64,000 nt of DNA from Stappia stellulata (lineage in GTDB: Bacteria > Pseudomonadota > Alphaproteobacteria > Rhizobiales > Stappiaceae), in the NCBI RefSeq assembly GCF_020176715.1, contig NZ_JAIVMF010000003.1, forward strand, positions 124,001 to 188,000. The letters are read 5' to 3'. The notes under the pieces are model-generated. The model was not told the DNA's origin, made no database searches, and worked only from the letters and a program-made list of their open reading frames with translations. Numbering within the stretch: the first letter of the stretch is position 1; each line of letters opens with the position of its first letter. This document shows positions 1-64,000 of the stretch, piece by piece. Position numbers and translations under genes: made by a program.

Positions 1-9
1 AGAAGCGCC

Positions 10-384
10 GTGCATAGTCTCGACCACGAGGAACTGCAAAACGAGAACGAGCGTCTGCGCGCGCGGATACAGGATCTCGAAGAGGCGTTGTTCGCGGACG
101 TTCCCGTGCCGGTCGAATTCCGTTTAACGACCCAAGAGGCAAGGGTTTTTGGGGTGCTGATCAAGCGCGAACTGGCAACAAGAACCGCAATCCTGGCAGC
201 GCTCTACGATGATCTCGGGCGGGATCAGGCAGAGCCAAAGATCGTGGATGTTTTCGTCTGCAAGTTGAGGAAGAAAGTCGCGCCCTTCGGCATCGAGATC
301 AGCACGGTCTGGGGGCGTGGCTGGTGCATGGACGCTGCTGTTCGTGGCCGCTTTCACACGCAGGATCGCGAGGCAGCGGAATGA
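10..384 (+). CDS. CtrA-like winged-helix DNA-binding protein without receiver domain
   Basis: Residues about 36-108 form an OmpR/PhoB-type winged helix. The stretch EPKIVDVFVCKLRKKV followed by TVWGRGW closely resembles, from memory, the DNA-binding domain of CtrA, the alphaproteobacterial cell-cycle master regulator. The N-terminal receiver domain with its phospho-acceptor Asp is missing; a short charged heptad-rich segment (about residues 5-28) that could dimerise takes its place. The protein would therefore bind DNA without phosphorylation control. The start is a GTG at 10, but the frame is open to the window edge, so the true start may lie upstream. The stop overlaps the next start (ATGA), implying coupling with the methyltransferase. 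Its target is unknown; direct-repeat sites in the phage control region are candidates. Confidence 0.8.
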   Translation: MHSLDHEELQNENERLRARIQDLEEALFADVPVPVEFRLTTQEARVFGVLIKRELATRTAILAALYDDLGRDQAEPKIVDVFVCKLRKKVAPFGIEISTVWGRGWCMDAAVRGRFHTQDREAAE

Positions 385-1115
385 CCCTCCACACGCTCAC
401 CTCCAGATCCGTGATGAACCGCCGGCTGCCGGCACCCGACGGGCTGGACTTCTTTCCCACGCCGCCGTGGGCCACGCGCGCCTTGATGCTGATGCTGTTC
501 GATTTTCTGCCGCGCATCTCCCTTGGCAGAAACCAGTGGCGAATGGAAACCGCCTGGGACCCGTGCTGCGGCGCGGGTCACATGAGCGGCGTGCTGCGCG
601 AGACCTTCTCGACCGTTCATGAAAGCGACGTCCACCCCTACGGACAGGATACGGTTCAAGATTTCCTCGACACGGAGCCCGGTGACCACCGGGTCGACGA
701 CGCGATCATCATGAACCCGCCGTTCAACAAGGCGGCGGCCTTCGTCCGGCATGCGCTATCCCATCGGCCGGCCATCGTCGCGGCGTTGGTGCGCTCCAAC
801 TGGATAGAGGGAAGGACGCGCTATGCGACGCTGTTCCGTGACCGGCCGCCGACGGCGGTGTTCCAGTTTGTCGAGCGGGTGCCGATGGTCGCCGGCCGAT
901 GGGCGATCAACGCCAGAACGGCGACGAGCTACGCCTGGTTCGTGTGGGTCGACAGCCCCTCCCCGCTGATCGCGGAGCACACGCCCCTGCTCCGCTTCAT
1001 TCCGCCCTGCCGACAAACGCTGTCGCGCGACGACGACGTGCTGCGGTTCGGCGGCTGTTCGGATCTTCCAAAGACACATCCCGTCATGCGTGGGCTGGAG
1101 AGGCTGACGCGATGA
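381..1115 (+). CDS. Phage DNA adenine methyltransferase-like protein (NPPF type)
   Basis: A class I SAM-dependent methyltransferase of about 244 residues. The N-terminal FFPTP (residues 24-28) resembles the entry motif of phage and plasmid adenine methylases, DPCCGAG (60-66) is the SAM-binding loop and NPPF (112-115) the catalytic motif typical of N6-adenine or N4-cytosine amino-methylases. The ATG at 381 was chosen because it forms an ATGA overlap with the preceding stop; a longer in-frame reading from 324 would overlap the upstream gene without a ribosome site. No restriction enzyme partner is adjacent, so self-protection against host restriction or epigenetic timing is more likely than a restriction-modification system. 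Target specificity cannot be read from the sequence. Confidence 0.85.
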   Translation: MTLHTLTSRSVMNRRLPAPDGLDFFPTPPWATRALMLMLFDFLPRISLGRNQWRMETAWDPCCGAGHMSGVLRETFSTVHESDVHPYGQDTVQDFLDTEPGDHRVDDAIIMNPPFNKAAAFVRHALSHRPAIVAALVRSNWIEGRTRYATLFRDRPPTAVFQFVERVPMVAGRWAINARTATSYAWFVWVDSPSPLIAEHTPLLRFIPPCRQTLSRDDDVLRFGGCSDLPKTHPVMRGLERLTR

Positions 1116-1471
1116 CCAGCAAGTATCCGGTCACTCAGCACGCGGTACTGCGGTATCTGGAGCGCGTCGAGAACGTCGAGCTGGCGCCCTTCTACGCCGC
1201 TGCGGGAACGGACGATCCGACCCTGGTGCTTGACGCATTCGAAAAGGAAACGGGCATCTGCATCGCCGCATTGCGGCGGAAAGTGCTGCCTCCCGAATGT
1301 GTCCCCGCGCTGAAAATGGGCGCGTCATCCCTGCGCTGCAACGGCTACGTCTGCAGGATCGAAAGCGGGCAAGTGGTGACGGTGTACAAACACAACAAAC
1401 GCCGCGTTCCGATCCGCACGCGCCGGGAAACCCGCGTCATGCGCCAACGCGGCGACAGGAGGGCAAATTGA
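1112..1471 (+). CDS. Small phage protein of unknown function
   Basis: A 119-residue protein that I do not recognise. It starts at an ATG overlapping the methyltransferase stop (ATGA) and stops overlapping the next start, so it is part of a tightly coupled early operon. The N-terminal part (TQHAVLRYLERV) suggests a helix; the C-terminal third is very basic (many Arg and Lys), consistent with nucleic-acid binding, but that is only a composition argument. No signal peptide or membrane segment is visible. Confidence 0.7.
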   Translation: MTSKYPVTQHAVLRYLERVENVELAPFYAAAGTDDPTLVLDAFEKETGICIAALRRKVLPPECVPALKMGASSLRCNGYVCRIESGQVVTVYKHNKRRVPIRTRRETRVMRQRGDRRAN

Positions 1472-1701
1472 GCGACGATCTGTTCGCTGAAATCAACCGG
1501 CTCTGTGCCGGCCGCGATCCGCGCCAGGTGCTGGAAGCGCTGGCCGACCAGATGGGCCAGGTCCTCGTCAGTTGCTCGCCGGACCACGCCAACGCGCGCG
1601 TCGGCACCTTCGAGCTGTTCATGCGCGTTCTGGTCCATGTCGATGCGGCACAGGATGCGGTGGGAATCCCCTTCCGCCTTGACGGCCGGGACGGGCACTG
1701 A
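1468..1701 (+). CDS. Small phage protein of unknown function, TTG start
   Basis: A 77-residue acidic, mostly helical protein starting SDDLFAEINRLCAG. The start is a TTG preceded four bases upstream by a strong AGGAGGG ribosome-binding site and overlapping the previous stop (TTGA), which decides it over the longer reading that would begin inside the upstream gene. It lies three bases before the primase gene in the same operon. The function is not recognisable; an accessory role in replication is only suggested by position. Confidence 0.65.
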   Translation: MSDDLFAEINRLCAGRDPRQVLEALADQMGQVLVSCSPDHANARVGTFELFMRVLVHVDAAQDAVGIPFRLDGRDGH

Positions 1702-1704
1702 CCC

Positions 1705-2829
1705 ATGGGCGACCGCCGCGAGCTGGAAGAGATCAAGCAGGGTCTCAAGGACAAGATCGAGGATCTGTGCCGTCGCCTTCTGCCGGATGGCCGGCGCATG
1801 GGCCGGCTGTGGGTTTCAAACAATCCGGTGACGGGCGATCATCGCAAGACGCCGGAGCTCAAGGTCGGACTGGATCGCGACAAGGGCGCCTGGAAGGACT
1901 GGCGGACCGGCGACAAGGGCGATGTGATCGGGCTGATCGAATACCTGCACCAGACCGATTTCAAGGGTGCGCTGCAATGGGCGCGCGACTTCCTCGGTCT
2001 GGAAAAGATGACGGTAACGGAGCGCCGCTCCTTCGCCATCGCCGCGCAGGCGCGCGCCAAAGAGGATGACGAGAAAGCACGGCAAGCGGCCGAATGGCAG
2101 CGCCGACAGGCGGAAAAGCTGTTCGAACGCGGGTTTATGGACGGGGCGGGTTCCACCGTCGAGCAACACGCACGGGAGTATCTGGCGCATCGGGGAATTG
2201 ATCTCGGCGCGATCCGCCACCGCGACCGCACGTCGTTGCGCTTTGCTCCGGAGGTCGAGTACTGGACGCTGGCGCAATGGTCGGTCGACGAGGCGACCGG
2301 GCGGCGCGTCAAGACGCGGCCGGGTCCGGCGTTTCCCGCGATCATCGCCGCGATGCGCACGCCACTCGGTCAGTTCCGGGCCTGCCACGTCACCTTTCTG
2401 GACCCGCTCCATCCGCTCAAGGCGGACCTCGGCCCAAAGCATTCCCCGCGGCTGATGAAAGCCGCGACGAAAGGAGCTGCCGTGTGGCTCTCGCACGGCC
2501 CGGAAGGCGTGCCGCCCTGGGAAGCGACCCGTCCGGCACCGCTAATCCTCTCCGAAGGCATCGAGACCGGCTTGCAGATCGCGATGGATGTCCCGGAAGC
2601 GCGGGTCGCCGCAGCCGGGTCGATCAGCGGGATCGGCAATGTGCCGGTGAATTTCGACTTTGTGTCCTGCGTGATCGTTGCCGGCGAAAACGATTGGGAC
2701 AAACCGCAGGCGCAACAGCAGCTCGACCGCACGCTGGAACAACTCGGCGACAGCGGCAAGCCGCTGGATCTGATGAAGCCGCATGCGGGATCGGACTTCA
2801 ACGACCTGGGAAAAGGAGACGTGGAATGA
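1705..2829 (+). CDS. Phage DNA primase with TOPRIM-like domain
   Basis: A 374-residue protein. The N-terminal 100 residues (GAWKDWRTGDKGDVIGLIEYL) match the pattern of the CHC2 zinc-binding domain of DnaG-type primases, but without the zinc-ligating cysteines. A charged helical linker follows. The C-terminal part carries a TOPRIM-like strand and acidic residue (LILSEGIETGL, about residues 280-290) and a second acidic cluster (GENDWD, about 330-335) that would bind metal. It should synthesise primers for phage replication together with the helicase gene downstream. Start ATG at 1705; the stop overlaps the next gene (ATGA). Confidence 0.85.
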   Translation: MGDRRELEEIKQGLKDKIEDLCRRLLPDGRRMGRLWVSNNPVTGDHRKTPELKVGLDRDKGAWKDWRTGDKGDVIGLIEYLHQTDFKGALQWARDFLGLEKMTVTERRSFAIAAQARAKEDDEKARQAAEWQRRQAEKLFERGFMDGAGSTVEQHAREYLAHRGIDLGAIRHRDRTSLRFAPEVEYWTLAQWSVDEATGRRVKTRPGPAFPAIIAAMRTPLGQFRACHVTFLDPLHPLKADLGPKHSPRLMKAATKGAAVWLSHGPEGVPPWEATRPAPLILSEGIETGLQIAMDVPEARVAAAGSISGIGNVPVNFDFVSCVIVAGENDWDKPQAQQQLDRTLEQLGDSGKPLDLMKPHAGSDFNDLGKGDVE

Positions 2830-3383
2830 CCAGAAAGAGGAAGGCCAATGCAAAGCCGAAAGGTCAGGAGAAAAGCGGTGAAAAGGTCTGGACTGGTGCT
2901 GTATCCGGTGAAGCGTTCGTTGAGGCGTCGCCTAAGGCAACTTTGAACGCGTCGCCCCTGCCCGCTGGCCCGCCGCTGTTCGGTGGGGACCATGCGCTGT
3001 GGATTGCCTTTCGGGCGACGCGCTCGGCCGTGCGCGGGTTGATTGGCGAGGATGCGCCCCAGCCCGACCCGGAAAAACTCGCCGACCAGGCCGTGTGCAT
3101 GGCCGATTTCCTGCGCAGCGCACCGGACGCGAGCGACGAGGCGGTGGTGACGCAGCTTTCCATGCGCGGCAAGGCGCGCGGCGGCGACGACACGCTGCGG
3201 TTCAAGGTGCGGGTGTTCCGCGACGTGCTCGCCCATGCCGAACGGCACCTGCGCGAGGCGGAACCGCCCGCCCCGACCGACGCGGAGCTGGCGGCCAAGG
3301 CTGCAAAGCCCGATCCGCGCGATCTCTCGCTGAAACTGGTCAAGGCGCCGCTGGCGCTGACGGAGACCGCCAAGGGCCGCTAA
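2826..3383 (+). CDS. Phage protein of unknown function between primase and helicase
   Basis: A 185-residue protein with a Lys-rich N-terminus, a Pro/Ala-rich linker and a helical middle (residues about 60-140). I do not recognise the family. The ATGA overlap with the primase stop fixes the start and argues that the two products are made together. It is followed by an intrinsic terminator-like hairpin, so it is probably the last gene of the first early transcript. The position between two replication enzymes suggests, but does not show, a replication or loader role. Confidence 0.65.
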   Translation: MTRKRKANAKPKGQEKSGEKVWTGAVSGEAFVEASPKATLNASPLPAGPPLFGGDHALWIAFRATRSAVRGLIGEDAPQPDPEKLADQAVCMADFLRSAPDASDEAVVTQLSMRGKARGGDDTLRFKVRVFRDVLAHAERHLREAEPPAPTDAELAAKAAKPDPRDLSLKLVKAPLALTETAKGR

Positions 3384-3404
3384 GGCCGGTTGCGGCTGGA
3401 GGGT

Positions 3405-3438
3405 GCCGCCGGCGGTTTCGACTGCCGGCGGCTTTTTC
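3405..3438 (+). terminator. Rho-independent terminator inside the early region
   Basis: A perfect 9-bp stem (GCCGCCGGC / GCCGGCGGC) with a 10-base loop, followed at once by five T residues and CT. It lies 21 bases after the stop of the preceding gene and about 20 bases before the helicase start, so it would end or attenuate transcription between the primase group and the helicase. Confidence 0.8.
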
Positions 3439-3457
3439 TCAAGGATTACGGGCGACA

Positions 3458-5305
3458 ATGGCAAAGCGGCGCACACAGGTCGGCAGACAGGCAACCCGAG
3501 CCCATTTTATCGAGGCAACGCGTCGGCTTTCGGAGCGCGAGGAAATCCTCGATCCCGATCCGAACCTGCCGCGCGAGGGAATCGGTCCGGGAAAGTGGGA
3601 CGGCGCGCCGTTCGACCGGATGCCACCGAATTGCCCGGTCGAAGTCCTCGGCCACAATGGCGTCACCACCTATTGCCGGTCGGCGAGCGGTCAGCTCCAC
3701 GCGGTCGAGCGATGGGACATGCACGTTCTGACCAGCTTGTTCGCGCCGAAAATCAACTATGCCTATTGGGCCTGGCCGGCTTTCAAGAAAACCGGCACAA
3801 ACGAGGACGGTCAACCGATCTACAAGGTCGACCGCGTGGAGCGCGACAAGGCCATGATCTGTCTTGTCTCGGAGGGCAAGCGGCGCGGCCTGTTCGATCC
3901 GGAAAAGCGCGTGCGCGGCCGGGGCGGCTGGATGGCCGATGCCGGCAACTTCATCTGGAATTCCGGTGAATGGCTCTGGATGGCCGACACGACCGGCAAG
4001 CTGGAGACCGCGCGGCCGTCCGAGCATGACGGGTATTTGTACACGCGCGCGCCCGACATCGAACGGCCCTGGGAAACATCGATCGATCGCGAGCAAAGCC
4101 CCGCGCAATCGATCCTGGAGGATCTTCGAACATGGAACTGGGAGCGGCCCTATCTCGACCCGGTTTTATTCCTCGGCTGGATCGCCTGCGCGTTCATGGG
4201 CGGAGCGCTCGACTGGCGGCCTATCGTCTTCACCAGCGGCGGGGCCGGCGTCGGCAAGTCGACCTTGCACAAACTGGTTCAAAGCATTTTGGGCGACGCG
4301 CTGATCGCGCTGGTCGACACCACGGCGGCCGGCATCTATCAGCACGTCAAGCAGGACAGCCTGCCGGTGACGGTCGACGAGCTGGAGGCCAAGCGCAACA
4401 GCTCCAAGTCGACCTCGATTATCGAGCTGGCGCGGCTCGCGTCGTCGGGCGGCAAGATGGCGCGCGGCGGCGCGAACCACGAAGGAACGACGTTTCAGGC
4501 GCAATCGTGCTTCATGTTCTCGGCGATCATCCCTCCCCCGATGGGCGTGCAGGATCGCACGCGCATGGCGACGCTGAACCTGCGCAAGCTGGACAAGGGC
4601 CACGGCCGCGAGCCGGTGGTGCGCGACACCGACGGCCGCATGCTTCTGCGCCAGATCATGGACGGCTGGCAGGAGTTCCGCGCGCGTACCCTGCCAGACT
4701 GGAAACAGACGTTGCACATGGCGGGATTCGATGCCCGCGCAATGGACACCTACGGCACGCTGCTGGCTGCGGCCGAACTGCTGGTCGGCCCGGAAGCGCT
4801 AGAGGATATCGGGCTGGAAGTTTCCGACCAGGCTGCGCTGGCGGAGGTCATCCGCGCGGCCACGGAAGCAGAACGGGCCGAACAGGTCGAGAAGTGGCAA
4901 GAGTGCATCGCGCACCTGCTGGCTTCGCCGGTAGATGCTCATCGGGGCGGCGACCGTTTGACGGTCGGTGGAATCATCGCTGATTTCGAACGCAGCGCGC
5001 TCGATCTGCAGTACGCCCGTGAAAGGCTGGCGCTGGCGGGCCTCGGCCTACGAAAGGCGGGCGATCCGGCCATCGGGCCTCACATTGCAATTCCAAGAAG
5101 TCACCCGGCGCTCACCAAAATCTTTCAGGACACGGACTTTTACGAAGGCGGCTGGTGGACAGCGCTCAAGCAGGCACCATCGCACATCGTCCTGCGCGGT
5201 CTGGAGCAACGGTTCCACACGGTGAAAATCAATCGGGACGCGAAATTCTGCCTGTTGATCGACCTCGGCGCCTATGACGCGGCGATGCCGAGGGCCGAGG
5301 GGTGA
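3458..5305 (+). CDS. Phage replicative helicase/ATPase (P-loop)
   Basis: A 615-residue protein. A Walker A motif GGAGVGKST lies at about residues 261-269 and a Walker B-like VDE at about 306-308, followed by an Arg-rich sensor region (GVQDRTRMATLNL). The first 250 residues resemble the non-catalytic N-terminus of phage primase-helicase proteins. The combination with the separate primase gene supports replication-fork unwinding. The ATG at 3458 was chosen because it follows the terminator hairpin; the longer open frame from 2999 runs antiphase through the previous gene. The exact helicase superfamily (SF3-like or other AAA+) cannot be fixed by eye. Confidence 0.8.
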   Translation: MAKRRTQVGRQATRAHFIEATRRLSEREEILDPDPNLPREGIGPGKWDGAPFDRMPPNCPVEVLGHNGVTTYCRSASGQLHAVERWDMHVLTSLFAPKINYAYWAWPAFKKTGTNEDGQPIYKVDRVERDKAMICLVSEGKRRGLFDPEKRVRGRGGWMADAGNFIWNSGEWLWMADTTGKLETARPSEHDGYLYTRAPDIERPWETSIDREQSPAQSILEDLRTWNWERPYLDPVLFLGWIACAFMGGALDWRPIVFTSGGAGVGKSTLHKLVQSILGDALIALVDTTAAGIYQHVKQDSLPVTVDELEAKRNSSKSTSIIELARLASSGGKMARGGANHEGTTFQAQSCFMFSAIIPPPMGVQDRTRMATLNLRKLDKGHGREPVVRDTDGRMLLRQIMDGWQEFRARTLPDWKQTLHMAGFDARAMDTYGTLLAAAELLVGPEALEDIGLEVSDQAALAEVIRAATEAERAEQVEKWQECIAHLLASPVDAHRGGDRLTVGGIIADFERSALDLQYARERLALAGLGLRKAGDPAIGPHIAIPRSHPALTKIFQDTDFYEGGWWTALKQAPSHIVLRGLEQRFHTVKINRDAKFCLLIDLGAYDAAMPRAEG

Positions 5306-5309
5306 AGCG

Positions 5310-5609
5310 ATGATCTGTTGGGAAAGTCGTTTCTTGGGCATCTATGCCGGCCGAGACGATCTGCGGCGGTTTGCGGCAAGCTTGAAACTCATGATCGGCC
5401 GGGTCGACGACGCACCGACAATGTGCATCCGCTGGCGATTGATTTTCGGTCTGTCCTGGGACTGGCGACCGAAATGCGTGTGGGTCGAGTCCGGTCTAAA
5501 TCAAATCTTGCGAACTGACATGTACGACAGCGCGTCCTGGACAGGGCGAACGCGCGATCTGGTATCTTGGCAATGGCCTATGAGATGGGAATTCTACAGA
5601 AAAAACTAG
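5310..5609 (+). CDS. Small phage protein of unknown function, Trp-rich
   Basis: A 99-residue basic protein unusually rich in Trp and Arg (WESRF, CIRWRLIF, LSWDWRP, WQWPMRWEF). It starts four bases after the helicase stop behind a GAGGGG ribosome site. The 3' end overlaps the 3' end of the opposing XRE gene by four bases, so the two transcripts collide here. I do not recognise it; the gene call itself is moderately uncertain. Confidence 0.5.
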   Translation: MICWESRFLGIYAGRDDLRRFAASLKLMIGRVDDAPTMCIRWRLIFGLSWDWRPKCVWVESGLNQILRTDMYDSASWTGRTRDLVSWQWPMRWEFYRKN

Positions 5610-5863
5610 GCCGATTGACGTTTTGCGGCGAGTCCGGGCTTGCTTTCCATCGGCCAATCGTCCGGCCTGTAACCGTCCAGATAAGCGCGCAGCAGTCGAA
5701 CAGTTGTCGGCCGCGCCTGACGATGCATCTCAACGTCCTCGCCGCTTTCCAATCGGCGCTGGTGTAGATCCGAATGGCCCAGCATGCGTGCCATGTCAGC
5801 GACGGAAAGCCCGAGCTGAACCCGGGCCTTCTGAATTTCGGTCGGTGACATGGTGTCGGTCAT
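5606..5863 (-). CDS. Small XRE-family helix-turn-helix regulator
   Basis: An 85-residue protein with a Cro/CI-type helix-turn-helix at about residues 8-45 (ARVQLGLSVADMARMLG, then an ESGEDVEM recognition-helix surround). It is the last gene of the minus-strand cassette, two bases downstream of the second methyltransferase, and converges on the early operon. No peptidase or dimerisation domain is present, so it is Cro-like rather than a LexA-type repressor. It may autoregulate the cassette through the inverted repeat overlapping the cassette promoter; that link is inference. Confidence 0.8.
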   Translation of the reverse strand: MTDTMSPTEIQKARVQLGLSVADMARMLGHSDLHQRRLESGEDVEMHRQARPTTVRLLRAYLDGYRPDDWPMESKPGLAAKRQSA

Positions 5864-5865
5864 GA

Positions 5866-6912
5866 CTAGAAAAGGTCCATCTGCGCGAGCGTTTCAGTTT
5901 CCCTTTTTTCGCACCCCGGTATCACATATTGCAAGCCGCATCGAGTTAGTTCCGTCGGTGACGGCTTGGCCACCTTAGCGGGCGCATCCACGACAATGCG
6001 GATTGCGGCAACGCTGGTCCCGCTTTTGAGAAATGATCCGTCGGGTAAGGTTTCCGCATATCCGTCCACGCATTCCAGCCAATCGCGGAAATCGTCCCAT
6101 CGGCGGCCTGTCCGGCTCAGCGTGCTTCCGGACATGATCGCCACAAGCCGGCCGCCGGGCTTGAGAAACCCAAAGGCGCGGCGCACATGCTCCAGGTCTT
6201 GACCGTTTTCAAATGGGGGGTTCATGACGATGCGGTCAAACACCTGCGCGGGGATCGCGTCCATAAAATCGCTGCCGGCCAGCGCTGACCCGTGCCCTTT
6301 CAGTTCCAGAACCTCGCGCAAGCGCGGCGAGACCTCGTAAGCCGTGATGCGGGCTGCCGGCGTCGCCGCCAGTACCGCGTCCAGCAGGGCGCCGGAACCG
6401 GCGGACGGCTCCAAAACCGTATCGCCGGGCTTGATGTCAGCAGTCGCCACGATGTCAGCCGCTAAGGACGCAGGCGTCGGAAAATAACCAGGGATACCGG
6501 CAAAGCGGGCATCGTCGAGGGCGCGCCGAAGCCGCTCGGCCTTGCGCCGCTCTTCTTGGTTGGCGGCTAGAGCCTTCCAGAGTACATGCGCGGCCTCGCT
6601 GTCACATGCAGGCTCACCGGTCTCAAAGCCGGCGTCGTAGTAGCCTCCAGACCGGTTGATTTTGGCCCGCGTCAGATCATGCAGGGCTTTTTTTGTGCGA
6701 ATGTTCGCGAGACAGGCCGGCACAGTGCCAGCTTCCGAAGCGTCCGCCAGCCAACGCAGGGCATTTTGGGTCCGCTCGAGGTGCAGCCCATCCAACGCGG
6801 CCGATGCCGCCTGCCGCTGCCGCCGGGGCGTGTTTGTATTCCGGTCTGCAAACTTGTTGTCAATCTGGCTTTGAAGGTTGTCTGCCAGTTCGCGCATGCG
6901 ATCAGGTGTCAT
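5866..6912 (-). CDS. Second phage DNA adenine methyltransferase with N-terminal extension
   Basis: A 348-residue protein. Residues 1-140 are a helical, charged extension. Then come FPTP (144-147), the SAM-binding LEPSAGSGAL (167-176), an acidic strand end (AYEVSP, about 191-196) and the catalytic NPPF (231-234), the order of gamma/type I-like N6-adenine methylases such as those on plasmids and phages. It differs clearly from the short methylase in the plus-strand early operon. Its neighbours are a DUF932 gene upstream and an XRE gene directly downstream; this trio resembles anti-restriction cargo of mobile elements. No endonuclease is present. Confidence 0.85.
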   Translation of the reverse strand: MTPDRMRELADNLQSQIDNKFADRNTNTPRRQRQAASAALDGLHLERTQNALRWLADASEAGTVPACLANIRTKKALHDLTRAKINRSGGYYDAGFETGEPACDSEAAHVLWKALAANQEERRKAERLRRALDDARFAGIPGYFPTPASLAADIVATADIKPGDTVLEPSAGSGALLDAVLAATPAARITAYEVSPRLREVLELKGHGSALAGSDFMDAIPAQVFDRIVMNPPFENGQDLEHVRRAFGFLKPGGRLVAIMSGSTLSRTGRRWDDFRDWLECVDGYAETLPDGSFLKSGTSVAAIRIVVDAPAKVAKPSPTELTRCGLQYVIPGCEKRETETLAQMDLF

Positions 6913-6955
6913 CGGCTATCTCCTCTCGGCGCGCCTCAATGGCGCTCAGTCGGTC

Positions 6956-7005
6956 TGATGCCGGGGATGCGGCCGCCACCTGGGCGGCCGCACTGCCGGG
7001 CATCA
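6956..7005 (-). repeat. Long imperfect palindrome between DUF932 and methyltransferase genes
   Basis: The arms TGATGCC...GCGGCCGCC and GGCGGCCGC...GGGCATCA pair over about 20 bases with a perfect inner GCGGCCGCC core. It overlaps the DUF932 stop codon. There is no T-run on the minus strand, so an RNA stability or processing hairpin is more likely than a full terminator. Confidence 0.5.
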
Positions 7006-7869
7006 GGCCGCCAGGCTGTCCGCGCCTTTCATCTCCGCCATGCGCTGCGAGAGGATCCAAAGGGCCTTGTTCAGCTTCACGTCCTGGTCGATCCCGTTGA
7101 CCGCGCGGGTCGAGACGCGCCGGCGCCGGCCGTTGGCATCGCGGGTGATACCGCGCAGCCCGCCGCGAATGACGTTTTCCTGCGCGACGTTGAACGTGGT
7201 CCAAAGGTCGGCCGCACGGTCGTCGCGGCGCCGGGGGCTAAGGAGTTGTTCAGGCGTGATCGGCGTGTCAATGTTGCCGTCAGCGTCGCCGAACCGCAGC
7301 ACATGCGCCGCTTCCGCGAAGGCCATGCGCTCGTCCCGCGCCAGCTCCACGCCCGCCCAGCTCGCCGGCGCCGCCAGCGCCTTTTGCGCCTCTTCCATGA
7401 CGCGATAGGTGCCTTCGATCACCTTGCCCTGCACGTCGCCAGAATGCCGGACTTTCACGCTGTCGATGGTGCCCGTTTGCGCCACGAGCGAATTCAGGCA
7501 GCGAATGCGGAACAGGCCGGCCATCAGATCGTAAGCGCTGGAACCGTCATTCGCGTTCTTCAACAGGATTTCGCAGACCGTATCGCCAACGCGCAGGCTG
7601 CTATCCTCGTCGATGCGACGCAGCCGCAGCATGTGCTTGGTGAAGTGGACCTTGCTTGCGTCGCGGCTGCGAGACTGTTTTACGCCGACCGGCATGAACC
7701 CTTCGGCCATCAGGCCGCGCAGGATCTCGATTGTCGGGATCGGCTGAAAACGGTCGGAGCGGCTTTCGTGGGCGGATGTGGCGAAGACCGACGGCGCCAG
7801 GCGGCGCAACTCATCCTCACCAAGAACCTTGGCGCCATCGAAACGAGCGGTGTTTGCGTAAATCGACAT
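7003..7869 (-). CDS. DUF932-family phage/plasmid protein
   Basis: A 288-residue protein that fits the DUF932 (phage/plasmid-like) family: an N-terminal FQPIPTIEILRGLMAEGF segment, a central HMLRLRR strand, then CLNSLVAQT and a long helical C-terminus. Members occur on plasmids and phages, often near methylases and anti-restriction genes; their biochemical role is not established. The ATG at 7869 is preferred over an upstream start at 7938 because a GGGGA ribosome site lies about eight bases before it, and the longer form would begin upstream of the -10 box. It is the first gene of the minus cassette. Confidence 0.8.
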   Translation of the reverse strand: MSIYANTARFDGAKVLGEDELRRLAPSVFATSAHESRSDRFQPIPTIEILRGLMAEGFMPVGVKQSRSRDASKVHFTKHMLRLRRIDEDSSLRVGDTVCEILLKNANDGSSAYDLMAGLFRIRCLNSLVAQTGTIDSVKVRHSGDVQGKVIEGTYRVMEEAQKALAAPASWAGVELARDERMAFAEAAHVLRFGDADGNIDTPITPEQLLSPRRRDDRAADLWTTFNVAQENVIRGGLRGITRDANGRRRRVSTRAVNGIDQDVKLNKALWILSQRMAEMKGADSLAA

Positions 7870-7918
7870 GGTCAATATCCCCTTGCTGGTGCGCCTCACT
7901 GGCGCTGCTGACGATAAA

Positions 7919-7948
7919 TTTATAACCAATGGTATCAAATGTAGTCAA
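7919..7948 (-). promoter_or_regulatory. Sigma70-like promoter of the minus-strand cassette
   Basis: On the minus strand, TTGACT (7948-7943) is followed after 18 bases by TATAAA (7924-7919), a near-consensus -35/-10 pair in an otherwise GC-rich region. Transcription would start near 7912, about 40 bases before the DUF932 ATG. It would drive DUF932, methyltransferase and XRE genes. Confidence 0.75.
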
Positions 7949-7968
7949 GAAAAATATTGCCATTGGTT
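7924..7968. promoter_or_regulatory. Inverted-repeat operator bracketing the cassette promoter
   Basis: AACCAATGG (7924-7932) and CCATTGGTT (7960-7968) are perfect 9-bp inverted copies 27 bases apart. One arm abuts the -10 box and the other lies just upstream of the -35 box, so a protein bridging both would block the promoter. The downstream XRE protein is the obvious candidate ligand. Confidence 0.6.
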
Positions 7969-8027
7969 TTATTTTCATGCCGTCGCGCTCGTTCCCCCGC
8001 CCGTTTTCCGCCAAAAATCGACCGCAG

Positions 8028-8036
8028 CACTTAACC
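8028..8036 (+). promoter_or_regulatory. Variant CACTTAA motif
   Basis: CACTTAACC, a near match to the CACTTAAG motif found in three other phage intergenic regions, located upstream of the GGTTAG array. The function is unknown, and chance occurrence of this weaker copy is quite possible. Confidence 0.25.
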
Positions 8037-8154
8037 TTTTCCCCCGCCCTGATGGCAGAGAAACGGAGCCCGCGCCGGACCCGAACCGCCCGCCTCTGCC
8101 GCGCTTTCGCGCGCCTGCGGCCGATGCGTGAAGCTATCGCCGGTCCGGCGCGGG

Positions 8155-8164
8155 CACTTAAGGC
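8155..8164 (+). promoter_or_regulatory. Recurring intergenic motif CACTTAAGGC (copy 1)
   Basis: The same CACTTAAG core appears in the gaps before the major capsid gene and the tail-fibre gene, always on the plus strand. This copy lies upstream of the late operon, about 320 bases before the small terminase start. It could be a phage regulatory site. Confidence 0.35.
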
Positions 8165-8211
8165 AGGGCGAGGCGTGCGACGGTCGATTTCTTCCGCCGA
8201 CGGGTGCGGGT

Positions 8212-8456
8212 GGTTAGCGTCGGTTAGACGCGGTTAGATGCGACATAACCCGATTAATTCAATGAAATCATGAGGATGGATTGATGGTTAGGCGGTTAGC
8301 GCGGTTAGTAAGGTTCATACGCGCGCGCGTGTGCATACACGCGATCTCATCTAACCTCATAACCCCTAACCTGTAGAATTATATTCCTGATTTCATTGGC
8401 ATATCACGGTTAGGTTGCGGTTAAGACCGCGCGTCGCGCCGGCCGTCGAGCTAACC
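8212..8456. repeat. GGTTAG/CTAACC hexamer array: candidate phage origin or operator
   Basis: Perfect GGTTAG copies start at 8212, 8222, 8232 (exactly 10 bp apart), 8286, 8294, 8303 and 8408, with near copies at 8312 (GGTTCA), 8413 (GGTTGC) and 8419 (GGTTAA). Inverted copies CTAACC lie at 8351, 8366 and 8451, with ATAACC at 8245 and 8359. The two halves flank a palindrome, CGCGTGT-gcat-ACACGCG (8326-8343), and CAATGAAATCA (8260-8270) is repeated inverted at 8388-8398 around nearly the same centre. The stretch codes for nothing convincing and separates the minus cassette from the late operon. Iteron-like spacing suggests binding of an initiator or a multimeric regulator. Confidence 0.7.
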
Positions 8457-8483
8457 GGAATAAACAAATGGGGATCTAGACCG

Positions 8484-9152
8484 ATGCAGGACGACGGCGC
8501 CGACCAGGACCCGAAAAAGACGCTGGAAGGGGCACACCGGCCGGGCGAAATCGAGCCGGACGAAGAGCGCGCGGCCAAGATCGGCGACACGGCCGCGACC
8601 GCACAGGCCGCGCTCGATGACCTGGCCGCGATGATCGAGCCGGACGAAGCGCCCGACCAGCCTTCATTGCTTGATGATGAGGCGTGCCTTTTCGGTGGTC
8701 CGGTGGAGCATGTCGCGGAAACCTTCCGGGCCGCCAAAGGGCGCGGGAGGCCGAAAGGCTCGAAGAACAAGGCGAACCAGGCGTTCCGGGACTACCTGTT
8801 GAAGCTGGGTTACCGCCATCCGGGGCTGAACCTCGCCGACCTGGCGAACGCCGATCCGCACCAGCTCGCGGGCGAGCTGTCGCAGCCGTACAGGCCGACG
8901 AAAGGGCCGCATGCGGGCGAGCTGGTCGAAAGCGCGTGCACGCCGGCCGATGCGCTGGCGCTGATCATGAAGGCCAACGAAGCGTTGATGCCCTATTTCG
9001 AGAGCAAGCGGCCGACCGAGACGATCCAGACCGAACAGCGCTTCGGCGTGATGGTCATTCACCAGTCGGAAGGCTCCGGCGAGCGTGCGCCCGATGGCAT
9101 CATGAGCCTGACCGGCGAAGTCAGGAAAAAGCAAGACAATTCAGATACTTAG
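8484..9152 (+). CDS. Putative small terminase subunit
   Basis: A 222-residue protein directly ahead of the large terminase gene. The N-terminal 90 residues are acidic and probably disordered. Residues about 93-125 (GRGRPKGSKNKANQAFRDYL) are a basic, helix-forming DNA-binding segment as seen in small terminases and related phage packaging proteins, followed by a helical oligomerisation-like region. The ATG at 8484 with an upstream GGGGA fits; the longer frame from 8415 would translate into the repeat array. It would recognise phage DNA and load the packaging motor. The assignment rests on position plus the basic motif, not on a strong family signature. Confidence 0.65.
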   Translation: MQDDGADQDPKKTLEGAHRPGEIEPDEERAAKIGDTAATAQAALDDLAAMIEPDEAPDQPSLLDDEACLFGGPVEHVAETFRAAKGRGRPKGSKNKANQAFRDYLLKLGYRHPGLNLADLANADPHQLAGELSQPYRPTKGPHAGELVESACTPADALALIMKANEALMPYFESKRPTETIQTEQRFGVMVIHQSEGSGERAPDGIMSLTGEVRKKQDNSDT

Positions 9153-9535
9153 GTTTCCGACCATCGTGCGACAACGCGAGCGGTGGTCACATGTGATTGC
9201 CAAGCATATGAAATGCATAGCGAATTTAAGTCGGTGCCGCTGATTGAAAATCAGCCGGACCCGCTGCGGCCTTTCCACCTGGAGCCGGCAACCCCTCGCC
9301 GCGCGGTGGCGTATCCCGGATGAATGGGGGGTGCCCTCGCCTCCGACCGCCATCCGCCCCGACCGGCTTTCAAAAACCGCGCGGGCACCCTCCCCCCGGG
9401 GTGTCGCGCCTCACACACACGACCGTTTTCGCTTGCCTGTTGCCAACCGCACTCAAGGGCAGCTGCGCGAAATTACTCTCATCCGACGAGGCCGGGCGCG
9501 GGACGCGCGCCGGCGGCGGGTGAAGGGTTTGGGTC
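9153..9535. other. Noncoding gap between terminase genes with inverted repeats
   Basis: There is no convincing gene in this 383-base gap, which is unusual because terminase genes normally abut. It contains a tight hairpin GCTGATT-gaa-AATCAGC (9239-9255), an 8-bp inverted pair GGGTGCCC (9329-9336) / GGGCACCC (9383-9390), and an AT-rich patch at 9190-9235. It could hold a packaging start (pac/cos) site, a promoter or a structured leader; nothing decides between these. Confidence 0.5.
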
Positions 9536-11116
9536 TTGGGGATCGACGTTCAGCACTATCAACCGCCGGGTCCGGTCGGCGCGCGGTTTCTGAATGCGCG
9601 GGGCCCAATTGACCTGATCATGGGGCCTGCGGGCTCGGGAAAGACCGTATGCTGCGTGATGAAGGGACCGCTTATGGCCGCGCAATATGCGCCGGTCTGC
9701 CGTGACGGCGTGGTCCGGGTCAAGGTGGCCTGTATCCGCGACACCTACCGCGACTTCTCCCGCACTGCGCTTTCTTCCTGGTATGAAGCTTTCCCGATCT
9801 CGCATCCCTGGACAGTCCACCATGAGGGCGGGCAGGACCGCCCCGTCAAACATCGCCTAAAATGGCGCGCCAAACGGCCGGGATATGGCGAAGTCATCGT
9901 CGACTACACGATGGAAACCGGCGCGATCGGCGATCACAACGTCGAGCAATACATCAAGGGCTACGAAATCACCTACGGGTGGATCAACGAGGCCGACATG
10001 ATCGACGAGCGAGTGCCCGGCCTGCTGTTCCAGCGGACGGGCCGTTACCCGAAGGTGACGGATATCGCGCCTTCGGAGCTGGAAAGAGTGTCGCAGGACG
10101 GCCGCCTAGTTATGCAAAAAATGGGATTAACTACCCAACCCGGCGAAATTGTGCTGCCGCGCATGGTGATGTGTGACCTTAATCCGCCCGATGTCGACAA
10201 TTGGGTCTATCGGTTCTGCGAGAAAGAAAAAAAACGCGGCTTTAATATGTTTAGACAGCCGTCCGGCTTGTCGCCAAACGCCGAAAACCGGGTCGGAAAG
10301 CCGCGTTCGTCCTACGAATTAGAGGAGGCCACACAGGCAGAGCACATCGTGCGGCGGATGGTGCACGGCGAGTATGGCTATGCGCTCGACGGGAAGCCGG
10401 TCTATCCGGAATTTGCCTTGCAGCGCCACAAGGCCGATGCGCCGATTACGCCAGTCAAGGGTATCCCGCTGGGGATCGGCATCGACGCCGGCGGGTCGCC
10501 GGCGGCCGTGATCGTGCAGTTCATGCCGAACGGGCAACTGCGGATTCTCTGCGAGATCTGCGCACAACCCGGCACCGGTGCGTCGCGGTTCTCCGAAATG
10601 ATCCTGGAGGTCTTGCTATCGCGCTTTCCGGGCTTTCCGATCAGCGAAGCCTATGGCGATCCGTCGGCGTTCTGGGGTGCGGACAGGCAGGCCGGCGAGT
10701 TGTCATTCATGGAAACGGTCGGGCGGGCGCTCAACCTCAACATTCAGCCGGCACCCTCGAACGAACCGGCCCTTCGCCAGGAGGCGGTACGCTGGTATCT
10801 CGGCCGGCCCATCGACGGCAACACCGAACGCATGATCGTCGATCCCGGTTGCGACATGATCATCGGCGGTTTCGCCGCGCACTACAAGCTGACCAAACAG
10901 GCAAGCGCCGGGCAGACCGATGTTCTGGCGGTGGCGAAAAACAACTACTCGCACCCGCATGACGCCCTGCAATACATCTGCCTGGGCCACCGCGGCCGAT
11001 ACGGCGTGATCGACGATGCCGCGAAGCTCGGGCGCGGCGACAACGTTGTCGGCCTGCGTGCGCGCCGCAAATCCGGGCAGTCCCGCGACCGCTTGAGCGA
11101 GGTCAAGCTGTGGTGA
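9536..11116 (+). CDS. terL: Terminase large subunit (packaging ATPase/nuclease)
   Basis: A 526-residue packaging motor. The Walker A motif GPAGSGKT lies at residues 30-37; a Walker B-like acidic strand (GWINEADM) at about 148-155 supplies the catalytic Glu. The C-terminal RNase H-like nuclease has its first Asp in GIGIDAGGS (about 314-322), then AYGDPSA and a final HPHDAL (about 480). It cuts concatemers and pumps DNA into the procapsid. The start is a TTG eight bases after AAGGG; an in-frame stop 15 bases upstream and the next Met lying immediately before the P-loop make this TTG the only sensible start. The 3' end overlaps the next gene. Confidence 0.95.
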   Translation: MGIDVQHYQPPGPVGARFLNARGPIDLIMGPAGSGKTVCCVMKGPLMAAQYAPVCRDGVVRVKVACIRDTYRDFSRTALSSWYEAFPISHPWTVHHEGGQDRPVKHRLKWRAKRPGYGEVIVDYTMETGAIGDHNVEQYIKGYEITYGWINEADMIDERVPGLLFQRTGRYPKVTDIAPSELERVSQDGRLVMQKMGLTTQPGEIVLPRMVMCDLNPPDVDNWVYRFCEKEKKRGFNMFRQPSGLSPNAENRVGKPRSSYELEEATQAEHIVRRMVHGEYGYALDGKPVYPEFALQRHKADAPITPVKGIPLGIGIDAGGSPAAVIVQFMPNGQLRILCEICAQPGTGASRFSEMILEVLLSRFPGFPISEAYGDPSAFWGADRQAGELSFMETVGRALNLNIQPAPSNEPALRQEAVRWYLGRPIDGNTERMIVDPGCDMIIGGFAAHYKLTKQASAGQTDVLAVAKNNYSHPHDALQYICLGHRGRYGVIDDAAKLGRGDNVVGLRARRKSGQSRDRLSEVKLW

Positions 11117-11508
11117 CGCTCACCACGCGCTCCCCGGCGCTGCGCGACGACTGCCTGTCCTGTGCGCGCCCGACCCGCTGGGTGCGCAAGGCGGTTCTGT
11201 ACATGCGGCGCGGCGGCGATACGGTCTCGATCCACGCCGGCGATACGTTGCTCGCGGTGGCCTATTTCTGGCCGTGCCGCGAAGGATGCCTCGAATTCTG
11301 CCTGTCGCTGCGGCCGGAGGCGCGTACGCACATGCACGCGCTGGTTCGCCTTGCGCAGTTAAGGCTGGAAGAGATCGCCCACACTGGCAAGCGGGTCGAA
11401 ACCCATGTGCGCCCCGGTCATCGGCCGGGCGAGCGCATGGCGCGCCTGACCGGTTTCATTCCGGATCGGCGAACGCCCGGATGCTGGGTCTATCTCTGGA
11501 GGCTGTGA
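11110..11508 (+). CDS. GNAT-like phage protein between terminase and portal
   Basis: A 132-residue protein. The C-terminal half (RLAQLRLEEIAHTG... ERMARLTGFIPDRRTPGCWVYLW) follows the pattern of a GNAT acyltransferase core: acceptor helix, then a helix ending in LTGF, then a last strand. A protein of this kind sits beside the portal gene in many podoviruses, but its substrate is not known. Two Cys pairs near the N-terminus (CLSC) and CREGC could bind metal. GTG start at 11110, eight bases after GAGG, overlapping the terminase stop; the adjacent in-frame GTG at 11113 is an alternative. Confidence 0.6.
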   Translation: MVTLTTRSPALRDDCLSCARPTRWVRKAVLYMRRGGDTVSIHAGDTLLAVAYFWPCREGCLEFCLSLRPEARTHMHALVRLAQLRLEEIAHTGKRVETHVRPGHRPGERMARLTGFIPDRRTPGCWVYLWRL

Positions 11509-11729
11509 TGAATGACGTCGTTAAAGCTCTGTTCGGCGGCGGTGGCGACGGTGGCGCCGCAGCGGCGGCCGAACGCAGCCGCCAGGAACGCCAGATTGCC
11601 AACGACCGGCAACTCGCCGAAGCGAACCGGGCCGATGCGCGATCCGGCGGCAGCCGTCGCCCGCCGCGCGGTCGCCGCCTGTTCATGGACGAGAACAAGG
11701 CGTCTCTCCCCTCCAAGCTCGGGGAGTGA
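11508..11729 (+). CDS. Small phage structural-region protein, Gly/Ala/Arg-rich
   Basis: A 73-residue, probably disordered protein: a helical N-terminus MNDVVKALFGGGG, an Ala/Glu/Arg helix, then an Arg-rich tail. It starts in a TGATG overlap with the preceding stop and ends in a GTGA overlap with the portal start. The family is not recognised; short proteins of this composition occur beside portal genes and may aid head assembly, but this is positional inference only. Confidence 0.6.
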   Translation: MNDVVKALFGGGGDGGAAAAAERSRQERQIANDRQLAEANRADARSGGSRRPPRGRRLFMDENKASLPSKLGE

Positions 11730-13345
11730 CCACCGACATGGAATTTCAGCGGGTCAAGAAACGTTCCCAAAAGGCGTGGGAAAACCGAACGCCATGGGAT
11801 GCGCTTTATCAGGAAGCCTATGATTTCGCGATTCCGCAGCGGCGGCCCGGCGGGTCCGGAAACTCGAAGCGCAGCGGCGATTTCCTTTTCGACATGACCG
11901 CGCCGACGTCGACGATGCATTTTGCCGGAAACCTCCAGCGCGATCTCTTCCCATCCGGCCAGCCACCGTTCACCTATGAGACCGGGCCGGTGGCGGCCAT
12001 GGCCATCGGGCCGCGCGGCGTCTCCACCTACAATCGGGTTGTCGAGCGTCAAGCCAAGCTGATGCACCCGTTTTTCCATGCGGGCGACTGGGATACGGCG
12101 ATCCACGAAACCTGCATCGACCTCTCGGTCGGGACGGGCGCGATCATCCCGATCAAGGGCACCTCCGACGAGCCGGTGCGCTTCGGCTCGATACCCTTCG
12201 ACCAGATCGCCCTGGAGTGCGACGCCTACGGTCGCGTCGTCCTGATCTCGTGGAAGCAGATTTTCACCCGCGACCAGATCCTGTCCGCCTACCCGGAAGG
12301 GCGATACCCGGAAAACTGGCGCGAGGAGGCTCGGAGCACGAAGGGCAGCGAAGAGGTCACATTCTACCAGGTGTTCGTCATGGCCGGCCCGTCACGCCGC
12401 GCCGGATGGGAGTTTACCGGCTATCTGGAGAACTCGACCGAGCCGGTTGTCACGAAACGCTATCGCACGCAGCCGATTGCGGTGCCGCGCTACTACCGCG
12501 TTCCGGGCGAGGCGTACGGGCGCGGTGTCGTTCTGACCGCCCTGCCCTCGATCAAGACCGTCAACAAGGCGCAGGAAATCGCGCTCAAATCCGCCGCGAT
12601 CCAGATGATGGGGATCTGGGGCTATCGCGCCGGCGGCACGTTCAATCCGGACACGGCGCGGCTCGGTCCCGGCGAGTTCTGGCCGATGTCGGCGACCGGC
12701 GGCGTGCTCGGTCCCGATGTGCAGCGGATCGATCCGGCCGGCGGCCGGATGGATATCGCCAAGATGCTGATCGGCAACCTGCAAGAGCAGATCCGCGAAG
12801 CGCTTCTCGACCAGCGTTTGCCCGAATACCAGGGCACCCCGCGCGCGGCGTCCGAGATCGCGGCCCGTCTTCGCCAGCGCGCGGACGTGCACATCGGCGC
12901 CTTCGGTCGGCTCGTGCGCGAGATCATGCCGGTGATCGCACCTCGCGTCTCGGAAATCCTTTATGATTTCGGCCTGTTCTCGCAGATGCCGATGACAATC
13001 GACGAGCTGCTGGTGTCGATCAAGGTTCAGTCGCCGATGGCCGCCGCACTGAATGCCGACCGGCTCGCCCTGATCGCGAATTATTTGGAATTCGCCGGCG
13101 CGGTTGCCGGACCGGACAGCGTCGAGCTCTACGCCAATATCGACAAGATCATGGAGCGCGTCGGCGACGGCCTCCAGATCGACAAGGATCTGATCCCGAA
13201 CGAAACGGAAAAGGCCGCGATCCAGCAAAAGATCCGGGAGCGGCAGCAAGCGCAAATGGCGCAGATGTTCGCCCAGGAAGCGGCGAAACAGGCGCCGAAG
13301 ATGATCGCCGACGCGGCCGGAGCGGAAGAAAGGATGGCGGCATGA
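11726..13345 (+). CDS. Portal protein (T7-like head-tail connector)
   Basis: A 539-residue protein matching the podovirus connector family (T7 gp8-like): an N-terminal RVKKRSQKAWENRTPWDALYQ helix, an IPQRRP turn, a central stem region and a C-terminal Gln/Ala-rich helical crown. Twelve copies would form the ring at the capsid vertex through which DNA enters and to which the tail tube binds. The GTG at 11726 overlaps the previous stop (GTGA); an ATG at 11738 preceded by GGGGAG is an equally plausible start and removes only four residues. The stop overlaps the next gene by ATGA. Confidence 0.92.
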   Translation: MTTDMEFQRVKKRSQKAWENRTPWDALYQEAYDFAIPQRRPGGSGNSKRSGDFLFDMTAPTSTMHFAGNLQRDLFPSGQPPFTYETGPVAAMAIGPRGVSTYNRVVERQAKLMHPFFHAGDWDTAIHETCIDLSVGTGAIIPIKGTSDEPVRFGSIPFDQIALECDAYGRVVLISWKQIFTRDQILSAYPEGRYPENWREEARSTKGSEEVTFYQVFVMAGPSRRAGWEFTGYLENSTEPVVTKRYRTQPIAVPRYYRVPGEAYGRGVVLTALPSIKTVNKAQEIALKSAAIQMMGIWGYRAGGTFNPDTARLGPGEFWPMSATGGVLGPDVQRIDPAGGRMDIAKMLIGNLQEQIREALLDQRLPEYQGTPRAASEIAARLRQRADVHIGAFGRLVREIMPVIAPRVSEILYDFGLFSQMPMTIDELLVSIKVQSPMAAALNADRLALIANYLEFAGAVAGPDSVELYANIDKIMERVGDGLQIDKDLIPNETEKAAIQQKIRERQQAQMAQMFAQEAAKQAPKMIADAAGAEERMAA

Positions 13346-13698
13346 GCGAGCCGATTTTCGGCGGGCGTCAGGCCCAGCCTCTCGACCAGATGCTCGATGC
13401 GGCCGGCGGCGCCGGCTGGGACGGTCTGTCTGACCTGATGAAACCGCATCTTGCGGACCGGCCAATGCAGCCGAGCGATCAGGTCGCGCGAAATCTCGCG
13501 ATCCTGGCGAAGGACCCGCGCTCGCGCGAGATCGTCGAGTGGCTGATGGATATCACCCTGCGAGCGCCGTTCCGACCGACAGGCGCCACTTTTCAGGAAA
13601 CCGCCCTGCACGCAGCACAACGTCAGGGCATCAACGGCGTCGGCGAAGCGGTGCTCGCCGCCATCGCCCACGGTCAAACCCTAATGGAGAAGAAGTGA
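13342..13698 (+). CDS. Phage protein of unknown function between portal and scaffold
   Basis: A 118-residue, mostly helical protein (AGWDGLSDLMKPHL, SREIVEWLMDITLR, ETALHAAQRQGI) starting in an ATGA overlap with the portal and ending in a TGATG overlap with the scaffold. Its conserved-looking helices and fixed position suggest a head-assembly accessory or head-completion factor, but I do not recognise the family. Confidence 0.65.
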   Translation: MSEPIFGGRQAQPLDQMLDAAGGAGWDGLSDLMKPHLADRPMQPSDQVARNLAILAKDPRSREIVEWLMDITLRAPFRPTGATFQETALHAAQRQGINGVGEAVLAAIAHGQTLMEKK

Positions 13699-14615
13699 TG
13701 TTCGTGTGGTGGCTTGAGAAGATGATCCTTTGCGCGCCCGAGGACGGAAGCGGTGGCGGCGGCGGTGACGCAGCCGGCGGCGCGGGCGATCCGCCGGCAA
13801 ATAGCGGTGGCGAAGGCGATCCGCCCGCCGATGGCGTCAAGCCCGAGGAAGCCGCCGGTGGTGGCGACGGTGACAACGACAATGGCGGGATCTATCGGCC
13901 CGATGGCCTGCCCGATCACCTTGTCGGGTCGAACGATCAGGAGACCATCGACAAGCTGCATGAGGCCGTGCAGGGCTACCGCAAGCGCGACACCGAACGC
14001 GGCGCGCCGGAAGACGCCAGCGCCTATGCCAGTTTCGGCGAGGATGTTCCCGAAGAGCTGGCGCCGCACCTCAAGGGTCTTTCGGAGGACACGGCATTCC
14101 AGCGGGTGTCGAAAACGGCGCATGAGCTTGGCGTGCCGGTGAAGGACTTCCAGCGGCTGACGACGGAGCTTTACGCCGCCGCGCAGGAAATGGGCGCGCT
14201 GGAGCCGTTTCTGGACGTGGAAGCGGAACGCGCGGCGCTGACGCCGGACGACGCACGGCATCTTTCCAACGAAGAACAGGGCAAGGCCATTGACCGGCGC
14301 ATGCAGGAAAACGAAGCCTTTCTCGACCAGATCGCGCAGCGCGAGGACGGCAAGATCGACAAGAGCGTTTTCGAGTACGTGAAGACGGAGCTCGGCGACA
14401 GCGCCAAGGGGCATCAGTTCATTGAATACATGCGCCGACAGATGGGCGGCGATACGTCGACCGAACCGATGGGCGGCGGATCGTCCGGCGGGAACAATGC
14501 GCGCGAAGATCTGGCGCGCCGCGCCGCGCTCCCGGAGAACACGCCGGGCAATCCGAAGTTTGACAAGGCGAGCTACGACCAGCTCCAGAAGGCTTATCAG
14601 GAAGTCGTCAAATAG
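13698..14615 (+). CDS. Head scaffolding-like protein
   Basis: A 305-residue, strongly acidic protein immediately before the major capsid gene. Residues about 10-70 are a Gly/Asp/Ala low-complexity segment; the middle is helical and charged; the C-terminus after a GGGSSGGNN linker (about residues 255-265) is a short basic/helical tail (DKASYDQLQKAYQEVVK). This acidic-body, basic-tail layout is typical of podovirus scaffolding proteins, whose tail binds the coat protein. TGATG overlap start at 13698; a second ATG at 13722 is possible. Confidence 0.75.
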   Translation: MFVWWLEKMILCAPEDGSGGGGGDAAGGAGDPPANSGGEGDPPADGVKPEEAAGGGDGDNDNGGIYRPDGLPDHLVGSNDQETIDKLHEAVQGYRKRDTERGAPEDASAYASFGEDVPEELAPHLKGLSEDTAFQRVSKTAHELGVPVKDFQRLTTELYAAAQEMGALEPFLDVEAERAALTPDDARHLSNEEQGKAIDRRMQENEAFLDQIAQREDGKIDKSVFEYVKTELGDSAKGHQFIEYMRRQMGGDTSTEPMGGGSSGGNNAREDLARRAALPENTPGNPKFDKASYDQLQKAYQEVVK

Positions 14616-14633
14616 GACGAACGCACCGCCGCG

Positions 14634-14643
14634 CACTTAAGCC
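14634..14643 (+). promoter_or_regulatory. Recurring intergenic motif CACTTAAGCC (copy 2)
   Basis: The second copy of the CACTTAAG core, 18 bases after the scaffold stop and about 140 bases before the major capsid start, immediately followed by a hairpin-forming stretch. Confidence 0.35.
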
Positions 14644-14645
14644 GC

Positions 14646-14732
14646 TCCGCCCGGCCGCAAAATCGTCCCTGCACCGGGCGGAAGCGACCTGGGCGGCGCG
14701 GCTATCCTTCACCGGACCCGCTCACCGTCCGG
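14646..14732 (+). repeat. Two hairpins in the scaffold-capsid gap
   Basis: TCCGCCCGG (14646-14654) pairs perfectly with CCGGGCGGA (14674-14682), and CCGGAC (14712-14717) with GTCCGG (14727-14732). Neither has a T-run. Such structures ahead of a capsid gene commonly act in mRNA processing or raise capsid expression relative to the upstream genes; that role is inferred. Confidence 0.45.
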
Positions 14733-14781
14733 CTAATCGAGCCTCCGGGTGATCCCAACCGATCATCAATGAGGTCCGACA

Positions 14782-15732
14782 ATGACCACTGAAGCACCCA
14801 AATGGTATCGCGAGAAGATCCGCGACATGGTTCGTGCCCGCTATCAGGCGCGCGGCGGCTATCTCGACGGAACGATGGTTCAGGGCGACGGCGGCGCCGG
14901 CGAGGTGAAATTCCCCGTCATCGGCCGCGTCGAATCCTACGAAATCTCCGGCGCGATCCAGAAGATCACCAACACCAATCCTGCGCTCGACATGATCAAG
15001 GTGTCGATGCGCGATTTCGAGGCGTCCGCCTGGATGCGGGTGGAGGACGCACGCCGTCAGGGACCGAACGAACAGGCGGCGGTGGGGCGTGCGCTCTCGG
15101 CCGCAATCCGTCGGCGCAAGGATACCCTCAAGCTGGAGGCGGCCGCGAATTTCGCGGACGGTGTGTCGACGCTTACCGACGCGCCGTCCACCCCTCTCGC
15201 GCTCGGCGACGGCACTTCGCGGATCGATATCCTCAACATGATGGACGCAATCGATCACATCAACGGCGCCGGCAACGACGACGACGACAACATGGCGTTC
15301 TGGCCGATCCCGCATAGCTGGATGAGCCAGCTCGAAATGTACGAGGAAATCAAGAATGCCGACTATCGCGGGCCGACGGACCTGCCGTTCGCCAGCTCGC
15401 AGAAGGTGAAGAAGCGCACCATCAAGGGGTGCCATATCCTCGCGTTGCCGAACGAGTATTTCATCCAGGGCACCGGCAAGTTCGGCACCGGATCGAACGG
15501 TCGCGCCTTCGACGACAGCGGCTATCTCGACACTTTCATGTGGGTGAAGGACGCCATGGGCGCCGAAGCCGAGTGGGAGAAAGACGACATGTCGATCACC
15601 ACGCACGCCGACTACGAGGGAACGCCGATGCTCGGCAAGGTGGGTCTGTCGGGCGCCGCCGTCGGCATTCTTCCCGAGGGGGTGGTGAAGCTGCGCTTCA
15701 AGGCGATCAACTCGGCCACGCGGCCGGCCTGA
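14782..15732 (+). CDS. Major capsid protein
   Basis: A 316-residue protein directly after the scaffold gene, preceded by its own GAGGT ribosome site and a 166-base leader, as expected for the most abundant virion product. The N-terminus (WYREKIRDMVRARYQARGGYL) is a helical arm, followed by long beta-rich segments and an Asp-rich loop (NDDDDN). The features fit the podovirus-type phage capsid families with an HK97-like fold; exact family membership cannot be decided by eye, but position, size and leader make the role very likely. Confidence 0.9.
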   Translation: MTTEAPKWYREKIRDMVRARYQARGGYLDGTMVQGDGGAGEVKFPVIGRVESYEISGAIQKITNTNPALDMIKVSMRDFEASAWMRVEDARRQGPNEQAAVGRALSAAIRRRKDTLKLEAAANFADGVSTLTDAPSTPLALGDGTSRIDILNMMDAIDHINGAGNDDDDNMAFWPIPHSWMSQLEMYEEIKNADYRGPTDLPFASSQKVKKRTIKGCHILALPNEYFIQGTGKFGTGSNGRAFDDSGYLDTFMWVKDAMGAEAEWEKDDMSITTHADYEGTPMLGKVGLSGAAVGILPEGVVKLRFKAINSATRPA

Positions 15733-15791
15733 TCCGGACGCCGGCGGCGCACGCGTTGCCGGTCATCGCTCACGAAACGGGACATGGAACC

Positions 15792-16232
15792 ATGGCACAT
15801 TCGAAAAAGGCACTGTCGCGCATCGCGACCTCGGATCTCGGGCTTACCAACCAGACCGATACCTATGTCTACTCCACCAACGACACGCTCGCGGAAACCA
15901 TTGCTGCCGGCTACTTCAACGACAGCCGCAAGACGGTGAAACCCGGCGATGTCGTGTTCGCCCTGATCGACAAGGACGGCACGCCGTCGCATGCGGTGAT
16001 CCGCTTCGTCGCCGTTCCCGCAACCGGCGACGTCACCGTTGCGCTTGAAAGCGTCGTTCTCGGGCAGACGACGATTGCCGATGTGTCGCTGCCGGCCGTG
16101 ACGGCCGTCGATGGCGCCGGGTCGAACGCCGCCTCCAAGGCGGATGTCGATACCCGGCTGACCACGATCCAGACCGCGATCAACGCGATCCTCGCCAATC
16201 TGGAAGCGGCCGGCATCAACGCCAGCGCCTAG
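15792..16232 (+). CDS. Putative capsid decoration or head-associated protein
   Basis: A 146-residue protein just after the major capsid. A beta-rich body (FNDSRKTVKPGDVVFALIDKDG) is followed by a Val/Thr-rich segment and a C-terminal amphipathic helix (DTRLTTIQTAINAILANLEAAG) that could trimerise. Proteins at this position often stabilise the capsid surface. The ATG at 15792 is the only good start after the capsid stop. The function is assigned from position and architecture, not from homology. Confidence 0.55.
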   Translation: MAHSKKALSRIATSDLGLTNQTDTYVYSTNDTLAETIAAGYFNDSRKTVKPGDVVFALIDKDGTPSHAVIRFVAVPATGDVTVALESVVLGQTTIADVSLPAVTAVDGAGSNAASKADVDTRLTTIQTAINAILANLEAAGINASA

Positions 16233-16251
16233 GCCGGACCACGCCGCGCGG

Positions 16252-16270
16252 GGCACGGCTCGACCGTGCC
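16252..16270 (+). repeat. Hairpin after the decoration-protein gene
   Basis: GGCACGG-ctcga-CCGTGCC, a perfect 7-bp stem in the 68-base gap before the tail tube A gene. There is no T-run. A possible mRNA-processing or weak pause structure. Confidence 0.4.
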
Positions 16271-16300
16271 TCGCCACCTCCCCCTTGCCGGAGCCAGTCC

Positions 16301-16945
16301 ATGTCCACCGTGATCGACAAATCCACCATCGTGAACTGGGCGCTTTCCGAAACCGGCTCTTTCGCAACGTTCTCCATCGACGGCGACGACGATCTGTCCG
16401 CACAGGTGGAGCTGTGCTGGCAGCGCTGTGTCGATCACACCTTCGGCCTGTTCGACTGGAAGTTTCTCAAGAAAACCTTCGAGCTTGTCCGCACCACGGC
16501 GACACCGATCAACGGCTGGTCGCATGAATTCGCGCTGCCGGGCGGCCGGATCGGCGATCCGCTCAAGATCACCTGCCATCCGACGCATCGCGCGCCCTTG
16601 CGCGCGTTCGATATCGAGGGCGATTTTCTCTATGCGGACGAAAAGGCCATCTATGCGACCTTTCGGGTCTATCGCGATCCGGAGCATTGGGACCCGGCCT
16701 TTCGCGCGGCATTTTCAGTTGCCCTCGCCGCCTATCTTGCGGTTCCCGTGACGCATGACGGCAAGTTGCGCGATGAGCTGATGGCGCGCGCGTTCGGGAC
16801 GCCGAGTCGCGAAGGCACAGGCGGAATGTTCGGCAGGCTGATGGCGCAGAACAAGGCGGCGGCGCCGGTCGGCCATCCGCTCGCCGCCGCCGATCCGATT
16901 TCCGGCGCGGGTGGTCGGACCTCCCCTTGGCACGGGAGCTATTAG
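16301..16945 (+). CDS. Tail tubular protein A-like (T7 gp11-like)
   Basis: A 214-residue protein with the layout of podovirus tail tube A: an N-terminal helix (IVNWALSETGSFATFSIDG), then WQRCVDHTFGLFDWKF (the aromatic motif seen in this family), then a beta-rich body and a C-terminal Gly/Pro-rich tail. Twelve copies would form the gatekeeper ring below the portal. It is followed after three bases by tail tube B, the usual partner. Confidence 0.85.
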   Translation: MSTVIDKSTIVNWALSETGSFATFSIDGDDDLSAQVELCWQRCVDHTFGLFDWKFLKKTFELVRTTATPINGWSHEFALPGGRIGDPLKITCHPTHRAPLRAFDIEGDFLYADEKAIYATFRVYRDPEHWDPAFRAAFSVALAAYLAVPVTHDGKLRDELMARAFGTPSREGTGGMFGRLMAQNKAAAPVGHPLAAADPISGAGGRTSPWHGSY

Positions 16946-16948
16946 GCC

Positions 16949-19081
16949 ATGGCCGCGCAACCCGGATCGCTCAAGTCGTCCTGCAACAGCGGCGAGTTCT
17001 CACGGGATCTCGCCGGCAAGATCGGCATGCGCCAGTACTACAGCGCCGGGCTCAAATTCAAGAACGTGGAACCTGTACCGCAGGCCGGGTTCCAGTTGAT
17101 GCCCGGCACCGCGTTCGTGGCGGAGGCGCGATCCGCCACGGTCAAGCACTTCACCTTGCCCGTGTCGTCGACGATCTCCTATACGCTGATCTTCTCGGTC
17201 GGTTGGGTCGACATTTTCCGACAGGACCGCGTGAAGGTCGCGAGCGTCGAGATCGCGGAAATCACCTCGGCGCTGCTGCCGGAGCTCGGCTTCTACGGCG
17301 AAGCGAATACGGTCGGGATCTTTCACCAGGACCTTGAGACGATCCGCCTGGTGCGCGACGGCGCCGACGATACGGTCTGGGTCAAGGATCTCTGGCCTTA
17401 CGACAGCGTGCCGGAAGTCGATCTCGGCGGTACCTACACAAAAACCAACGATGTCTGGGATGTCGGCGTTCGCTGGAGTTCTGCGGCCTCAGCGCTGGTG
17501 CTGAGTTTTTCGATTGACGGCGAGGAAACCAAGGCGATCAAGCTGGTCAACAATCTCGGCGACGAGCTGGCACCGGACAGCGCGGTCAATGCGGACTTCG
17601 ACCGCCTGGCGACCAACGTGCAAACAGAGTTGCGCGGCCTCCCCAGCATGAATGCCGATGTCGCTGTGACATACGAGAGCGATCAGACGACGACGCGCTA
17701 CATCGTTCTGCGCGTCACGTTCTCGGCCAGTCTCGCGGGAGCGGAATATCAGGTCGACGCGCGGATCGTGAACACCTCGGAGGCGAGCGCGCTTTCCTAT
17801 CACATCGAAATCGGCGAGACCGAGGGCGAGCCGCTGGTGAGCGATGCCAAGGGCTGGTTCGCCGGCATGACGCTCGCGCAGGATCGCGCCGTCTATTATT
17901 CGCCGCCGGCGCGGCAGGCCGCACTGGCGATGTCGCAGATCGGCGAGTACTTCCGGCTCAATATCGAGGCGACGGGCGACAATGCCGCGCGCCTCGAAGC
18001 GCTGCGGACCCAGACCAGCGAACGCATTCACGCCGTCTACGAGGACAAATACCTGCTGGTCTTCACCGACAAGGCGGAATGGTTCGCCTCGAACCGGACC
18101 ATCGAGCAGGGCAAGCCGTTGAATTGGGTGCGGACGTCCACCAACGGCATTCAGCCGCATGTGGAGCCGGTCGAGATGGAGGGGCGGGTTTTCTATGTGT
18201 CCGGCAACGAGGCCGCGTCGACCGATCCGAACCAGGGCCAGGTGCTCTATTCAGCCAACTACGATGACGTCTCGACACGCTACAGCTCCAAGCCGGAAAG
18301 CCTGCTCGGGGCGCATCTCGTCGACCGCATCAACAATTCGAAGCTGCAAAAGAAGGTGCGCAAGAACAACGCGTCGCGCTGGTGGTTGCCATCGGCCACG
18401 GGGCGGCTCACCTGCGCGCTTGTGATCCTCGACCAGGACATTCTGGCCCTGGTGGAATGGGTCGCGGCGGATGGCGGCAAGGTGCGCGGCCTTTCGGTCG
18501 ACGGACAGAACAAGGTCTGGGTCACGGTGGAGCGCGGCGCGACGATCACCCATGAGGTGATGGAAGAACAGGACGTCAACCTGTTCCAGGGGGCCATCGA
18601 CACGACAACCGACCTTGCCGGCGAAGTCACCGGCCTGGAGCTTTGGAGCGGCCGCGAGGTGTGGGCGGAAGCCGACGGGTTCATTCTCGGCCCCTTTACC
18701 GTGACGGCCGGCAAGATCGACCTGGGTGACGCCTACGATGACGTCAAGGTTGGCCTGTGGCAGCCGCCCGTTCACGAAAGCATGCCCTATTACCGCCTCC
18801 TGCCGAACGACGAGATCCTGTTGCGGCCCGGCCGCATTCACTCGGCGACGATCAATGTGATTGACAGCGAGAGTATCGCCGTCGGCGCAAACGGCGGCAC
18901 CCCGAAGAACGTCCCGCTGCTCAAGGCAACCGACCCGGTGGGCGCACCGATGCCGCGCAAGACGCAGGCTGTCCGTGTCGTCGGCATGCCGGGCATGACA
19001 GTCGGTCCCACGCTCACGATCACACAGACGCGGCCGGGGCGGCTGCGCGTGCGCGATTACACGCCGGAGGCGAAGCTCTGA
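16949..19081 (+). CDS. Tail tubular protein B-like (tail nozzle, T7 gp12-like)
   Basis: A 710-residue beta-rich protein. The N-terminus (LKSSCNSGEFSRDLAGKI... YYSAGLKFKNVEPVPQAGFQL) has the form of nozzle proteins that begin with a self-assembly segment; the middle (HAVYEDKYLLVFTDKAEWF, then LDQDILALVEWV) repeats beta-propeller-like strands and the end is another beta domain. Six copies would make the tip of the short tail. It is coupled to the next gene by a TGATG overlap. Confidence 0.85.
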   Translation: MAAQPGSLKSSCNSGEFSRDLAGKIGMRQYYSAGLKFKNVEPVPQAGFQLMPGTAFVAEARSATVKHFTLPVSSTISYTLIFSVGWVDIFRQDRVKVASVEIAEITSALLPELGFYGEANTVGIFHQDLETIRLVRDGADDTVWVKDLWPYDSVPEVDLGGTYTKTNDVWDVGVRWSSAASALVLSFSIDGEETKAIKLVNNLGDELAPDSAVNADFDRLATNVQTELRGLPSMNADVAVTYESDQTTTRYIVLRVTFSASLAGAEYQVDARIVNTSEASALSYHIEIGETEGEPLVSDAKGWFAGMTLAQDRAVYYSPPARQAALAMSQIGEYFRLNIEATGDNAARLEALRTQTSERIHAVYEDKYLLVFTDKAEWFASNRTIEQGKPLNWVRTSTNGIQPHVEPVEMEGRVFYVSGNEAASTDPNQGQVLYSANYDDVSTRYSSKPESLLGAHLVDRINNSKLQKKVRKNNASRWWLPSATGRLTCALVILDQDILALVEWVAADGGKVRGLSVDGQNKVWVTVERGATITHEVMEEQDVNLFQGAIDTTTDLAGEVTGLELWSGREVWAEADGFILGPFTVTAGKIDLGDAYDDVKVGLWQPPVHESMPYYRLLPNDEILLRPGRIHSATINVIDSESIAVGANGGTPKNVPLLKATDPVGAPMPRKTQAVRVVGMPGMTVGPTLTITQTRPGRLRVRDYTPEAKL

Positions 19082-19674
19082 TGGAACTTGCAATCGGACT
19101 CCTGACGTCGGGATTTCAAGCGATCACCGGTGCTGCGGCAAGTGCCGGCTCTTTTGCAAGCACGGTGGGTGGGGTTGCTGTGCCTGCGGCCAAGCCAGTT
19201 CTTGGCGCGGCGGCTGCCTCCAGCGGGTTTTCGCTGTCCTCGCTCCTGCAAGGCACGGCGACGGTGCTCGGCGCCATGTCCGCGATTGGAGCGGGGAACG
19301 CCGAGGCGGAACAACTGGATCTGGCCGCCGCCGACGCGGAAGGGCAAAAGCCGCTGGAAACCCTGCAAGGCATCTCCCGCCGCGCCTCGATCAAGCGGGA
19401 GATGGCGGAGGCCATCGGCTCGCAGGACGTCGCATTCGCGGCATCAAGTGTCGACCTGTCTTTCGGCACGCCGGGGCAGGCCCGCAAGGATGCTTTCCGC
19501 GAAGCCGATTACGCGCTGACCAGCGACAGCGGCACCCAGGAGGTCCGCACATCGCGGCTGACCGAGCGGGCCGCGAATTACCGCTCGCGCGCGCGGCGTG
19601 CCCGCAGTCGCGGGTTTGTCGACGCCCTGTCAGCCGGGCTGGGTTATGGCGCGAACCTCATGGCGCGGGGCTGA
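19081..19674 (+). CDS. Internal virion protein, small (T7 gp14-like)
   Basis: A 197-residue protein: an Ala/Gly/Ser-rich hydrophobic N-terminal half (about residues 15-75) and a charged helical C-terminal half (RRASIKREMAEAIGSQDVAFAASSVDLSFGTPGQARKDAFREADYAL). In T7-like phages the small internal core protein has this size, position and membrane-active character; it is ejected first and forms a pore in the outer membrane. The recurring GTPGQ turn and the DYAL motif resemble this family, but I rate this as likely rather than certain. Confidence 0.7.
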   Translation: MELAIGLLTSGFQAITGAAASAGSFASTVGGVAVPAAKPVLGAAAASSGFSLSSLLQGTATVLGAMSAIGAGNAEAEQLDLAAADAEGQKPLETLQGISRRASIKREMAEAIGSQDVAFAASSVDLSFGTPGQARKDAFREADYALTSDSGTQEVRTSRLTERAANYRSRARRARSRGFVDALSAGLGYGANLMARG

Positions 19675-19677
19675 TCG

Positions 19678-22440
19678 ATGGTGAACAAACAACGGACGCC
19701 GGTTCAATACCGGAAATTCGAAGCCCGCCCCCTGCTGGCCGAGGGGCTGTTGCCCGTGGCGCGCGCCGACGGCGGGGAGCTGGAATCCCGCGTGTCAGCG
19801 GCCATGCTCCGCTTCGCCGGACAAATGGGCCAGATCGCCGACCGCGAGGCCGTGCTTGACGGCACCCGACGCGGTGAGGCCGATGCACTCGCCTCCGCAC
19901 CGCAATCGCTCGCAGGAACGGGGTCGCCAGCGCCCGGCCGACCTTCGCGTGCGCAGGTGAACGCACCGGGCGAAATCCGCTCCATCGTCAGCGAGGCGGC
20001 GATGCGTCATGGCGTCGACCCCGGTGCAATGCTGAAAATCGCGGAGCTGGAATCCTCCTTCAATCCGCGGGCGCAAAATCCGAAATCGAGCGCTGGCGGG
20101 CTGTTCCAGTTTCTCGACAGCACGGCGAAGGAATACGGGCTCGACGACAAGTTCGATCCGGTGAAATCGGCGGACGCTGCCGCGCGGCTCGCGGTGACCA
20201 ATGCCGGCATCCTGCGCAAGGCGCTCGGGCGGGAACCGACGGGCGGCGAATTGTACCTGGCGCATCAACAGGGCGGCGGCGGCGCGGCCAAATTGCTCGC
20301 CAATCCGGACAAACGAGCGGCGGATCTCGTCGGCGCCGATGCCGTGCGGCTCAACGGCGGGCGGGAGGACATGAGCGCCCGCGAATTCGCGAACCTCTGG
20401 ATGGCGAAAGCCGGAGACACGCGCTCCATTGCCGCTGGAAAGCCGGCAACGGTTGCCGGAAGCGGTAGCGGTTTTCAGCCGACCGGATCGGCGACACTGC
20501 GCGGTGCCGCCTATGACCGCGCCGGCGCGCGCACCTATCTCCAGCAGCTCGATACCGTCATGCGCGAGGACATCGCCACGGTGCAGGAGACCTACAAGGA
20601 CGATCCCGCGCGTTTGGAAACCGCGCTCGGAGAGCTGAAACAGGCGCATCTGAGCGAGCATGTGTTCGACGACATTGCCGCCGACTATTCCGTCACCTTC
20701 GACCGACAGGCCAATGCCGCCCTGCGTCAGGCGCGGTCGGAGCTGCAAAAGCGGGCCGAGGAAGCCGACCGCGCGGCCTTCAATACACGGCTGGCCGAGG
20801 TTGAGGAAACCAAGTCGCGGATGCTCGCGGGCTTCGATCCGGACGAAGACGGCGGGCTTGAACGGCTGATGTCGACGCAAGGCGCCATCGACGATCACTA
20901 TGACAGCGCCGTCGAACGCGGGATCATGACGGCCGACCGCGCGCGCGAGGCGAAGACCCGCTCGCGCCGCGAGACCATGACCGGGTTCTATGTCGCGCAA
21001 GGGCACAACCGCCCAGCCGACGAAATCGCCGATCTCCGCGAGCAGATCCGCACGGATTATGCCGCCGGCGAACTGGATGGCGTCGACGGCAAGGGGTTTG
21101 CCGATATCGACGCGAAGCTTGCCTGGCTGGAACGCGACCTGCGCACGAAAGACAAGCAGATCTCGAAGCGCTTGCGGCGCGCGGGAGATGACCTCGCCAA
21201 GCGGCACGCGGCCGGCGAAACTGCCGGCGGTGACGATTTCGCAGCGTTTCAGCTCGACCTTGCGCAGGCGCCCGACGGATCGGAAATCGGCAAATCCGCG
21301 CTGCGCCGGCTCCAGGTGGCGGATGCGATCCGAACGCAGCCGGTCGCGGACGTGGAACGGGCGTTGCCCGATCTCGTGCGCGGCGACGACGGCGAGGTCG
21401 ACAGTGCCGATCTCGCCTTCGGCCGCGATTTGCTCGACAGCCACAAGAAAGAGCTTGCGACCGATCCGCTCGGCGTCGCCGAACGGTTCGGGGTCATCGA
21501 TCCGGTCGAGCCGCTTCCGTTCGATGCCGCAACGCCGGCCGATGCCGCCAGCGCTTTCGCGAACCGCCTGGATGCGGCGGAGGTGGCCGCAGAACGGTTC
21601 GGCGTCCCGGCGCGATACTTTCGGGCCGGCGAGGCAAAACAGTTGCGCGGTCTGATCGACAGCGATCCGGACGCGGCATTGTCGCTGGCGGCCGGGATGG
21701 TCAGCGCCGGCGGCCCTGCCCTGCCGGACATGCTGCGCGAACTTGGCAAGGATGCCGAGCCGCTGTCGCACGCGGGCGCCATCATCGCCGCCGGCGGCGA
21801 TCCGGAGGCCGCGCGCCTGGTGCTGGAAGGCACGCGGCCCGGAGAGGACGGCCGCATGCGTCCGGCCGTCCCTCGCGACCGTCAGCGTGAAGTCTCGTCC
21901 GAGGTGATCGGCACGGCCTTTTCGCTGCATCCCGCCGAGGGCGCGCGCGTTCGCGCCGCAGCCGAGTCCATTGCCCGCGCGCGACTGGATGCAGCCGGCA
22001 TCGATCCCAAGTCCGACGACGCACGCCCGGTCTATGAACGCGCGCTCAACGAGGCGGCGGGCGCGACCTATATCGGCGACGTGCAGTATGGCGGCTTCGC
22101 CGATCACGATCCGGGCCTGTGGTGGTCCTCGCGCAAGGTGCTCGTTCCGACCGGCATCCGCGCCGACGCCTTCGACCAGGTGCTCGATGCTGTCACCGAA
22201 ACCGATCTTCGCGCACTGCCCGTCCCGCCGGTCGATGCGGAGGGGCGCCCCTATCCGGCGGCGCAGATCAAGGGCGCCTTCCCTGTCGCGACGCAAGGCG
22301 GATACCGGTTCGCCACAGGCGACCCCGACGGCGACAGTCCGATGTGGGTGCGTGGCGCGGACGGTCGGCCGTTCGTCTTGTCCTTCGAGGCGATCCCCGG
22401 TCTTCGCACCCGGCTTCCGGCCGGAGTGTGGCGCCCATGA
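19678..22440 (+). CDS. Internal virion protein with lytic transglycosylase domain
   Basis: A 920-residue ejection protein. Residues about 98-220 form an SLT-type (goose-lysozyme-like) transglycosylase: HGVDPGAMLKIAELESSFNP with catalytic Glu125, then GLFQFLDST and an AYL-like AHQQGGG loop. The remaining 700 residues are helical and acidic, like the rod-shaped inner-core proteins of podoviruses. During infection it would open a local hole in peptidoglycan so the DNA channel can cross the periplasm. It starts three bases after the small internal protein and ends in an ATGA overlap with the next large virion protein. Confidence 0.9.
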   Translation: MVNKQRTPVQYRKFEARPLLAEGLLPVARADGGELESRVSAAMLRFAGQMGQIADREAVLDGTRRGEADALASAPQSLAGTGSPAPGRPSRAQVNAPGEIRSIVSEAAMRHGVDPGAMLKIAELESSFNPRAQNPKSSAGGLFQFLDSTAKEYGLDDKFDPVKSADAAARLAVTNAGILRKALGREPTGGELYLAHQQGGGGAAKLLANPDKRAADLVGADAVRLNGGREDMSAREFANLWMAKAGDTRSIAAGKPATVAGSGSGFQPTGSATLRGAAYDRAGARTYLQQLDTVMREDIATVQETYKDDPARLETALGELKQAHLSEHVFDDIAADYSVTFDRQANAALRQARSELQKRAEEADRAAFNTRLAEVEETKSRMLAGFDPDEDGGLERLMSTQGAIDDHYDSAVERGIMTADRAREAKTRSRRETMTGFYVAQGHNRPADEIADLREQIRTDYAAGELDGVDGKGFADIDAKLAWLERDLRTKDKQISKRLRRAGDDLAKRHAAGETAGGDDFAAFQLDLAQAPDGSEIGKSALRRLQVADAIRTQPVADVERALPDLVRGDDGEVDSADLAFGRDLLDSHKKELATDPLGVAERFGVIDPVEPLPFDAATPADAASAFANRLDAAEVAAERFGVPARYFRAGEAKQLRGLIDSDPDAALSLAAGMVSAGGPALPDMLRELGKDAEPLSHAGAIIAAGGDPEAARLVLEGTRPGEDGRMRPAVPRDRQREVSSEVIGTAFSLHPAEGARVRAAAESIARARLDAAGIDPKSDDARPVYERALNEAAGATYIGDVQYGGFADHDPGLWWSSRKVLVPTGIRADAFDQVLDAVTETDLRALPVPPVDAEGRPYPAAQIKGAFPVATQGGYRFATGDPDGDSPMWVRGADGRPFVLSFEAIPGLRTRLPAGVWRP

Positions 22441-24827
22441 CCCTGTTCTTGACCGAGGCTGCGAACGGACGCGACGAGAGTTTCGTGGAGGCCGCGCCGC
22501 GCACCCGCGCGGAAATGGAGCAACGCGAACGGGCGCGGCGCGACAGCGATTTCCAGCGCTACTCGGAGATCTTCCGCGCCAATGACGAGGCGCAAACCTA
22601 CACGCAGAACGCAACGAACCTTCTGGAGCGCCGCAGACGGGCCTACGACGAGCGAATTGAAGCCGTCCGGGCCGCGACAGGCGTCGAGCTGGAAAACCCT
22701 CTCAGGGTGGCGCGCTGGCCCACCATGGACGAATTGAAGGCGCGCGGTCCTGACGAGAACATTGTCGCGACCCGCAAGCGGCTGTTCGCCGAACGCCTGC
22801 ATGCGCTCCAGACGCAATACCCGGACAAGGCCGACCGCATCCGCGCCGGGCTTTCGATAGACGACCAGGCGCGCCAGCTTGGCCGTGACATCGAGGTTCG
22901 CGCGGACGCGGTGAACGCCGATCCCGACAACCCCGGCGGCTCCGGCCTCGCCGGCTTTGCCGGCACGGTGCGCGGCTATCTGCGCGATCCGCTCCAGCTC
23001 GGCACGCTGTTCGTCGGCGGGCCGGAAGGCGGCGCTGCCGTATCGATCGCGGGACGCATCCTGACGTCGTTCGGCCGCAACGCCGCGATCAACGCAGGCG
23101 TCGAGACGGTGTTGCAGGTGCCGGCACAGATGGGCCGCGCGGAGGCCGGCCTTGAAGCGGGTGTCGCCGAAGGCGCGAAGAACGTCGGGCTTGCCGCCGG
23201 TCTTGGTGGCGCGCTTGGCGGGGCCATGACCGGAATCGGCGAGATGATCCGCGCCGGCCGGGCCGCGCCGAAAGACGTCGCAGCGGTCCGCGACGCGCTC
23301 GACCCTGAAACCCGGACTGAATTCGACATGGCTATCGAAGCCGGCCGCGACGAGGCGGCAGCCTTCGCCGATCCGCCCGCCGGCGTCACACCGGAAGAGG
23401 CTGGCCGTCTGGCGACGGAGGCGGTCGACCAGATCGCGGACGACGGCCCGCCGGTCTCTGGCGCGGTCGAAAAGCCCGCGCGCGCTCCCGATGTCGCGCA
23501 AATCCTCGACAAAGCCGCCGACGCTCCGTCCGGTGCGGTCGCGGTACAGGGCAAGCCCGCACGCTTCTCCCGCTTCGATCCCGCGACACTGGAGACCGAT
23601 GCGGCGGCCTATCAGTACAAGGGCGGCGGCGACGCGACCGGCGTCACGGACAGGCTATCCGGCGTCCAGTCCTGGGACGCGACCGCGAGCGGCAAGGTGT
23701 TCGTGCACGAACGATCCGACGGCACGCGCTATGTCGCGGACGGTCACCAGCGCCTGGGACTTGCAAAACGGCTCAAGTCCGAAGGCGACGACGCGGTTGT
23801 GCTCGACGGCTATCTGTTTCGCGAGGCCGACGGCTGGGGTGTTGCGGACGTGCGCGCGCTTGCCGCGAAGAAGAACATGCAGGAGGGAAGCGGATCGCCG
23901 CTCGATGCCGCGCGCATTCTGCGCGACAGCCCGGATCTGCTGGACGACAGCCTGCCGGTCTCGGGGCCGATGATGCGCAAGGCCATCGGCCTGTCGCGCC
24001 TGTCGGACGATGCATTCGGAATGACGGTCAACGGGATGATCCCGGAGAACCACGCCGCGCTTGTCGGCGAGATGGTGACCGATCCCGCCTTGCATGCCGG
24101 GGTGCTCCAGGATCTCCAGCGCTTCGCGCCGGAAACCGACCGGCAAGCCCGACTTCTGATCGGGGAAAGCCTGTCCTCGGGGCGTCAGGTGGAAGTCCAG
24201 AACGACATGTTCGGCGCGTTCCGCATGGAACGCACGCTGATGGGCGAGCGCGTGAAGGTGCTCGATGCCGCGTTGAAGGCGCTGCGCTCCGACAAGCGGT
24301 TGTTTGCGACGCTTGCCGACAACGCCGAGGTGATCGAGGCGGCGGGCAACCGGCTGGACACCGGCGGAAACGAAGCGCGCGCGGCCACGGCCGAGATGGT
24401 CGGCGAGCTGCTCGACCGGATGGCGCGCACGCGCGGTCCGGTCTCGGATGCGCTGTCGGCTGCGGCGCGCCAGGTGGCCGAAGGCGCGAAGCCGGGACCG
24501 GCCGCGCGCAAGTTCGTCGGCGACGTGCGGGACATGATCGACGAGGGCGGACTTGGCCGGTTGCTTGCACCGCCCGAACCGGAGCTGAAACCGGCCGCAA
24601 CCGTCGAGCCGGGCTCGTCGGAGGCGGCGCGCGCGGGCGACGAGCTGGAGCCGGTGGAGCCGACAGCGGCAGAGCTGGAAGAGGCCGGACAGGGTTCGAT
24701 GTGGGATATGCTGCCCGATGGCGTTGACGCGGAGGGCAATCAGAGATTCACTACCGCTGATGAGCTGACCGCGCGCGCCACACGCGACGAAGATCTGGCC
24801 GATCTCGTGAAGAGCTGCAAGGATTGA
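22437..24827 (+). CDS. Large virion protein with ParB/DdrB-like domain
   Basis: A 796-residue protein starting in an ATGA overlap. Residues 1-160 are charged helices; about 165-270 are Gly/Ala-rich and hydrophobic (a possible membrane-active segment). At about 372-520 there is a ParB-superfamily domain of the type found in phage polyvalent proteins: strands around FVHERSDG, the signature DGHQR (435-439), then LGLAKRL and a helical region. The C-terminus is acidic helices ending about residue 797. The transglycosylase protein upstream and the other big core-like protein downstream suggest that this one is packaged and ejected too, delivering a ParB-like activity (nuclease or DNA-binding) into the new host; that delivery is inference. 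Confidence 0.75.
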   Translation: MTLFLTEAANGRDESFVEAAPRTRAEMEQRERARRDSDFQRYSEIFRANDEAQTYTQNATNLLERRRRAYDERIEAVRAATGVELENPLRVARWPTMDELKARGPDENIVATRKRLFAERLHALQTQYPDKADRIRAGLSIDDQARQLGRDIEVRADAVNADPDNPGGSGLAGFAGTVRGYLRDPLQLGTLFVGGPEGGAAVSIAGRILTSFGRNAAINAGVETVLQVPAQMGRAEAGLEAGVAEGAKNVGLAAGLGGALGGAMTGIGEMIRAGRAAPKDVAAVRDALDPETRTEFDMAIEAGRDEAAAFADPPAGVTPEEAGRLATEAVDQIADDGPPVSGAVEKPARAPDVAQILDKAADAPSGAVAVQGKPARFSRFDPATLETDAAAYQYKGGGDATGVTDRLSGVQSWDATASGKVFVHERSDGTRYVADGHQRLGLAKRLKSEGDDAVVLDGYLFREADGWGVADVRALAAKKNMQEGSGSPLDAARILRDSPDLLDDSLPVSGPMMRKAIGLSRLSDDAFGMTVNGMIPENHAALVGEMVTDPALHAGVLQDLQRFAPETDRQARLLIGESLSSGRQVEVQNDMFGAFRMERTLMGERVKVLDAALKALRSDKRLFATLADNAEVIEAAGNRLDTGGNEARAATAEMVGELLDRMARTRGPVSDALSAAARQVAEGAKPGPAARKFVGDVRDMIDEGGLGRLLAPPEPELKPAATVEPGSSEAARAGDELEPVEPTAAELEEAGQGSMWDMLPDGVDAEGNQRFTTADELTARATRDEDLADLVKSCKD

Positions 24828-24831
24828 GCCG

Positions 24832-27390
24832 ATGCCCTTTCAGGATTGCCTGATTTCCGCCGTCGAACAGGGCGCGCTCTCCCGCGAGGAAGCGCAGGCG
24901 CTCAACGACGATTTCGACGCCCGCTTCGCCGAGGCGCGCATGTCGCTCGGCGACGAGGCGGCGGCACGGCAGGCGCAAGAAGTGCTGGAAACCGAGCTGC
25001 GGATGCAGGCCATAGAGAAGCGCCGGCGCGCGGTGCTGACCGAGCGGGCGCGCCAGCGGCTCAAGACCGAATTGACCAGCTACCGGGACGAACAGGGTCG
25101 GCCGGACGTCTTCGAGGCGGCCATGGGCGTGCTCTCGCACTACGGTTACCGGGGGTATTCGTCCATCCGCGGGCGATCCGAAGCGATCATCATGCTGGCG
25201 CAAGGCCGGCTCAACGAAGCCATGTGGCACTGGCGCCGGAGCGCGGTGACCGGGCAACGTCACAATCTCGCGGATATCGACGATCTGGTGAAGGATCTCC
25301 ACGGCGAAGCGTCGGGCAACCAGACGGCGGCCGCGCTGGCGGACTCCATTTCGGATGTGTTCGAGGACCTGCGCCAGCGCTTCAACGCCGCCGGCGGCGC
25401 GATTGCGAAGCGCGAGGATTTCGGGCTGCCGCACACGCATGACGGCTTGAAGATCCGCACGGCCGGCGGTGCGCGCAGCATCGCGGAGGCCAAGGCCAAC
25501 TGGATCGCCAGGGCAAAAGAGGCGTTCGATTTCGACAAGTCGATCAACCCGCTGACCGGCCAGCCCATCGGCGATGCCGGCGCCGACCGCTTCCTTGATC
25601 GCATGTTCGACCAGGTGACGACGGAAGGCTGGGCGCATATGGAGCCGTCGATGCGCTCCAGCGGCAAGGGCGCGCTCGCCAGCCAGCGCCAGGACGCGCG
25701 TATCCTCGTGGCGAAGTCGCCGGCGCATTGGCAGAGCTACAACGCGGAATTCGGCACCGGCGACGTGATCGAGACGATCTTCAATCACATCAATTCGATG
25801 GCGAAAGACATCGCCGCAATGGAAACGCTCGGGCCGAACCCGGATGCGATGATGGAATGGATGATCCAGAACGTGCGCCGCGAGGTGGCGCGCGGTGCAT
25901 CCGGATCGCCGTCGCTCGCGCGCGAGACGACGGGCGCGGCCCGCTGGGCGACCGGCACGCAGCCGGGCGCTTTCGCGGAATGGCGCTTGCGCGGTCTCTA
26001 CACCCATCTGCGCGGACGACCGGTCGCGGCCGCCGGCGTCGCCACACTGACGGCCAACGTCAAGAACGTGATGAACTCCGCCCTGCTCGGCTCCGCCTCC
26101 ATCGTCGCGGCCGCGACCGATCCGTTCGTGGAGGCCATGTCGAAGAAACTCGCCGGGCTGCCGGTCATGCGCAATGTCGGCGGGCTGCTGAAACAGCTAT
26201 CGACGAAATCGCGCAAGGAGATCATGCGCGACGGCGCGATCTGGGACGAATACCTCCAGGTGATGGAAGCGGAAGCGCGCTTCGCTGGTCTCGTGCTCGG
26301 CTCCAACTGGTCGAAGTACCTGGTCGACCGCTCGATGATGGCCTTCGGCCTCAAGCCGATCACGACCGGCCGTCGTCTGGCGCATGCGCGGAGCTGGCAT
26401 GCGGCGCTCGCGGACATGGCCGGCGAACGGCTGGACGAGCTGCCGGAGCGATTGCGCGTGGCCATGGAAGGTTTCGGCATCACGGCCGACGATTGGGACG
26501 TGATGCGCGCCTCGGTCGACGATGCGGGGTTCCTGACGCCATCGTCGATCATGGCGAGCGAGGGCCGGCTGTCGGATTTTGCCACCGAGGATCGCATTCC
26601 GCACCGGCTGGTGGCGGAGAAATACGCGGAGCTGATCGCGAGCTGGACGGAGCGCGCGGTGCCGTCGGGAACGCCGAACGCGCGGAGCTGGATCACCGGC
26701 GGTGCGCCGCGCGGGACGCCGCTCGGTGAATTCGCGGACTTCGGCCTCCAGTTCAAAAGCTTCGGCCTGTCCTTGACGACGCTGCAAATCGAGGCGATGA
26801 CGCGGCTCGGGGCGCTCGATTCCTCCGGGCGTTTCGCCGTGCCGGCCTATTTCGCGCAACTGGCCATCGGCCTGACGGTGGGCGGCGCCATCGCCATGCA
26901 GATCAAGGCACTTGCCGACGGCAAGGATCTGGAAGACATGGACCCGCGCAACACGCAATTTTGGGTGCGAGCGGCCTTCCAAGGCGGCGGTTTCGGCCTG
27001 CTCGGCGACTTCGCCTCGGCCAGCTCCAACCGCTTCGGAGGCGGTGTCGCCTCGTCCTTTGTCGGGCCGGGCGTGAACTTCGGTTCCGATCTGCTCGGCC
27101 TGACGGTCGGCAACACGATGGAAGCAGCGCGCGGAGAAACGACCCATACGGGCCGTGAGGCGGTGAATTTCGCCGGCCGCTATACGCCGGTGCTGTCGTC
27201 CTGGTGGGCAACGCGCGGGGCCTATCGCCGGCTGGTGCTCGACCAGTTGCAGTGGGCGGTCGATCCCGGCGCCGCGAAGAGCTTTTCCGCCCGCAAATCC
27301 AACCTCAAGCGGCGCACCGGGCAAGAATACTGGTGGGAGCCTGGTGACACAGCGCCAGATCGCGCGCCGGAAATCGCGCCTGTTCCGTGA
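24832..27390 (+). CDS. Large internal virion / polyvalent-type protein
   Basis: An 852-residue protein four bases after the ParB-domain gene. The N-terminus is helical and charged (SREEAQALNDDFDARFAEA...), the middle has long helices with repeated Ala/Arg, and residues about 640-770 contain hydrophobic Gly-rich stretches (FAQLAIGLTVGGAIAMQI, GGGFGLLGDFASASS) that could insert in the membrane, as T7 gp16-like core proteins do. No catalytic motif is recognised. Position, size and the membrane-active segment make an ejected core component the best guess; a polyvalent effector protein is the main alternative. Confidence 0.65.
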   Translation: MPFQDCLISAVEQGALSREEAQALNDDFDARFAEARMSLGDEAAARQAQEVLETELRMQAIEKRRRAVLTERARQRLKTELTSYRDEQGRPDVFEAAMGVLSHYGYRGYSSIRGRSEAIIMLAQGRLNEAMWHWRRSAVTGQRHNLADIDDLVKDLHGEASGNQTAAALADSISDVFEDLRQRFNAAGGAIAKREDFGLPHTHDGLKIRTAGGARSIAEAKANWIARAKEAFDFDKSINPLTGQPIGDAGADRFLDRMFDQVTTEGWAHMEPSMRSSGKGALASQRQDARILVAKSPAHWQSYNAEFGTGDVIETIFNHINSMAKDIAAMETLGPNPDAMMEWMIQNVRREVARGASGSPSLARETTGAARWATGTQPGAFAEWRLRGLYTHLRGRPVAAAGVATLTANVKNVMNSALLGSASIVAAATDPFVEAMSKKLAGLPVMRNVGGLLKQLSTKSRKEIMRDGAIWDEYLQVMEAEARFAGLVLGSNWSKYLVDRSMMAFGLKPITTGRRLAHARSWHAALADMAGERLDELPERLRVAMEGFGITADDWDVMRASVDDAGFLTPSSIMASEGRLSDFATEDRIPHRLVAEKYAELIASWTERAVPSGTPNARSWITGGAPRGTPLGEFADFGLQFKSFGLSLTTLQIEAMTRLGALDSSGRFAVPAYFAQLAIGLTVGGAIAMQIKALADGKDLEDMDPRNTQFWVRAAFQGGGFGLLGDFASASSNRFGGGVASSFVGPGVNFGSDLLGLTVGNTMEAARGETTHTGREAVNFAGRYTPVLSSWWATRGAYRRLVLDQLQWAVDPGAAKSFSARKSNLKRRTGQEYWWEPGDTAPDRAPEIAPVP

Positions 27391-27430
27391 AAGAGGTCAA
27401 TCACCTCCAGCGCTGCAAAAAGGCGTAGAT

Positions 27431-27715
27431 ATGTCCGGTTGGCTCTTCGATCTACTATTTGCCTATCCGGCGAAGTTCGTCGCCACGTTGTTGATGATTG
27501 CTGTCACGATAGGCTTACTGGCGTTGCCGGTCTGCGGGGGCATTTTGGTGTTTCGAGTTTTATACGGCCCCAACAACAACGCAACTGGTCGATTGCGGCG
27601 ACCTGCTGCCGTAACAGCTGGGGTGGTTGCGGGCTTTTATCTGGGAATGGTCCTTTATGCAGCTCAGAAAGAGCTTGCATTCTTCCTGCTTGAAGCATCG
27701 AGAGCACTTAGTTGA
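27431..27715 (+). CDS. Small phage membrane protein, two transmembrane segments
   Basis: A 94-residue protein with two clear hydrophobic helices: about residues 12-42 (FVATLLMIAVTIGLLALPV and onward) and about 58-88. The ATG at 27431 leaves a 40-base gap after the core protein; the longer frame from 27344 would overlap it. A holin, antiholin or superinfection-exclusion protein is possible by topology; a separate three-segment holin lies further downstream, so this one may have another role. The base composition of this short gene is visibly more AT-rich than its neighbours. Confidence 0.6.
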   Translation: MSGWLFDLLFAYPAKFVATLLMIAVTIGLLALPVCGGILVFRVLYGPNNNATGRLRRPAAVTAGVVAGFYLGMVLYAAQKELAFFLLEASRALS

Positions 27716-27728
27716 CACCGGCTCCTGA

Positions 27729-27738
27729 CACTTAAGGC
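27729..27738 (+). promoter_or_regulatory. Recurring intergenic motif CACTTAAGGC (copy 3)
   Basis: The third copy of the CACTTAAG core, 13 bases after the membrane-protein stop and about 50 bases before the tail-fibre start. Confidence 0.35.
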
Positions 27739-27790
27739 CGTCCGGCCGGCTTCATCATCATGGTCACGACGATCATGAGAGGCCGGCCCG

Positions 27791-30253
27791 ATGGCACAAC
27801 CCTTCCCGCTTCCGCGTGAAATCCGTTCGACGGGCACGCTCGCATTCGATGGCGCGAGCATCACCTTCGGGCCGTTCGACTTCAAGATCTTCGATACGGT
27901 GGATGTCGTCGTCGAGCTGAAACACGCGGGCGATGCGGAATGGTCAGCCACCTCGGCCGTCACGGTCACCAAGAGCTCCGCCGCTGCACTCGACACCTTC
28001 TCCGTCACCTTCGACGCCATCCACCCGGTGACGTCGACGTTCCGCGTGCGCGGCTCGCGTTTACACGAACGGTCCGTCGGCTTGGCCAAGGGCATCGGCC
28101 TCGATCTCGTGGAGCTGGAAAAGGAGGTTTCCAAGCATGGGATCGTCCTGCAGGAAACGCGCGCCGACGCCAGCTTGCGCGACGCGGATCGTGCGCGAAC
28201 CCTGCGCGCGCCGGACGGGGAAAGTCTCCCGGCGATTCCGCCCGTTGCGGGTCGCGCAACGCGCGTCCTCGGCTTCGACGCTGACGGAAAGCCGATTGCA
28301 ATGGTGCCAGGCACGGCCGATGCGGAGGCCGTCGCGAATACCTATCCGCGCCGGTCTGCGGACAACAAAGTGTGGGAAGCGCAGACGGCGGCGGAGGTAC
28401 GGGCCGACCTCGCAGTGTCCTTCAACGTCGCCACGTTGGCGGCGCTTGCAGCCGTGGCGAAGGCCGATCTTGCCGATGGCGTGTCCGCAGTCGCGGTCGA
28501 CGATGCGACGGGCGGGATCTTCGTCTGGGACGCCGCAAGCACGGCAACCGCCGACGGCGATACGGTTCTCGCTACCGACGAAGGCGGAACCGGCCGATGG
28601 CTCCGCAAGACGCGAAACCTTGCCGACGGTACGGTCAACACAGCACAGATCGCGGGCGCCTCTGTCACGCTCCCGAAGCTGGGAGACGACGTATTCATTG
28701 CGCCCCCGCGACCGGTCCTCCCCTATTGGGACGCGACCGGTGATACGTGGCATCAGGAGCTGCTTGACAATAACGACGGGCACCGTGGCTTTGCGTCTAT
28801 CGCGTATGACCGGGTTAGCCAAACTGTCTACGTGGCGTATCGGGATGCGACCACACACGGCATTGTCGATAATGGAGTTGATGCCGACGGCACGATCCGG
28901 CTCTTGACTATCTCCAAGTCAGGGGCCGGATACGCATCTCCTGCCAATGTCGAGGTTCTGGCAAACCCGGACGGATTTGATCTTCGTGATCCGTATTTGT
29001 GCATGGCGCCAAGTGGGCGTCTTTTGCTGGTCTACACGCAAACGCCTGACGACAGCGGCGGAGACGGCCCGACAACCTTCAGATCGACTTACCGTGAACC
29101 GGGCGAAAGCGCCTGGTCCTCGCCGCTGATCATCGACACGATCAACTACGACTACGCACGGCTCTACGGTGGCTTGCGGGTGCATCCCTCTCCTGCCTCG
29201 GTGGGTGATTGGGAAATCTCTGTGACCGCTTACTATCAGACCGGCGCGGGCACCTACATGGTCGGGCAGTACACGACCTTTGATGCAGGTGAAAACTGGA
29301 GCAGCGAGGCCGATCTGTCCCGCGCGCCGATCAGCGCTTCGGGTGTCGATGGCACGACGGAAACGTCTATGGACGCCGTGAACCCACTGCTCTGGTTCGC
29401 GGCGGGCCGCAACGACGACGACATACAGTTCTACATCTCTGAGGACGGTCAAGGATCTTGGTCGGCGGCTGAGATCGTTCCTGTATCGGTTTCCGGGGCT
29501 AATATCGCTCCGCTCCTGCGCGTGGTGACCGACAGCAAGGGTGATCCATGGGTCCTTCTTTTTCTCTCCGACAAGAGTGCCGATGCGCTCAAGGTTACAT
29601 TCGCGCGGCCTCGTGACCTGCTTGCCTTGGGGGCGAGCGCATTCCCCCGGCCGATCAGTCTTCAGGGGTCGTTAATCAACGCCTATCCCGACGTTGTCGA
29701 CATCGGCGACGGCCACATGGTTTTCGTGACAAACGACGAGGTGAGCGGAGACGACAGTCGTAGCGCGCTTCATATGGGTCACTTCAACTACCGCCGCATC
29801 GTCGAAGCGCCTCCAATGTGGCGTATCGGATTGTCATCGGCGCAAACGGGCATCGCAAGCTCGGCTTTGACCAAGATTGCCTTTGCTTCCTTTGGTGCCG
29901 GATATCTGCACGGCATCGAATACGTGTCGGCGGACAACGGCATCCTCATTTGCCGGTCAGGTTACTACGATCTCAGTGTGGCAATCGGCATCACCGGCGG
30001 AATTGTGGACGGCGAGTTGCTGATCACCAAGATCCGCCGCCAGCCGGCCGGCGGCTCCATCGGCGACATCGCAATCCACTACGGCAGTTCATCCGGCACG
30101 ACTTCACACACGGGGCAGGCAAACGTGTCGATTTACCTGGCAGCTGGGGACGTCGTGACGGCTTGGGTTCAAGTAGCGGGCGCAGGCGACAAGACGGTTA
30201 CGAGTTCCGTTGCCACCTACTTCACCGGGAAGTTCATCGGCCTCGCACCGTAG
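27791..30253 (+). CDS. Tail fibre: T7-type base, beta-propeller body, C1q-like tip
   Basis: An 820-residue receptor-binding protein. Residues 1-110 follow the N-terminal tail-attachment domain of T7 gp17-like fibres (PFPLPREIRSTGTLAFDGASITF... VRGSRLHERSVGLAKGIGLDLVELEKEV), ending in a coiled coil. Residues about 310-680 look like a sialidase-type beta-propeller with Asp-box-like turns (TFDAGENW at about 495 and SEDGQGSW at about 550). Residues about 686-820 resemble a C1q/TNF-like jelly roll (SGYYDLSVAIGI, then YLAAGDVVTAWV and a final TYFTGKF). The catalytic arginines of true sialidases are not evident, so it is more likely a glycan-binding than a cleaving body. Confidence 0.85.
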   Translation: MAQPFPLPREIRSTGTLAFDGASITFGPFDFKIFDTVDVVVELKHAGDAEWSATSAVTVTKSSAAALDTFSVTFDAIHPVTSTFRVRGSRLHERSVGLAKGIGLDLVELEKEVSKHGIVLQETRADASLRDADRARTLRAPDGESLPAIPPVAGRATRVLGFDADGKPIAMVPGTADAEAVANTYPRRSADNKVWEAQTAAEVRADLAVSFNVATLAALAAVAKADLADGVSAVAVDDATGGIFVWDAASTATADGDTVLATDEGGTGRWLRKTRNLADGTVNTAQIAGASVTLPKLGDDVFIAPPRPVLPYWDATGDTWHQELLDNNDGHRGFASIAYDRVSQTVYVAYRDATTHGIVDNGVDADGTIRLLTISKSGAGYASPANVEVLANPDGFDLRDPYLCMAPSGRLLLVYTQTPDDSGGDGPTTFRSTYREPGESAWSSPLIIDTINYDYARLYGGLRVHPSPASVGDWEISVTAYYQTGAGTYMVGQYTTFDAGENWSSEADLSRAPISASGVDGTTETSMDAVNPLLWFAAGRNDDDIQFYISEDGQGSWSAAEIVPVSVSGANIAPLLRVVTDSKGDPWVLLFLSDKSADALKVTFARPRDLLALGASAFPRPISLQGSLINAYPDVVDIGDGHMVFVTNDEVSGDDSRSALHMGHFNYRRIVEAPPMWRIGLSSAQTGIASSALTKIAFASFGAGYLHGIEYVSADNGILICRSGYYDLSVAIGITGGIVDGELLITKIRRQPAGGSIGDIAIHYGSSSGTTSHTGQANVSIYLAAGDVVTAWVQVAGAGDKTVTSSVATYFTGKFIGLAP

Positions 30254-30267
30254 CCAAGGACACGGAA

Positions 30268-31104
30268 ATGACCTCAGCAAATTTCAAGCATTGTCTCCCG
30301 TGGACGCTCGGGCACGAAGGCGGGTACGTCAACCATCCGGACGATCCCGGTGGCGCGACGAACAAGGGCGTGACGCAGCGGGTCTATGACGGCTGGCGGC
30401 GGCGCATGGGGCTGCCCACGCGATCCGTGCGGTTCATCACCGACGAGGAAGTCGCCCACATCTACCGCACGCAATACTGGAACGCCGTGGCCGCCGATGC
30501 CCTGCCGGCCGGGCTCGACTACTGCACGTTCGACGCGGCCGTGAACAGCGGCCCGTCGCGCGGCGTTAAGTGGCTGCAACAGGCCGTTGGCGCGCGGGTC
30601 GACGGACAGGCCGGGCACGAGACGGTCGGCAAGGCGCGCGATCATCCGAACAAGCCTGCGGCCGTGAAGCGCATGTGCGCGATCCGCATGGGGTTCCTGC
30701 AACGTCTGCGCCACTGGTCGACCTTCGGTCGCGGCTGGACTCGCCGCGTTGCCGATGTCGAGGCGCGATCCGTGGCGATGGCGCTCAAGGATGCCGATGC
30801 CGGTGCCGGTCTGCGCCGCGCCATGCAGGACGAGGCATCCCGCGCCGAAAAGGTCGCAAAGCGCGACGGACGCAGTGCCGCCGGCAGCACGGCCGCAAGC
30901 GGCGGTTGCGGCACGCAGGCCACCGGCGAACCGTCGGCCGTGGCCGATCCCGCGATGCTCGACCAGCTCGCGCCGTGGCTCTGGATCGGCGGCGCTGTCG
31001 CGGCCGGGGCCGTGGCGCTGTGGCTGTTGCACCGCTGGAGCATCAACACCGCGCGCGGCCGCGCCTACCGCTCGGCCGTTTCCGACTTCATCGACGCGCT
31101 CTAG
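30268..31104 (+). CDS. Endolysin, GH108 family, with C-terminal membrane anchor
   Basis: A 278-residue protein. The N-terminal domain has the glycoside hydrolase 108 signature HEGGYVNHPDDPGGATNKGVT with catalytic Glu17, then a second half resembling the usual peptidoglycan-binding extension (FDAAVNSGPSRGVKWLQQAVG). A linker rich in Ala/Gly/Ser follows, and a single hydrophobic helix (LWIGGAVAAGAVALWLL, about residues 237-255) with a basic end. It cleaves the peptidoglycan sugar backbone at lysis. The C-terminal helix is unusual for this family and may hold the enzyme at the inner membrane until depolarisation. The ATG at 30268 follows the fibre stop by 14 bases. Confidence 0.9.
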   Translation: MTSANFKHCLPWTLGHEGGYVNHPDDPGGATNKGVTQRVYDGWRRRMGLPTRSVRFITDEEVAHIYRTQYWNAVAADALPAGLDYCTFDAAVNSGPSRGVKWLQQAVGARVDGQAGHETVGKARDHPNKPAAVKRMCAIRMGFLQRLRHWSTFGRGWTRRVADVEARSVAMALKDADAGAGLRRAMQDEASRAEKVAKRDGRSAAGSTAASGGCGTQATGEPSAVADPAMLDQLAPWLWIGGAVAAGAVALWLLHRWSINTARGRAYRSAVSDFIDAL

Positions 31105-31113
31105 GAGGCTTTC

Positions 31114-31644
31114 ATGTCGCTCACCCTTGCCGCCCTCGTCCCGATCCTCGCCGCCGCCGGTGCCCCCCTGCTCAAGCGCCTGGCGGAAAGCGTCGGCGGC
31201 CGCACGGGCGGCGCCGTCGCCGATGTCGTCATCGACAGCCTGGCGCGCGAGATCGGCACCAAGCCGACCGTCGACGCAATCGCCACCGCCTATGACAAGG
31301 ACCCGGCCCGCACAGTGGAGGCAATCGGCCGTGTCGAAGTCGAGCGCCGCGAGGACTGGGCCGTCATGCTGGCCGAGGTCAACCAGACCATGCGCGCCGA
31401 ACAGACCGCGCCCGGCCTGCTTACGCGGATCTGGCGCCCGCTGTTCGGCATCCTCTACGGAGTGGCCTTCCTGGCGCTGGCGCTGGCCGTGACGCGCGCC
31501 GTGTGGAATTCCGATGTGCAGGCCATCAACGCCGTCGCGTCCGTCAGCGGGCTTCTTATTGCCTTCTACGGCACGGGCGCCGGTGTGCTGGGCGTCTATG
31601 CCTGGGGCCGCACGCGCGAGAAGATCGAGGGAGCAACGCGGTAA
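31114..31644 (+). CDS. Holin of the GTA/three-TM type
   Basis: A 176-residue protein with hydrophobic segments at the N-terminus and at about residues 108-130 (LFGILYGVAFLALALAV) and 138-162 (VASVSGLLIAFYGTGAGVLGVY), ending GRTREKIEG. The order and the RIWRPLFG entry motif fit the three-TM holin family of gene transfer agents and alphaproteobacterial phages. It would time lysis by opening the inner membrane. It lies between the endolysin and the spanin-like gene and overlaps the latter by one base (TAATG). Confidence 0.8.
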   Translation: MSLTLAALVPILAAAGAPLLKRLAESVGGRTGGAVADVVIDSLAREIGTKPTVDAIATAYDKDPARTVEAIGRVEVERREDWAVMLAEVNQTMRAEQTAPGLLTRIWRPLFGILYGVAFLALALAVTRAVWNSDVQAINAVASVSGLLIAFYGTGAGVLGVYAWGRTREKIEGATR

Positions 31645-31970
31645 TGGACGCGAACCTGTCCTGGATTGTCGGTAGCGCAATGGCGCTTGTCGTGATGATC
31701 GGCGGCATCATCGCGCGCGACCGTCAACTGACGCGCATGGTGCAAGACGGCGACGAGAAGTCGACACGCATGATCCAGGACGGTGACGAGAAACTGCATG
31801 ACCGGATCAACCGCGTCCGCGAGGACATGGTGCGCAGGACCGATCTCGACGATCACTTGCAGCGCGTCGACAAGACGCTGGAGAGCCTGCGACACGATAT
31901 CCGCGAACAGGGAAAGGAGACGACCCGCCGCTTCGACGCTCTGCTTGCGGCGATCACCAAGCCGCCGTAA
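31644..31970 (+). CDS. Spanin-like or coiled-coil lysis accessory protein
   Basis: A 108-residue protein: one N-terminal membrane helix (about residues 5-23, SWIVGSAMALVVMIGGIIA) followed by a long charged coiled coil with an internal repeat (MVQDGDEKSTR / MIQDGDEKLHD). This is the layout of an inner-membrane spanin (Rz-like). No outer-membrane lipoprotein partner with a lipobox was found overlapping it, so the spanin role is unproven. It is the last gene before the attachment site. Confidence 0.6.
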   Translation: MDANLSWIVGSAMALVVMIGGIIARDRQLTRMVQDGDEKSTRMIQDGDEKLHDRINRVREDMVRRTDLDDHLQRVDKTLESLRHDIREQGKETTRRFDALLAAITKPP

Positions 31971-31994
31971 TCACACGCGAGAATGCGTGTGATT
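31969..31994. repeat. Perfect 10-bp hairpin at the end of the prophage
   Basis: AATCACACGC and GCGTGTGATT, separated by GAGAAT, overlap the spanin-like stop codon. There is no T-run on either strand, so it is either a weak terminator, an mRNA end protector or an integrase/excisionase arm site. Confidence 0.55.
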
Positions 31995-32012
31995 ATGAAA
32001 AGAAAATTCTGT

Positions 32013-32046
32013 AAGTTATTGATATAATTAATACATTCAATAACTT
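32013..32046. repeat. Inverted repeat at the attachment site
   Basis: AAGTTATTGA (32013-32022) and TCAATAACTT (32037-32046) are perfect 10-bp inverted copies around a 14-base AT-rich centre. The right arm runs into the tRNA anticodon-loop sequence, as expected if integrase binds across the phage/host junction. Confidence 0.6.
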
Positions 32047-32088
32047 TTAATCAGTAGGTCCAGGGTTCGAGCCCCTGTCGGCTCACCA
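32044..32088 (+). other. attR: 3' fragment of tRNA-Lys (UUU)
   Basis: From the anticodon loop CTTTTAA onward the sequence reads as a tRNA 3' half: TCAGT, variable loop AGGTC, T-arm CAGGG-TTCGAGC-CCCTG, acceptor strand TCGGCTC, discriminator A and encoded CCA. The 5' half is missing: the bases before the loop do not pair with TCAGT and belong to the phage. The intact tRNA should be restored at the left prophage end outside the window. This places the crossover in the anticodon region, a common target of tyrosine integrases. Confidence 0.85.
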
Positions 32089-32405
32089 CTTTCAAGCCTG
32101 ATACATCCGGATCCTTTGGACGGTTGACCGTAAAGCGGCCAGCCATACAGACCGCGCGCGTCCGTGATGCATCCGGCCCACGCCCCTGTCCCCTTGCCAG
32201 CCATCGCAGAACGCCACACGCCCCGCTGCACCAGCGATCGACCGGTTGTGGTTCATCCGTTTGAGTCTGGCTCATTTGTCTGAGCGAGTATCGGCGGCAC
32301 GCGCGTCAGCGGCACGCGCCGCACCTGAGGTCGAACGGCGGGAGCGGGACAAGAACTCGCCCCCGCCTTGTGTCCCCGGGATCGTGACGCCGGTCATGCC
32401 CCTGG
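32089..32405. other. Host intergenic region after attR; no gene seen
   Basis: A GC-rich stretch between the prophage junction and the 3' end of the RND transporter gene. Short open frames here read through the tRNA remnant and are not believed. One imperfect hairpin (GGCGGGAGCG, 32337-32346, with CGCCCCCGCC, 32358-32367) could be a weak terminator for the minus-strand efflux operon; it lacks a T-run. Confidence 0.6.
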
Positions 32406-35400
32406 TCAGGCCCTTGCGGCGTCGCCCGCCGCCGGACCGCCGCCCCGCGCCACCGGCTCGCCGGCCACATCCGCGCCCTTGTAGATGCCCTTCACCCGCT
32501 CGCGCAGGACCTGCATCACCACATAGAGGACCGGGATCATCACCACGCCGAAGACCGTCGCGAACAACATGCCGCCGAAGACTGCGTAGCCGATCGCCTG
32601 CTGGCTGGCCGCGCCCGCGCCATCGGCGACCAGAAGCGGCACCACGCCAAGGAGGAAGGACAGCGCCGTCATCATCACGGCGCGGAAGCGCAAGTGGGCT
32701 GCCCCCCGGGCCGCCTCGATGATCGATTTTCCCGACGCGCGTTCCTCCATCGCGAACTCGACGATCAGGATGGCATTCTTGGCGCCGAGGCCGACCAGCA
32801 TGATCATGCCGATCTGGGTGTAGAGATTGACATCGCGCCCGGTCACCAGCACGGCGACAAACGCGCCGAGAAGCGCGACGGTCACCGACATCAGGATCGC
32901 CACCGGCATCGTCCAGCTTTCATACTGCGCGACAAGGAAAAGATAGGCGAACAGGATGGCGAGCAGCAGGACAAAGATCACGATGGCCCCCGTGCCCTGC
33001 TGCTGCAGGGCCGAGCCGGTCCATTCGTACTTGTAGCCGGCGGGCAAGGCTTCCTGCGCGGCGGCTTCAAGTTGCGCCATCACGACGCCGGTCGATGTTC
33101 CGGCCCCCGGTTCCGCGTTGAGCGAAGCCGCGCGGAACATGTTGTAGCGGCTGAGGATCTGCGGGCCGAGGGTGTTCTCCACCGTCGCCAGCGTACGCAG
33201 CGGGACCATGTGTCCGTCGGACGAGCGCACATAGAGACGGCCGATGTCATCGGGCCTGTCCCTATAGGCGCCCTCCGCTTGAATCATGACCTTGTAGACA
33301 CGTCCGAACAGGTTGAAGTCATTGATATAGTAGGATCCGAGATAGGCCTGCAGCGTCAAGAAGACATCGCCGACACCAACCTTGAGCAGTTTCGCCTTGT
33401 TGCGATCGAGATCCACGAACAGTTGTGGAACATTGGCGCGGAACGTCGAATAGGCCTGCGCGATCGCAGGACGCTGGTTCGCCGAATAAACCATCGAACC
33501 CACCGCCGAGGCGAGATCCTGCGGCGTACCGCCACCTGTTTGCTGGACCTTCATTTCCACGCCGCCGGTGGTCCCGAGACCGGGAATCGGCGGAGCGTTG
33601 AAGGCGATGATGTTGGCACCCGAAACGGTCGAAAATTCACGCCAGAGCTTCGCGAGAATACCGTCTGCGCTCAACTCGGGTGACTGCCGGTCGTCCCAGG
33701 GCGTCAGCGTGACGATCAGCAATGCCGTGTTGGGAGCAAGACCGGAATTCAGGATCGAGAAGCCGTTGACGGTCACAACGTCCGCAATGCCGTCGATCGC
33801 CTCGAGCCGCCCCTCGATGTCCTTGGTCAGCGCTGTGGTCCGCGGCAGAGCCGCACCGTCGGGCAACTGCACGTCGACCATCAGGTAGCCTTGGTCCTCA
33901 AGCGGAAGGAAACCCTTCGGCAGGCGACCGCCGAGAAGCGCGATCAGCCCGATGGCAAGCGCCACGGCAGCGACGCCGATGAAGGAACGTGGCAGCAAGC
34001 GGGACACGACCCCGACATAACCGTTGCGAAACCGGTCGATGACGCTTTCGAACAAGGCGAAGACACCGGTCGGCGGACCGTTTCGCGGCTTGAGGATCAG
34101 CCCGCAGAGCGCCGGCGACAGCGTCAGGGCGTTGATCGAGGAAATCACCACCGCGACCGAAATCGTGGTCGCGAACTGCGAATAGAGACGCCCGGTGATA
34201 CCGGGCATGAACATCGTCGGCACGAAGACGGCGAGCAACACGAGCGTGGTTGCGATCACCGGCGTGGTGATCTGGCCCATCGCCTTGGCGGTCGCTTCCT
34301 TGGGCGGAAGCCCCTCGTCCGCCATGATGCGTTCGACATTCTCCACCACGATGATCGCGTCGTCGACGACGATGCCGATCGCAAGCACCAGCGCGAACAG
34401 CGAGATCGTGTTGAGCGACATGCCGGCGGCGAGCAGGATCGCGAAGGTACCGATCAGCGAAACCGGAATGGCAACAAGCGGAATAAGCGTCGCGCGCCAG
34501 TTGCCAAGGAACATGAACACGACCGCAACGACGAGGGTAAACGTCAGGATCAGCGTCGAGATCACGTCTTGCAGCGACTTCTCGACAAAGTCCGTCGTGT
34601 TGAAGGGAACCTCGTAATGCATGTCCTCGGGAAAGGCCTTCGAGAGGTCGTCCAGACGCGACAATACCCCCTCGGCGACCGCAAGCGCGTTTGCACCCGG
34701 CGCCTGGTAGATCGCGAGCACCGTCGACGGGCGGCCGTTGAACCGCCCGTTCGCGGAGTAGATCTGCGACCCGAGTTCCACCCGCGCGACGTCGCCGATG
34801 CGCACGACAGCGCCATCCGCGCCGGTACGCAGGACGATCTTCTCGAACTCCTCCGGCGTGCTCAACCGTCCCTTGGCGGTCACCGTGTACTGGAACTGCT
34901 GACCGTCCGGCACCGGCGGCGCGCCGATCTGGCCAGCGGCGACCTGAAGGTTCTGGTCGCGCACCGCCGAGATGAAGTCCGACGGCGTCATGCCCAGGCT
35001 CGCCATCCGATCGGGGTCAAGCCAGATGCGCATGCCGTAGGCGAAATCGGTCATCACCTCGGCCTTGCCCACCCCCGGCACGCGCGCCAGCGCGTCCTTC
35101 AGGTAGATCGAGGCATAGTTCGACAGGAAGACCTCGTCATGGTCGTCGCTGTCGGAAAACAGTGTGACTACCAGCAGCATGTTGGTGCTGGCCTTTTCCA
35201 CGGTCACGCCGTTGGCCGTGACTTCGCTCGGCAACTGACTCGTCGCCTGGCTCACCCGGTTCTGCACATTGACTGTCGCCATGTCCGGATCCGTGCCGAC
35301 GGCGAAGGTGACATTCAGCGAATAGCTGCCGTTGTTGCTGCTGTTCGACGACATGTAGATCATGTTGTCGACGCCGTTCACCTGTGCCTCGATCGGCGCA

Positions 35401-35588
35401 GCCACCGTCTCTTCCAGAACCTGAGCGTTGGCACCGCTGTAGCTTGCCGAGACGTTGACCACAGGCGGCGTGATGTTGGGGAACTGCTCGACCGGGAGGG
35501 CAAGGTAGCCGAGCACGCCGGCGATCGTGATGACCAGCGAAATGACCAGCGCGAATTTCGGCCGATAGATGAAAATGCGGGAGAACAT
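32406..35588 (-). CDS. RND efflux transporter, inner-membrane subunit (AcrB/MexB type)
   Basis: A 1060-residue proton-driven drug exporter of the hydrophobe/amphiphile family. TM1 is at the N-terminus (FALVISLVITIAGVLGYLALP), followed by the conserved QFPNITPP; TM4 carries the proton-relay pair in LAIGIVVDDAIIVVENVE. The two large periplasmic loops and 12 membrane helices are of full family length. It pumps substrates through the adaptor (next gene upstream, five bases away) and an outer-membrane channel that is not in this window. Substrates cannot be predicted. No local repressor gene is seen. Confidence 0.95.
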   Translation of the reverse strand: MFSRIFIYRPKFALVISLVITIAGVLGYLALPVEQFPNITPPVVNVSASYSGANAQVLEETVAAPIEAQVNGVDNMIYMSSNSSNNGSYSLNVTFAVGTDPDMATVNVQNRVSQATSQLPSEVTANGVTVEKASTNMLLVVTLFSDSDDHDEVFLSNYASIYLKDALARVPGVGKAEVMTDFAYGMRIWLDPDRMASLGMTPSDFISAVRDQNLQVAAGQIGAPPVPDGQQFQYTVTAKGRLSTPEEFEKIVLRTGADGAVVRIGDVARVELGSQIYSANGRFNGRPSTVLAIYQAPGANALAVAEGVLSRLDDLSKAFPEDMHYEVPFNTTDFVEKSLQDVISTLILTFTLVVAVVFMFLGNWRATLIPLVAIPVSLIGTFAILLAAGMSLNTISLFALVLAIGIVVDDAIIVVENVERIMADEGLPPKEATAKAMGQITTPVIATTLVLLAVFVPTMFMPGITGRLYSQFATTISVAVVISSINALTLSPALCGLILKPRNGPPTGVFALFESVIDRFRNGYVGVVSRLLPRSFIGVAAVALAIGLIALLGGRLPKGFLPLEDQGYLMVDVQLPDGAALPRTTALTKDIEGRLEAIDGIADVVTVNGFSILNSGLAPNTALLIVTLTPWDDRQSPELSADGILAKLWREFSTVSGANIIAFNAPPIPGLGTTGGVEMKVQQTGGGTPQDLASAVGSMVYSANQRPAIAQAYSTFRANVPQLFVDLDRNKAKLLKVGVGDVFLTLQAYLGSYYINDFNLFGRVYKVMIQAEGAYRDRPDDIGRLYVRSSDGHMVPLRTLATVENTLGPQILSRYNMFRAASLNAEPGAGTSTGVVMAQLEAAAQEALPAGYKYEWTGSALQQQGTGAIVIFVLLLAILFAYLFLVAQYESWTMPVAILMSVTVALLGAFVAVLVTGRDVNLYTQIGMIMLVGLGAKNAILIVEFAMEERASGKSIIEAARGAAHLRFRAVMMTALSFLLGVVPLLVADGAGAASQQAIGYAVFGGMLFATVFGVVMIPVLYVVMQVLRERVKGIYKGADVAGEPVARGGGPAAGDAARA

Positions 35589-35593
35589 CTGGC

Positions 35594-36760
35594 CTACTCC
35601 GACTTGTCGTCGGCAAGGACGGCATTGACCGGAACACCCGGACGAACCTTCTGCAGCCCCTCCGTGATCACTCGTTCACCTTCCTGAAGGCCCTTCTTCA
35701 CGACGAACTTCGTGTCGACCTGCTCTCCCAGCTCGACGCGACGCTGCTCCACGTTCTCCTGGCTGCCGATGACAAGCACGAAGGGGCCGGTCTGGTCCCG
35801 CTGCACCGCCGACTGGGGAATCACGACTTCCTCGGCGCTGTCTCCCGCCTCGATCACGACCGTGACGAAGGTTCCGGCAACGAGAAGACGGTCGGCGTTG
35901 GGAAACTGTCCGCGAATGGCGATTGTCCCGGTCGCCGGATCAACGGCATTGTCGATGAACACGATCTCGCCGTCCTCGCCATACTTCTGGCCGTTCGGCA
36001 ATACGATGTGGATGTCCGGGTGCTTGCCGATCTCGTCCAGGTTTTGCGGGGCGCTGCCGTTTCCGCGAACGGCCTCCAGGTAATCCCTCTCGCTGATCGA
36101 GAAGCTGACGTACATCGGCGCGGTGCGCACCAGTCGGGCAATCGGGCCGGACGACGGACCGACGACATCGCCAACGCTGAAATTGGTCTTTCCGAGCTGG
36201 CCATCGAAGGGCGCGTGAATCTCGGTATAGGCAAGGTTGAGATCCGCCTGCGTCACCGCGGCATTGGCCGCATCGACCGCCGCCTCGGCCTGTTCCTTGG
36301 CCGCCAGCGTCGCCTGATACTTGGCCTTGGAGACATGCCCCTTTTCGTAAAGGTCCTTGTCGCGTTCGAGGTCGGCGGTCTTGAGGGCGGCCTCCGCTTC
36401 CGCCCGGGCCGCTTCCGCCTTCGCCGATGCAAGGGCTGCCTCATAGGGCGCCCGTTCGATGGTGAAGAGCAGTTCCCCGGCCTTGGCGGTCGCGCCGTCC
36501 CGGACTTCCTTGCTGTCCAGAAACCCGGACACGCGGGAGATCAGGTTGACGTTGTCGACCGCCTCGATCTGACCGACGAAAGTGGCGGATTGCCGGATTT
36601 CCTGTTGAACTGCCGCCGCCACGGTCACCGATGGTGGAGCGGCGGCCGGCGCGGAGGACTCCTCCGATGGGCTGCAAGCCGCGAGCACGCCCGAAAGCCC
36701 GATGGCAATCGCCAGAGGTCGCATCCAGTTTCCGGCTGCCGCCATCGTGAAGATCTCCAT
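35594..36760 (-). CDS. RND efflux periplasmic adaptor lipoprotein (AcrA/MexA type)
   Basis: A 388-residue membrane-fusion protein. A signal peptide ends in a lipobox (VLAAC), so the mature protein starts at the Cys and is lipid-anchored. Then come the lipoyl half-motifs (GFLDSKEVRDGATAKAGELLF and LAYTEIHAPFDGQLG) flanking a long coiled-coil hairpin, and beta-barrel and membrane-proximal domains. It links the RND pump to an outer-membrane channel. The ATG at 36760 fits the signal peptide; the longer frame from 36838 adds 26 non-signal-like residues and the ATG at 36745 is a close alternative. First gene of the two-gene operon. Confidence 0.95.
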   Translation of the reverse strand: MEIFTMAAAGNWMRPLAIAIGLSGVLAACSPSEESSAPAAAPPSVTVAAAVQQEIRQSATFVGQIEAVDNVNLISRVSGFLDSKEVRDGATAKAGELLFTIERAPYEAALASAKAEAARAEAEAALKTADLERDKDLYEKGHVSKAKYQATLAAKEQAEAAVDAANAAVTQADLNLAYTEIHAPFDGQLGKTNFSVGDVVGPSSGPIARLVRTAPMYVSFSISERDYLEAVRGNGSAPQNLDEIGKHPDIHIVLPNGQKYGEDGEIVFIDNAVDPATGTIAIRGQFPNADRLLVAGTFVTVVIEAGDSAEEVVIPQSAVQRDQTGPFVLVIGSQENVEQRRVELGEQVDTKFVVKKGLQEGERVITEGLQKVRPGVPVNAVLADDKSE

Positions 36761-36834
36761 GAAAACCTGTCTGTCTCCCCGCTCGCAAACCGAGCGCAGA
36801 AGTGAAAATGGTCGAAAAACGTTACACAGCAATG

Positions 36835-37698
36835 TCACGGAAAAACAAGCGACAATCCCGCGGTTGCAGAAGACGGCACGACCAGCCCCTCGGGCGATGA
36901 CCGGGTCTCCAGCCCCGCCTTGCGGCAGTCCGCCTCAATCTTTGCACGGTCGCCGCCGGAAAACACCACCGCGCTGATGCGCGGTTGAGCGTTCACCAGC
37001 GTAACCGTTTCGCCGAAGAGCCGTTCGTAGGCGCTCGGCGGCATCAGCTTGAGCTCGCCGCGCGGCGTCGTGATGGTGATGCCGAGGCTTGTCGCGCGCA
37101 TTTCCCGTTCGCCGGTAAAGGCGGAATAGAAGATATGGTGCATCGCCGGCTCCTCGCAGACGACCACCACGCTCTTGAGGGCCCGCACCCCGTTGCGATG
37201 GCTCTGGTAGGCCGCCGACCAGAAATTTTCCGGAAAGCGATGAAAGCAGGTGAAAAAGCCGTTGCCGGCATCCCCCGGATCCCGGGCGAAGGTCAGGTCG
37301 AAGCCGACCTTGCGCGTGCCGCCATCGGGCAGCGCCTGTTCGCGTTCGAAGGAAAACGGTGCGAACACCGGGAGCCCGGCATGCTCGAATGCCGCGCGGT
37401 CCGCTGCCGGATCCTTGCTCTCCAGCACGAGCATGGATCCGCCCTGACGCTCTTTCAAGAAGTCGCGGTTGAAGGCCCCGAACGAAAAAACGTCGCCGGT
37501 CGCCTCCGGAATATCGGCTCCGTCGCCAATGGCGAGCAATTCCAGAAAGAACCCGTCGAGCTGCACCAGACGGTTTTCCGTCCCCCAGGGGTGACGCGCG
37601 CGCGGCGTCACCGTGAAGCCGAGCGCCTCGAGCCCGGCGGCCACCGCATCAAGGTCCTCGACGGCCCAGACCAGATGGTCGAATCCGCGTGCTGTCAT
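36835..37698 (-). CDS. VOC/glyoxalase-like domain protein
   Basis: A 287-residue protein with the start of a vicinal-oxygen-chelate fold (GFDHLVWAVEDLDAVAAGLEALGF) and a second half-domain later, matching the glyoxalase-like family seen in many alphaproteobacteria. The enzymatic substrate is unknown. The ATG at 37698 follows an AGAGGGG ribosome site; the longer frame from 37944 extends into pyrG. It lies between pyrG and the efflux operon, all on the minus strand, but need not be functionally linked. Confidence 0.85.
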   Translation of the reverse strand: MTARGFDHLVWAVEDLDAVAAGLEALGFTVTPRARHPWGTENRLVQLDGFFLELLAIGDGADIPEATGDVFSFGAFNRDFLKERQGGSMLVLESKDPAADRAAFEHAGLPVFAPFSFEREQALPDGGTRKVGFDLTFARDPGDAGNGFFTCFHRFPENFWSAAYQSHRNGVRALKSVVVVCEEPAMHHIFYSAFTGEREMRATSLGITITTPRGELKLMPPSAYERLFGETVTLVNAQPRISAVVFSGGDRAKIEADCRKAGLETRSSPEGLVVPSSATAGLSLVFP

Positions 37699-37774
37699 GG
37701 CGCCCCTCTTGTTGTTGTGCTGCCGGTTCAATGCGTCGCCAGTCGGCGTTCGGACGGCTCCCGGCCGGGGAAGA

Positions 37775-39523
<1,749 letters not shown>

Positions 39524-39898
39524 CTATTGAGCGGGCGGGACCTGCGGGCCGTCGGGCACCGGAGCGGGCCTGATCTGGTCCAGAATGCCGTTGCCGCCGG
39601 AGCCCTCGCCACCGTCGCCGGCAGGCGCGGTCGGCGCGCCGGGCACGGCATCGAGGATCGAGGCCGGGCGCTCGCCGTTCTTGGCGATGATCGCGAGGGT
39701 GAGCGACGTGGCGAAGAACACCACGGCAAGCGCAGCCGTGGCGCGTGTCAGGATGTTGGCGCTGCCGCGAGCCGAGGTCATTCCGCCGCCGCCACCGCCG
39801 CCCATGCCGAGCGCGCCGCCTTCGGAGCGCTGCAGAAGAACGACGAGGACGAGCGCGAGCACGACCATCAGGTGAATGACGATGATAACGGTTTCCAT
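39524..39898 (-). CDS. secG: Protein translocase subunit SecG
   Basis: 124 residues: two membrane helices (VIIVIHLMVVLALVLVVLLQRSEG and ATAALAVVFFATSLTLAIIA) separated by the Gly-rich cytoplasmic loop (LGMGGGGGGGMTSARGSANIL), then a Pro/Gly-rich C-terminal tail that is longer than in E. coli but usual in rhizobia. It aids SecYEG-mediated export. The ATG is chosen because the upstream 40 codons of the open frame do not look like protein. tpiA is next upstream. Confidence 0.95.
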   Translation of the reverse strand: METVIIVIHLMVVLALVLVVLLQRSEGGALGMGGGGGGGMTSARGSANILTRATAALAVVFFATSLTLAIIAKNGERPASILDAVPGAPTAPAGDGGEGSGGNGILDQIRPAPVPDGPQVPPAQ

Positions 39899-39998
39899 CG
39901 AGGACCAGTCTTTGAGAACGGATTTGAGCCGGGTTCTACACCAAGGCGCGCCGGGTTTCCACCCTTGATGGCGATCGGCGCGCCGGGAAGTGAAAACC

Positions 39999-40754
39999 TT
40001 ACCCGGCGGCGGCGACAATCGGCAGGAAATCGTCGGCTTTCAGGCTGGCGCCGCCGACGAGCGCGCCATCGACGTCGGCGATCGCCAGCAGCTCAGCCGC
40101 ATTGGCCGCCTTCACCGATCCGCCGTAAAGAAGACGAACCGCCGCAAAGCTATCGCCGAAACGGTCGATGAGCTCGCGGCGCATGAAGGCGTGCATCTCG
40201 GCGACATCTTCCGCCGTCGGCGTCAGGCCGGTCCCGATCGCCCAGACGGGTTCATAGGCAACGACGAGCGCCTCCGGCGTCGCGCCGTCCGGCACCGACT
40301 GTGCGAGCTGGCGACCGACGACGGCAAGCGCCTCCCCGGCCTTGCGCTCGCCTTCGGTCTCGCCAACGCAGACGATGGCCGTCAGCCCCGCGCGCCAGGC
40401 GGCCCGTGCCTTGGCGTTGACCGTCGCGTCGTCCTCGCCGTGGTCGGCGCGGCGTTCCGAATGGCCGACGATGACGTAGGATGCGCCGGCATCCTTCAGC
40501 ATTTCCGCCGAAATGTCGCCGGTATGGGCACCGCTTGCCGCAACATGGCAGTCCTGTCCGCCGATCTGCACGCCGCTGCCGAAGACCTTCGTGACCGCCG
40601 CCGCGATCATCGTCGCCGGCGGACAGATCGCCACCTCGACGGATCCCGTGCCGGCGCGCACGTCGTCGGCGATGCGGATCAGTTCGTACAGCGCGGCGCC
40701 GAGACCGTTCATCTTCCAGTTGCCGGCAACGAGCGGTTTTGAAACGTTCGACAT
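39999..40754 (-). CDS. tpiA: Triose-phosphate isomerase
   Basis: 251 residues of the (beta/alpha)8 enzyme interconverting dihydroxyacetone phosphate and glyceraldehyde 3-phosphate. It has the conserved N-terminal [10 protein letters not shown] with catalytic Lys, the electrophilic His in IVGHSERR, and the catalytic Glu in [13 protein letters not shown], followed by the phosphate-binding GGSV. The ATG at 40754 is near the conserved start; one at 40772 would add six residues. It is divergent from the ppiD-like gene, with the promoters in the 233-base gap between them. Confidence 0.97.
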
Positions 40755-40987
40755 TCGGGACCCCGTCTTCATTCTGGTTGACCGGCGACTTTCCCCGGCA
40801 TTTCCGTCGGCGCGCGACCGGCCATTCACGTCCGGTGCTAACAGAATTCCGCAATTGATCAAGATGGTGGCGTGTCCGGTTGCGCCGCCTTGCCCGCCGC
40901 CGCCGTCGTCTCTATGATCCGCCCGCTCCGGATGCGGCCTTGTGACCGCACTCTTAATTGTTCGCCCTTGAACCGACGGATTCCGCA

Positions 40988-42880
40988 ATGCTCGATACTC
41001 TGCGCGCTGGCGCAAAGTCCTGGATTTCAAAACTCCTGATTGGCCTGCTCGTGATCAGCTTCGCGATCTGGGGCATATCGGGCGATTTGCTCAACGTCGG
41101 GGGCGATCGCGTGGCATCGGTCGGCGACCAGAAAGTCTCCATCGAGGCCTTCGACACGGCCTACCGCCGCGAACTCGACCGGATCGGCCGCAGCATCGGC
41201 CGCCCGCTTTCGACGATCGAGGGCGCATCGCTCGGGGTCCCCGGACAGGTGCTTGGCCGGCTCATCGCGGAAGCGGCGCTGAACCAGACCGCCGAAGATC
41301 TCAATCTCGGCGTCACGGATGAAGAGCTGGTTCGGCTGATCCAGTCGGCCCCGGCCTTCCAGGCGCCGGGCGGCGGGTTCGACCGCAACCGCCTCGTCCA
41401 GATCCTCCAGGCCAACGGTCTGACCGAGGACCAGTTCGTCGAGGAGCGCCGGGCGCTGGAGGAGCGGCTGCAGATCGCCGAGGCGATCAGCGGCGGGCTG
41501 ACCACGCCGCAGCCGATGCTCGAAGCCTTCAACCAGCACGCCAAGGAAGAGCGCAGCGCCAAATACATCGTGCTCGACCAGGCGGCCGCCGGCGAGATCC
41601 CTCCGCCGGGCGACGAGGAGCTGACCACCTATTTCGAGGACAATCTCGCCGCCTTCCGCGCGCCGGAATATCGCAAGATCGCCGTCCTGCAGATGACACC
41701 CGACCGCCTCGCGCGCCCGGGCGAGGTCAGCGAGGACGACGTCAAGCGCGAGTATGAAGCGGCAGGCGACCGCTTCGGCGAGGTCGAGGAACGTCGCATC
41801 CTGCAGCTGACGCTCGCGTCCGACGAGGATGCGGACGCGGTGCGTCAGGCGCTCGCCGAGGGCAAGAGCTTCGAGGACATCGTCGCGGAGCGCGGCACGA
41901 CCATCGAGGCGATCGATCTCGGCTCGATGAAGCGCGCCGACCTGATCGACCCCGCAATCGCCGACGCCGCCTTCGCCCTCGAAGAAGGCCAGGTCTCCGA
42001 CATTGTCGACGGCCGCTTCTCGCCGGTGGTGCTGAAGATCGCGGAGATCACGCCCGCGCGAAAGACCCCTTACGAGGAGGTCGCCGACACGCTGCGCCAG
42101 GAAATCGCGCTGCGGCTGGCCGAGCGCGAGGTTCTGGACCTGCACGACGAGATCGAGGATGCCCGCGCCGGCGGCGCGACGCTGACCGAGGTCGCCGAGC
42201 GGTTCTCCCTGACCCTCGACACGCCGCCGGCCTTCGACACCGCCGGCAAGGCGATGGACGGAACCACGGTCGACCTTCCCGATACCGCCGACCTCATTTC
42301 CGATACGTTCGAGAGCGATGTCGGCATCGAGACCGATCCGCTGCAGCTCGGGCGCACCGGGTTCGTCTGGTTCGAGGTGACAGACGTGGTCCCGGCCCGC
42401 GACCGCACGCTGGACGAGGTCCGCGAGGATGTCGTCGCCGCCTGGACGGCGCAGCAGCGGTCAGAGCGCCTCGACACGATGGCCGGCGAAATCCTGTCCG
42501 AGGTCAAGGACGGCAAGACGCTCGACGTCGTTGCGCAAGAGCGCGGACTGGACGTCGGAACGGCGGACGGCTTGCGCCGCAACGCGCAGACCGACGTCTT
42601 CTCAGCGGCTGCCATCGAGGGCGTCTTCTCCGGCCCCGTCGGTACGACGGGAATGGCGACGCGTGACAGTGACGGCGCCCGGATCGTGTTCAAGGTCGAG
42701 GCGGTCAATTCGCCGGCGTTCTTCCGCGAGGACGGCGAGATCGCAGCCCTCGACGACCGCCTCGGCGAAGCGCTGCAGAACTCGGTGCTCGGCGAATACG
42801 TCAGTGAACGCCAGGCGACCCTCGGCGTCAGTGTGAACCAGGCGAACATCAACCTTGTGATCGGTCAGGGCGGCGGCTAA
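40988..42880 (+). CDS. ppiD: PpiD-like peptidyl-prolyl isomerase/periplasmic chaperone
   Basis: A 630-residue protein: one N-terminal membrane helix ([20 protein letters not shown], about 17-36), a SurA-N-type chaperone region ([21 protein letters not shown]), a parvulin-type domain (about 240-365, with [12 protein letters not shown] and [12 protein letters not shown]) and a second chaperone lobe. It would help proteins emerging from SecYEG fold in the periplasm. The start at 40988 ([12 protein letters not shown]) is the conserved one. The stop is 92 bases before trpD. Confidence 0.9.
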
Positions 42881-42972
42881 GCCGCCCGGCCCGCGCACGG
42901 AACGACGGCCGGCGGATAGGACGATCTTCCGGCCCTCGCCCCGATGACGGGCGACTTTGAAAGGACGAGCCA

Positions 42973-44001
42973 GTGAGCAATCTGAAGAGCCTGATTGCGA
43001 AGGCAGCCGACGGCACGCCACTCTCGCGCGACGAGGCCCGCGAGGCGTTCGACATCATCATGTCGGGCGCAGCGACCCCGTCCCAGATCGGCGGCTTCCT
43101 GATGGCCCTCAGGGTTCGGGGCGAAAGCATCGACGAGATCGCCGGCGCCGTCGCCACCATGCGGGCGAAAATGCTGCCCGTGGACGCGCCGGCAAACGCC
43201 GTGGACGTGGTGGGCACCGGCGGCGACGCGTCGGGAAGCTACAACATCTCCACCTGTTCCGCCTTCGTGGTCGCCGGCTGCGGCGTTCCGGTCGCCAAAC
43301 ACGGCAACCGGTCGCTGTCGTCGAAATCCGGCGCCGCCGATGTCCTGATGGCGCTCGGGATCAACATCGAGATCAAGCCCGAGCAGATCAGCCGCTGCAT
43401 CCATGATGTGGGCCTCGGCTTCATGTTCGCCCCCAACCATCATTCCGCGATGAAGCACGTCGGACCGGCCCGTGCCGAGCTCGGCACGCGCACGATCTTC
43501 AACCTGCTCGGCCCGCTGTCCAATCCGGCGGGCGTCAAACGGCAGATGGTCGGCGTCTTCGCCAAGCGCTGGGTGGAGCCCATCGCCCATGTGCTGGCAT
43601 CGCTCGGCTCCGAGGCCGCCTGGGTGGTGCATGGCTCCGACGGGCTGGACGAGATCACCACCACCGGCCCGACCAGCGTCTCGGCGCTGGAGAACGGCAA
43701 GGTCCGCAGTTTCGAGATCTCGCCGCAGGACGTCGGCCTGCCGCTGTCCCGCCCGGAAGACCTGAAGGGCGGTGAGGCGAAGGAAAACGCCGAAGCGCTG
43801 AAAGCCGTGCTCGAAGGCGCCAGGAATGCCTATCGCGATACGGTGTTGATGAATGCCGGCGCGACCCTTCTGGTCGCCGGACACGCGTCCTCGCTTGGCG
43901 AGGGCGTGGCGCAGGCCGCCCAGTCGATCGACAGCGGCGCGGCGCTGGAGCGGTTGAACCACCTGGTCCGGCTCTCCAACGAGGGACATGGCAATGGCTG
44001 A
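42973..44001 (+). CDS. trpD: Anthranilate phosphoribosyltransferase
   Basis: 342 residues; the second step of tryptophan synthesis, joining anthranilate to PRPP. The conserved GTGGD pyrophosphate loop ([18 protein letters not shown]) is followed by [17 protein letters not shown] and the MFAPNHH anthranilate site, all intact. GTG start with AAAGGA upstream. It overlaps trpC by a few bases. trpG/trpE are not in the window. Confidence 0.98.
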
Positions 44002-44803
44002 CATTCTGGCCCGCATCGAGGTCTACAAGCGCGAGGAAATCGCGGCCGCCAAGGCAAAGATCCGGCAGGCGGAGATCGAGCGCCAGGCGGCCGCCGCCCC
44101 TGCCCCGCGCGGGTTTTTCAAGGCGCTTCAGGCCCGCCGGACGACGGGCGACTTTGGCCTGATCGCCGAGATCAAGAAGGCGAGCCCCTCCAAGGGACTG
44201 ATCCGCGCCGACTTCGATCCGCCGGCGCTCGCCCGCGCCTATGAAGAGGGCGGCGCCGCCTGCCTCTCCGTCTTGACCGACGGTCCGTCGTTTCAGGGCG
44301 CGCCGGAATATCTGGGCGCCGCGCGCGACGCCTGCGGCCTGCCGGTATTGCGCAAGGACTTCCTCTACGATCCCTATCAGGTCTTCGAGGCGCGCGCCTG
44401 GGGGGCGGATTGCATCCTGATCATCATGGCGGCGCTGGACGACGAGACGGCAGCAACCCTCGAGGCGACCGCTTTCGACCTCGGCATGGACGTGTTGCTG
44501 GAGGTTCACGACGCAGACGAGTTGCAGCGCGCGCTTCGGCTCGCCTCGCCCATGATCGGGATCAACAACCGCAACCTGAAGACCTTCGAGACACGGCTGG
44601 AAACCAGCGAGGAACTGGCGCCGCAGATCCCCTCCGACCGGCTGGTCATCGGCGAATCGGGCCTGTTCACCCCGGCAGACCTGTCGCGCATGTCATCCTG
44701 CGGGATCTCCACCTTCCTGATCGGCGAGAGCCTGATGCGACAGGCGGATGTCGCGGCGGCAACGCGTGCATTGCTCTCGCCGACGCCGGCCATTGCCCAC
44801 TGA
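43994..44803 (+). CDS. trpC: Indole-3-glycerol phosphate synthase
   Basis: 269 residues, a (beta/alpha)8 enzyme closing the indole ring. The conserved [12 protein letters not shown] holds a catalytic Lys; [11 protein letters not shown] and INNRNLKTF and the late GESGL follow in order. The ATG at 43994 has GAGGGA at the right distance and overlaps the trpD stop; an ATG six bases upstream would put the ribosome site too close. It is not fused to trpF. Confidence 0.98.
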
Positions 44804-44836
44804 ACCGGCCTGACGCCCGGCAGAGCAGGACGCACC

Positions 44837-45325
44837 ATGACAACCACCGATGCAAGACTGACGCATCTGGACGAGACCGGCGCCGCCAATATGGTCGACG
44901 TCTCCGCCAAGGACGTCACCACGCGCGAGGCAACAGCCGAGGGCTATGTCCGGATGAAGCCGGAAACGCTGGAGATGATCCTCTCCGGCAACGCCAAGAA
45001 GGGCGACGTGCTCGCGACGGCGCGGATCGCCGGCATCATGGCGGCGAAGCGCACCCATGAGCTCATCCCGCTGTGCCATCCCCTCGCCCTGTCCAAGGTG
45101 GCCGTCGACATCGAGGCCGACGCAGGCCTGCCGGGACTGAAGGTCACCGCATTCGCCAAGCTTGCCGGCCAGACCGGCGTCGAGATGGAGGCGCTGACCG
45201 CCTGCTCGCTTGCCTGCCTCACGATCTACGACATGGCCAAGGCGGTCGACCGCGGCATGGTGATCGAGGGGGTGCGCGTTCTGTCCAAGTCGGGCGGAAA
45301 ATCCGGCGACTGGACCGCGGCATGA
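44837..45325 (+). CDS. moaC: Cyclic pyranopterin monophosphate synthase
   Basis: 162 residues. It makes cyclic pyranopterin monophosphate in molybdenum-cofactor synthesis, acting after MoaA. The conserved core [28 protein letters not shown] and the [20 protein letters not shown] motif with catalytic Lys/Asp surround are complete. It is coupled to moeA by an ATGA overlap. No Moco riboswitch is recognisable ahead of it. Confidence 0.98.
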
Positions 45326-46533
45326 CACTGATTTCCGTCGACGAGGCACTCGCCCGGCTGCTCGACGGCGTGACGCCGCTCGAGGCCGAGACGGTCCCTC
45401 TGGACGACGCGAACGGCCGCACCCTGGCCGCCGACATTCGAGCCAACCGCACGCAGCCGCCGTTTTCCGCATCCGCCATGGACGGCTATGCGGTGCGCGC
45501 CGCCGACATTGCCAGCGTGCCCGCCCGGCTGCGGGTGATCGGCGAAGCGCCGGCCGGCCACGGCTTTTCCGGCGCGGTGGGGCCAGGCGAGGCCGTGCGA
45601 ATCTTCACCGGCGCGCCGCTTCCCCGGGGCGCGGACACGATCCTCATTCAGGAAAACGCCGAACGCTTCGCCGACGGCGGTGAGATCACGGCGCTGGAAA
45701 CCGCCGAACACGGCCGATACGTCCGGCCGGCCGGGCTCGACTTCCATGAAGGGGACACACTCCTTGCGGCCGGGCAAACGCTCGGGTTCGCGGATCTCGC
45801 GCTGGCAGCCGCCATGAACCACGCGGCGCTTCCGGTCTACCGCCGTCCGCGCGTCGCCATCCTTGCGACCGGCGACGAACTGGTCCCGCCCGGCGGCGAT
45901 CCCGGCCCCGACCAGATCATCGCCTCCAACCACATCGGCGTCGGGGCGCTCGTCGAGGATCATGGCGGGACCGCGATCCAGCTCGGCATCGCCGAGGATC
46001 GAGCCGATGCGCTGGCGCGGAAGATCGCCGCCGCGCGGGACGCAAAAGCCGATGTTCTCGTGACCCTCGGCGGAGCCTCCGTCGGCGATCACGATCTCGT
46101 TCAGGATGCCCTGGGACAGGCCGGCATGGACCTCGCGTTCTGGCGGATCGCCATGCGCCCCGGCAAGCCGCTGATGGCGGGACGGATCGGCGACATGCAG
46201 GTGCTCGGCCTTCCCGGCAACCCGGTGTCGAGCCTCGTCTGTTCGCTGCTGTTCCTCAAGCCGCTGCTCGCCGCCCTGAGCGGCCGCCCGCGGATCGAGC
46301 GCCTGTCCGAGCAGCTTCCGCTCGCCGCCGATGTCGGCGAAAACGACCGGCGCGAGGACTACCTCCGGGCCAGCCTTGAGATCGGCGACGACGGTATCGA
46401 GCGCGTCCGTCCGTTCGAAAGGCAGGATTCCTCCATGCTCGCCACCCTCGCCCGCGCCGACGTGCTGATCGTGCGCCCGCCGTACGGGCCGGCGCTGCCC
46501 GCCGGTACCCCCGTTCCGGTCATTCGCATCTGA
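45322..46533 (+). CDS. moeA: Molybdopterin molybdotransferase
   Basis: 403 residues. It inserts molybdate into molybdopterin-AMP. The N-terminal [14 protein letters not shown] is the signature of this family, [12 protein letters not shown] follows, and the MoaB/MogA-like domain has [12 protein letters not shown] and [10 protein letters not shown] with LPGNPVS. The start overlaps the moaC stop. The pair forms a molybdenum-cofactor operon probably transcribed with trpDC. Confidence 0.97.
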
Positions 46534-46552
46534 AAACACCGACGCGGTTGTG

Positions 46553-46567
46553 GAACAAGCCGGGAAC
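46553..46567. promoter_or_regulatory. LexA box 1 upstream of lexA
   Basis: GAAC-N7-GAAC, the exact reverse complement of the alphaproteobacterial LexA operator GTTC-N7-GTTC. It lies about 63 bases before the lexA start, as expected for autorepression. Confidence 0.85.
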
Positions 46568-46578
46568 GGCTAGACTAT

Positions 46579-46593
46579 GTTCATGATTTGTCC
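46579..46593. promoter_or_regulatory. LexA box 2 upstream of lexA (one mismatch)
   Basis: GTTC-N7-GTCC, one mismatch from the consensus, lies 11 bases after box 1. A paired, unequal operator is common in lexA self-control; the second site may tune sensitivity. Confidence 0.65.
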
Positions 46594-46629
46594 GTAGTCT
46601 GAGTCGAATGGCATTGGGGATCCTGTCGG

Positions 46630-47340
46630 ATGTTGACGCGCAAGCAGCACGAATTGCTCCTGTTTATCCATGAGCGGCTCAAGGAAACCGGTGTCCCGCC
46701 CTCCTTCGACGAAATGAAGGACGCGCTCGACCTGCGCTCCAAGTCCGGCATCCACCGCCTGATCACCGCTCTTGAGGAGCGCGGCTTCATCCGCCGCCTG
46801 CCCAATCGCGCCCGTGCGCTCGAGATCGTGAAGCTGCCGGAATCGGTCGCTCCCGGTCTCGCCGCGCCCCGTTCGCAAGGCTTCTCGCCCTCCGTGATCG
46901 AAGGCTCGCGCGGCAAGACGCCATCGGCCGCGCCCCAGCCGGTCGTCTCCGACACCGACAGTGTCTCGATCCCGGTCATGGGCCGCATCGCCGCCGGTGT
47001 GCCGATCGAGGCGATCCAGTCCCACAGCCACACGATTTCCATGCCCGCCGACCTTCTCGGGTCGGGTGAGCACTATGCGCTCGAGGTGCGCGGCGATTCC
47101 ATGATCGATGCCGGCATTCTGGACGGCGACACCGTCGTCATTCGCAAGTCGGACAGCGCCGACAGCGGCGACATCGTCGTGGCGTTGATCGACGACGAGG
47201 AAGCCACGCTGAAGCGGCTGCGCAAGAAGGGCGAGTCCATCGCGCTGGAAGCGGCAAACCCGGCCTATGAGACCCGCATCTTCGGCCCGGGCCGCGTCCG
47301 CGTCCAGGGCAAGCTGATCTCGCTCTTCCGCCGCTACTGA
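46630..47340 (+). CDS. lexA: LexA repressor (SOS regulator, self-cleaving)
   Basis: 236 residues. The N-terminal winged helix ([29 protein letters not shown]) ends in a linker; the C-terminal S24 peptidase has the cleavage site AAG (Ala122-Gly123), Ser157 in GDSM and the catalytic Lys195 (ATLKRL). RecA-stimulated autocleavage would derepress SOS genes. Two LexA boxes upstream show autoregulation. It is the only clear SOS gene in the window. Confidence 0.98.
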
Positions 47341-47422
47341 ACGCGCACGAGCGGACGCTTGCGCGGTTGATGGATCGGCCTCTGCCGTGCTCGGGTCCCG
47401 GCGCTGTTTGCCGGAATGCTGA

Positions 47423-49834
47423 CTACTGGAACGCTGTCTGAAAGCCTGACGGGCGGTTCGGTGTCCATGGACGAATGGCCGTGTAGCTTGGCCGCAGCGT
47501 GACGCGCGGCGGCGCGCCCTGCCTTGGGTCGAGGTACAACGCGAGCGCGCCTGTTCGCGCCAGATGCCTCGCGTCGAAGACATAGAGCGCGGCACAGGAA
47601 ACCGGCGCCGTCAGCGGTGTCACGATCATGTCCACGCGGCCGCAGTCCTGCTCAAGGGCCGAAGGGTCGGACACCAGCGAGACCGTGAGCGCCGGGGTCG
47701 TCGGCGCGCCGACGGTGGGGTTACGGGTTGCGGGCGGTGCTTGCGCGCGGTTCCCGCCCGTTGCGGGATATGCCTCGACGATGCAGGCCTGTTCGTCACA
47801 GGACATCCGCCGTCTCGAGAGGTGGCGATTCGGTCGTTCTTTCGCCGAAACGCCTTCGGCGCGCAGCCAGACATCGGCCAGAAAACTCGCCGGGCGCGGC
47901 GTGACCATCATCTTTCCCTCGGCGGTGCGCAGGGCGATTGCCGTACCGGTTTCGGAAATGAACATGTCCGGGGGGCGATGGAGTGTCAGGGAAAGGCCGG
48001 CAAGCGTGAGCGGCACCAGCGAAAACCGCCGATAACCGGCGGGTGCGAGGCAGAGGACACCCCCACACGCCACCACCAGGAGAATCGCGGTGAGCGGGAG
48101 CGCGCCGATCACACCCTCGTCCGGCGTTGCCTCCTGCGCCCAGCTCGAAACGCCCGCCACCTGTTCCAGCGCCAGCCCCATCACCGACAGCGGCAGCACC
48201 TCCAGCCCGAAGGGCAGGAGCGCGAGCGCCAGCACGGCCATCGGCATGACAAGCACGCTCACCAGTGGCATGGCGATGAGATTGATCAGCGGCCCGAGCG
48301 GTGCGATCCGGTGGAAATGATAGGCCCCGATGGCGCCCGTCGCCGCCCCCGCGATCAGCGACGTCATCAGGATCGCGCCAAGCCAGAGCCCGACACCGGA
48401 CACAGCCGACAGGATGAGGCCGTTTGCGGCGGCCTCGCGCGGATCGGTCCGCCGTCTGCGTCGGGTGAGCTCCTCATAGGCCGCAATCAGCGCAACCACC
48501 GCGGCGAAAGACATCTGGAAGCCTGGATCGAGAAGCGCTTCCGGCGTGGCCAGCAGGATCAGGAACGCCGCAAGGGCGGCGTTTCTCAGCGTCAGTGCGC
48601 GTCGTCCAAGCAGCCGGCCCGCCAGCACCAGCGCGATCATCACATAGGCCCGCTGGGTTGCGATCGACCCGCCCGAGATCGCGAGATAGAAGGTGGCGGC
48701 GGCAAGCGCGCCGCCCGCCGCCCAGAGATCGATCGGCTGTTCCTGCGACAGGCGCGCGGACACCGCCAGGACGGCGCGCACCGCAAAGAACACCGCCCCG
48801 GAAAAAAGGGCCATATGCAACCCCGAGATTGCCAGGATATGAGCAAGTCCCGCCGTGCGGAGCGCCTCGGTCACCTCGGGCGGGATGCCTGACCGGTCTC
48901 CCACGATCAGGGCAACGGCCAGCCCTCCGGCAACACCGCTCCCGAGCACCTGAAGGATGCGCTCGGCAATGGCACGGCGCAGACCGTCGATGGCCGACAT
49001 GGCCTTCAGGTCCCAGGGCACGGCGCCGAGATCCGCCGGCTCGGGGTCTCCGAAGGCAAAGCCGCTCGCCCCCACGCCATCGAAAAAGGCGCGAAACGAA
49101 TAGTCGTATCCCCCGGGCATAACCGCAGTGGCCGGCGGCATCAGCCGGGCCCTCAGCCGGACCGCGCTTCCGGTTGCAAGCAGGCTGTCGGCCCCGCCGC
49201 GCAGGCTCACCCGGACGCGTTTCGGCCGGCTCCCTTCGCGCAGCGGCGCGGCCGAGACGACACGAAGGGTCAACCGCGTCCGCCCGCCGGCGCGCACCTC
49301 CGCCAACTCGACAAACCCGGTCAGAGTGACGCTGCGCGCCCTCTCCAGAACCGGCGCGCTGACAATCGCGGTTCGAAGGCTCGATGCCGTGACACCCGAC
49401 AGGACCAGCGCAAGGGCCAACAACCCGGCCGCGCCGCGACCGCTGCGATGCGCCCTGGCGAACAGGACCGCGAGCAGCGCGGTGGTGGCAAGAAGCGCCA
49501 GCAGGGACGGCTCGCGCGGCAGCTGGAAATACACCGCAATGCCGAAGACGAAGGCGAGACAGGCCCAGACCAGACCGCGCCCGCGGTCGAGATCGGCCTG
49601 CAGCGCTGCCGCAAAGGCCGCGCGCCGCGTCGTCTCGAACGGGCGTTTGCCGGGAGCGGCGGGAAACCGCGCACGAAGGAAATCGGCGAGAAGCGACGAC
49701 GGCCGCGGTTGCTCCCGGGCGGGATCGCGGTTGCGAACAGCGGCACCGTCCCGCCCGGCACCCGGGACGGAAGCGCTGTCGCCCTGCCCGCGATCCGCCC
49801 CCCTGCCGGAACCCGCCTGTCGCCCGGTCGGCAT
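47423..49834 (-). CDS. ComEC/Rec2-family membrane protein
   Basis: About 803 residues of multi-pass membrane protein. The DUF4131-like N-terminal region and the Competence domain (HILAISGLHMALFSGAVFF, then the ISGGSIATQRAYVM strand) are present; the C-terminal metallo-beta-lactamase-like part lacks a recognisable HxDxDH metal motif and looks degenerate, as in many alphaproteobacterial homologues. A role in DNA uptake is thus uncertain. The ATG at 49834 has AAAGGGG before it; the longer reading starts with TTG. It opposes lexA and is divergent from gltX. Confidence 0.85.
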   Translation of the reverse strand: MPTGRQAGSGRGADRGQGDSASVPGAGRDGAAVRNRDPAREQPRPSSLLADFLRARFPAAPGKRPFETTRRAAFAAALQADLDRGRGLVWACLAFVFGIAVYFQLPREPSLLALLATTALLAVLFARAHRSGRGAAGLLALALVLSGVTASSLRTAIVSAPVLERARSVTLTGFVELAEVRAGGRTRLTLRVVSAAPLREGSRPKRVRVSLRGGADSLLATGSAVRLRARLMPPATAVMPGGYDYSFRAFFDGVGASGFAFGDPEPADLGAVPWDLKAMSAIDGLRRAIAERILQVLGSGVAGGLAVALIVGDRSGIPPEVTEALRTAGLAHILAISGLHMALFSGAVFFAVRAVLAVSARLSQEQPIDLWAAGGALAAATFYLAISGGSIATQRAYVMIALVLAGRLLGRRALTLRNAALAAFLILLATPEALLDPGFQMSFAAVVALIAAYEELTRRRRRTDPREAAANGLILSAVSGVGLWLGAILMTSLIAGAATGAIGAYHFHRIAPLGPLINLIAMPLVSVLVMPMAVLALALLPFGLEVLPLSVMGLALEQVAGVSSWAQEATPDEGVIGALPLTAILLVVACGGVLCLAPAGYRRFSLVPLTLAGLSLTLHRPPDMFISETGTAIALRTAEGKMMVTPRPASFLADVWLRAEGVSAKERPNRHLSRRRMSCDEQACIVEAYPATGGNRAQAPPATRNPTVGAPTTPALTVSLVSDPSALEQDCGRVDMIVTPLTAPVSCAALYVFDARHLARTGALALYLDPRQGAPPRVTLRPSYTAIRPWTPNRPSGFQTAFQ

Positions 49835-49997
49835 TGTCCTGCCCCTTTTCAACGCCCTGGGACCGCGGCGTCCGGCCGATCCGGTCGCGCGGTTTTCAGG
49901 CTTTGGCGCGCGGGAACGCTATGCTAAATGATCGCCAACCCTGCGCCGACATATGAAGGTGCAATGCAACCCAGGTTCGCGCAAGACGGGAATCCTC

Positions 49998-50016
49998 GCT
50001 GCCGGTCGCCGGCAGC
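49998..50016 (+). repeat. Hairpin in the gltX leader
   Basis: GCTGCCGG-TCG-CCGGCAGC, a perfect 8-bp stem with a three-base loop, about 60 bases before the gltX start in the comEC-gltX divergent region. It could affect translation or mRNA stability; no T-run. Confidence 0.4.
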
Positions 50017-50076
50017 CGCAGGCAAAGCCGTCATTTTCGTCGAGCGAACACGTCAAACAAACACAAGGCAATTGTC

Positions 50077-51507
50077 ATGAGCGCCCCCGTGGTCACGCGT
50101 TTCGCCCCCTCGCCCACCGGATTCCTGCATATCGGCGGCGCCAGAACGGCCCTCTTCAACTGGCTCTACGCGAAGCGGTTCGGCGGCAAGATGCTGCTGC
50201 GCATCGAGGACACCGACCGCAGCCGCAGCACGCAGGACGCGGTCAACGCCATTCTCGACGGCCTGACCTGGCTGGGACTCGACTGGGACGGCGAGCCGAT
50301 CTCGCAATATGCGCGCGCGGGCCGCCATCAGGAGGTCGCCAAGGCGCTGATCGATGCGGGTCAGGCCTACTACTGCTATGCAACGCCCGAGGAACTGGCG
50401 GAAATGCGCGAGACCGCGCGCGCCGAAGGCCGTCCGCCGCGCTACGAGGGACGCTGGCGCGACCGCGATCCTTCCGAGGCCCCGGCCGGCGTAAAGCCCG
50501 CTGTCCGCCTCAAGGCCCCGCTCGACGGCGAAACCGTGATCGACGACAAGGTGCAGGGCCGCGTGGTCTTCGCCAACAAGGAGCTCGACGATCTCGTTCT
50601 GCTGCGCTCCGACGGCTCGCCTACCTATATGCTCGCCGTGGTGGTGGACGATCACGACATGGGCGTGACCCATATCGTGCGTGGTGACGATCACCTCACC
50701 AATGCGGCCCGCCAGACGCTGATCTACAAGGCGATGGGCTGGGATGTGCCGACGATGGCGCATATTCCGCTGATCCACGGCCCGGACGGCGCGAAACTCT
50801 CCAAGCGCCACGGCGCGCTCGGCGCGGAAGCCTATCGCGCGATGGGCTATCTGCCGGCGGCGATGCGCAACTATCTCGCCCGCCTTGGCTGGAGCCATGG
50901 CGATGAGGAGATCTTCCCGACCGAACAGCTCATCCAGTGGTTTGATCTCGATGCGATCGGCAAGTCGGCGTCGCGCTTCGACATGCAGAAGCTGCAGAAT
51001 CTCAACGGCCACTACATGCGTGCCCAGTCGACAGACGAGCTGATGCGCGATTTCGCAGCCTTCCTTCCCCATGCCGAGGGTGGCGCCCCCGTCGCCGAAT
51101 GGCTGTCCGACAAGACCCACGACAAGATGTTCCGCGCCGCCCTTCCAGGCCTCAAGGAACGCGCCAAGACCCTGGTCGAACTGCTGGAAAGCGCCGAGTA
51201 TCTGTGGGCGACCCGCCCGCTGGCGCTGGACGAAAAGGCCGAAAAGCTGCTGGCCGCCGACGGCGCGCGCGATGCGCTCAAGGGCCTCCACGAGACGCTG
51301 TCCGCGCTCGACGTCTGGTCGGCCGAAACCACGGAGGCCGCGGTGCGCGCCTACGCGGAAGAAGCGGACCTCAAGCTCGGCAAGGCCGCCCAGCCGCTGC
51401 GCGCGGCCCTGACCGGAAAGGGAACCTCGCCCGGGATCTTTGACGTGCTTGACGTTCTGGGACGCGAAGAATCGCTTGCCCGCATCAAGGATCAGGCCGT
51501 GTCGTGA
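50077..51507 (+). CDS. gltX: Glutamyl-tRNA synthetase
   Basis: 476 residues, a class I synthetase charging tRNA-Glu. The HIGH-type motif is HIGG at residues 18-21 ([20 protein letters not shown]) and the KMSKS-type motif KLSKR at 240-244. Conserved RIEDTDRSR follows the first motif. Many alphaproteobacteria carry two copies; this one's specificity (Glu or Gln-tRNA mischarging) cannot be told. Followed by gltA on the same strand after 219 bases. Confidence 0.97.
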
Positions 51508-51726
51508 CACGACGTTCCGCGATTGGAGCCAGAGGTGCCGCAAGGGAAAGGTGAACGGTGCGTCACTATATGACCAAAGCGGTAGGGGTGTGCGCTTGCG
51601 AGGATCATGCAAATGGGATACCCAACAATCGACTTTTCCTCCCGCCAGCATGGCCGGCCGGTCTTCCGCCTCTCACGGGACGCGGCCATGCATCCACGGC
51701 GCCATATTTACCAGGGGGTAGCCTGA

Positions 51727-53019
51727 ATGACTGACACCAATGCCAAGCTGACGATTGGCGACAAGTCGTGGGACCTGAAGGTCCGCCAGGGATCCGTCGG
51801 TCCCGACGTTGTCGACATCGCGTCCCTGTACAGCCAGACCGGGTGCTTCACCTACGATCCGGGTTTCACCTCCACCGCGTCGTGCGAATCCGGCATCACC
51901 TACATCGATGGCGATGAAGGTACGCTTCTCTACCGGGGCTACCCGATCGAGCAGCTGGCCGAGCACGGCGACTTCCTGGAGAGCTGCTACCTTCTGCTTT
52001 ACGGCGAACTGCCGACCAAGGCGCAGAAGGACGACTTCGTCAATCGCGTGACCTATCACACGATGATTCACGAGCAGATGAGCCGCTTCTTCACCGGCTT
52101 CCGCCGCGACGCCCATCCGATGGCAATCATGGTCGGCACCGTCGGCGCGCTTTCCGCCTTTTATCACGACAGCACCGACATTTCCGATCCGCACCAGCGG
52201 ATGGTGGCCTCGCTTCGCATGATCGCAAAGATGCCGACGATCGCGGCAATGGCCTACAAGTACCACGTCGGCCAGCCCTTCGTGTATCCGCGCAACGATC
52301 TCGACTATGCGGCGAACTTCCTGCACATGTGCTTCGCCGTGCCTTGCGAGGAATACAAGGTGAACCCGGTGCTCGCCCGCGCGATGGACCGGATCTTCAT
52401 CCTGCATGCCGACCACGAGCAGAACGCCTCCACCTCCACGGTGCGTCTGGCGGGCTCCTCGGGCGCCAATCCGTTTGCCTGTATCGCAGCCGGCATCGCC
52501 TGCCTCTGGGGCCCCGCCCACGGCGGCGCCAATGAGGCCGCGCTCAACATGCTGGCCGAGATCGGCTCGGTCGACCGGATCCCGGAATACATCGCCCGCG
52601 CCAAGGACAAGAACGATCCGTTCCGTCTGATGGGCTTCGGTCACCGGGTCTACAAGAACTACGATCCGCGCGCCCGCATCATGCAGAAGACGACGCATGA
52701 GGTTCTGGCCGAGCTCGGCATGCGCGACGATCCGCTTCTGGACGTTGCCATGGAGCTGGAGCGCATCGCGCTGAGCGACGAATATTTCGTCGAGAAGAAG
52801 CTCTATCCGAACATCGACTTCTACTCCGGCATCACGCTACGTGCGCTCGGCTTCCCGACCACCATGTTCACGGTGCTCTTCGCACTGGCGCGCACGGTCG
52901 GTTGGATCGCCCAGTGGAAGGAAATGGTCGAGGATCCCTCGCAGAAGATCGGTCGCCCGCGCCAGCTCTACACCGGCGCCGCACCGCGCGACTATCTGCC
53001 GATCCCGCAGCGTCGCTGA
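51727..53019 (+). CDS. gltA: Citrate synthase
   Basis: 430 residues, the hexameric type II enzyme of Gram-negative bacteria by length. It condenses oxaloacetate and acetyl-CoA. The catalytic His pair and Asp are in place: [10 protein letters not shown] and [15 protein letters not shown] and the late Asp in NIDFYSG. A GGGGG-type ribosome site precedes the ATG. The gene converges on lpxB across a region rich in hairpins. Confidence 0.98.
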
Positions 53020-53064
53020 CGCGTCTCCGTCGGTTTCGACGGACCACCAGCTGCTGAAACCGAA

Positions 53065-53086
53065 AACGGCGCCTCGCGGCGCCGTT
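53065..53086 (-). terminator. Terminator hairpin facing lpxB (copy 1)
   Basis: AACGGCGCC-TCGC-GGCGCCGTT, a perfect 9-bp stem. On the minus strand it is followed by TTTTCGG, so it would end transcription arriving from lpxB. Confidence 0.7.
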
Positions 53087-53122
53087 CAGGCTGCTGACAA
53101 AGGTGGAGTTGCTCCAGGCGTC

Positions 53123-53242
53123 ATACCGGGCAAGCGTCAGCGCGACCCGGTATCGGAGAGCTAAAGGCCTATAATTTCAAGCCAAAAGAAGCCGACAGGC
53201 AGTGCCTCCCCGATCCCGGCTCTCATTGCATTCGGCCGGGAT
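53123..53242. repeat. Palindromic intergenic elements between gltA and lpxB
   Basis: Two further inverted repeats lie between the terminators: ATACCGGG (53123-53130) with CCCGGTAT (53146-53153), and ATCCCGGC (53213-53220) with GCCGGGAT (53235-53242). They resemble the GTCATCCCGG-type short palindromes that recur in rhizobial intergenic DNA; whether this is such a family is not checked. Confidence 0.5.
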
Positions 53243-53272
53243 GACGATTCTTCAGGGTTTGTCATCACTCTC

Positions 53273-53297
53273 AACGGCGCCTCGCGGCGCCGTTTTT
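53273..53297 (+). terminator. Terminator facing gltA (copy 2, identical stem)
   Basis: The same AACGGCGCC-TCGC-GGCGCCGTT stem as copy 1, here with five T residues on the plus strand. It ends transcription arriving from gltA. Confidence 0.85.
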
Positions 53298-53317
53298 GCT
53301 TGATCCGGGATGACCCG

Positions 53318-54511
53318 TCAGCCGCGCGCGGCAACCTCAAGCACGATACGCGCCGCCTCGCCGGCCTGGCTCTTGCCCTCGCCGAGCTGCATTTCCGCAT
53401 CCAGCCGGCGGAAGGCCTCCACTTGAGCTGTTCTTTGCGGCGTGTCCCTAAGGAGCGGCTCGACCGTGGCGGCAAGCGCCTCCGGCGATGCCCCGTCGTC
53501 GAGGAATTCCGGCACGACGTTTTGCCCGAGAATGATGTTCGGCAACACCATCGAGGTGACCGTGGCGATCGGCAGGAAGCGGTTGAGATCCTTGATCCGA
53601 CGATAGAACCAGTCGAGGCGGTAGGCCACCGCCATCGGCACGCCGGAAATCGCAAGTTCCAGGGTCACCGTTCCCGACGCGGCAAGTGCCGCATGCGCGC
53701 GGCGGAAGGCTGCAAGCTTCTCGGTTTCCCCGCTGACGATCTCGGGCTGCACCGCCCAGCCCGCCGTCTCCTCCGCGATCCGCTCGCGCAGATGCGGCAC
53801 GGCCGGCAGCACGACCGTCAGGTCGGGAATTGCCGCTTTCAACAGCGCGGTGGCCGCACCGAAATCCGCCAGCAGGCGACTGATCTCGCTGCGGCGGCTG
53901 CCCGGAAGCACCAGAAGCACCGGCGCCACGTCGCCTGCGAGATCCACCCGCTCCCCGGGCCCGGGCCGCAGACGCTCTGCGCGCTCGATCAGCGGATGTC
54001 CGACATAGGTTGTCGCAGGACCACCCAGCTTTTTGTGTACCTCCGGCTCGAACGGCAGGATCGCGAGCAGGTGATCGACATAGGCCGACATGCGCCGCGC
54101 TCGCCCCGGCCGCCAGGCCCAGACCGACGGCGAGACATAATCGACAATCGGAATATGCGGCGCCCGCTTGCGCACGCGCTTGGCAACGCTGTGGGTGAAG
54201 TCGGGACTGTCGATGATAACAACGACATCCGGATCGGTCTCAAGGATATGGTCGACGGTCTGGTAGACACGCTTGACGATCAGCGGCAGGCGCGGGAGCA
54301 CGGCGGACAGTCCCATCACCGCGATATCGCTGATCGGAAACAGCGACGAAACGCCCTGTGCTGCCATGCGCTCGCCGCCCACGCCCAGAAACCGGATGGC
54401 ATCCGGCCCCTGCGCCTTCAGCGCCTCGATCAGGCCCGCGCCGAGCTGGTCGCCGGATTCCTCCCCGACCACCAGATAGACCGAAAGCGGCGCATCAGCC
54501 CCTGCGTTCAT
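53318..54511 (-). CDS. lpxB: Lipid-A-disaccharide synthase
   Basis: 397 residues, GT19 family. It joins UDP-diacylglucosamine and lipid X into the lipid A disaccharide at the inner membrane face. Conserved VYLVVGEESGDQLGAGLI at the N-terminus, then YVSPSVWAWRPGRARRM and the VLLVLPGSRRSEI nucleotide site and SGTVTLELA motif. It overlaps lpxI by ATGA and is the last gene of the lipid A operon. Confidence 0.98.
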   Translation of the reverse strand: MNAGADAPLSVYLVVGEESGDQLGAGLIEALKAQGPDAIRFLGVGGERMAAQGVSSLFPISDIAVMGLSAVLPRLPLIVKRVYQTVDHILETDPDVVVIIDSPDFTHSVAKRVRKRAPHIPIVDYVSPSVWAWRPGRARRMSAYVDHLLAILPFEPEVHKKLGGPATTYVGHPLIERAERLRPGPGERVDLAGDVAPVLLVLPGSRRSEISRLLADFGAATALLKAAIPDLTVVLPAVPHLRERIAEETAGWAVQPEIVSGETEKLAAFRRAHAALAASGTVTLELAISGVPMAVAYRLDWFYRRIKDLNRFLPIATVTSMVLPNIILGQNVVPEFLDDGASPEALAATVEPLLRDTPQRTAQVEAFRRLDAEMQLGEGKSQAGEAARIVLEVAARG

Positions 54512-55389
54512 CTCGACACCTCGCCAGCCTGATCCGTCCGCTCGAGAGGCTCGATCCCCCAGAGCGATATGGACAGCGCTTTCGCAAGCGCCTCGGTTTC
54601 TGCCCGTTCGGCGATCAGCACGCGCCCGGCCTCGATACCGATGCCGGAAAGACCGGCCTTCGCCGCAGCCCGGACCGTTTCAGGACCGACTGTTGGAAGA
54701 TCCACCCGCATGTCCTGACCGGGCTTGGCGCATTTGACGAGCACGCCGCCCTTGCCCTTCACCCGGCCGCGGTCGCGCACGGCGCGGCACCGCTCCAGCA
54801 TCGCGTCCGTGCCCTCTGCTCCTTCGACGGCGATCACCCGACCGCAGACACTGACCGCCGCTTGCCCGATATCCAGCCGCCCGAGCGCCATCACGGCTTC
54901 GCGTGCAAGCGCCAGGTCGCGGGACGCATCAGGGTCCGGATCCCGGCCGACGATCGTTCCGGGACGCGCCAGCAGCCCCGGCGCGACCTCATGCGCGCCG
55001 ATGATGCGAAAGCCCTCGTCCTCGAACAGGCGAATGATCTTCTTCAGGATGGAATCGTCACCACCGGCAAGCGAGGCGATGATCTTGGGAAGCCGGCGCA
55101 TCGTGCCGAGATCGCCGACGATCTCGCGAAGTTCCGGACGCCGGGTCACGCTGCCGATCATGACCACGTCCCGGCAGCCCTCGCGCTCCAGCAAAGAGGC
55201 GAGTTTGCCGATCTGGCCCCAGCCGAGATAGGTGGGATTGTAATCGGCGACGCGCGGGTCCGCCTCTCCCTTGATGGCAATCGCGACAACCTGGCGACCA
55301 TTCTCGATCGCGGCCGCGATGACCTCGACGGGCAGACGCCCGCCACCGCAAATTACGGCCACCGGCGGCAAGGGCGCGCCCCCTGTCAT
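54508..55389 (-). CDS. lpxI: UDP-2,3-diacylglucosamine pyrophosphatase LpxI
   Basis: 293 residues of the LpxI (DUF1009) type: an N-terminal Rossmann-like VAVICGGGRLPVEVIAA, the middle GWGQIGKLASLLEREGCRDVVMIGSV, and the C-terminal catalytic domain with GRVIAVEGAEGTDAML and VKCAKPGQDMRVDLPTVG. It makes lipid X from UDP-diacylglucosamine, replacing LpxH, as usual in alphaproteobacteria. The ATG at 55389 follows the lpxA stop by five bases; a GTG at 55419 would extend into lpxA. Confidence 0.95.
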   Translation of the reverse strand: MTGGAPLPPVAVICGGGRLPVEVIAAAIENGRQVVAIAIKGEADPRVADYNPTYLGWGQIGKLASLLEREGCRDVVMIGSVTRRPELREIVGDLGTMRRLPKIIASLAGGDDSILKKIIRLFEDEGFRIIGAHEVAPGLLARPGTIVGRDPDPDASRDLALAREAVMALGRLDIGQAAVSVCGRVIAVEGAEGTDAMLERCRAVRDRGRVKGKGGVLVKCAKPGQDMRVDLPTVGPETVRAAAKAGLSGIGIEAGRVLIAERAETEALAKALSISLWGIEPLERTDQAGEVSR

Positions 55390-55394
55390 GATTT

Positions 55395-56195
55395 CTATCC
55401 GTCGCTCTTCGGTGTGCAAAACCGTCGGTCGGGTTCCGCCAGAATGAAGTCGGTGACCCGCTGAACGAGTTCACGTCCGGCATAGGCCGCCGCCACCGTC
55501 TCGGCGCGCTGACGCAGCGTTCCGCTGTTGTCGTCGAAGAGCTCCTTGAACGCGCTGCGCAGGGCGTGGATCTCCTCGCGCGCAAAACCGTGACGCTTCA
55601 GTCCGACGAGATTGAGCCCGTTGAGGCGTGCCCGGTTGCCCATCACCATGCCGAAGGGAATGAGATCGTTCTCAAGCCCGGCAAGCCCGCCGACGAAGGC
55701 GTTGTCGCCGATCCGCGTGAACTGGATCACCGCCGCGCCGCCGCCCATGATCACGTTGTCGCCGACTGTCACATGGCCCGCGATCATCACATTGTTGGAG
55801 AGGATAATGCCATTCCCGAGCCGGGAATCGTGACCGACGTGCGAATTGGCAAGAAACGCACAACGATCGCCGATGACCGTCTCCAGGCCGCCGCCCTCGG
55901 TCCCCGGATTGATCGTCACGCCTTCGCGCATGATGCAATCCTGGCCGATGGTCAGCGTTGCCGCCTCGCCGCGATATTTCAGGTCCTGGGCCTGATGGCC
56001 GATGGAGGCGAAGGGAAAGATCGTGCTGCGCGCGCCGATCCGCGTCCGCCCGGCAACGACGGCATGTGACTTGAGCTCAACGCCCTCGCCCAGAACCACC
56101 TCCGGTCCGACATGGCAGAACGGTCCGATGCGCACACCGTCGCCGAGCTGCGCCCCATCCTCGACAACCGCCGAGGCATGAATCTGTGCCGTCAT
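55395..56195 (-). CDS. lpxA: UDP-GlcNAc O-acyltransferase
   Basis: 266 residues, a left-handed beta-helix of hexapeptide repeats ([22 protein letters not shown]...) with the catalytic His near GHQAQDLKY and the C-terminal helical domain starting [14 protein letters not shown]. First step of lipid A synthesis. The ATG at 56195 overlaps the fabZ stop; the longer frame from 56432 lies over fabZ. Confidence 0.98.
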
Positions 56196-56674
56196 GAAGC
56201 CTCGCTTGACGCGCCATCGATAAGCATCGCGCTGATCTCGGCCTCGGCGACCTTCATCCCGTCGACCGTCGCGATGCCCTCGAACTTCCAGATGTTCGTC
56301 CGGTTGCGGATCTTGCGCATCTCGAAGCGCACCTGGTCGCCCGGAAGCACCGGCTTGCGGAACTTCGCCTTGTCGATGGTCATGAAATAGACGAGCTTCG
56401 GGGCGCCGGACTGCCCCCGGGAATGCACGCAAAGCGCGCCTGCGGTCTGCGCCATGCCCTCGATCAGCAGCACGCCCGGCATCACCGGCTGGCCCGGGAA
56501 ATGACCCATGAAGTGCGGTTCGTTCGCCGTCACGTTCTTGATGCCAACCGCGCTGTTGTCTCCGTCCATATCGATGATCCGGTCGACCATCAGGAACGGA
56601 TAACGATGCGGCAGAAGCTCCATGATCCGCAGGATATCGGCGCTATCGAGTGTGTTCTTATCGCCTTCGCTCAT
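56192..56674 (-). CDS. fabZ: 3-hydroxyacyl-ACP dehydratase
   Basis: 160 residues, hot-dog fold. It dehydrates 3-hydroxyacyl-ACP in fatty acid elongation and competes with LpxA/LpxD for hydroxyacyl-ACP, which explains its position in this operon. [14 protein letters not shown] and the active-site [20 protein letters not shown] with its His and Glu are intact. Start ATG at 56674; the lpxA overlap is ATGA. Confidence 0.98.
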
Positions 56675-56708
56675 TTCGACGTCCTCAAGATGCCCATGTC
56701 TCGCACGC

Positions 56709-57764
56709 TCAGTCCTTGTCGCGCGCGCCCAAACCCCGTTCAGCAAGCTTGCTCAAGGTCTTGACCTCACGGAACCAGACCTTGACCGGTTTCGCCGGCA
56801 CGCCACCGTAACGCGCGCCCGCCGGCACATCCGCTTCGACGACACTCACGGCCGCGATTTGCGCGCCCATGCCCACGGTGACATGTCCGCGCACGCCGGA
56901 CTGACCGCCGATCGCGACATAGTCTTCAAGTGTCGCGCTGCCGGAGATTCCGACCTGCGAGACGATCACGCAATGACGGCCGATCACGACGTTGTGCCCA
57001 ATCTGGACCTGATTGTCGATCTTGGTGCCCTCGCCGATCACCGTATCGCGGTTGGCGCCGCGGTCCACCGTGGTGTTGGCGCCGATCTCGACATCATCTT
57101 GGATAATCACCCGGCCGATCTGCGGCACCTTGAGATGCCCGCCCGGCCCCATCGCAAACCCGAAACCGTCCTGACCGATGCACACGCCCGGATGAAGGAT
57201 GACCCGGTCTCCGATCAGCGCGTGCTGCACGACCGCATTGGCACCGACGGTGCTGTTTCGCCCGATGCGCACGCCGGCGCCGAGGACCGCGTTCGCCTGA
57301 ATCAGGCTTCCCGCCCCGATCTCGACACCGGGGCCGACAATCGCGCCATGTTCGACCACCACCCCCTGTTCCAGGGACGCGGTTTCATCGACGCTCGCAC
57401 GCGGCGAGATCCCCGCGATTGTGCCGTCCAGGGAATGCGGCCGCATGGCTGTCGGATAGAGTTTGCCGAGAACGATGCCCCAGGCCTTGTAGGGCTGGTC
57501 AACTACGATGGCGGCAACACCCTCCGGCACTTTCGCCGCATGCTTTTTCGCAACGAGACACGCGGCCGCCTGAGTGTCAGACAGCGCGTCCAGATACTTG
57601 GTATTGTCGAAAAAGACGAGATCGCCGCTGCTCGCATCCTCGAGCGGCGCAACGCCGGTGATCGTGGCGGACGCAGGCCCGCCAGCCAGGTCGCCGCCGA
57701 CCCACTCTGTGATCGCGGCCGCACTGACCGGCTCGAAGGCCGGAAAAAAGAAAGGGTCTGTCAT
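56709..57764 (-). CDS. lpxD: UDP-3-O-acylglucosamine N-acyltransferase
   Basis: 351 residues. The N-terminal uridine-binding domain ([17 protein letters not shown]) is followed by hexapeptide repeats, DGFGFA and the catalytic-His region ([23 protein letters not shown]), and a C-terminal helix. It adds the N-linked hydroxyacyl chain in the third lipid A step. It is separated from bamA by a terminator hairpin, so it may have its own promoter or rely on read-through. Confidence 0.98.
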
Positions 57765-57775
57765 AGGGTCACCAC

Positions 57776-57808
57776 AGAAAAGCCGGCCGCCGAGAAGTCG
57801 GCGGCCGG
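57776..57808 (-). terminator. Rho-independent terminator between bamA and lpxD
   Basis: CCGGCCGCCGA-gaag-TCGGCGGCCGG, a perfect 11-bp stem followed on the minus strand by CTTTTCTG. It lies 26 bases after the bamA stop and ahead of lpxD. Confidence 0.85.
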
Positions 57809-57833
57809 ATCACGTGTCCTGCATTCACAAGGA

Positions 57834-60230
57834 TCAGAAACGGGTGCCGCCACCGATCCGGAAGAACTGGGTGCGGTCGCCGGTTTCCTTCAGGAGCGGC
57901 CAGGCGAAATCGGCACGCAACGGCCCGAAGGGCGACGCCCACTTGACGCCGACGCCAGCGGAGACGCGCGGCGAGAAGCCGTTCGACAGAACCGATCCGG
58001 CCGGCTGGTTGCCGCCACATCCGTTGGCGGTCTCGACGCAGCGAACGATTGCCGGATCCGAGTCCCAAACCGCACCGAAGTCGGTAAAGACGGCGCCGGA
58101 CAGGCCCAGTTCCTTGGGCAGGCCGAGGATCGGGAATTCGGCTTCCGCATTGGCGTGGACGTACCAGCGGCCACCGAGCGCGTCACCCGTGAGCGCATCG
58201 CGCGGACCAATGCCCTGCGGCTCGAAGCCACGCAGCCAGCTGTCGCTGTGCTGGAACTGGTCGGAGGCGCGCAGGTCGCGGCCGACACCCATGATATTGC
58301 CGGCGCCGGCGCGCAGGATACCGATCACACCCCACTCGGGAAGCAGCTCCTTGTAGGCGCGCGCATCGACGGTCGTCGAGATATAGCGGCTGTCACCACC
58401 AAGACCGGCAAAGTCCTGCCCGAACTTGAAGTAGAAGCCGTCACGCGGGTTCAGGCGGCTGTCCCGGGTATCCCAGACCAGAGCATAGCCGATCGAAGAC
58501 GTCAGGTTGCGGCCGAGCGAGGTGCGCAGACCGTTCGAAAGAATGGTGCCGGCATCCTGCGTCAGCTTCTGGTCGAAGATCCGGTAGACGAGGTTCAGGC
58601 GCAGTTCGTCATCGCGCAGCGGAAGACCGAGACCGATCGAGCCGCCCGTCGTCTGGAGCTCGTAGTTGCGGTAGTCGTTACGATCGAAGGACTTGCGATA
58701 GGCGTCCAGCGACAGCGCGATGCGACGGCCGAGGAAATACGGCTCGGTGAAGGCGAACTCGTAGGACTGCGTCGACGAACCGACACCGACACGGGCACTG
58801 ACGAACTGGCCGCGTCCGAGGAAGTTCTTCTCGCTGATGGTGACATCACCGATGACGCCGTCGGACGTAGAGTAACCGATACCGAAGCCGACCTCACCCG
58901 TTGCCTGCTCCTCGACATCGACATTGATGACGATGCGGTCCGGCGCACTGCCGCGCGAGGTGGTGATCCGAACATCCTTGAAGAACTGGAGGTCCTTCAG
59001 CCGGCGTTCCGCCTTGTCGAGCAGGACACGGTTGAAGGCGTCGCCCTCGACCAGATCGAACTCGCGACGGATGACGTATTCACGCGTCCGGTCGTTGCCG
59101 CGAATGTTGATCCGCTCGATGTAAACCCGCGGTCCCTCTTCGATGTAGTAGGTCAGTGAAATCGTGCGGTTTTCATAGTCGCGGCTTGCCCGCGGACGGA
59201 TCTGCGCGAAGGCATAGCCCTGGCGCGACACGTCGAGGGTCAGGTCTTCGAGCGTCTTCTCGACCTCGAGCGACGAATAGGTGTCACCCGGATCGGTGCG
59301 GATCTTGCGACGCAGCTCTTCCGGATCGACGCTCGACAGCGACGTCTGGAGATCGATGTCGCCATACGTATACTGCTCGCCCTCTTCCACGGTGAAGGTC
59401 ACGTAGAAGACGTTTTCCTCGCGGTCGAGGTCGGCAACGGCCGAGACGATCTGGAAGTCGGCATAGCCGTAACGATAGTAGAACTGGCGCAGCAGCTCCT
59501 GGTCCGCATCGAGACGATCCGGATCGAAGGAGTCAGTCGTGCGCAGGAAGCTCAGGAGACCGCTCTGGCGCGTGCGGATCACGTCGCGCAGACGACCGTC
59601 ACTGAACTTGGTGTTGCCGATGAAGGTGATGCGCTCGATGCCGGTACGATCGCCCTCGTTGATCTCGAACACGAGGTCGACGCGATTGTTCGACCGGTCG
59701 ATGATCTTCGGCTCGACGGTCGCGCGGTAGCGACCGGAACGGCGATAGGCCTCGAGAATGTTCTGAACGTCCGACTGCACCTTCGCGTTGGTGAGCATGG
59801 ACCGCTCTTCCGTGCGCACGACACCCGTCAGGGTCTTGTCGTTGAGCCGCTTGTTCCCCTCGAAGGAGATCCGGTTCACCATCGGGTTCTCCGTGACCGT
59901 CACCACGAGGGCATTGCCCTGGCGGTTGATCGACACGTCACCGAACAGACCGGTCGCAAACAGCGTCTTCAGCGATTCGTCCACATCGGAGGGACCATAG
60001 GGCCGACCGGGCCGGATGGTCAGGTAGCTCTCGACGGTGGAGGCTTCAACGCGCGTGTTGCCACGCACGATGATGCGGCTGACCGTAGCGGCGGAGGCCT
60101 CGACGGCACCGATCACGGGGAGCGAGCCGGAAAGGATCGGCGCGAAACCGCTCAGGATGGCGGCTACCAGGATCGTTCTGGTGAGGTTCTGCAAACAGTG
60201 CATAAAGACGCTTCGCCTTCGGTTTTCCAT
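57834..60230 (-). CDS. bamA: Outer membrane protein assembly factor BamA
   Basis: 798 residues: a signal peptide (ILVAAILSGFAPIL... ending near VEASAA), five POTRA domains (first at ATVSRIIVRGNTRVEASTV) to about residue 430, then a 16-strand beta-barrel ending in Phe, the C-terminal signature of barrel proteins (FRIGGGTRF). It inserts beta-barrel proteins in the outer membrane. Lid loop RGFEPQG corresponds to the conserved VRGF/RGF motif. An ATG nine codons downstream (60203) is an alternative start. Upstream neighbour is rseP. Confidence 0.98.
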   Translation of the reverse strand: MENRRRSVFMHCLQNLTRTILVAAILSGFAPILSGSLPVIGAVEASAATVSRIIVRGNTRVEASTVESYLTIRPGRPYGPSDVDESLKTLFATGLFGDVSINRQGNALVVTVTENPMVNRISFEGNKRLNDKTLTGVVRTEERSMLTNAKVQSDVQNILEAYRRSGRYRATVEPKIIDRSNNRVDLVFEINEGDRTGIERITFIGNTKFSDGRLRDVIRTRQSGLLSFLRTTDSFDPDRLDADQELLRQFYYRYGYADFQIVSAVADLDREENVFYVTFTVEEGEQYTYGDIDLQTSLSSVDPEELRRKIRTDPGDTYSSLEVEKTLEDLTLDVSRQGYAFAQIRPRASRDYENRTISLTYYIEEGPRVYIERINIRGNDRTREYVIRREFDLVEGDAFNRVLLDKAERRLKDLQFFKDVRITTSRGSAPDRIVINVDVEEQATGEVGFGIGYSTSDGVIGDVTISEKNFLGRGQFVSARVGVGSSTQSYEFAFTEPYFLGRRIALSLDAYRKSFDRNDYRNYELQTTGGSIGLGLPLRDDELRLNLVYRIFDQKLTQDAGTILSNGLRTSLGRNLTSSIGYALVWDTRDSRLNPRDGFYFKFGQDFAGLGGDSRYISTTVDARAYKELLPEWGVIGILRAGAGNIMGVGRDLRASDQFQHSDSWLRGFEPQGIGPRDALTGDALGGRWYVHANAEAEFPILGLPKELGLSGAVFTDFGAVWDSDPAIVRCVETANGCGGNQPAGSVLSNGFSPRVSAGVGVKWASPFGPLRADFAWPLLKETGDRTQFFRIGGGTRF

Positions 60231-60384
60231 CGACCGGTGAACACGCAGGGCACGCAGACACCAGGACAGTCAGATTCTCTATATCCGTCAGTCGTTTTAC
60301 AGGCTTTTTCCAACGACGCAACCACACATGACCGCGTTTCCGCGTTTCCCGACAAAGCGTTGCACCGGCGACACGCAGCCTCGC

Positions 60385-61521
60385 CTAGAGCGAACTGAGA
60401 TGGAGCACATCGTTCCAGGTCGCAAAGACCATGAGGAACAGCACGATCGCGATGCCGATCCGGAATCCGTACTCCTGCGTCCTTTCGCTGAGCGGCTTCC
60501 CGCGCAAGGCTTCAGCCGCATAGAAAAGCAGGTGACCACCATCGAGCATCGGGATCGGCAAGAGATTCAACAGGCCGATGCTCACCGACAGGATCGCCGT
60601 CAGGTTCAGCAGGGCGGCAAAGCCGAGCGTCGCCACCTGCCCGGAAATCTGGGCGACGCGGATCGGCCCGCCGAGCTGGTCAACGGATTCGCGTCCGGTA
60701 ACGATCCCCGCGATGTAGCCGGCCGTCCGCGAGACGACAAACCAGGTTTCCTTGCCGCCTTCGACCACCGCCTCAAGGGGTCCGAAACTGCGCAGGATCA
60801 CATCTTCCTGGTTGGCGCTGCGGCTCACGCCAAGCTGCCCGACCCTTTGCACATTGCCGAACCGGTCGCGGATCTCGCGTCGATTGGGCGTCACCACCAG
60901 ATCAAGCGTCTGCGTCCCGCGTTCGACCGTGACGTTGAGCGGGACATCCGCGCTCACGCTGACGATCCTCTGCAGGTCGGAGAACGTCTCGACCGCCTTC
61001 CCGTCGATGGCAATGATCAGATCGCCCTGCTCAAGGCCGGCCTCGGCTGCCGCGCTGTTTTCCTGCACCTGATCGACGCGCGGCGAGATCTCCGGGCGGC
61101 CCATGGTCGAAAACAGCACCGCAAATATCACGATGGAGAGCAGGAAATTGGCAAACGGCCCCGCAGCGACGATTGCCGCGCGCCGGCCCACGCTCTTCGT
61201 CTGGAAGGCGTCGGCACGTTCCGTCTCGCTCATCCGCGCCAGTGCGTCGGTATCGGGAACACTGGCCTCGTTCTCGTCGCCGGCGAATTTCACATAACCG
61301 CCGAGCGGAATGGCCGACACTTTCCAGCGCGTCCCGTGCTTGTCGTCGCGCCCGAACAATTCCGGACCGAAACCGACGGAAAAGGCGACAACCCGTACGC
61401 CGCACCAGCGCGCCACGAGGAAGTGGCCAAGCTCGTGAAAGAAGACCACGATCGTCAATACGAAGAGGAACGGCAGGATATATCCGGCAACAGACCCGAA
61501 CAGCGATCCGATCAATTCCAT
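60385..61521 (-). CDS. rseP: Site-2 protease RseP-like (intramembrane metalloprotease)
   Basis: 378 residues. The zinc motif HELGH (His29-Glu30...His33) lies in TM1, a PDZ domain is at about 120-205 (GLEQGDLIIAIDGKAV), and the third ligand motif LPIPMLDGGHLL is in TM3. It cleaves anti-sigma factors or signal-peptide remnants inside the membrane. The ATG at 61521 was chosen over the upstream frame from 61593, which is not membrane-like. It lies between dxr and bamA, the usual order. Confidence 0.95.
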   Translation of the reverse strand: MELIGSLFGSVAGYILPFLFVLTIVVFFHELGHFLVARWCGVRVVAFSVGFGPELFGRDDKHGTRWKVSAIPLGGYVKFAGDENEASVPDTDALARMSETERADAFQTKSVGRRAAIVAAGPFANFLLSIVIFAVLFSTMGRPEISPRVDQVQENSAAAEAGLEQGDLIIAIDGKAVETFSDLQRIVSVSADVPLNVTVERGTQTLDLVVTPNRREIRDRFGNVQRVGQLGVSRSANQEDVILRSFGPLEAVVEGGKETWFVVSRTAGYIAGIVTGRESVDQLGGPIRVAQISGQVATLGFAALLNLTAILSVSIGLLNLLPIPMLDGGHLLFYAAEALRGKPLSERTQEYGFRIGIAIVLFLMVFATWNDVLHLSSL

Positions 61522-61622
61522 GTTGTCTCCTTCGGCAGGCGTTGCCCGCCCCGCGCTATCGGCGCGTCCTCGATATCCCGACGGGTCCGGCACGCCTGCG
61601 CCGGTCCCCGCGGTGGTGTTCT

Positions 61623-62843
61623 CTAGTGCGCGATGCGCGAAAGCTCTTCCAGCGAGACCCGCCGCGCGGCCGCATCCACCGCCATCACATCCACGATGGA
61701 GCGCGCCTCGTTCAGGTCGCCGCTCGCCGTCATGCGCTCAAGCACGCGCTCGATGGTCTCCGCGATCCCGAGAAACCCGAGTTTGCGCTCCAGGAACGCC
61801 TTTACCATCACCTCGTCGGCCGCGTTCAGCGCTGCGGATGCCGCAGTCCCCGACGTCATGGCCGCTCGCGCCAGCCTCAGCGCGGGGAACCGCACCGGAT
61901 CCGGCGTCTCGAAGGTGAGCGTTGCCAATGCGGCAAGATCAAGGCGTTGCGCCGGCGTATGCATGCGCCGCGGCCAGGCCAGACAATGGGAAATCGGCGT
62001 TCTCATATCCGGAGCCCCGAGTTGTGCAAGCACGGACCCGTCGGAATATTGCACCATTCCATGAACAACAGATTGAGGGTGAACCAGAACTTCAAGCTGA
62101 TCCTGTCGCAGAGGAAACAGATGATGCGCCTCGATGATCTCGAAGCCTTTGTTCATCATCGTCGCGCTGTCGATAGAAATACGCGCGCCCATGCTCCAGT
62201 TGGGATGTTTCAACGCGGCCTCGGGTGTCGCCACGCGCATTTCGTCCAGCGTATAGGTTCTGAAAGGGCCGCCGGACGCGGTAAGCGTCAGGCATTCGAT
62301 CTGCTCGATGTTGCCCTGCTCGAACACCTGAAACACGGCATTGTGTTCGGAATCGACGGGAAGGATTGTCGCTCCAGACGCACGGACCGCCGACATGAAG
62401 AGATCGCCGGCACACACAAGGCATTCCTTGTTGGCGAGAGCGATGGTCGTGCCCTGCCGGACGGCGGCAAGCGTCGGCGCCAGACCGGCCGCACCCACAA
62501 TGGCCGCGACCAGCATGTCGACCGGGCGAACGGCGGCCTCCGCAATCGCGGAAGCCCCTGCCGCGCAGGAGATCCCCGTGCCGGCGAGCGCGCCCTTCAG
62601 GCTCTCGTAGGCGCTTTCGTCCGCCACCACGGCATGGTCGGCGCCAACCCGGATCGCGGCTGCGGCAAGCGCCTCCGCATTCGTGTTCGCGGTGAGCGCT
62701 GAGATATCGAAACGGTCCGGGTTGCGCGCGACGAGGTCGAGCGTGCTCGTGCCGATCGATCCGCTGGCACCGAGAATGCTCAGGCGCAGCGGCGCGGTTG
62801 CAGCGCGCCCGGGGTCGGTCTGCCGGCTTCGGGTGTCAGCCAC
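61623..62843 (-). CDS. dxr: 1-deoxy-D-xylulose 5-phosphate reductoisomerase
   Basis: 406 residues. The NADPH-binding SILGASGSIGTSTLDL, the metal/substrate residues in LPVDSEHNAVFQ, LTASGGPF and the ISIDSATMMNKGFEIIEAHHLF motif are complete. It commits the non-mevalonate isoprenoid route, feeding UppS nearby. GTG start at 62843; the stop is 101 bases before rseP's start. cdsA ends three bases upstream. Confidence 0.98.
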   Translation of the reverse strand: MADTRSRQTDPGRAATAPLRLSILGASGSIGTSTLDLVARNPDRFDISALTANTNAEALAAAAIRVGADHAVVADESAYESLKGALAGTGISCAAGASAIAEAAVRPVDMLVAAIVGAAGLAPTLAAVRQGTTIALANKECLVCAGDLFMSAVRASGATILPVDSEHNAVFQVFEQGNIEQIECLTLTASGGPFRTYTLDEMRVATPEAALKHPNWSMGARISIDSATMMNKGFEIIEAHHLFPLRQDQLEVLVHPQSVVHGMVQYSDGSVLAQLGAPDMRTPISHCLAWPRRMHTPAQRLDLAALATLTFETPDPVRFPALRLARAAMTSGTAASAALNAADEVMVKAFLERKLGFLGIAETIERVLERMTASGDLNEARSIVDVMAVDAAARRVSLEELSRIAH

Positions 62844-62846
62844 GCG

Positions 62847-63716
62847 TCAATAACCCCGCATCGTAATGATCTCACCGACGGGATCGCCCGCCGATCCGGT
62901 CAGGAGAACGGCAACCGCATATCCGAGAACGGCGGCCCCGACGAGCCCGTCCAAACGGTCCATGACACCCCCGTGCCCGGGAATGATATGGCCGGAATCC
63001 TTGACGCCGAAATGGCGTTTCAGCGCGGATTCAAACAGGTCCCCAACCTGGGAAAACACCGAAAGAACTGCCGCGAACGCCAGCCAGACACCGGGACTGG
63101 CACGCCCGGTGAGCAAAAATCCGAGCCAGCCGACCGCAACCGCCGCGACAAAGCCGCCGATGGCGCCGCTCCAGGTCTTTTTCGGCGAGACCCGGGCCCA
63201 GAGCTTGGGGCCGCCGACCCGCCGTCCGACGAAATAGGCAACAATATCGGTCGCCCAGACCACGCCGAACAGAAACACGATCACGGCAAGGCCGGCCGTT
63301 CCGTCCCGAAGCGCGATCAAGACCGCACCGGAGCTGCCGGCATAGACGATGCCGGCCGCGAGCCACAGGATCTGTTTGTGCTGCTTCACGCTCCCAAAGA
63401 GCGCAAGACCGGCGGCACTCACAAGCAGAAGCGCGAAACCGGCCACGATCTCACCCGCAGCAGCGGCAACCGCAGCACCAACAACGCTTGCATAGGCGAT
63501 CGCGCTGGCAAGGGTCTCATGTTGCGCCCTGACGATCAGGATCCATTCCCGCAGCAGGATCAGCGCGCAGGCGCCGGCTCCAAGCGCGAACCACACGCCA
63601 CCGAGAGCGGTCACCGCCAGGGCCGCGGGAACGAGCAGGACGGCGGAGAGCACGCGCAGCCGAAGTTCGGATCGCCGGGCGGCGGGCGGTGAAACGGGTG
63701 GCGGTCCGTCGCTCAT
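62847..63716 (-). CDS. cdsA: Phosphatidate cytidylyltransferase
   Basis: 289 residues, a multi-pass membrane enzyme making CDP-diacylglycerol. The family signature is intact near the C-terminus: [13 protein letters not shown], then [10 protein letters not shown]. Hydrophobic helices fill the rest. It overlaps the uppS 3' end by ATGA, so both are co-translated. Confidence 0.97.
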
Positions 63717-64000
63717 CTGGCGACTTTCGCCGACAGACCGCCGAAGCGACGGTCGCGCGCGGCATAGGCCGCGAATGCCTGCTCGAGCGCCCGTTCGTCA
63801 AAATCCGGCCAGTGAACGTCGGGAAAATAGAACTCGGCATAGGCCGCCTGCCAGAGCAGGAAATTGGACAGCCGCTGCTCGCCGCTGGTGCGGATGATAA
63901 GATCCGGGTCGGGAAGCGCTGCGGTATCGAGATACTGCGCGATCCGCGCCTCCGTCACGTCGCCCGCCGTGAGCTTTCCGGCCTCGACGTCCTCGGCAAT
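63713..64000 (-). CDS. uppS: Undecaprenyl diphosphate synthase, C-terminal part (5' end outside window)
   Basis: The last 95 codons of UppS; the frame is open to the window edge and the start lies beyond it. The conserved [19 protein letters not shown] and AYAEFYF and WPDF motifs mark the isopentenyl-diphosphate-binding end of the cis-prenyltransferase family. It makes the lipid carrier for peptidoglycan. It overlaps cdsA by four bases. Confidence 0.95.

Follow-up and report, generated by a model that had tools for sequence, protein, structure and literature searches.

A prophage of Stappia stellulata carries a dense cluster of GGTTAG hexamers directly ahead of its putative small-terminase gene, which raises the question of what these repeats do for the phage. 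A first-pass annotation had offered two answers, a phage origin or a master operator. We analyzed the cluster within its whole 64-kb stretch of DNA (the window) and find it probable that the array is a replication origin, of the kind used by SaPI and PICI elements, belonging to a tailed phage that is now a prophage, with the GGTTAG hexamers serving as iterons bound by the phage's own helicase.

Seven exact GGTTAG copies (8212, 8222, 8232, 8286, 8294, 8303 and 8408) and three exact CTAACC copies (8351, 8366 and 8451) were located, so that 10 of the 11 copies in the window fall within 8212–8456, the remaining one lying at 28813. These counts, positions and spacings agree with the first-pass annotation, which had also listed five near copies; we find three with at most one mismatch (8245, 8359 and 8419). 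Read from the left, three forward GGTTAG spaced by 10 bp (8212–8237, plus strand) are followed by an inverted near copy, ATAACC (8245–8250, minus strand), with a TAACC core conserved among relatives, and by three further forward GGTTAG spaced by 8 and 9 bp (8286–8308, plus strand), the second and third of which are the least conserved sites. A 27-bp alternating purine–pyrimidine tract (8317–8343) comes next and includes the palindrome CGCGTGTGCATACACGCG (8326–8343). Beyond it lie three inverted sites, CTAACC, ATAACC and CTAACC (8351–8371, minus strand), an AT-rich block (8372–8398), a forward GGTTAG and GGTTAA spaced by 11 bp (8408–8424, plus strand) and a final inverted CTAACC (8451–8456, minus strand) 28 bp upstream of the putative terS start. 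An 11-bp inverted pair is formed by CAATGAAATCA at 8260–8270 (plus strand) and its inverse at 8388–8398; from the mapped positions, its center lies ~5 bp from that of the palindrome. The AT-rich block, a candidate unwinding element, holds the right arm of this pair, the well-conserved block TATATTCCTGATTT and the most AT-rich 25 bp of 8200–8485 (19 of 25 A+T; 0.11% of all 25-mers in the window are at least this AT-rich). Its flanking by opposed iteron sets (8351–8371 and 8408–8424) is a feature of SaPI/PICI-type origins.

The array is not a chance product. In 2,000 dinucleotide shuffles of 7939–8483, no hexamer of any kind reached ten copies (largest count 8), and GGTTAG itself averaged 0.21 copies with a maximum of 3. 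When 256-bp windows were ranked in 64-bp steps across the 64 kb, the top rank went to GGTTAG with nine copies, the best hexamer elsewhere reaching seven. The noncoding location was likewise upheld: the open frame of the putative small terminase can be read from 8415, but its similarity to relatives mostly starts at residues 16–29 or later, so the array stretch is intergenic and an ATG at 8484 fits as the start.

The left end of the prophage (10–1115) encodes a stand-alone Trans_reg_C DNA-binding protein (10–384) followed by a DNA methyltransferase. Next come a replication module with a Toprim primase (1705–2829, plus strand), an AAA+ replication helicase (~3434–5305, plus strand) and a variable minus-strand cassette (5606–7938) comprising a regulator (5606–5863), a DNA methyltransferase (5866–6912) and a DUF932 protein (7003–7938). 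After the array follow the putative small terminase (8484–9152, plus strand), named by position only and with no PHROG match for the frame from 8415 and no Pfam match, the large terminase (9536–11116, plus strand), a head–tail connector (portal), a major head protein and tail proteins. The presence of terminase, portal, major head and tail genes sets the element apart from a PICI, a satellite without a full structural module. When compared with the phage collection, the large terminase has as its top-listed relative the protein of BcepC6B, a podovirus (31% identity). In the nearest relative (L006, from genome G004), an AT-rich insert with open frames of no known function lies between terS and terL (~3200–4150).

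Related prophages were surveyed for the array and its neighbors. Within the genus, a close TerL (≥82%) occurs in 4 of 14 genomes, and the same four have the array; two further genomes have a distant TerL (33–40%) and no array. Across the family, the array pattern is found in 6 of 87 genomes (G000, G004, G005, G013, G069 and G073), two of which (G069 and G073) represent another genus, a seventh (G077) having a partial array; it also occurs in the viral contigs L013 and L195. An alignment of six diverged members has 56 invariant columns among the 60 of the sites and 46 among the 175 others, a comparison that excludes the 8451 copy and in which some end-gap columns slightly lower the second figure. 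Conservation is likewise high in the alternating CG tract and in the AT-rich block; the palindrome, which the first-pass annotation had placed at the heart of the array, is present in the window but is not conserved as such. The array is accompanied by the helicase, the putative TerS and TerL. In the relatives L123 and L136, it sits immediately 3′ of the helicase gene, unlike in the window, where 2.9 kb and three genes intervene; the best reading is an origin that inserted genes have separated from its helicase gene.

One relative, L016, carries homologs of TerL, portal, helicase and DUF932 and, upstream of DUF932, nine copies of GTAGCA accompanied by a CG tract, a stretch rich in A+T and, as in the window, a pair spaced by 11 bp. 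Its DUF932 protein is 75% identical to that of the window, whereas the helicase is only 32% identical over the part compared; judged from these sequences, the hexamer has changed while DUF932 hardly has. The motif CAATGA(A/T)ATCA is found, in this or the inverse orientation, next to both arrays despite their differing hexamers (8260–8270 and 8388–8398 in the window; ~4540–4615 in L016) and may bind a host factor. Further phages that encode DUF932 relatives also have two-strand arrays, of GGAAGT in L017 (8210–8420), of GTGACG in L020 (3641–3830) and of GCGTTG in L030 (2037–2340); the first of these lies at a primase's 3′ end.

The proposed initiator belongs to the PHROG 21086/35358 class. Because the upstream part of its raw frame, which opens at 2999, is interrupted by stops in relatives, this start is over-extended and the helicase begins at or shortly past 3434. 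It has no Pfam match, but its predicted structure (pLDDT 69.2) matches the SCCmec helicase Cch best, with SaPI initiators and MCM proteins scoring close. The C-terminal domain (4871–5305, plus strand), predicted to form three helices with a β hairpin at its start and without a clear fold match, is our candidate for the iteron reader.

If this helicase class acts through such arrays, its phage relatives might carry arrays of their own. Hexamer arrays were scored by a measure defined ad hoc for this analysis, as was the strict-array rule used below. The phage collection holds 23 relatives of the helicase, including some duplicate records; 5 of the 11 examined have an array scoring at least 12, compared with 5 of 104 control viral loci chosen by a reversed hexamer pattern (10 of which reach 9). 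The Bdellovibrio phage phi1422 has 12 copies of GGTAAC starting 11 bp past its primase gene, and the Synechococcus phage MinM1 has 12 copies of TGTGAG starting at the 3′ end of its helicase gene. The others are MT835534 (GGTTCT, ten copies, 0.3 kb past the match), Acjo_20 (GTTACA, 11 copies, just upstream of the gene) and MT835930 (GTAACG, ten copies, 2.6 kb past the match). Two more relatives score 8.8–8.9, S-H1 with seven CGTTAG at the 3′ end and MQ-4 with seven GGTAAC 1.7 kb past, and the other four have a lower score or no array. The phi1422 and MinM1 arrays thus share with the window the helicase family and the two-strand organization and differ in the hexamer; as shown, neither phage record annotates an origin there.

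The closest parallel is the E. coli PICI EcCICFT073, whose rep-ori is reported to support plasmid maintenance (PMC6092414). In our reading of its sequence (L487, 8997–9284), GGTAGA/TCTACC iterons on both strands surround AT-rich DNA immediately 3′ of the primase–helicase gene. The layout is that of the window, two-strand hexamer iterons around AT-rich DNA paired with a primase–helicase, although the iteron is GGTAGA rather than GGTTAG, the origin directly follows rep and the element is a satellite rather than a full phage. Similarly, SaPI origins are described as consisting of short iterons located downstream of the gene for the helicase, whose C-terminal domain recognizes them (PMC7581432). 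The Rep proteins of SaPIBov1 and SaPI5 and the SCCmec proteins Cch and Cch2 are initiator helicases whose fold resembles that predicted for the window's helicase, but the window belongs to a full phage of an alphaproteobacterium. Since its array lies 2.9 kb from the helicase gene, we describe it as working like a SaPI/PICI replicon rather than as a member. The arrays described here suggest that the rep-ori layout is used by tailed phages too.

Under this model, the opposed GGTTAG sets would act as iterons for the AAA+ helicase (~3434–5305), which would probably contact them through its C-terminal domain and form oligomers on them. The AT-rich DNA at 8372–8398 would then melt, perhaps aided by the alternating CG tract (8317–8343), and the helicase would load itself, with the Toprim primase (1705–2829) and host polymerase acting next.

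Because the array ends just upstream of the putative terS, the main rival is a packaging site (pac or cos) in which the hexamers are small-terminase binding sites marking the start of packaging. The pac site of phage P1, with another hexamer, is such a hexamer-rich site near packaging genes at which packaging starts. The 28-bp distance to terS, a gene named by position only, would suit this reading, as would the presence of terS and terL in most window-like relatives and the GGTTAG arrays near the portal gene in a P2-like group. However, in L136 (G470), admittedly a single case, the terminase comes from another PHROG family, yet the array lies next to a homologous helicase. The array of L098, a member of the DUF927 group, is embedded in the replication genes, between a primase–helicase and a resolvase plus a second helicase, and the tested replicon of EcCICFT073 has the same kind of layout. 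We regard a packaging site as unlikely.

An operator appears more doubtful still. Here the array would be a cooperative master switch for a phage regulator, whether CtrA-like, the small regulator or DUF932-related, and its position between the divergent DUF932 and terS genes and the Trans_reg_C protein encoded at 10–384 are compatible with such a role. Yet DUF932, the methyltransferase and the small regulator have no match in the fetched DNA of the array-bearing G005, G069, G073 and G471, and the 18 kb fetched from G013, another carrier of the array, contain no match to the CtrA-like gene. Of 26 viral loci with DUF932, a GGTTAG cluster is present in only one, the window-like L013, and the window contains no TTAA-N7-TTAA, the consensus of CtrA-type sites. 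Of the two early proposals, then, the iteron or origin half is sustained by conservation, layout, partner helicase and parallel arrays, and the operator half is not; none of the binders suggested at that stage (CtrA-like, XRE, which corresponds to the small regulator, or primase) is favored over the helicase, and the suggested GC-skew check gave no clear switch at the array. A dual-use site, an origin at which initiator binding also represses or times terS transcription, would account for the last iteron lying 28 bp upstream of the putative terS start; we give this combination very little weight. A SaPI/PICI-like origin remains our preferred reading.

The distribution of GGTTAG arrays beyond the family was assessed by scanning for three spaced GGTTAG and retaining strict arrays (at least six sites in 300 bp, at least two per strand). 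Among the matches listed, strict arrays were found at 31 of 119 loci in viral contigs and 7 of 119 loci in genome contigs, against 3 of 120 for a reversed-pattern control; the genome arrays include those of Acinetobacter, Achromobacter, a cyanobacterium, an actinobacterium and Lachnospiraceae. For 16 of the 38 strict arrays, a replication primase–helicase-related gene of the VapE, DUF927/Cch or AAA_25 type or of the window's own class has its 3′ end at most 130 bp away or slightly overlapping the array; as the query proteins came from the same loci, this tally describes rather than tests the association. One array (L095) is likewise placed by a protein of no known function, two fall inside an AAA_25 frame, in its 3′ portion, two lie 0.9 and 2.6 kb downstream, nine are near a P2-like portal or terminase, two (L091 and L231) share the site spacing of members of that group, a further two come from the group of the window, their helicase lying beyond the fetched DNA, and four were placed in no group. 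The P2-like phages L122, L141, L146, L229 and their kin, with hosts including Acinetobacter, carry their arrays near the portal gene; that of L122 lies between integrase and portal, and the phrog_1139 primase of G464 and G466 is far away. A reversed-hexamer control locus, L410 (6167–6431), has an 11-site two-strand GATTGG array that is perhaps another origin of the same kind.

The VapE class, distinct from the helicase class of the window, was used to examine how iteron and helicase vary together. We fetched 33 VapE-type relatives of L132, 32 of which had at least 150 bp past the stop codon. Thirteen of the 32 have at least four GGTTAG from 100 bp before to 500 bp after the stop; of the other 19, 12 have GGTATGG or GGTGTGG, one has GATATGG/CATATGG and six have neither. 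In seven of eight inspected GGTATGG/GGTGTGG loci, a CG tract is flanked by two opposed sets, and L456 shows the left set only; CGCGCG occurs in 28 of the 32 stretches, a raw count without base-composition control. None of five named VapE-type phages has an array reaching a score of 12: PS3 has eight GGTCAC directly 3′ (9.7), Haddon has eight GGACAG (9.4) and VarioGold, Mica and Aval score at most 6.0. Among ten VapE-type matches in 300 genomes of one order, L516, which shares its C-terminal part with L459, and L517 have GGTATGG, and the other eight have neither iteron.

Twenty-five of the 33 helicases could be typed, 12 as GGTTAG and 13 as GGTATGG, GGTGTGG or GATATGG; left untyped were L467 (cut), L472 (frame broken in reading) and six without such iterons (L471, L481, L482, L483, L485 and L486). 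Among 487 alignment columns, none with more than four gaps, exactly one separates the types: all 12 helicases with GGTTAG have Tyr there, and all 13 with GGTATGG-type iterons have Phe, His or Ser. This residue, first spotted by eye and afterwards recovered by the column scan, lies in a C-terminal R-x-W-Y stretch and corresponds to residue 749 of the L454 protein; no other column misplaces fewer than three helicases. The iteron type switches about six times on the VapE tree (five to seven over bootstrap trees, with at least four forced by well-supported branches) and is somewhat clustered, only 22–28 of 500 label shuffles needing as few changes. In 5,000 label permutations, which ignore relatedness, no column with four or fewer residue types separated the labels perfectly. 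Five further distinct helicases with the R-x-W-Y stretch all agree (L490, L506, L090, L313 and L517); among these, L506 comes from the same phage as L472, L090 and L313 had originally been picked out by their GGTTAG, and L517 carries GGTATGG only three times. The distant GGTTAG helicases L140 and L093 do not have the stretch and are uninformative on the residue. As evidence that initiators bind iterons through the C-terminal domain, this covariation is indirect and comes from the VapE class, not from the class of the window.

We put at about even the chance that these observations reflect a large and mostly unannotated class of phage replicators, in which opposed iteron sets surround AT-rich DNA and an alternating CG tract is often present, whereas the hexamer (GGTTAG, GGTATGG, GTAGCA, GGTTCT, GTAACG, GGTAAC, TGTGAG and others) changes and is read by the helicase C-terminal domain. 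In VapE helicases, the choice would rest on one residue, Tyr for GGTTAG and Phe, His or Ser for GGTATGG-type iterons, with roughly six switches on the tree. If so, initiator and origin would make up an evolvable lock-and-key that stops co-resident phages from firing each other's origins.

For many temperate phages, we know of no established origin. The array described here provides a precise candidate origin together with a candidate initiator, and a simple search rule, a two-strand hexamer array by a replication helicase, led to arrays in named phages, phi1422 and MinM1 among them. The one-residue link between VapE helicases and their iterons makes the choice of origin by its initiator directly testable with natural protein pairs.
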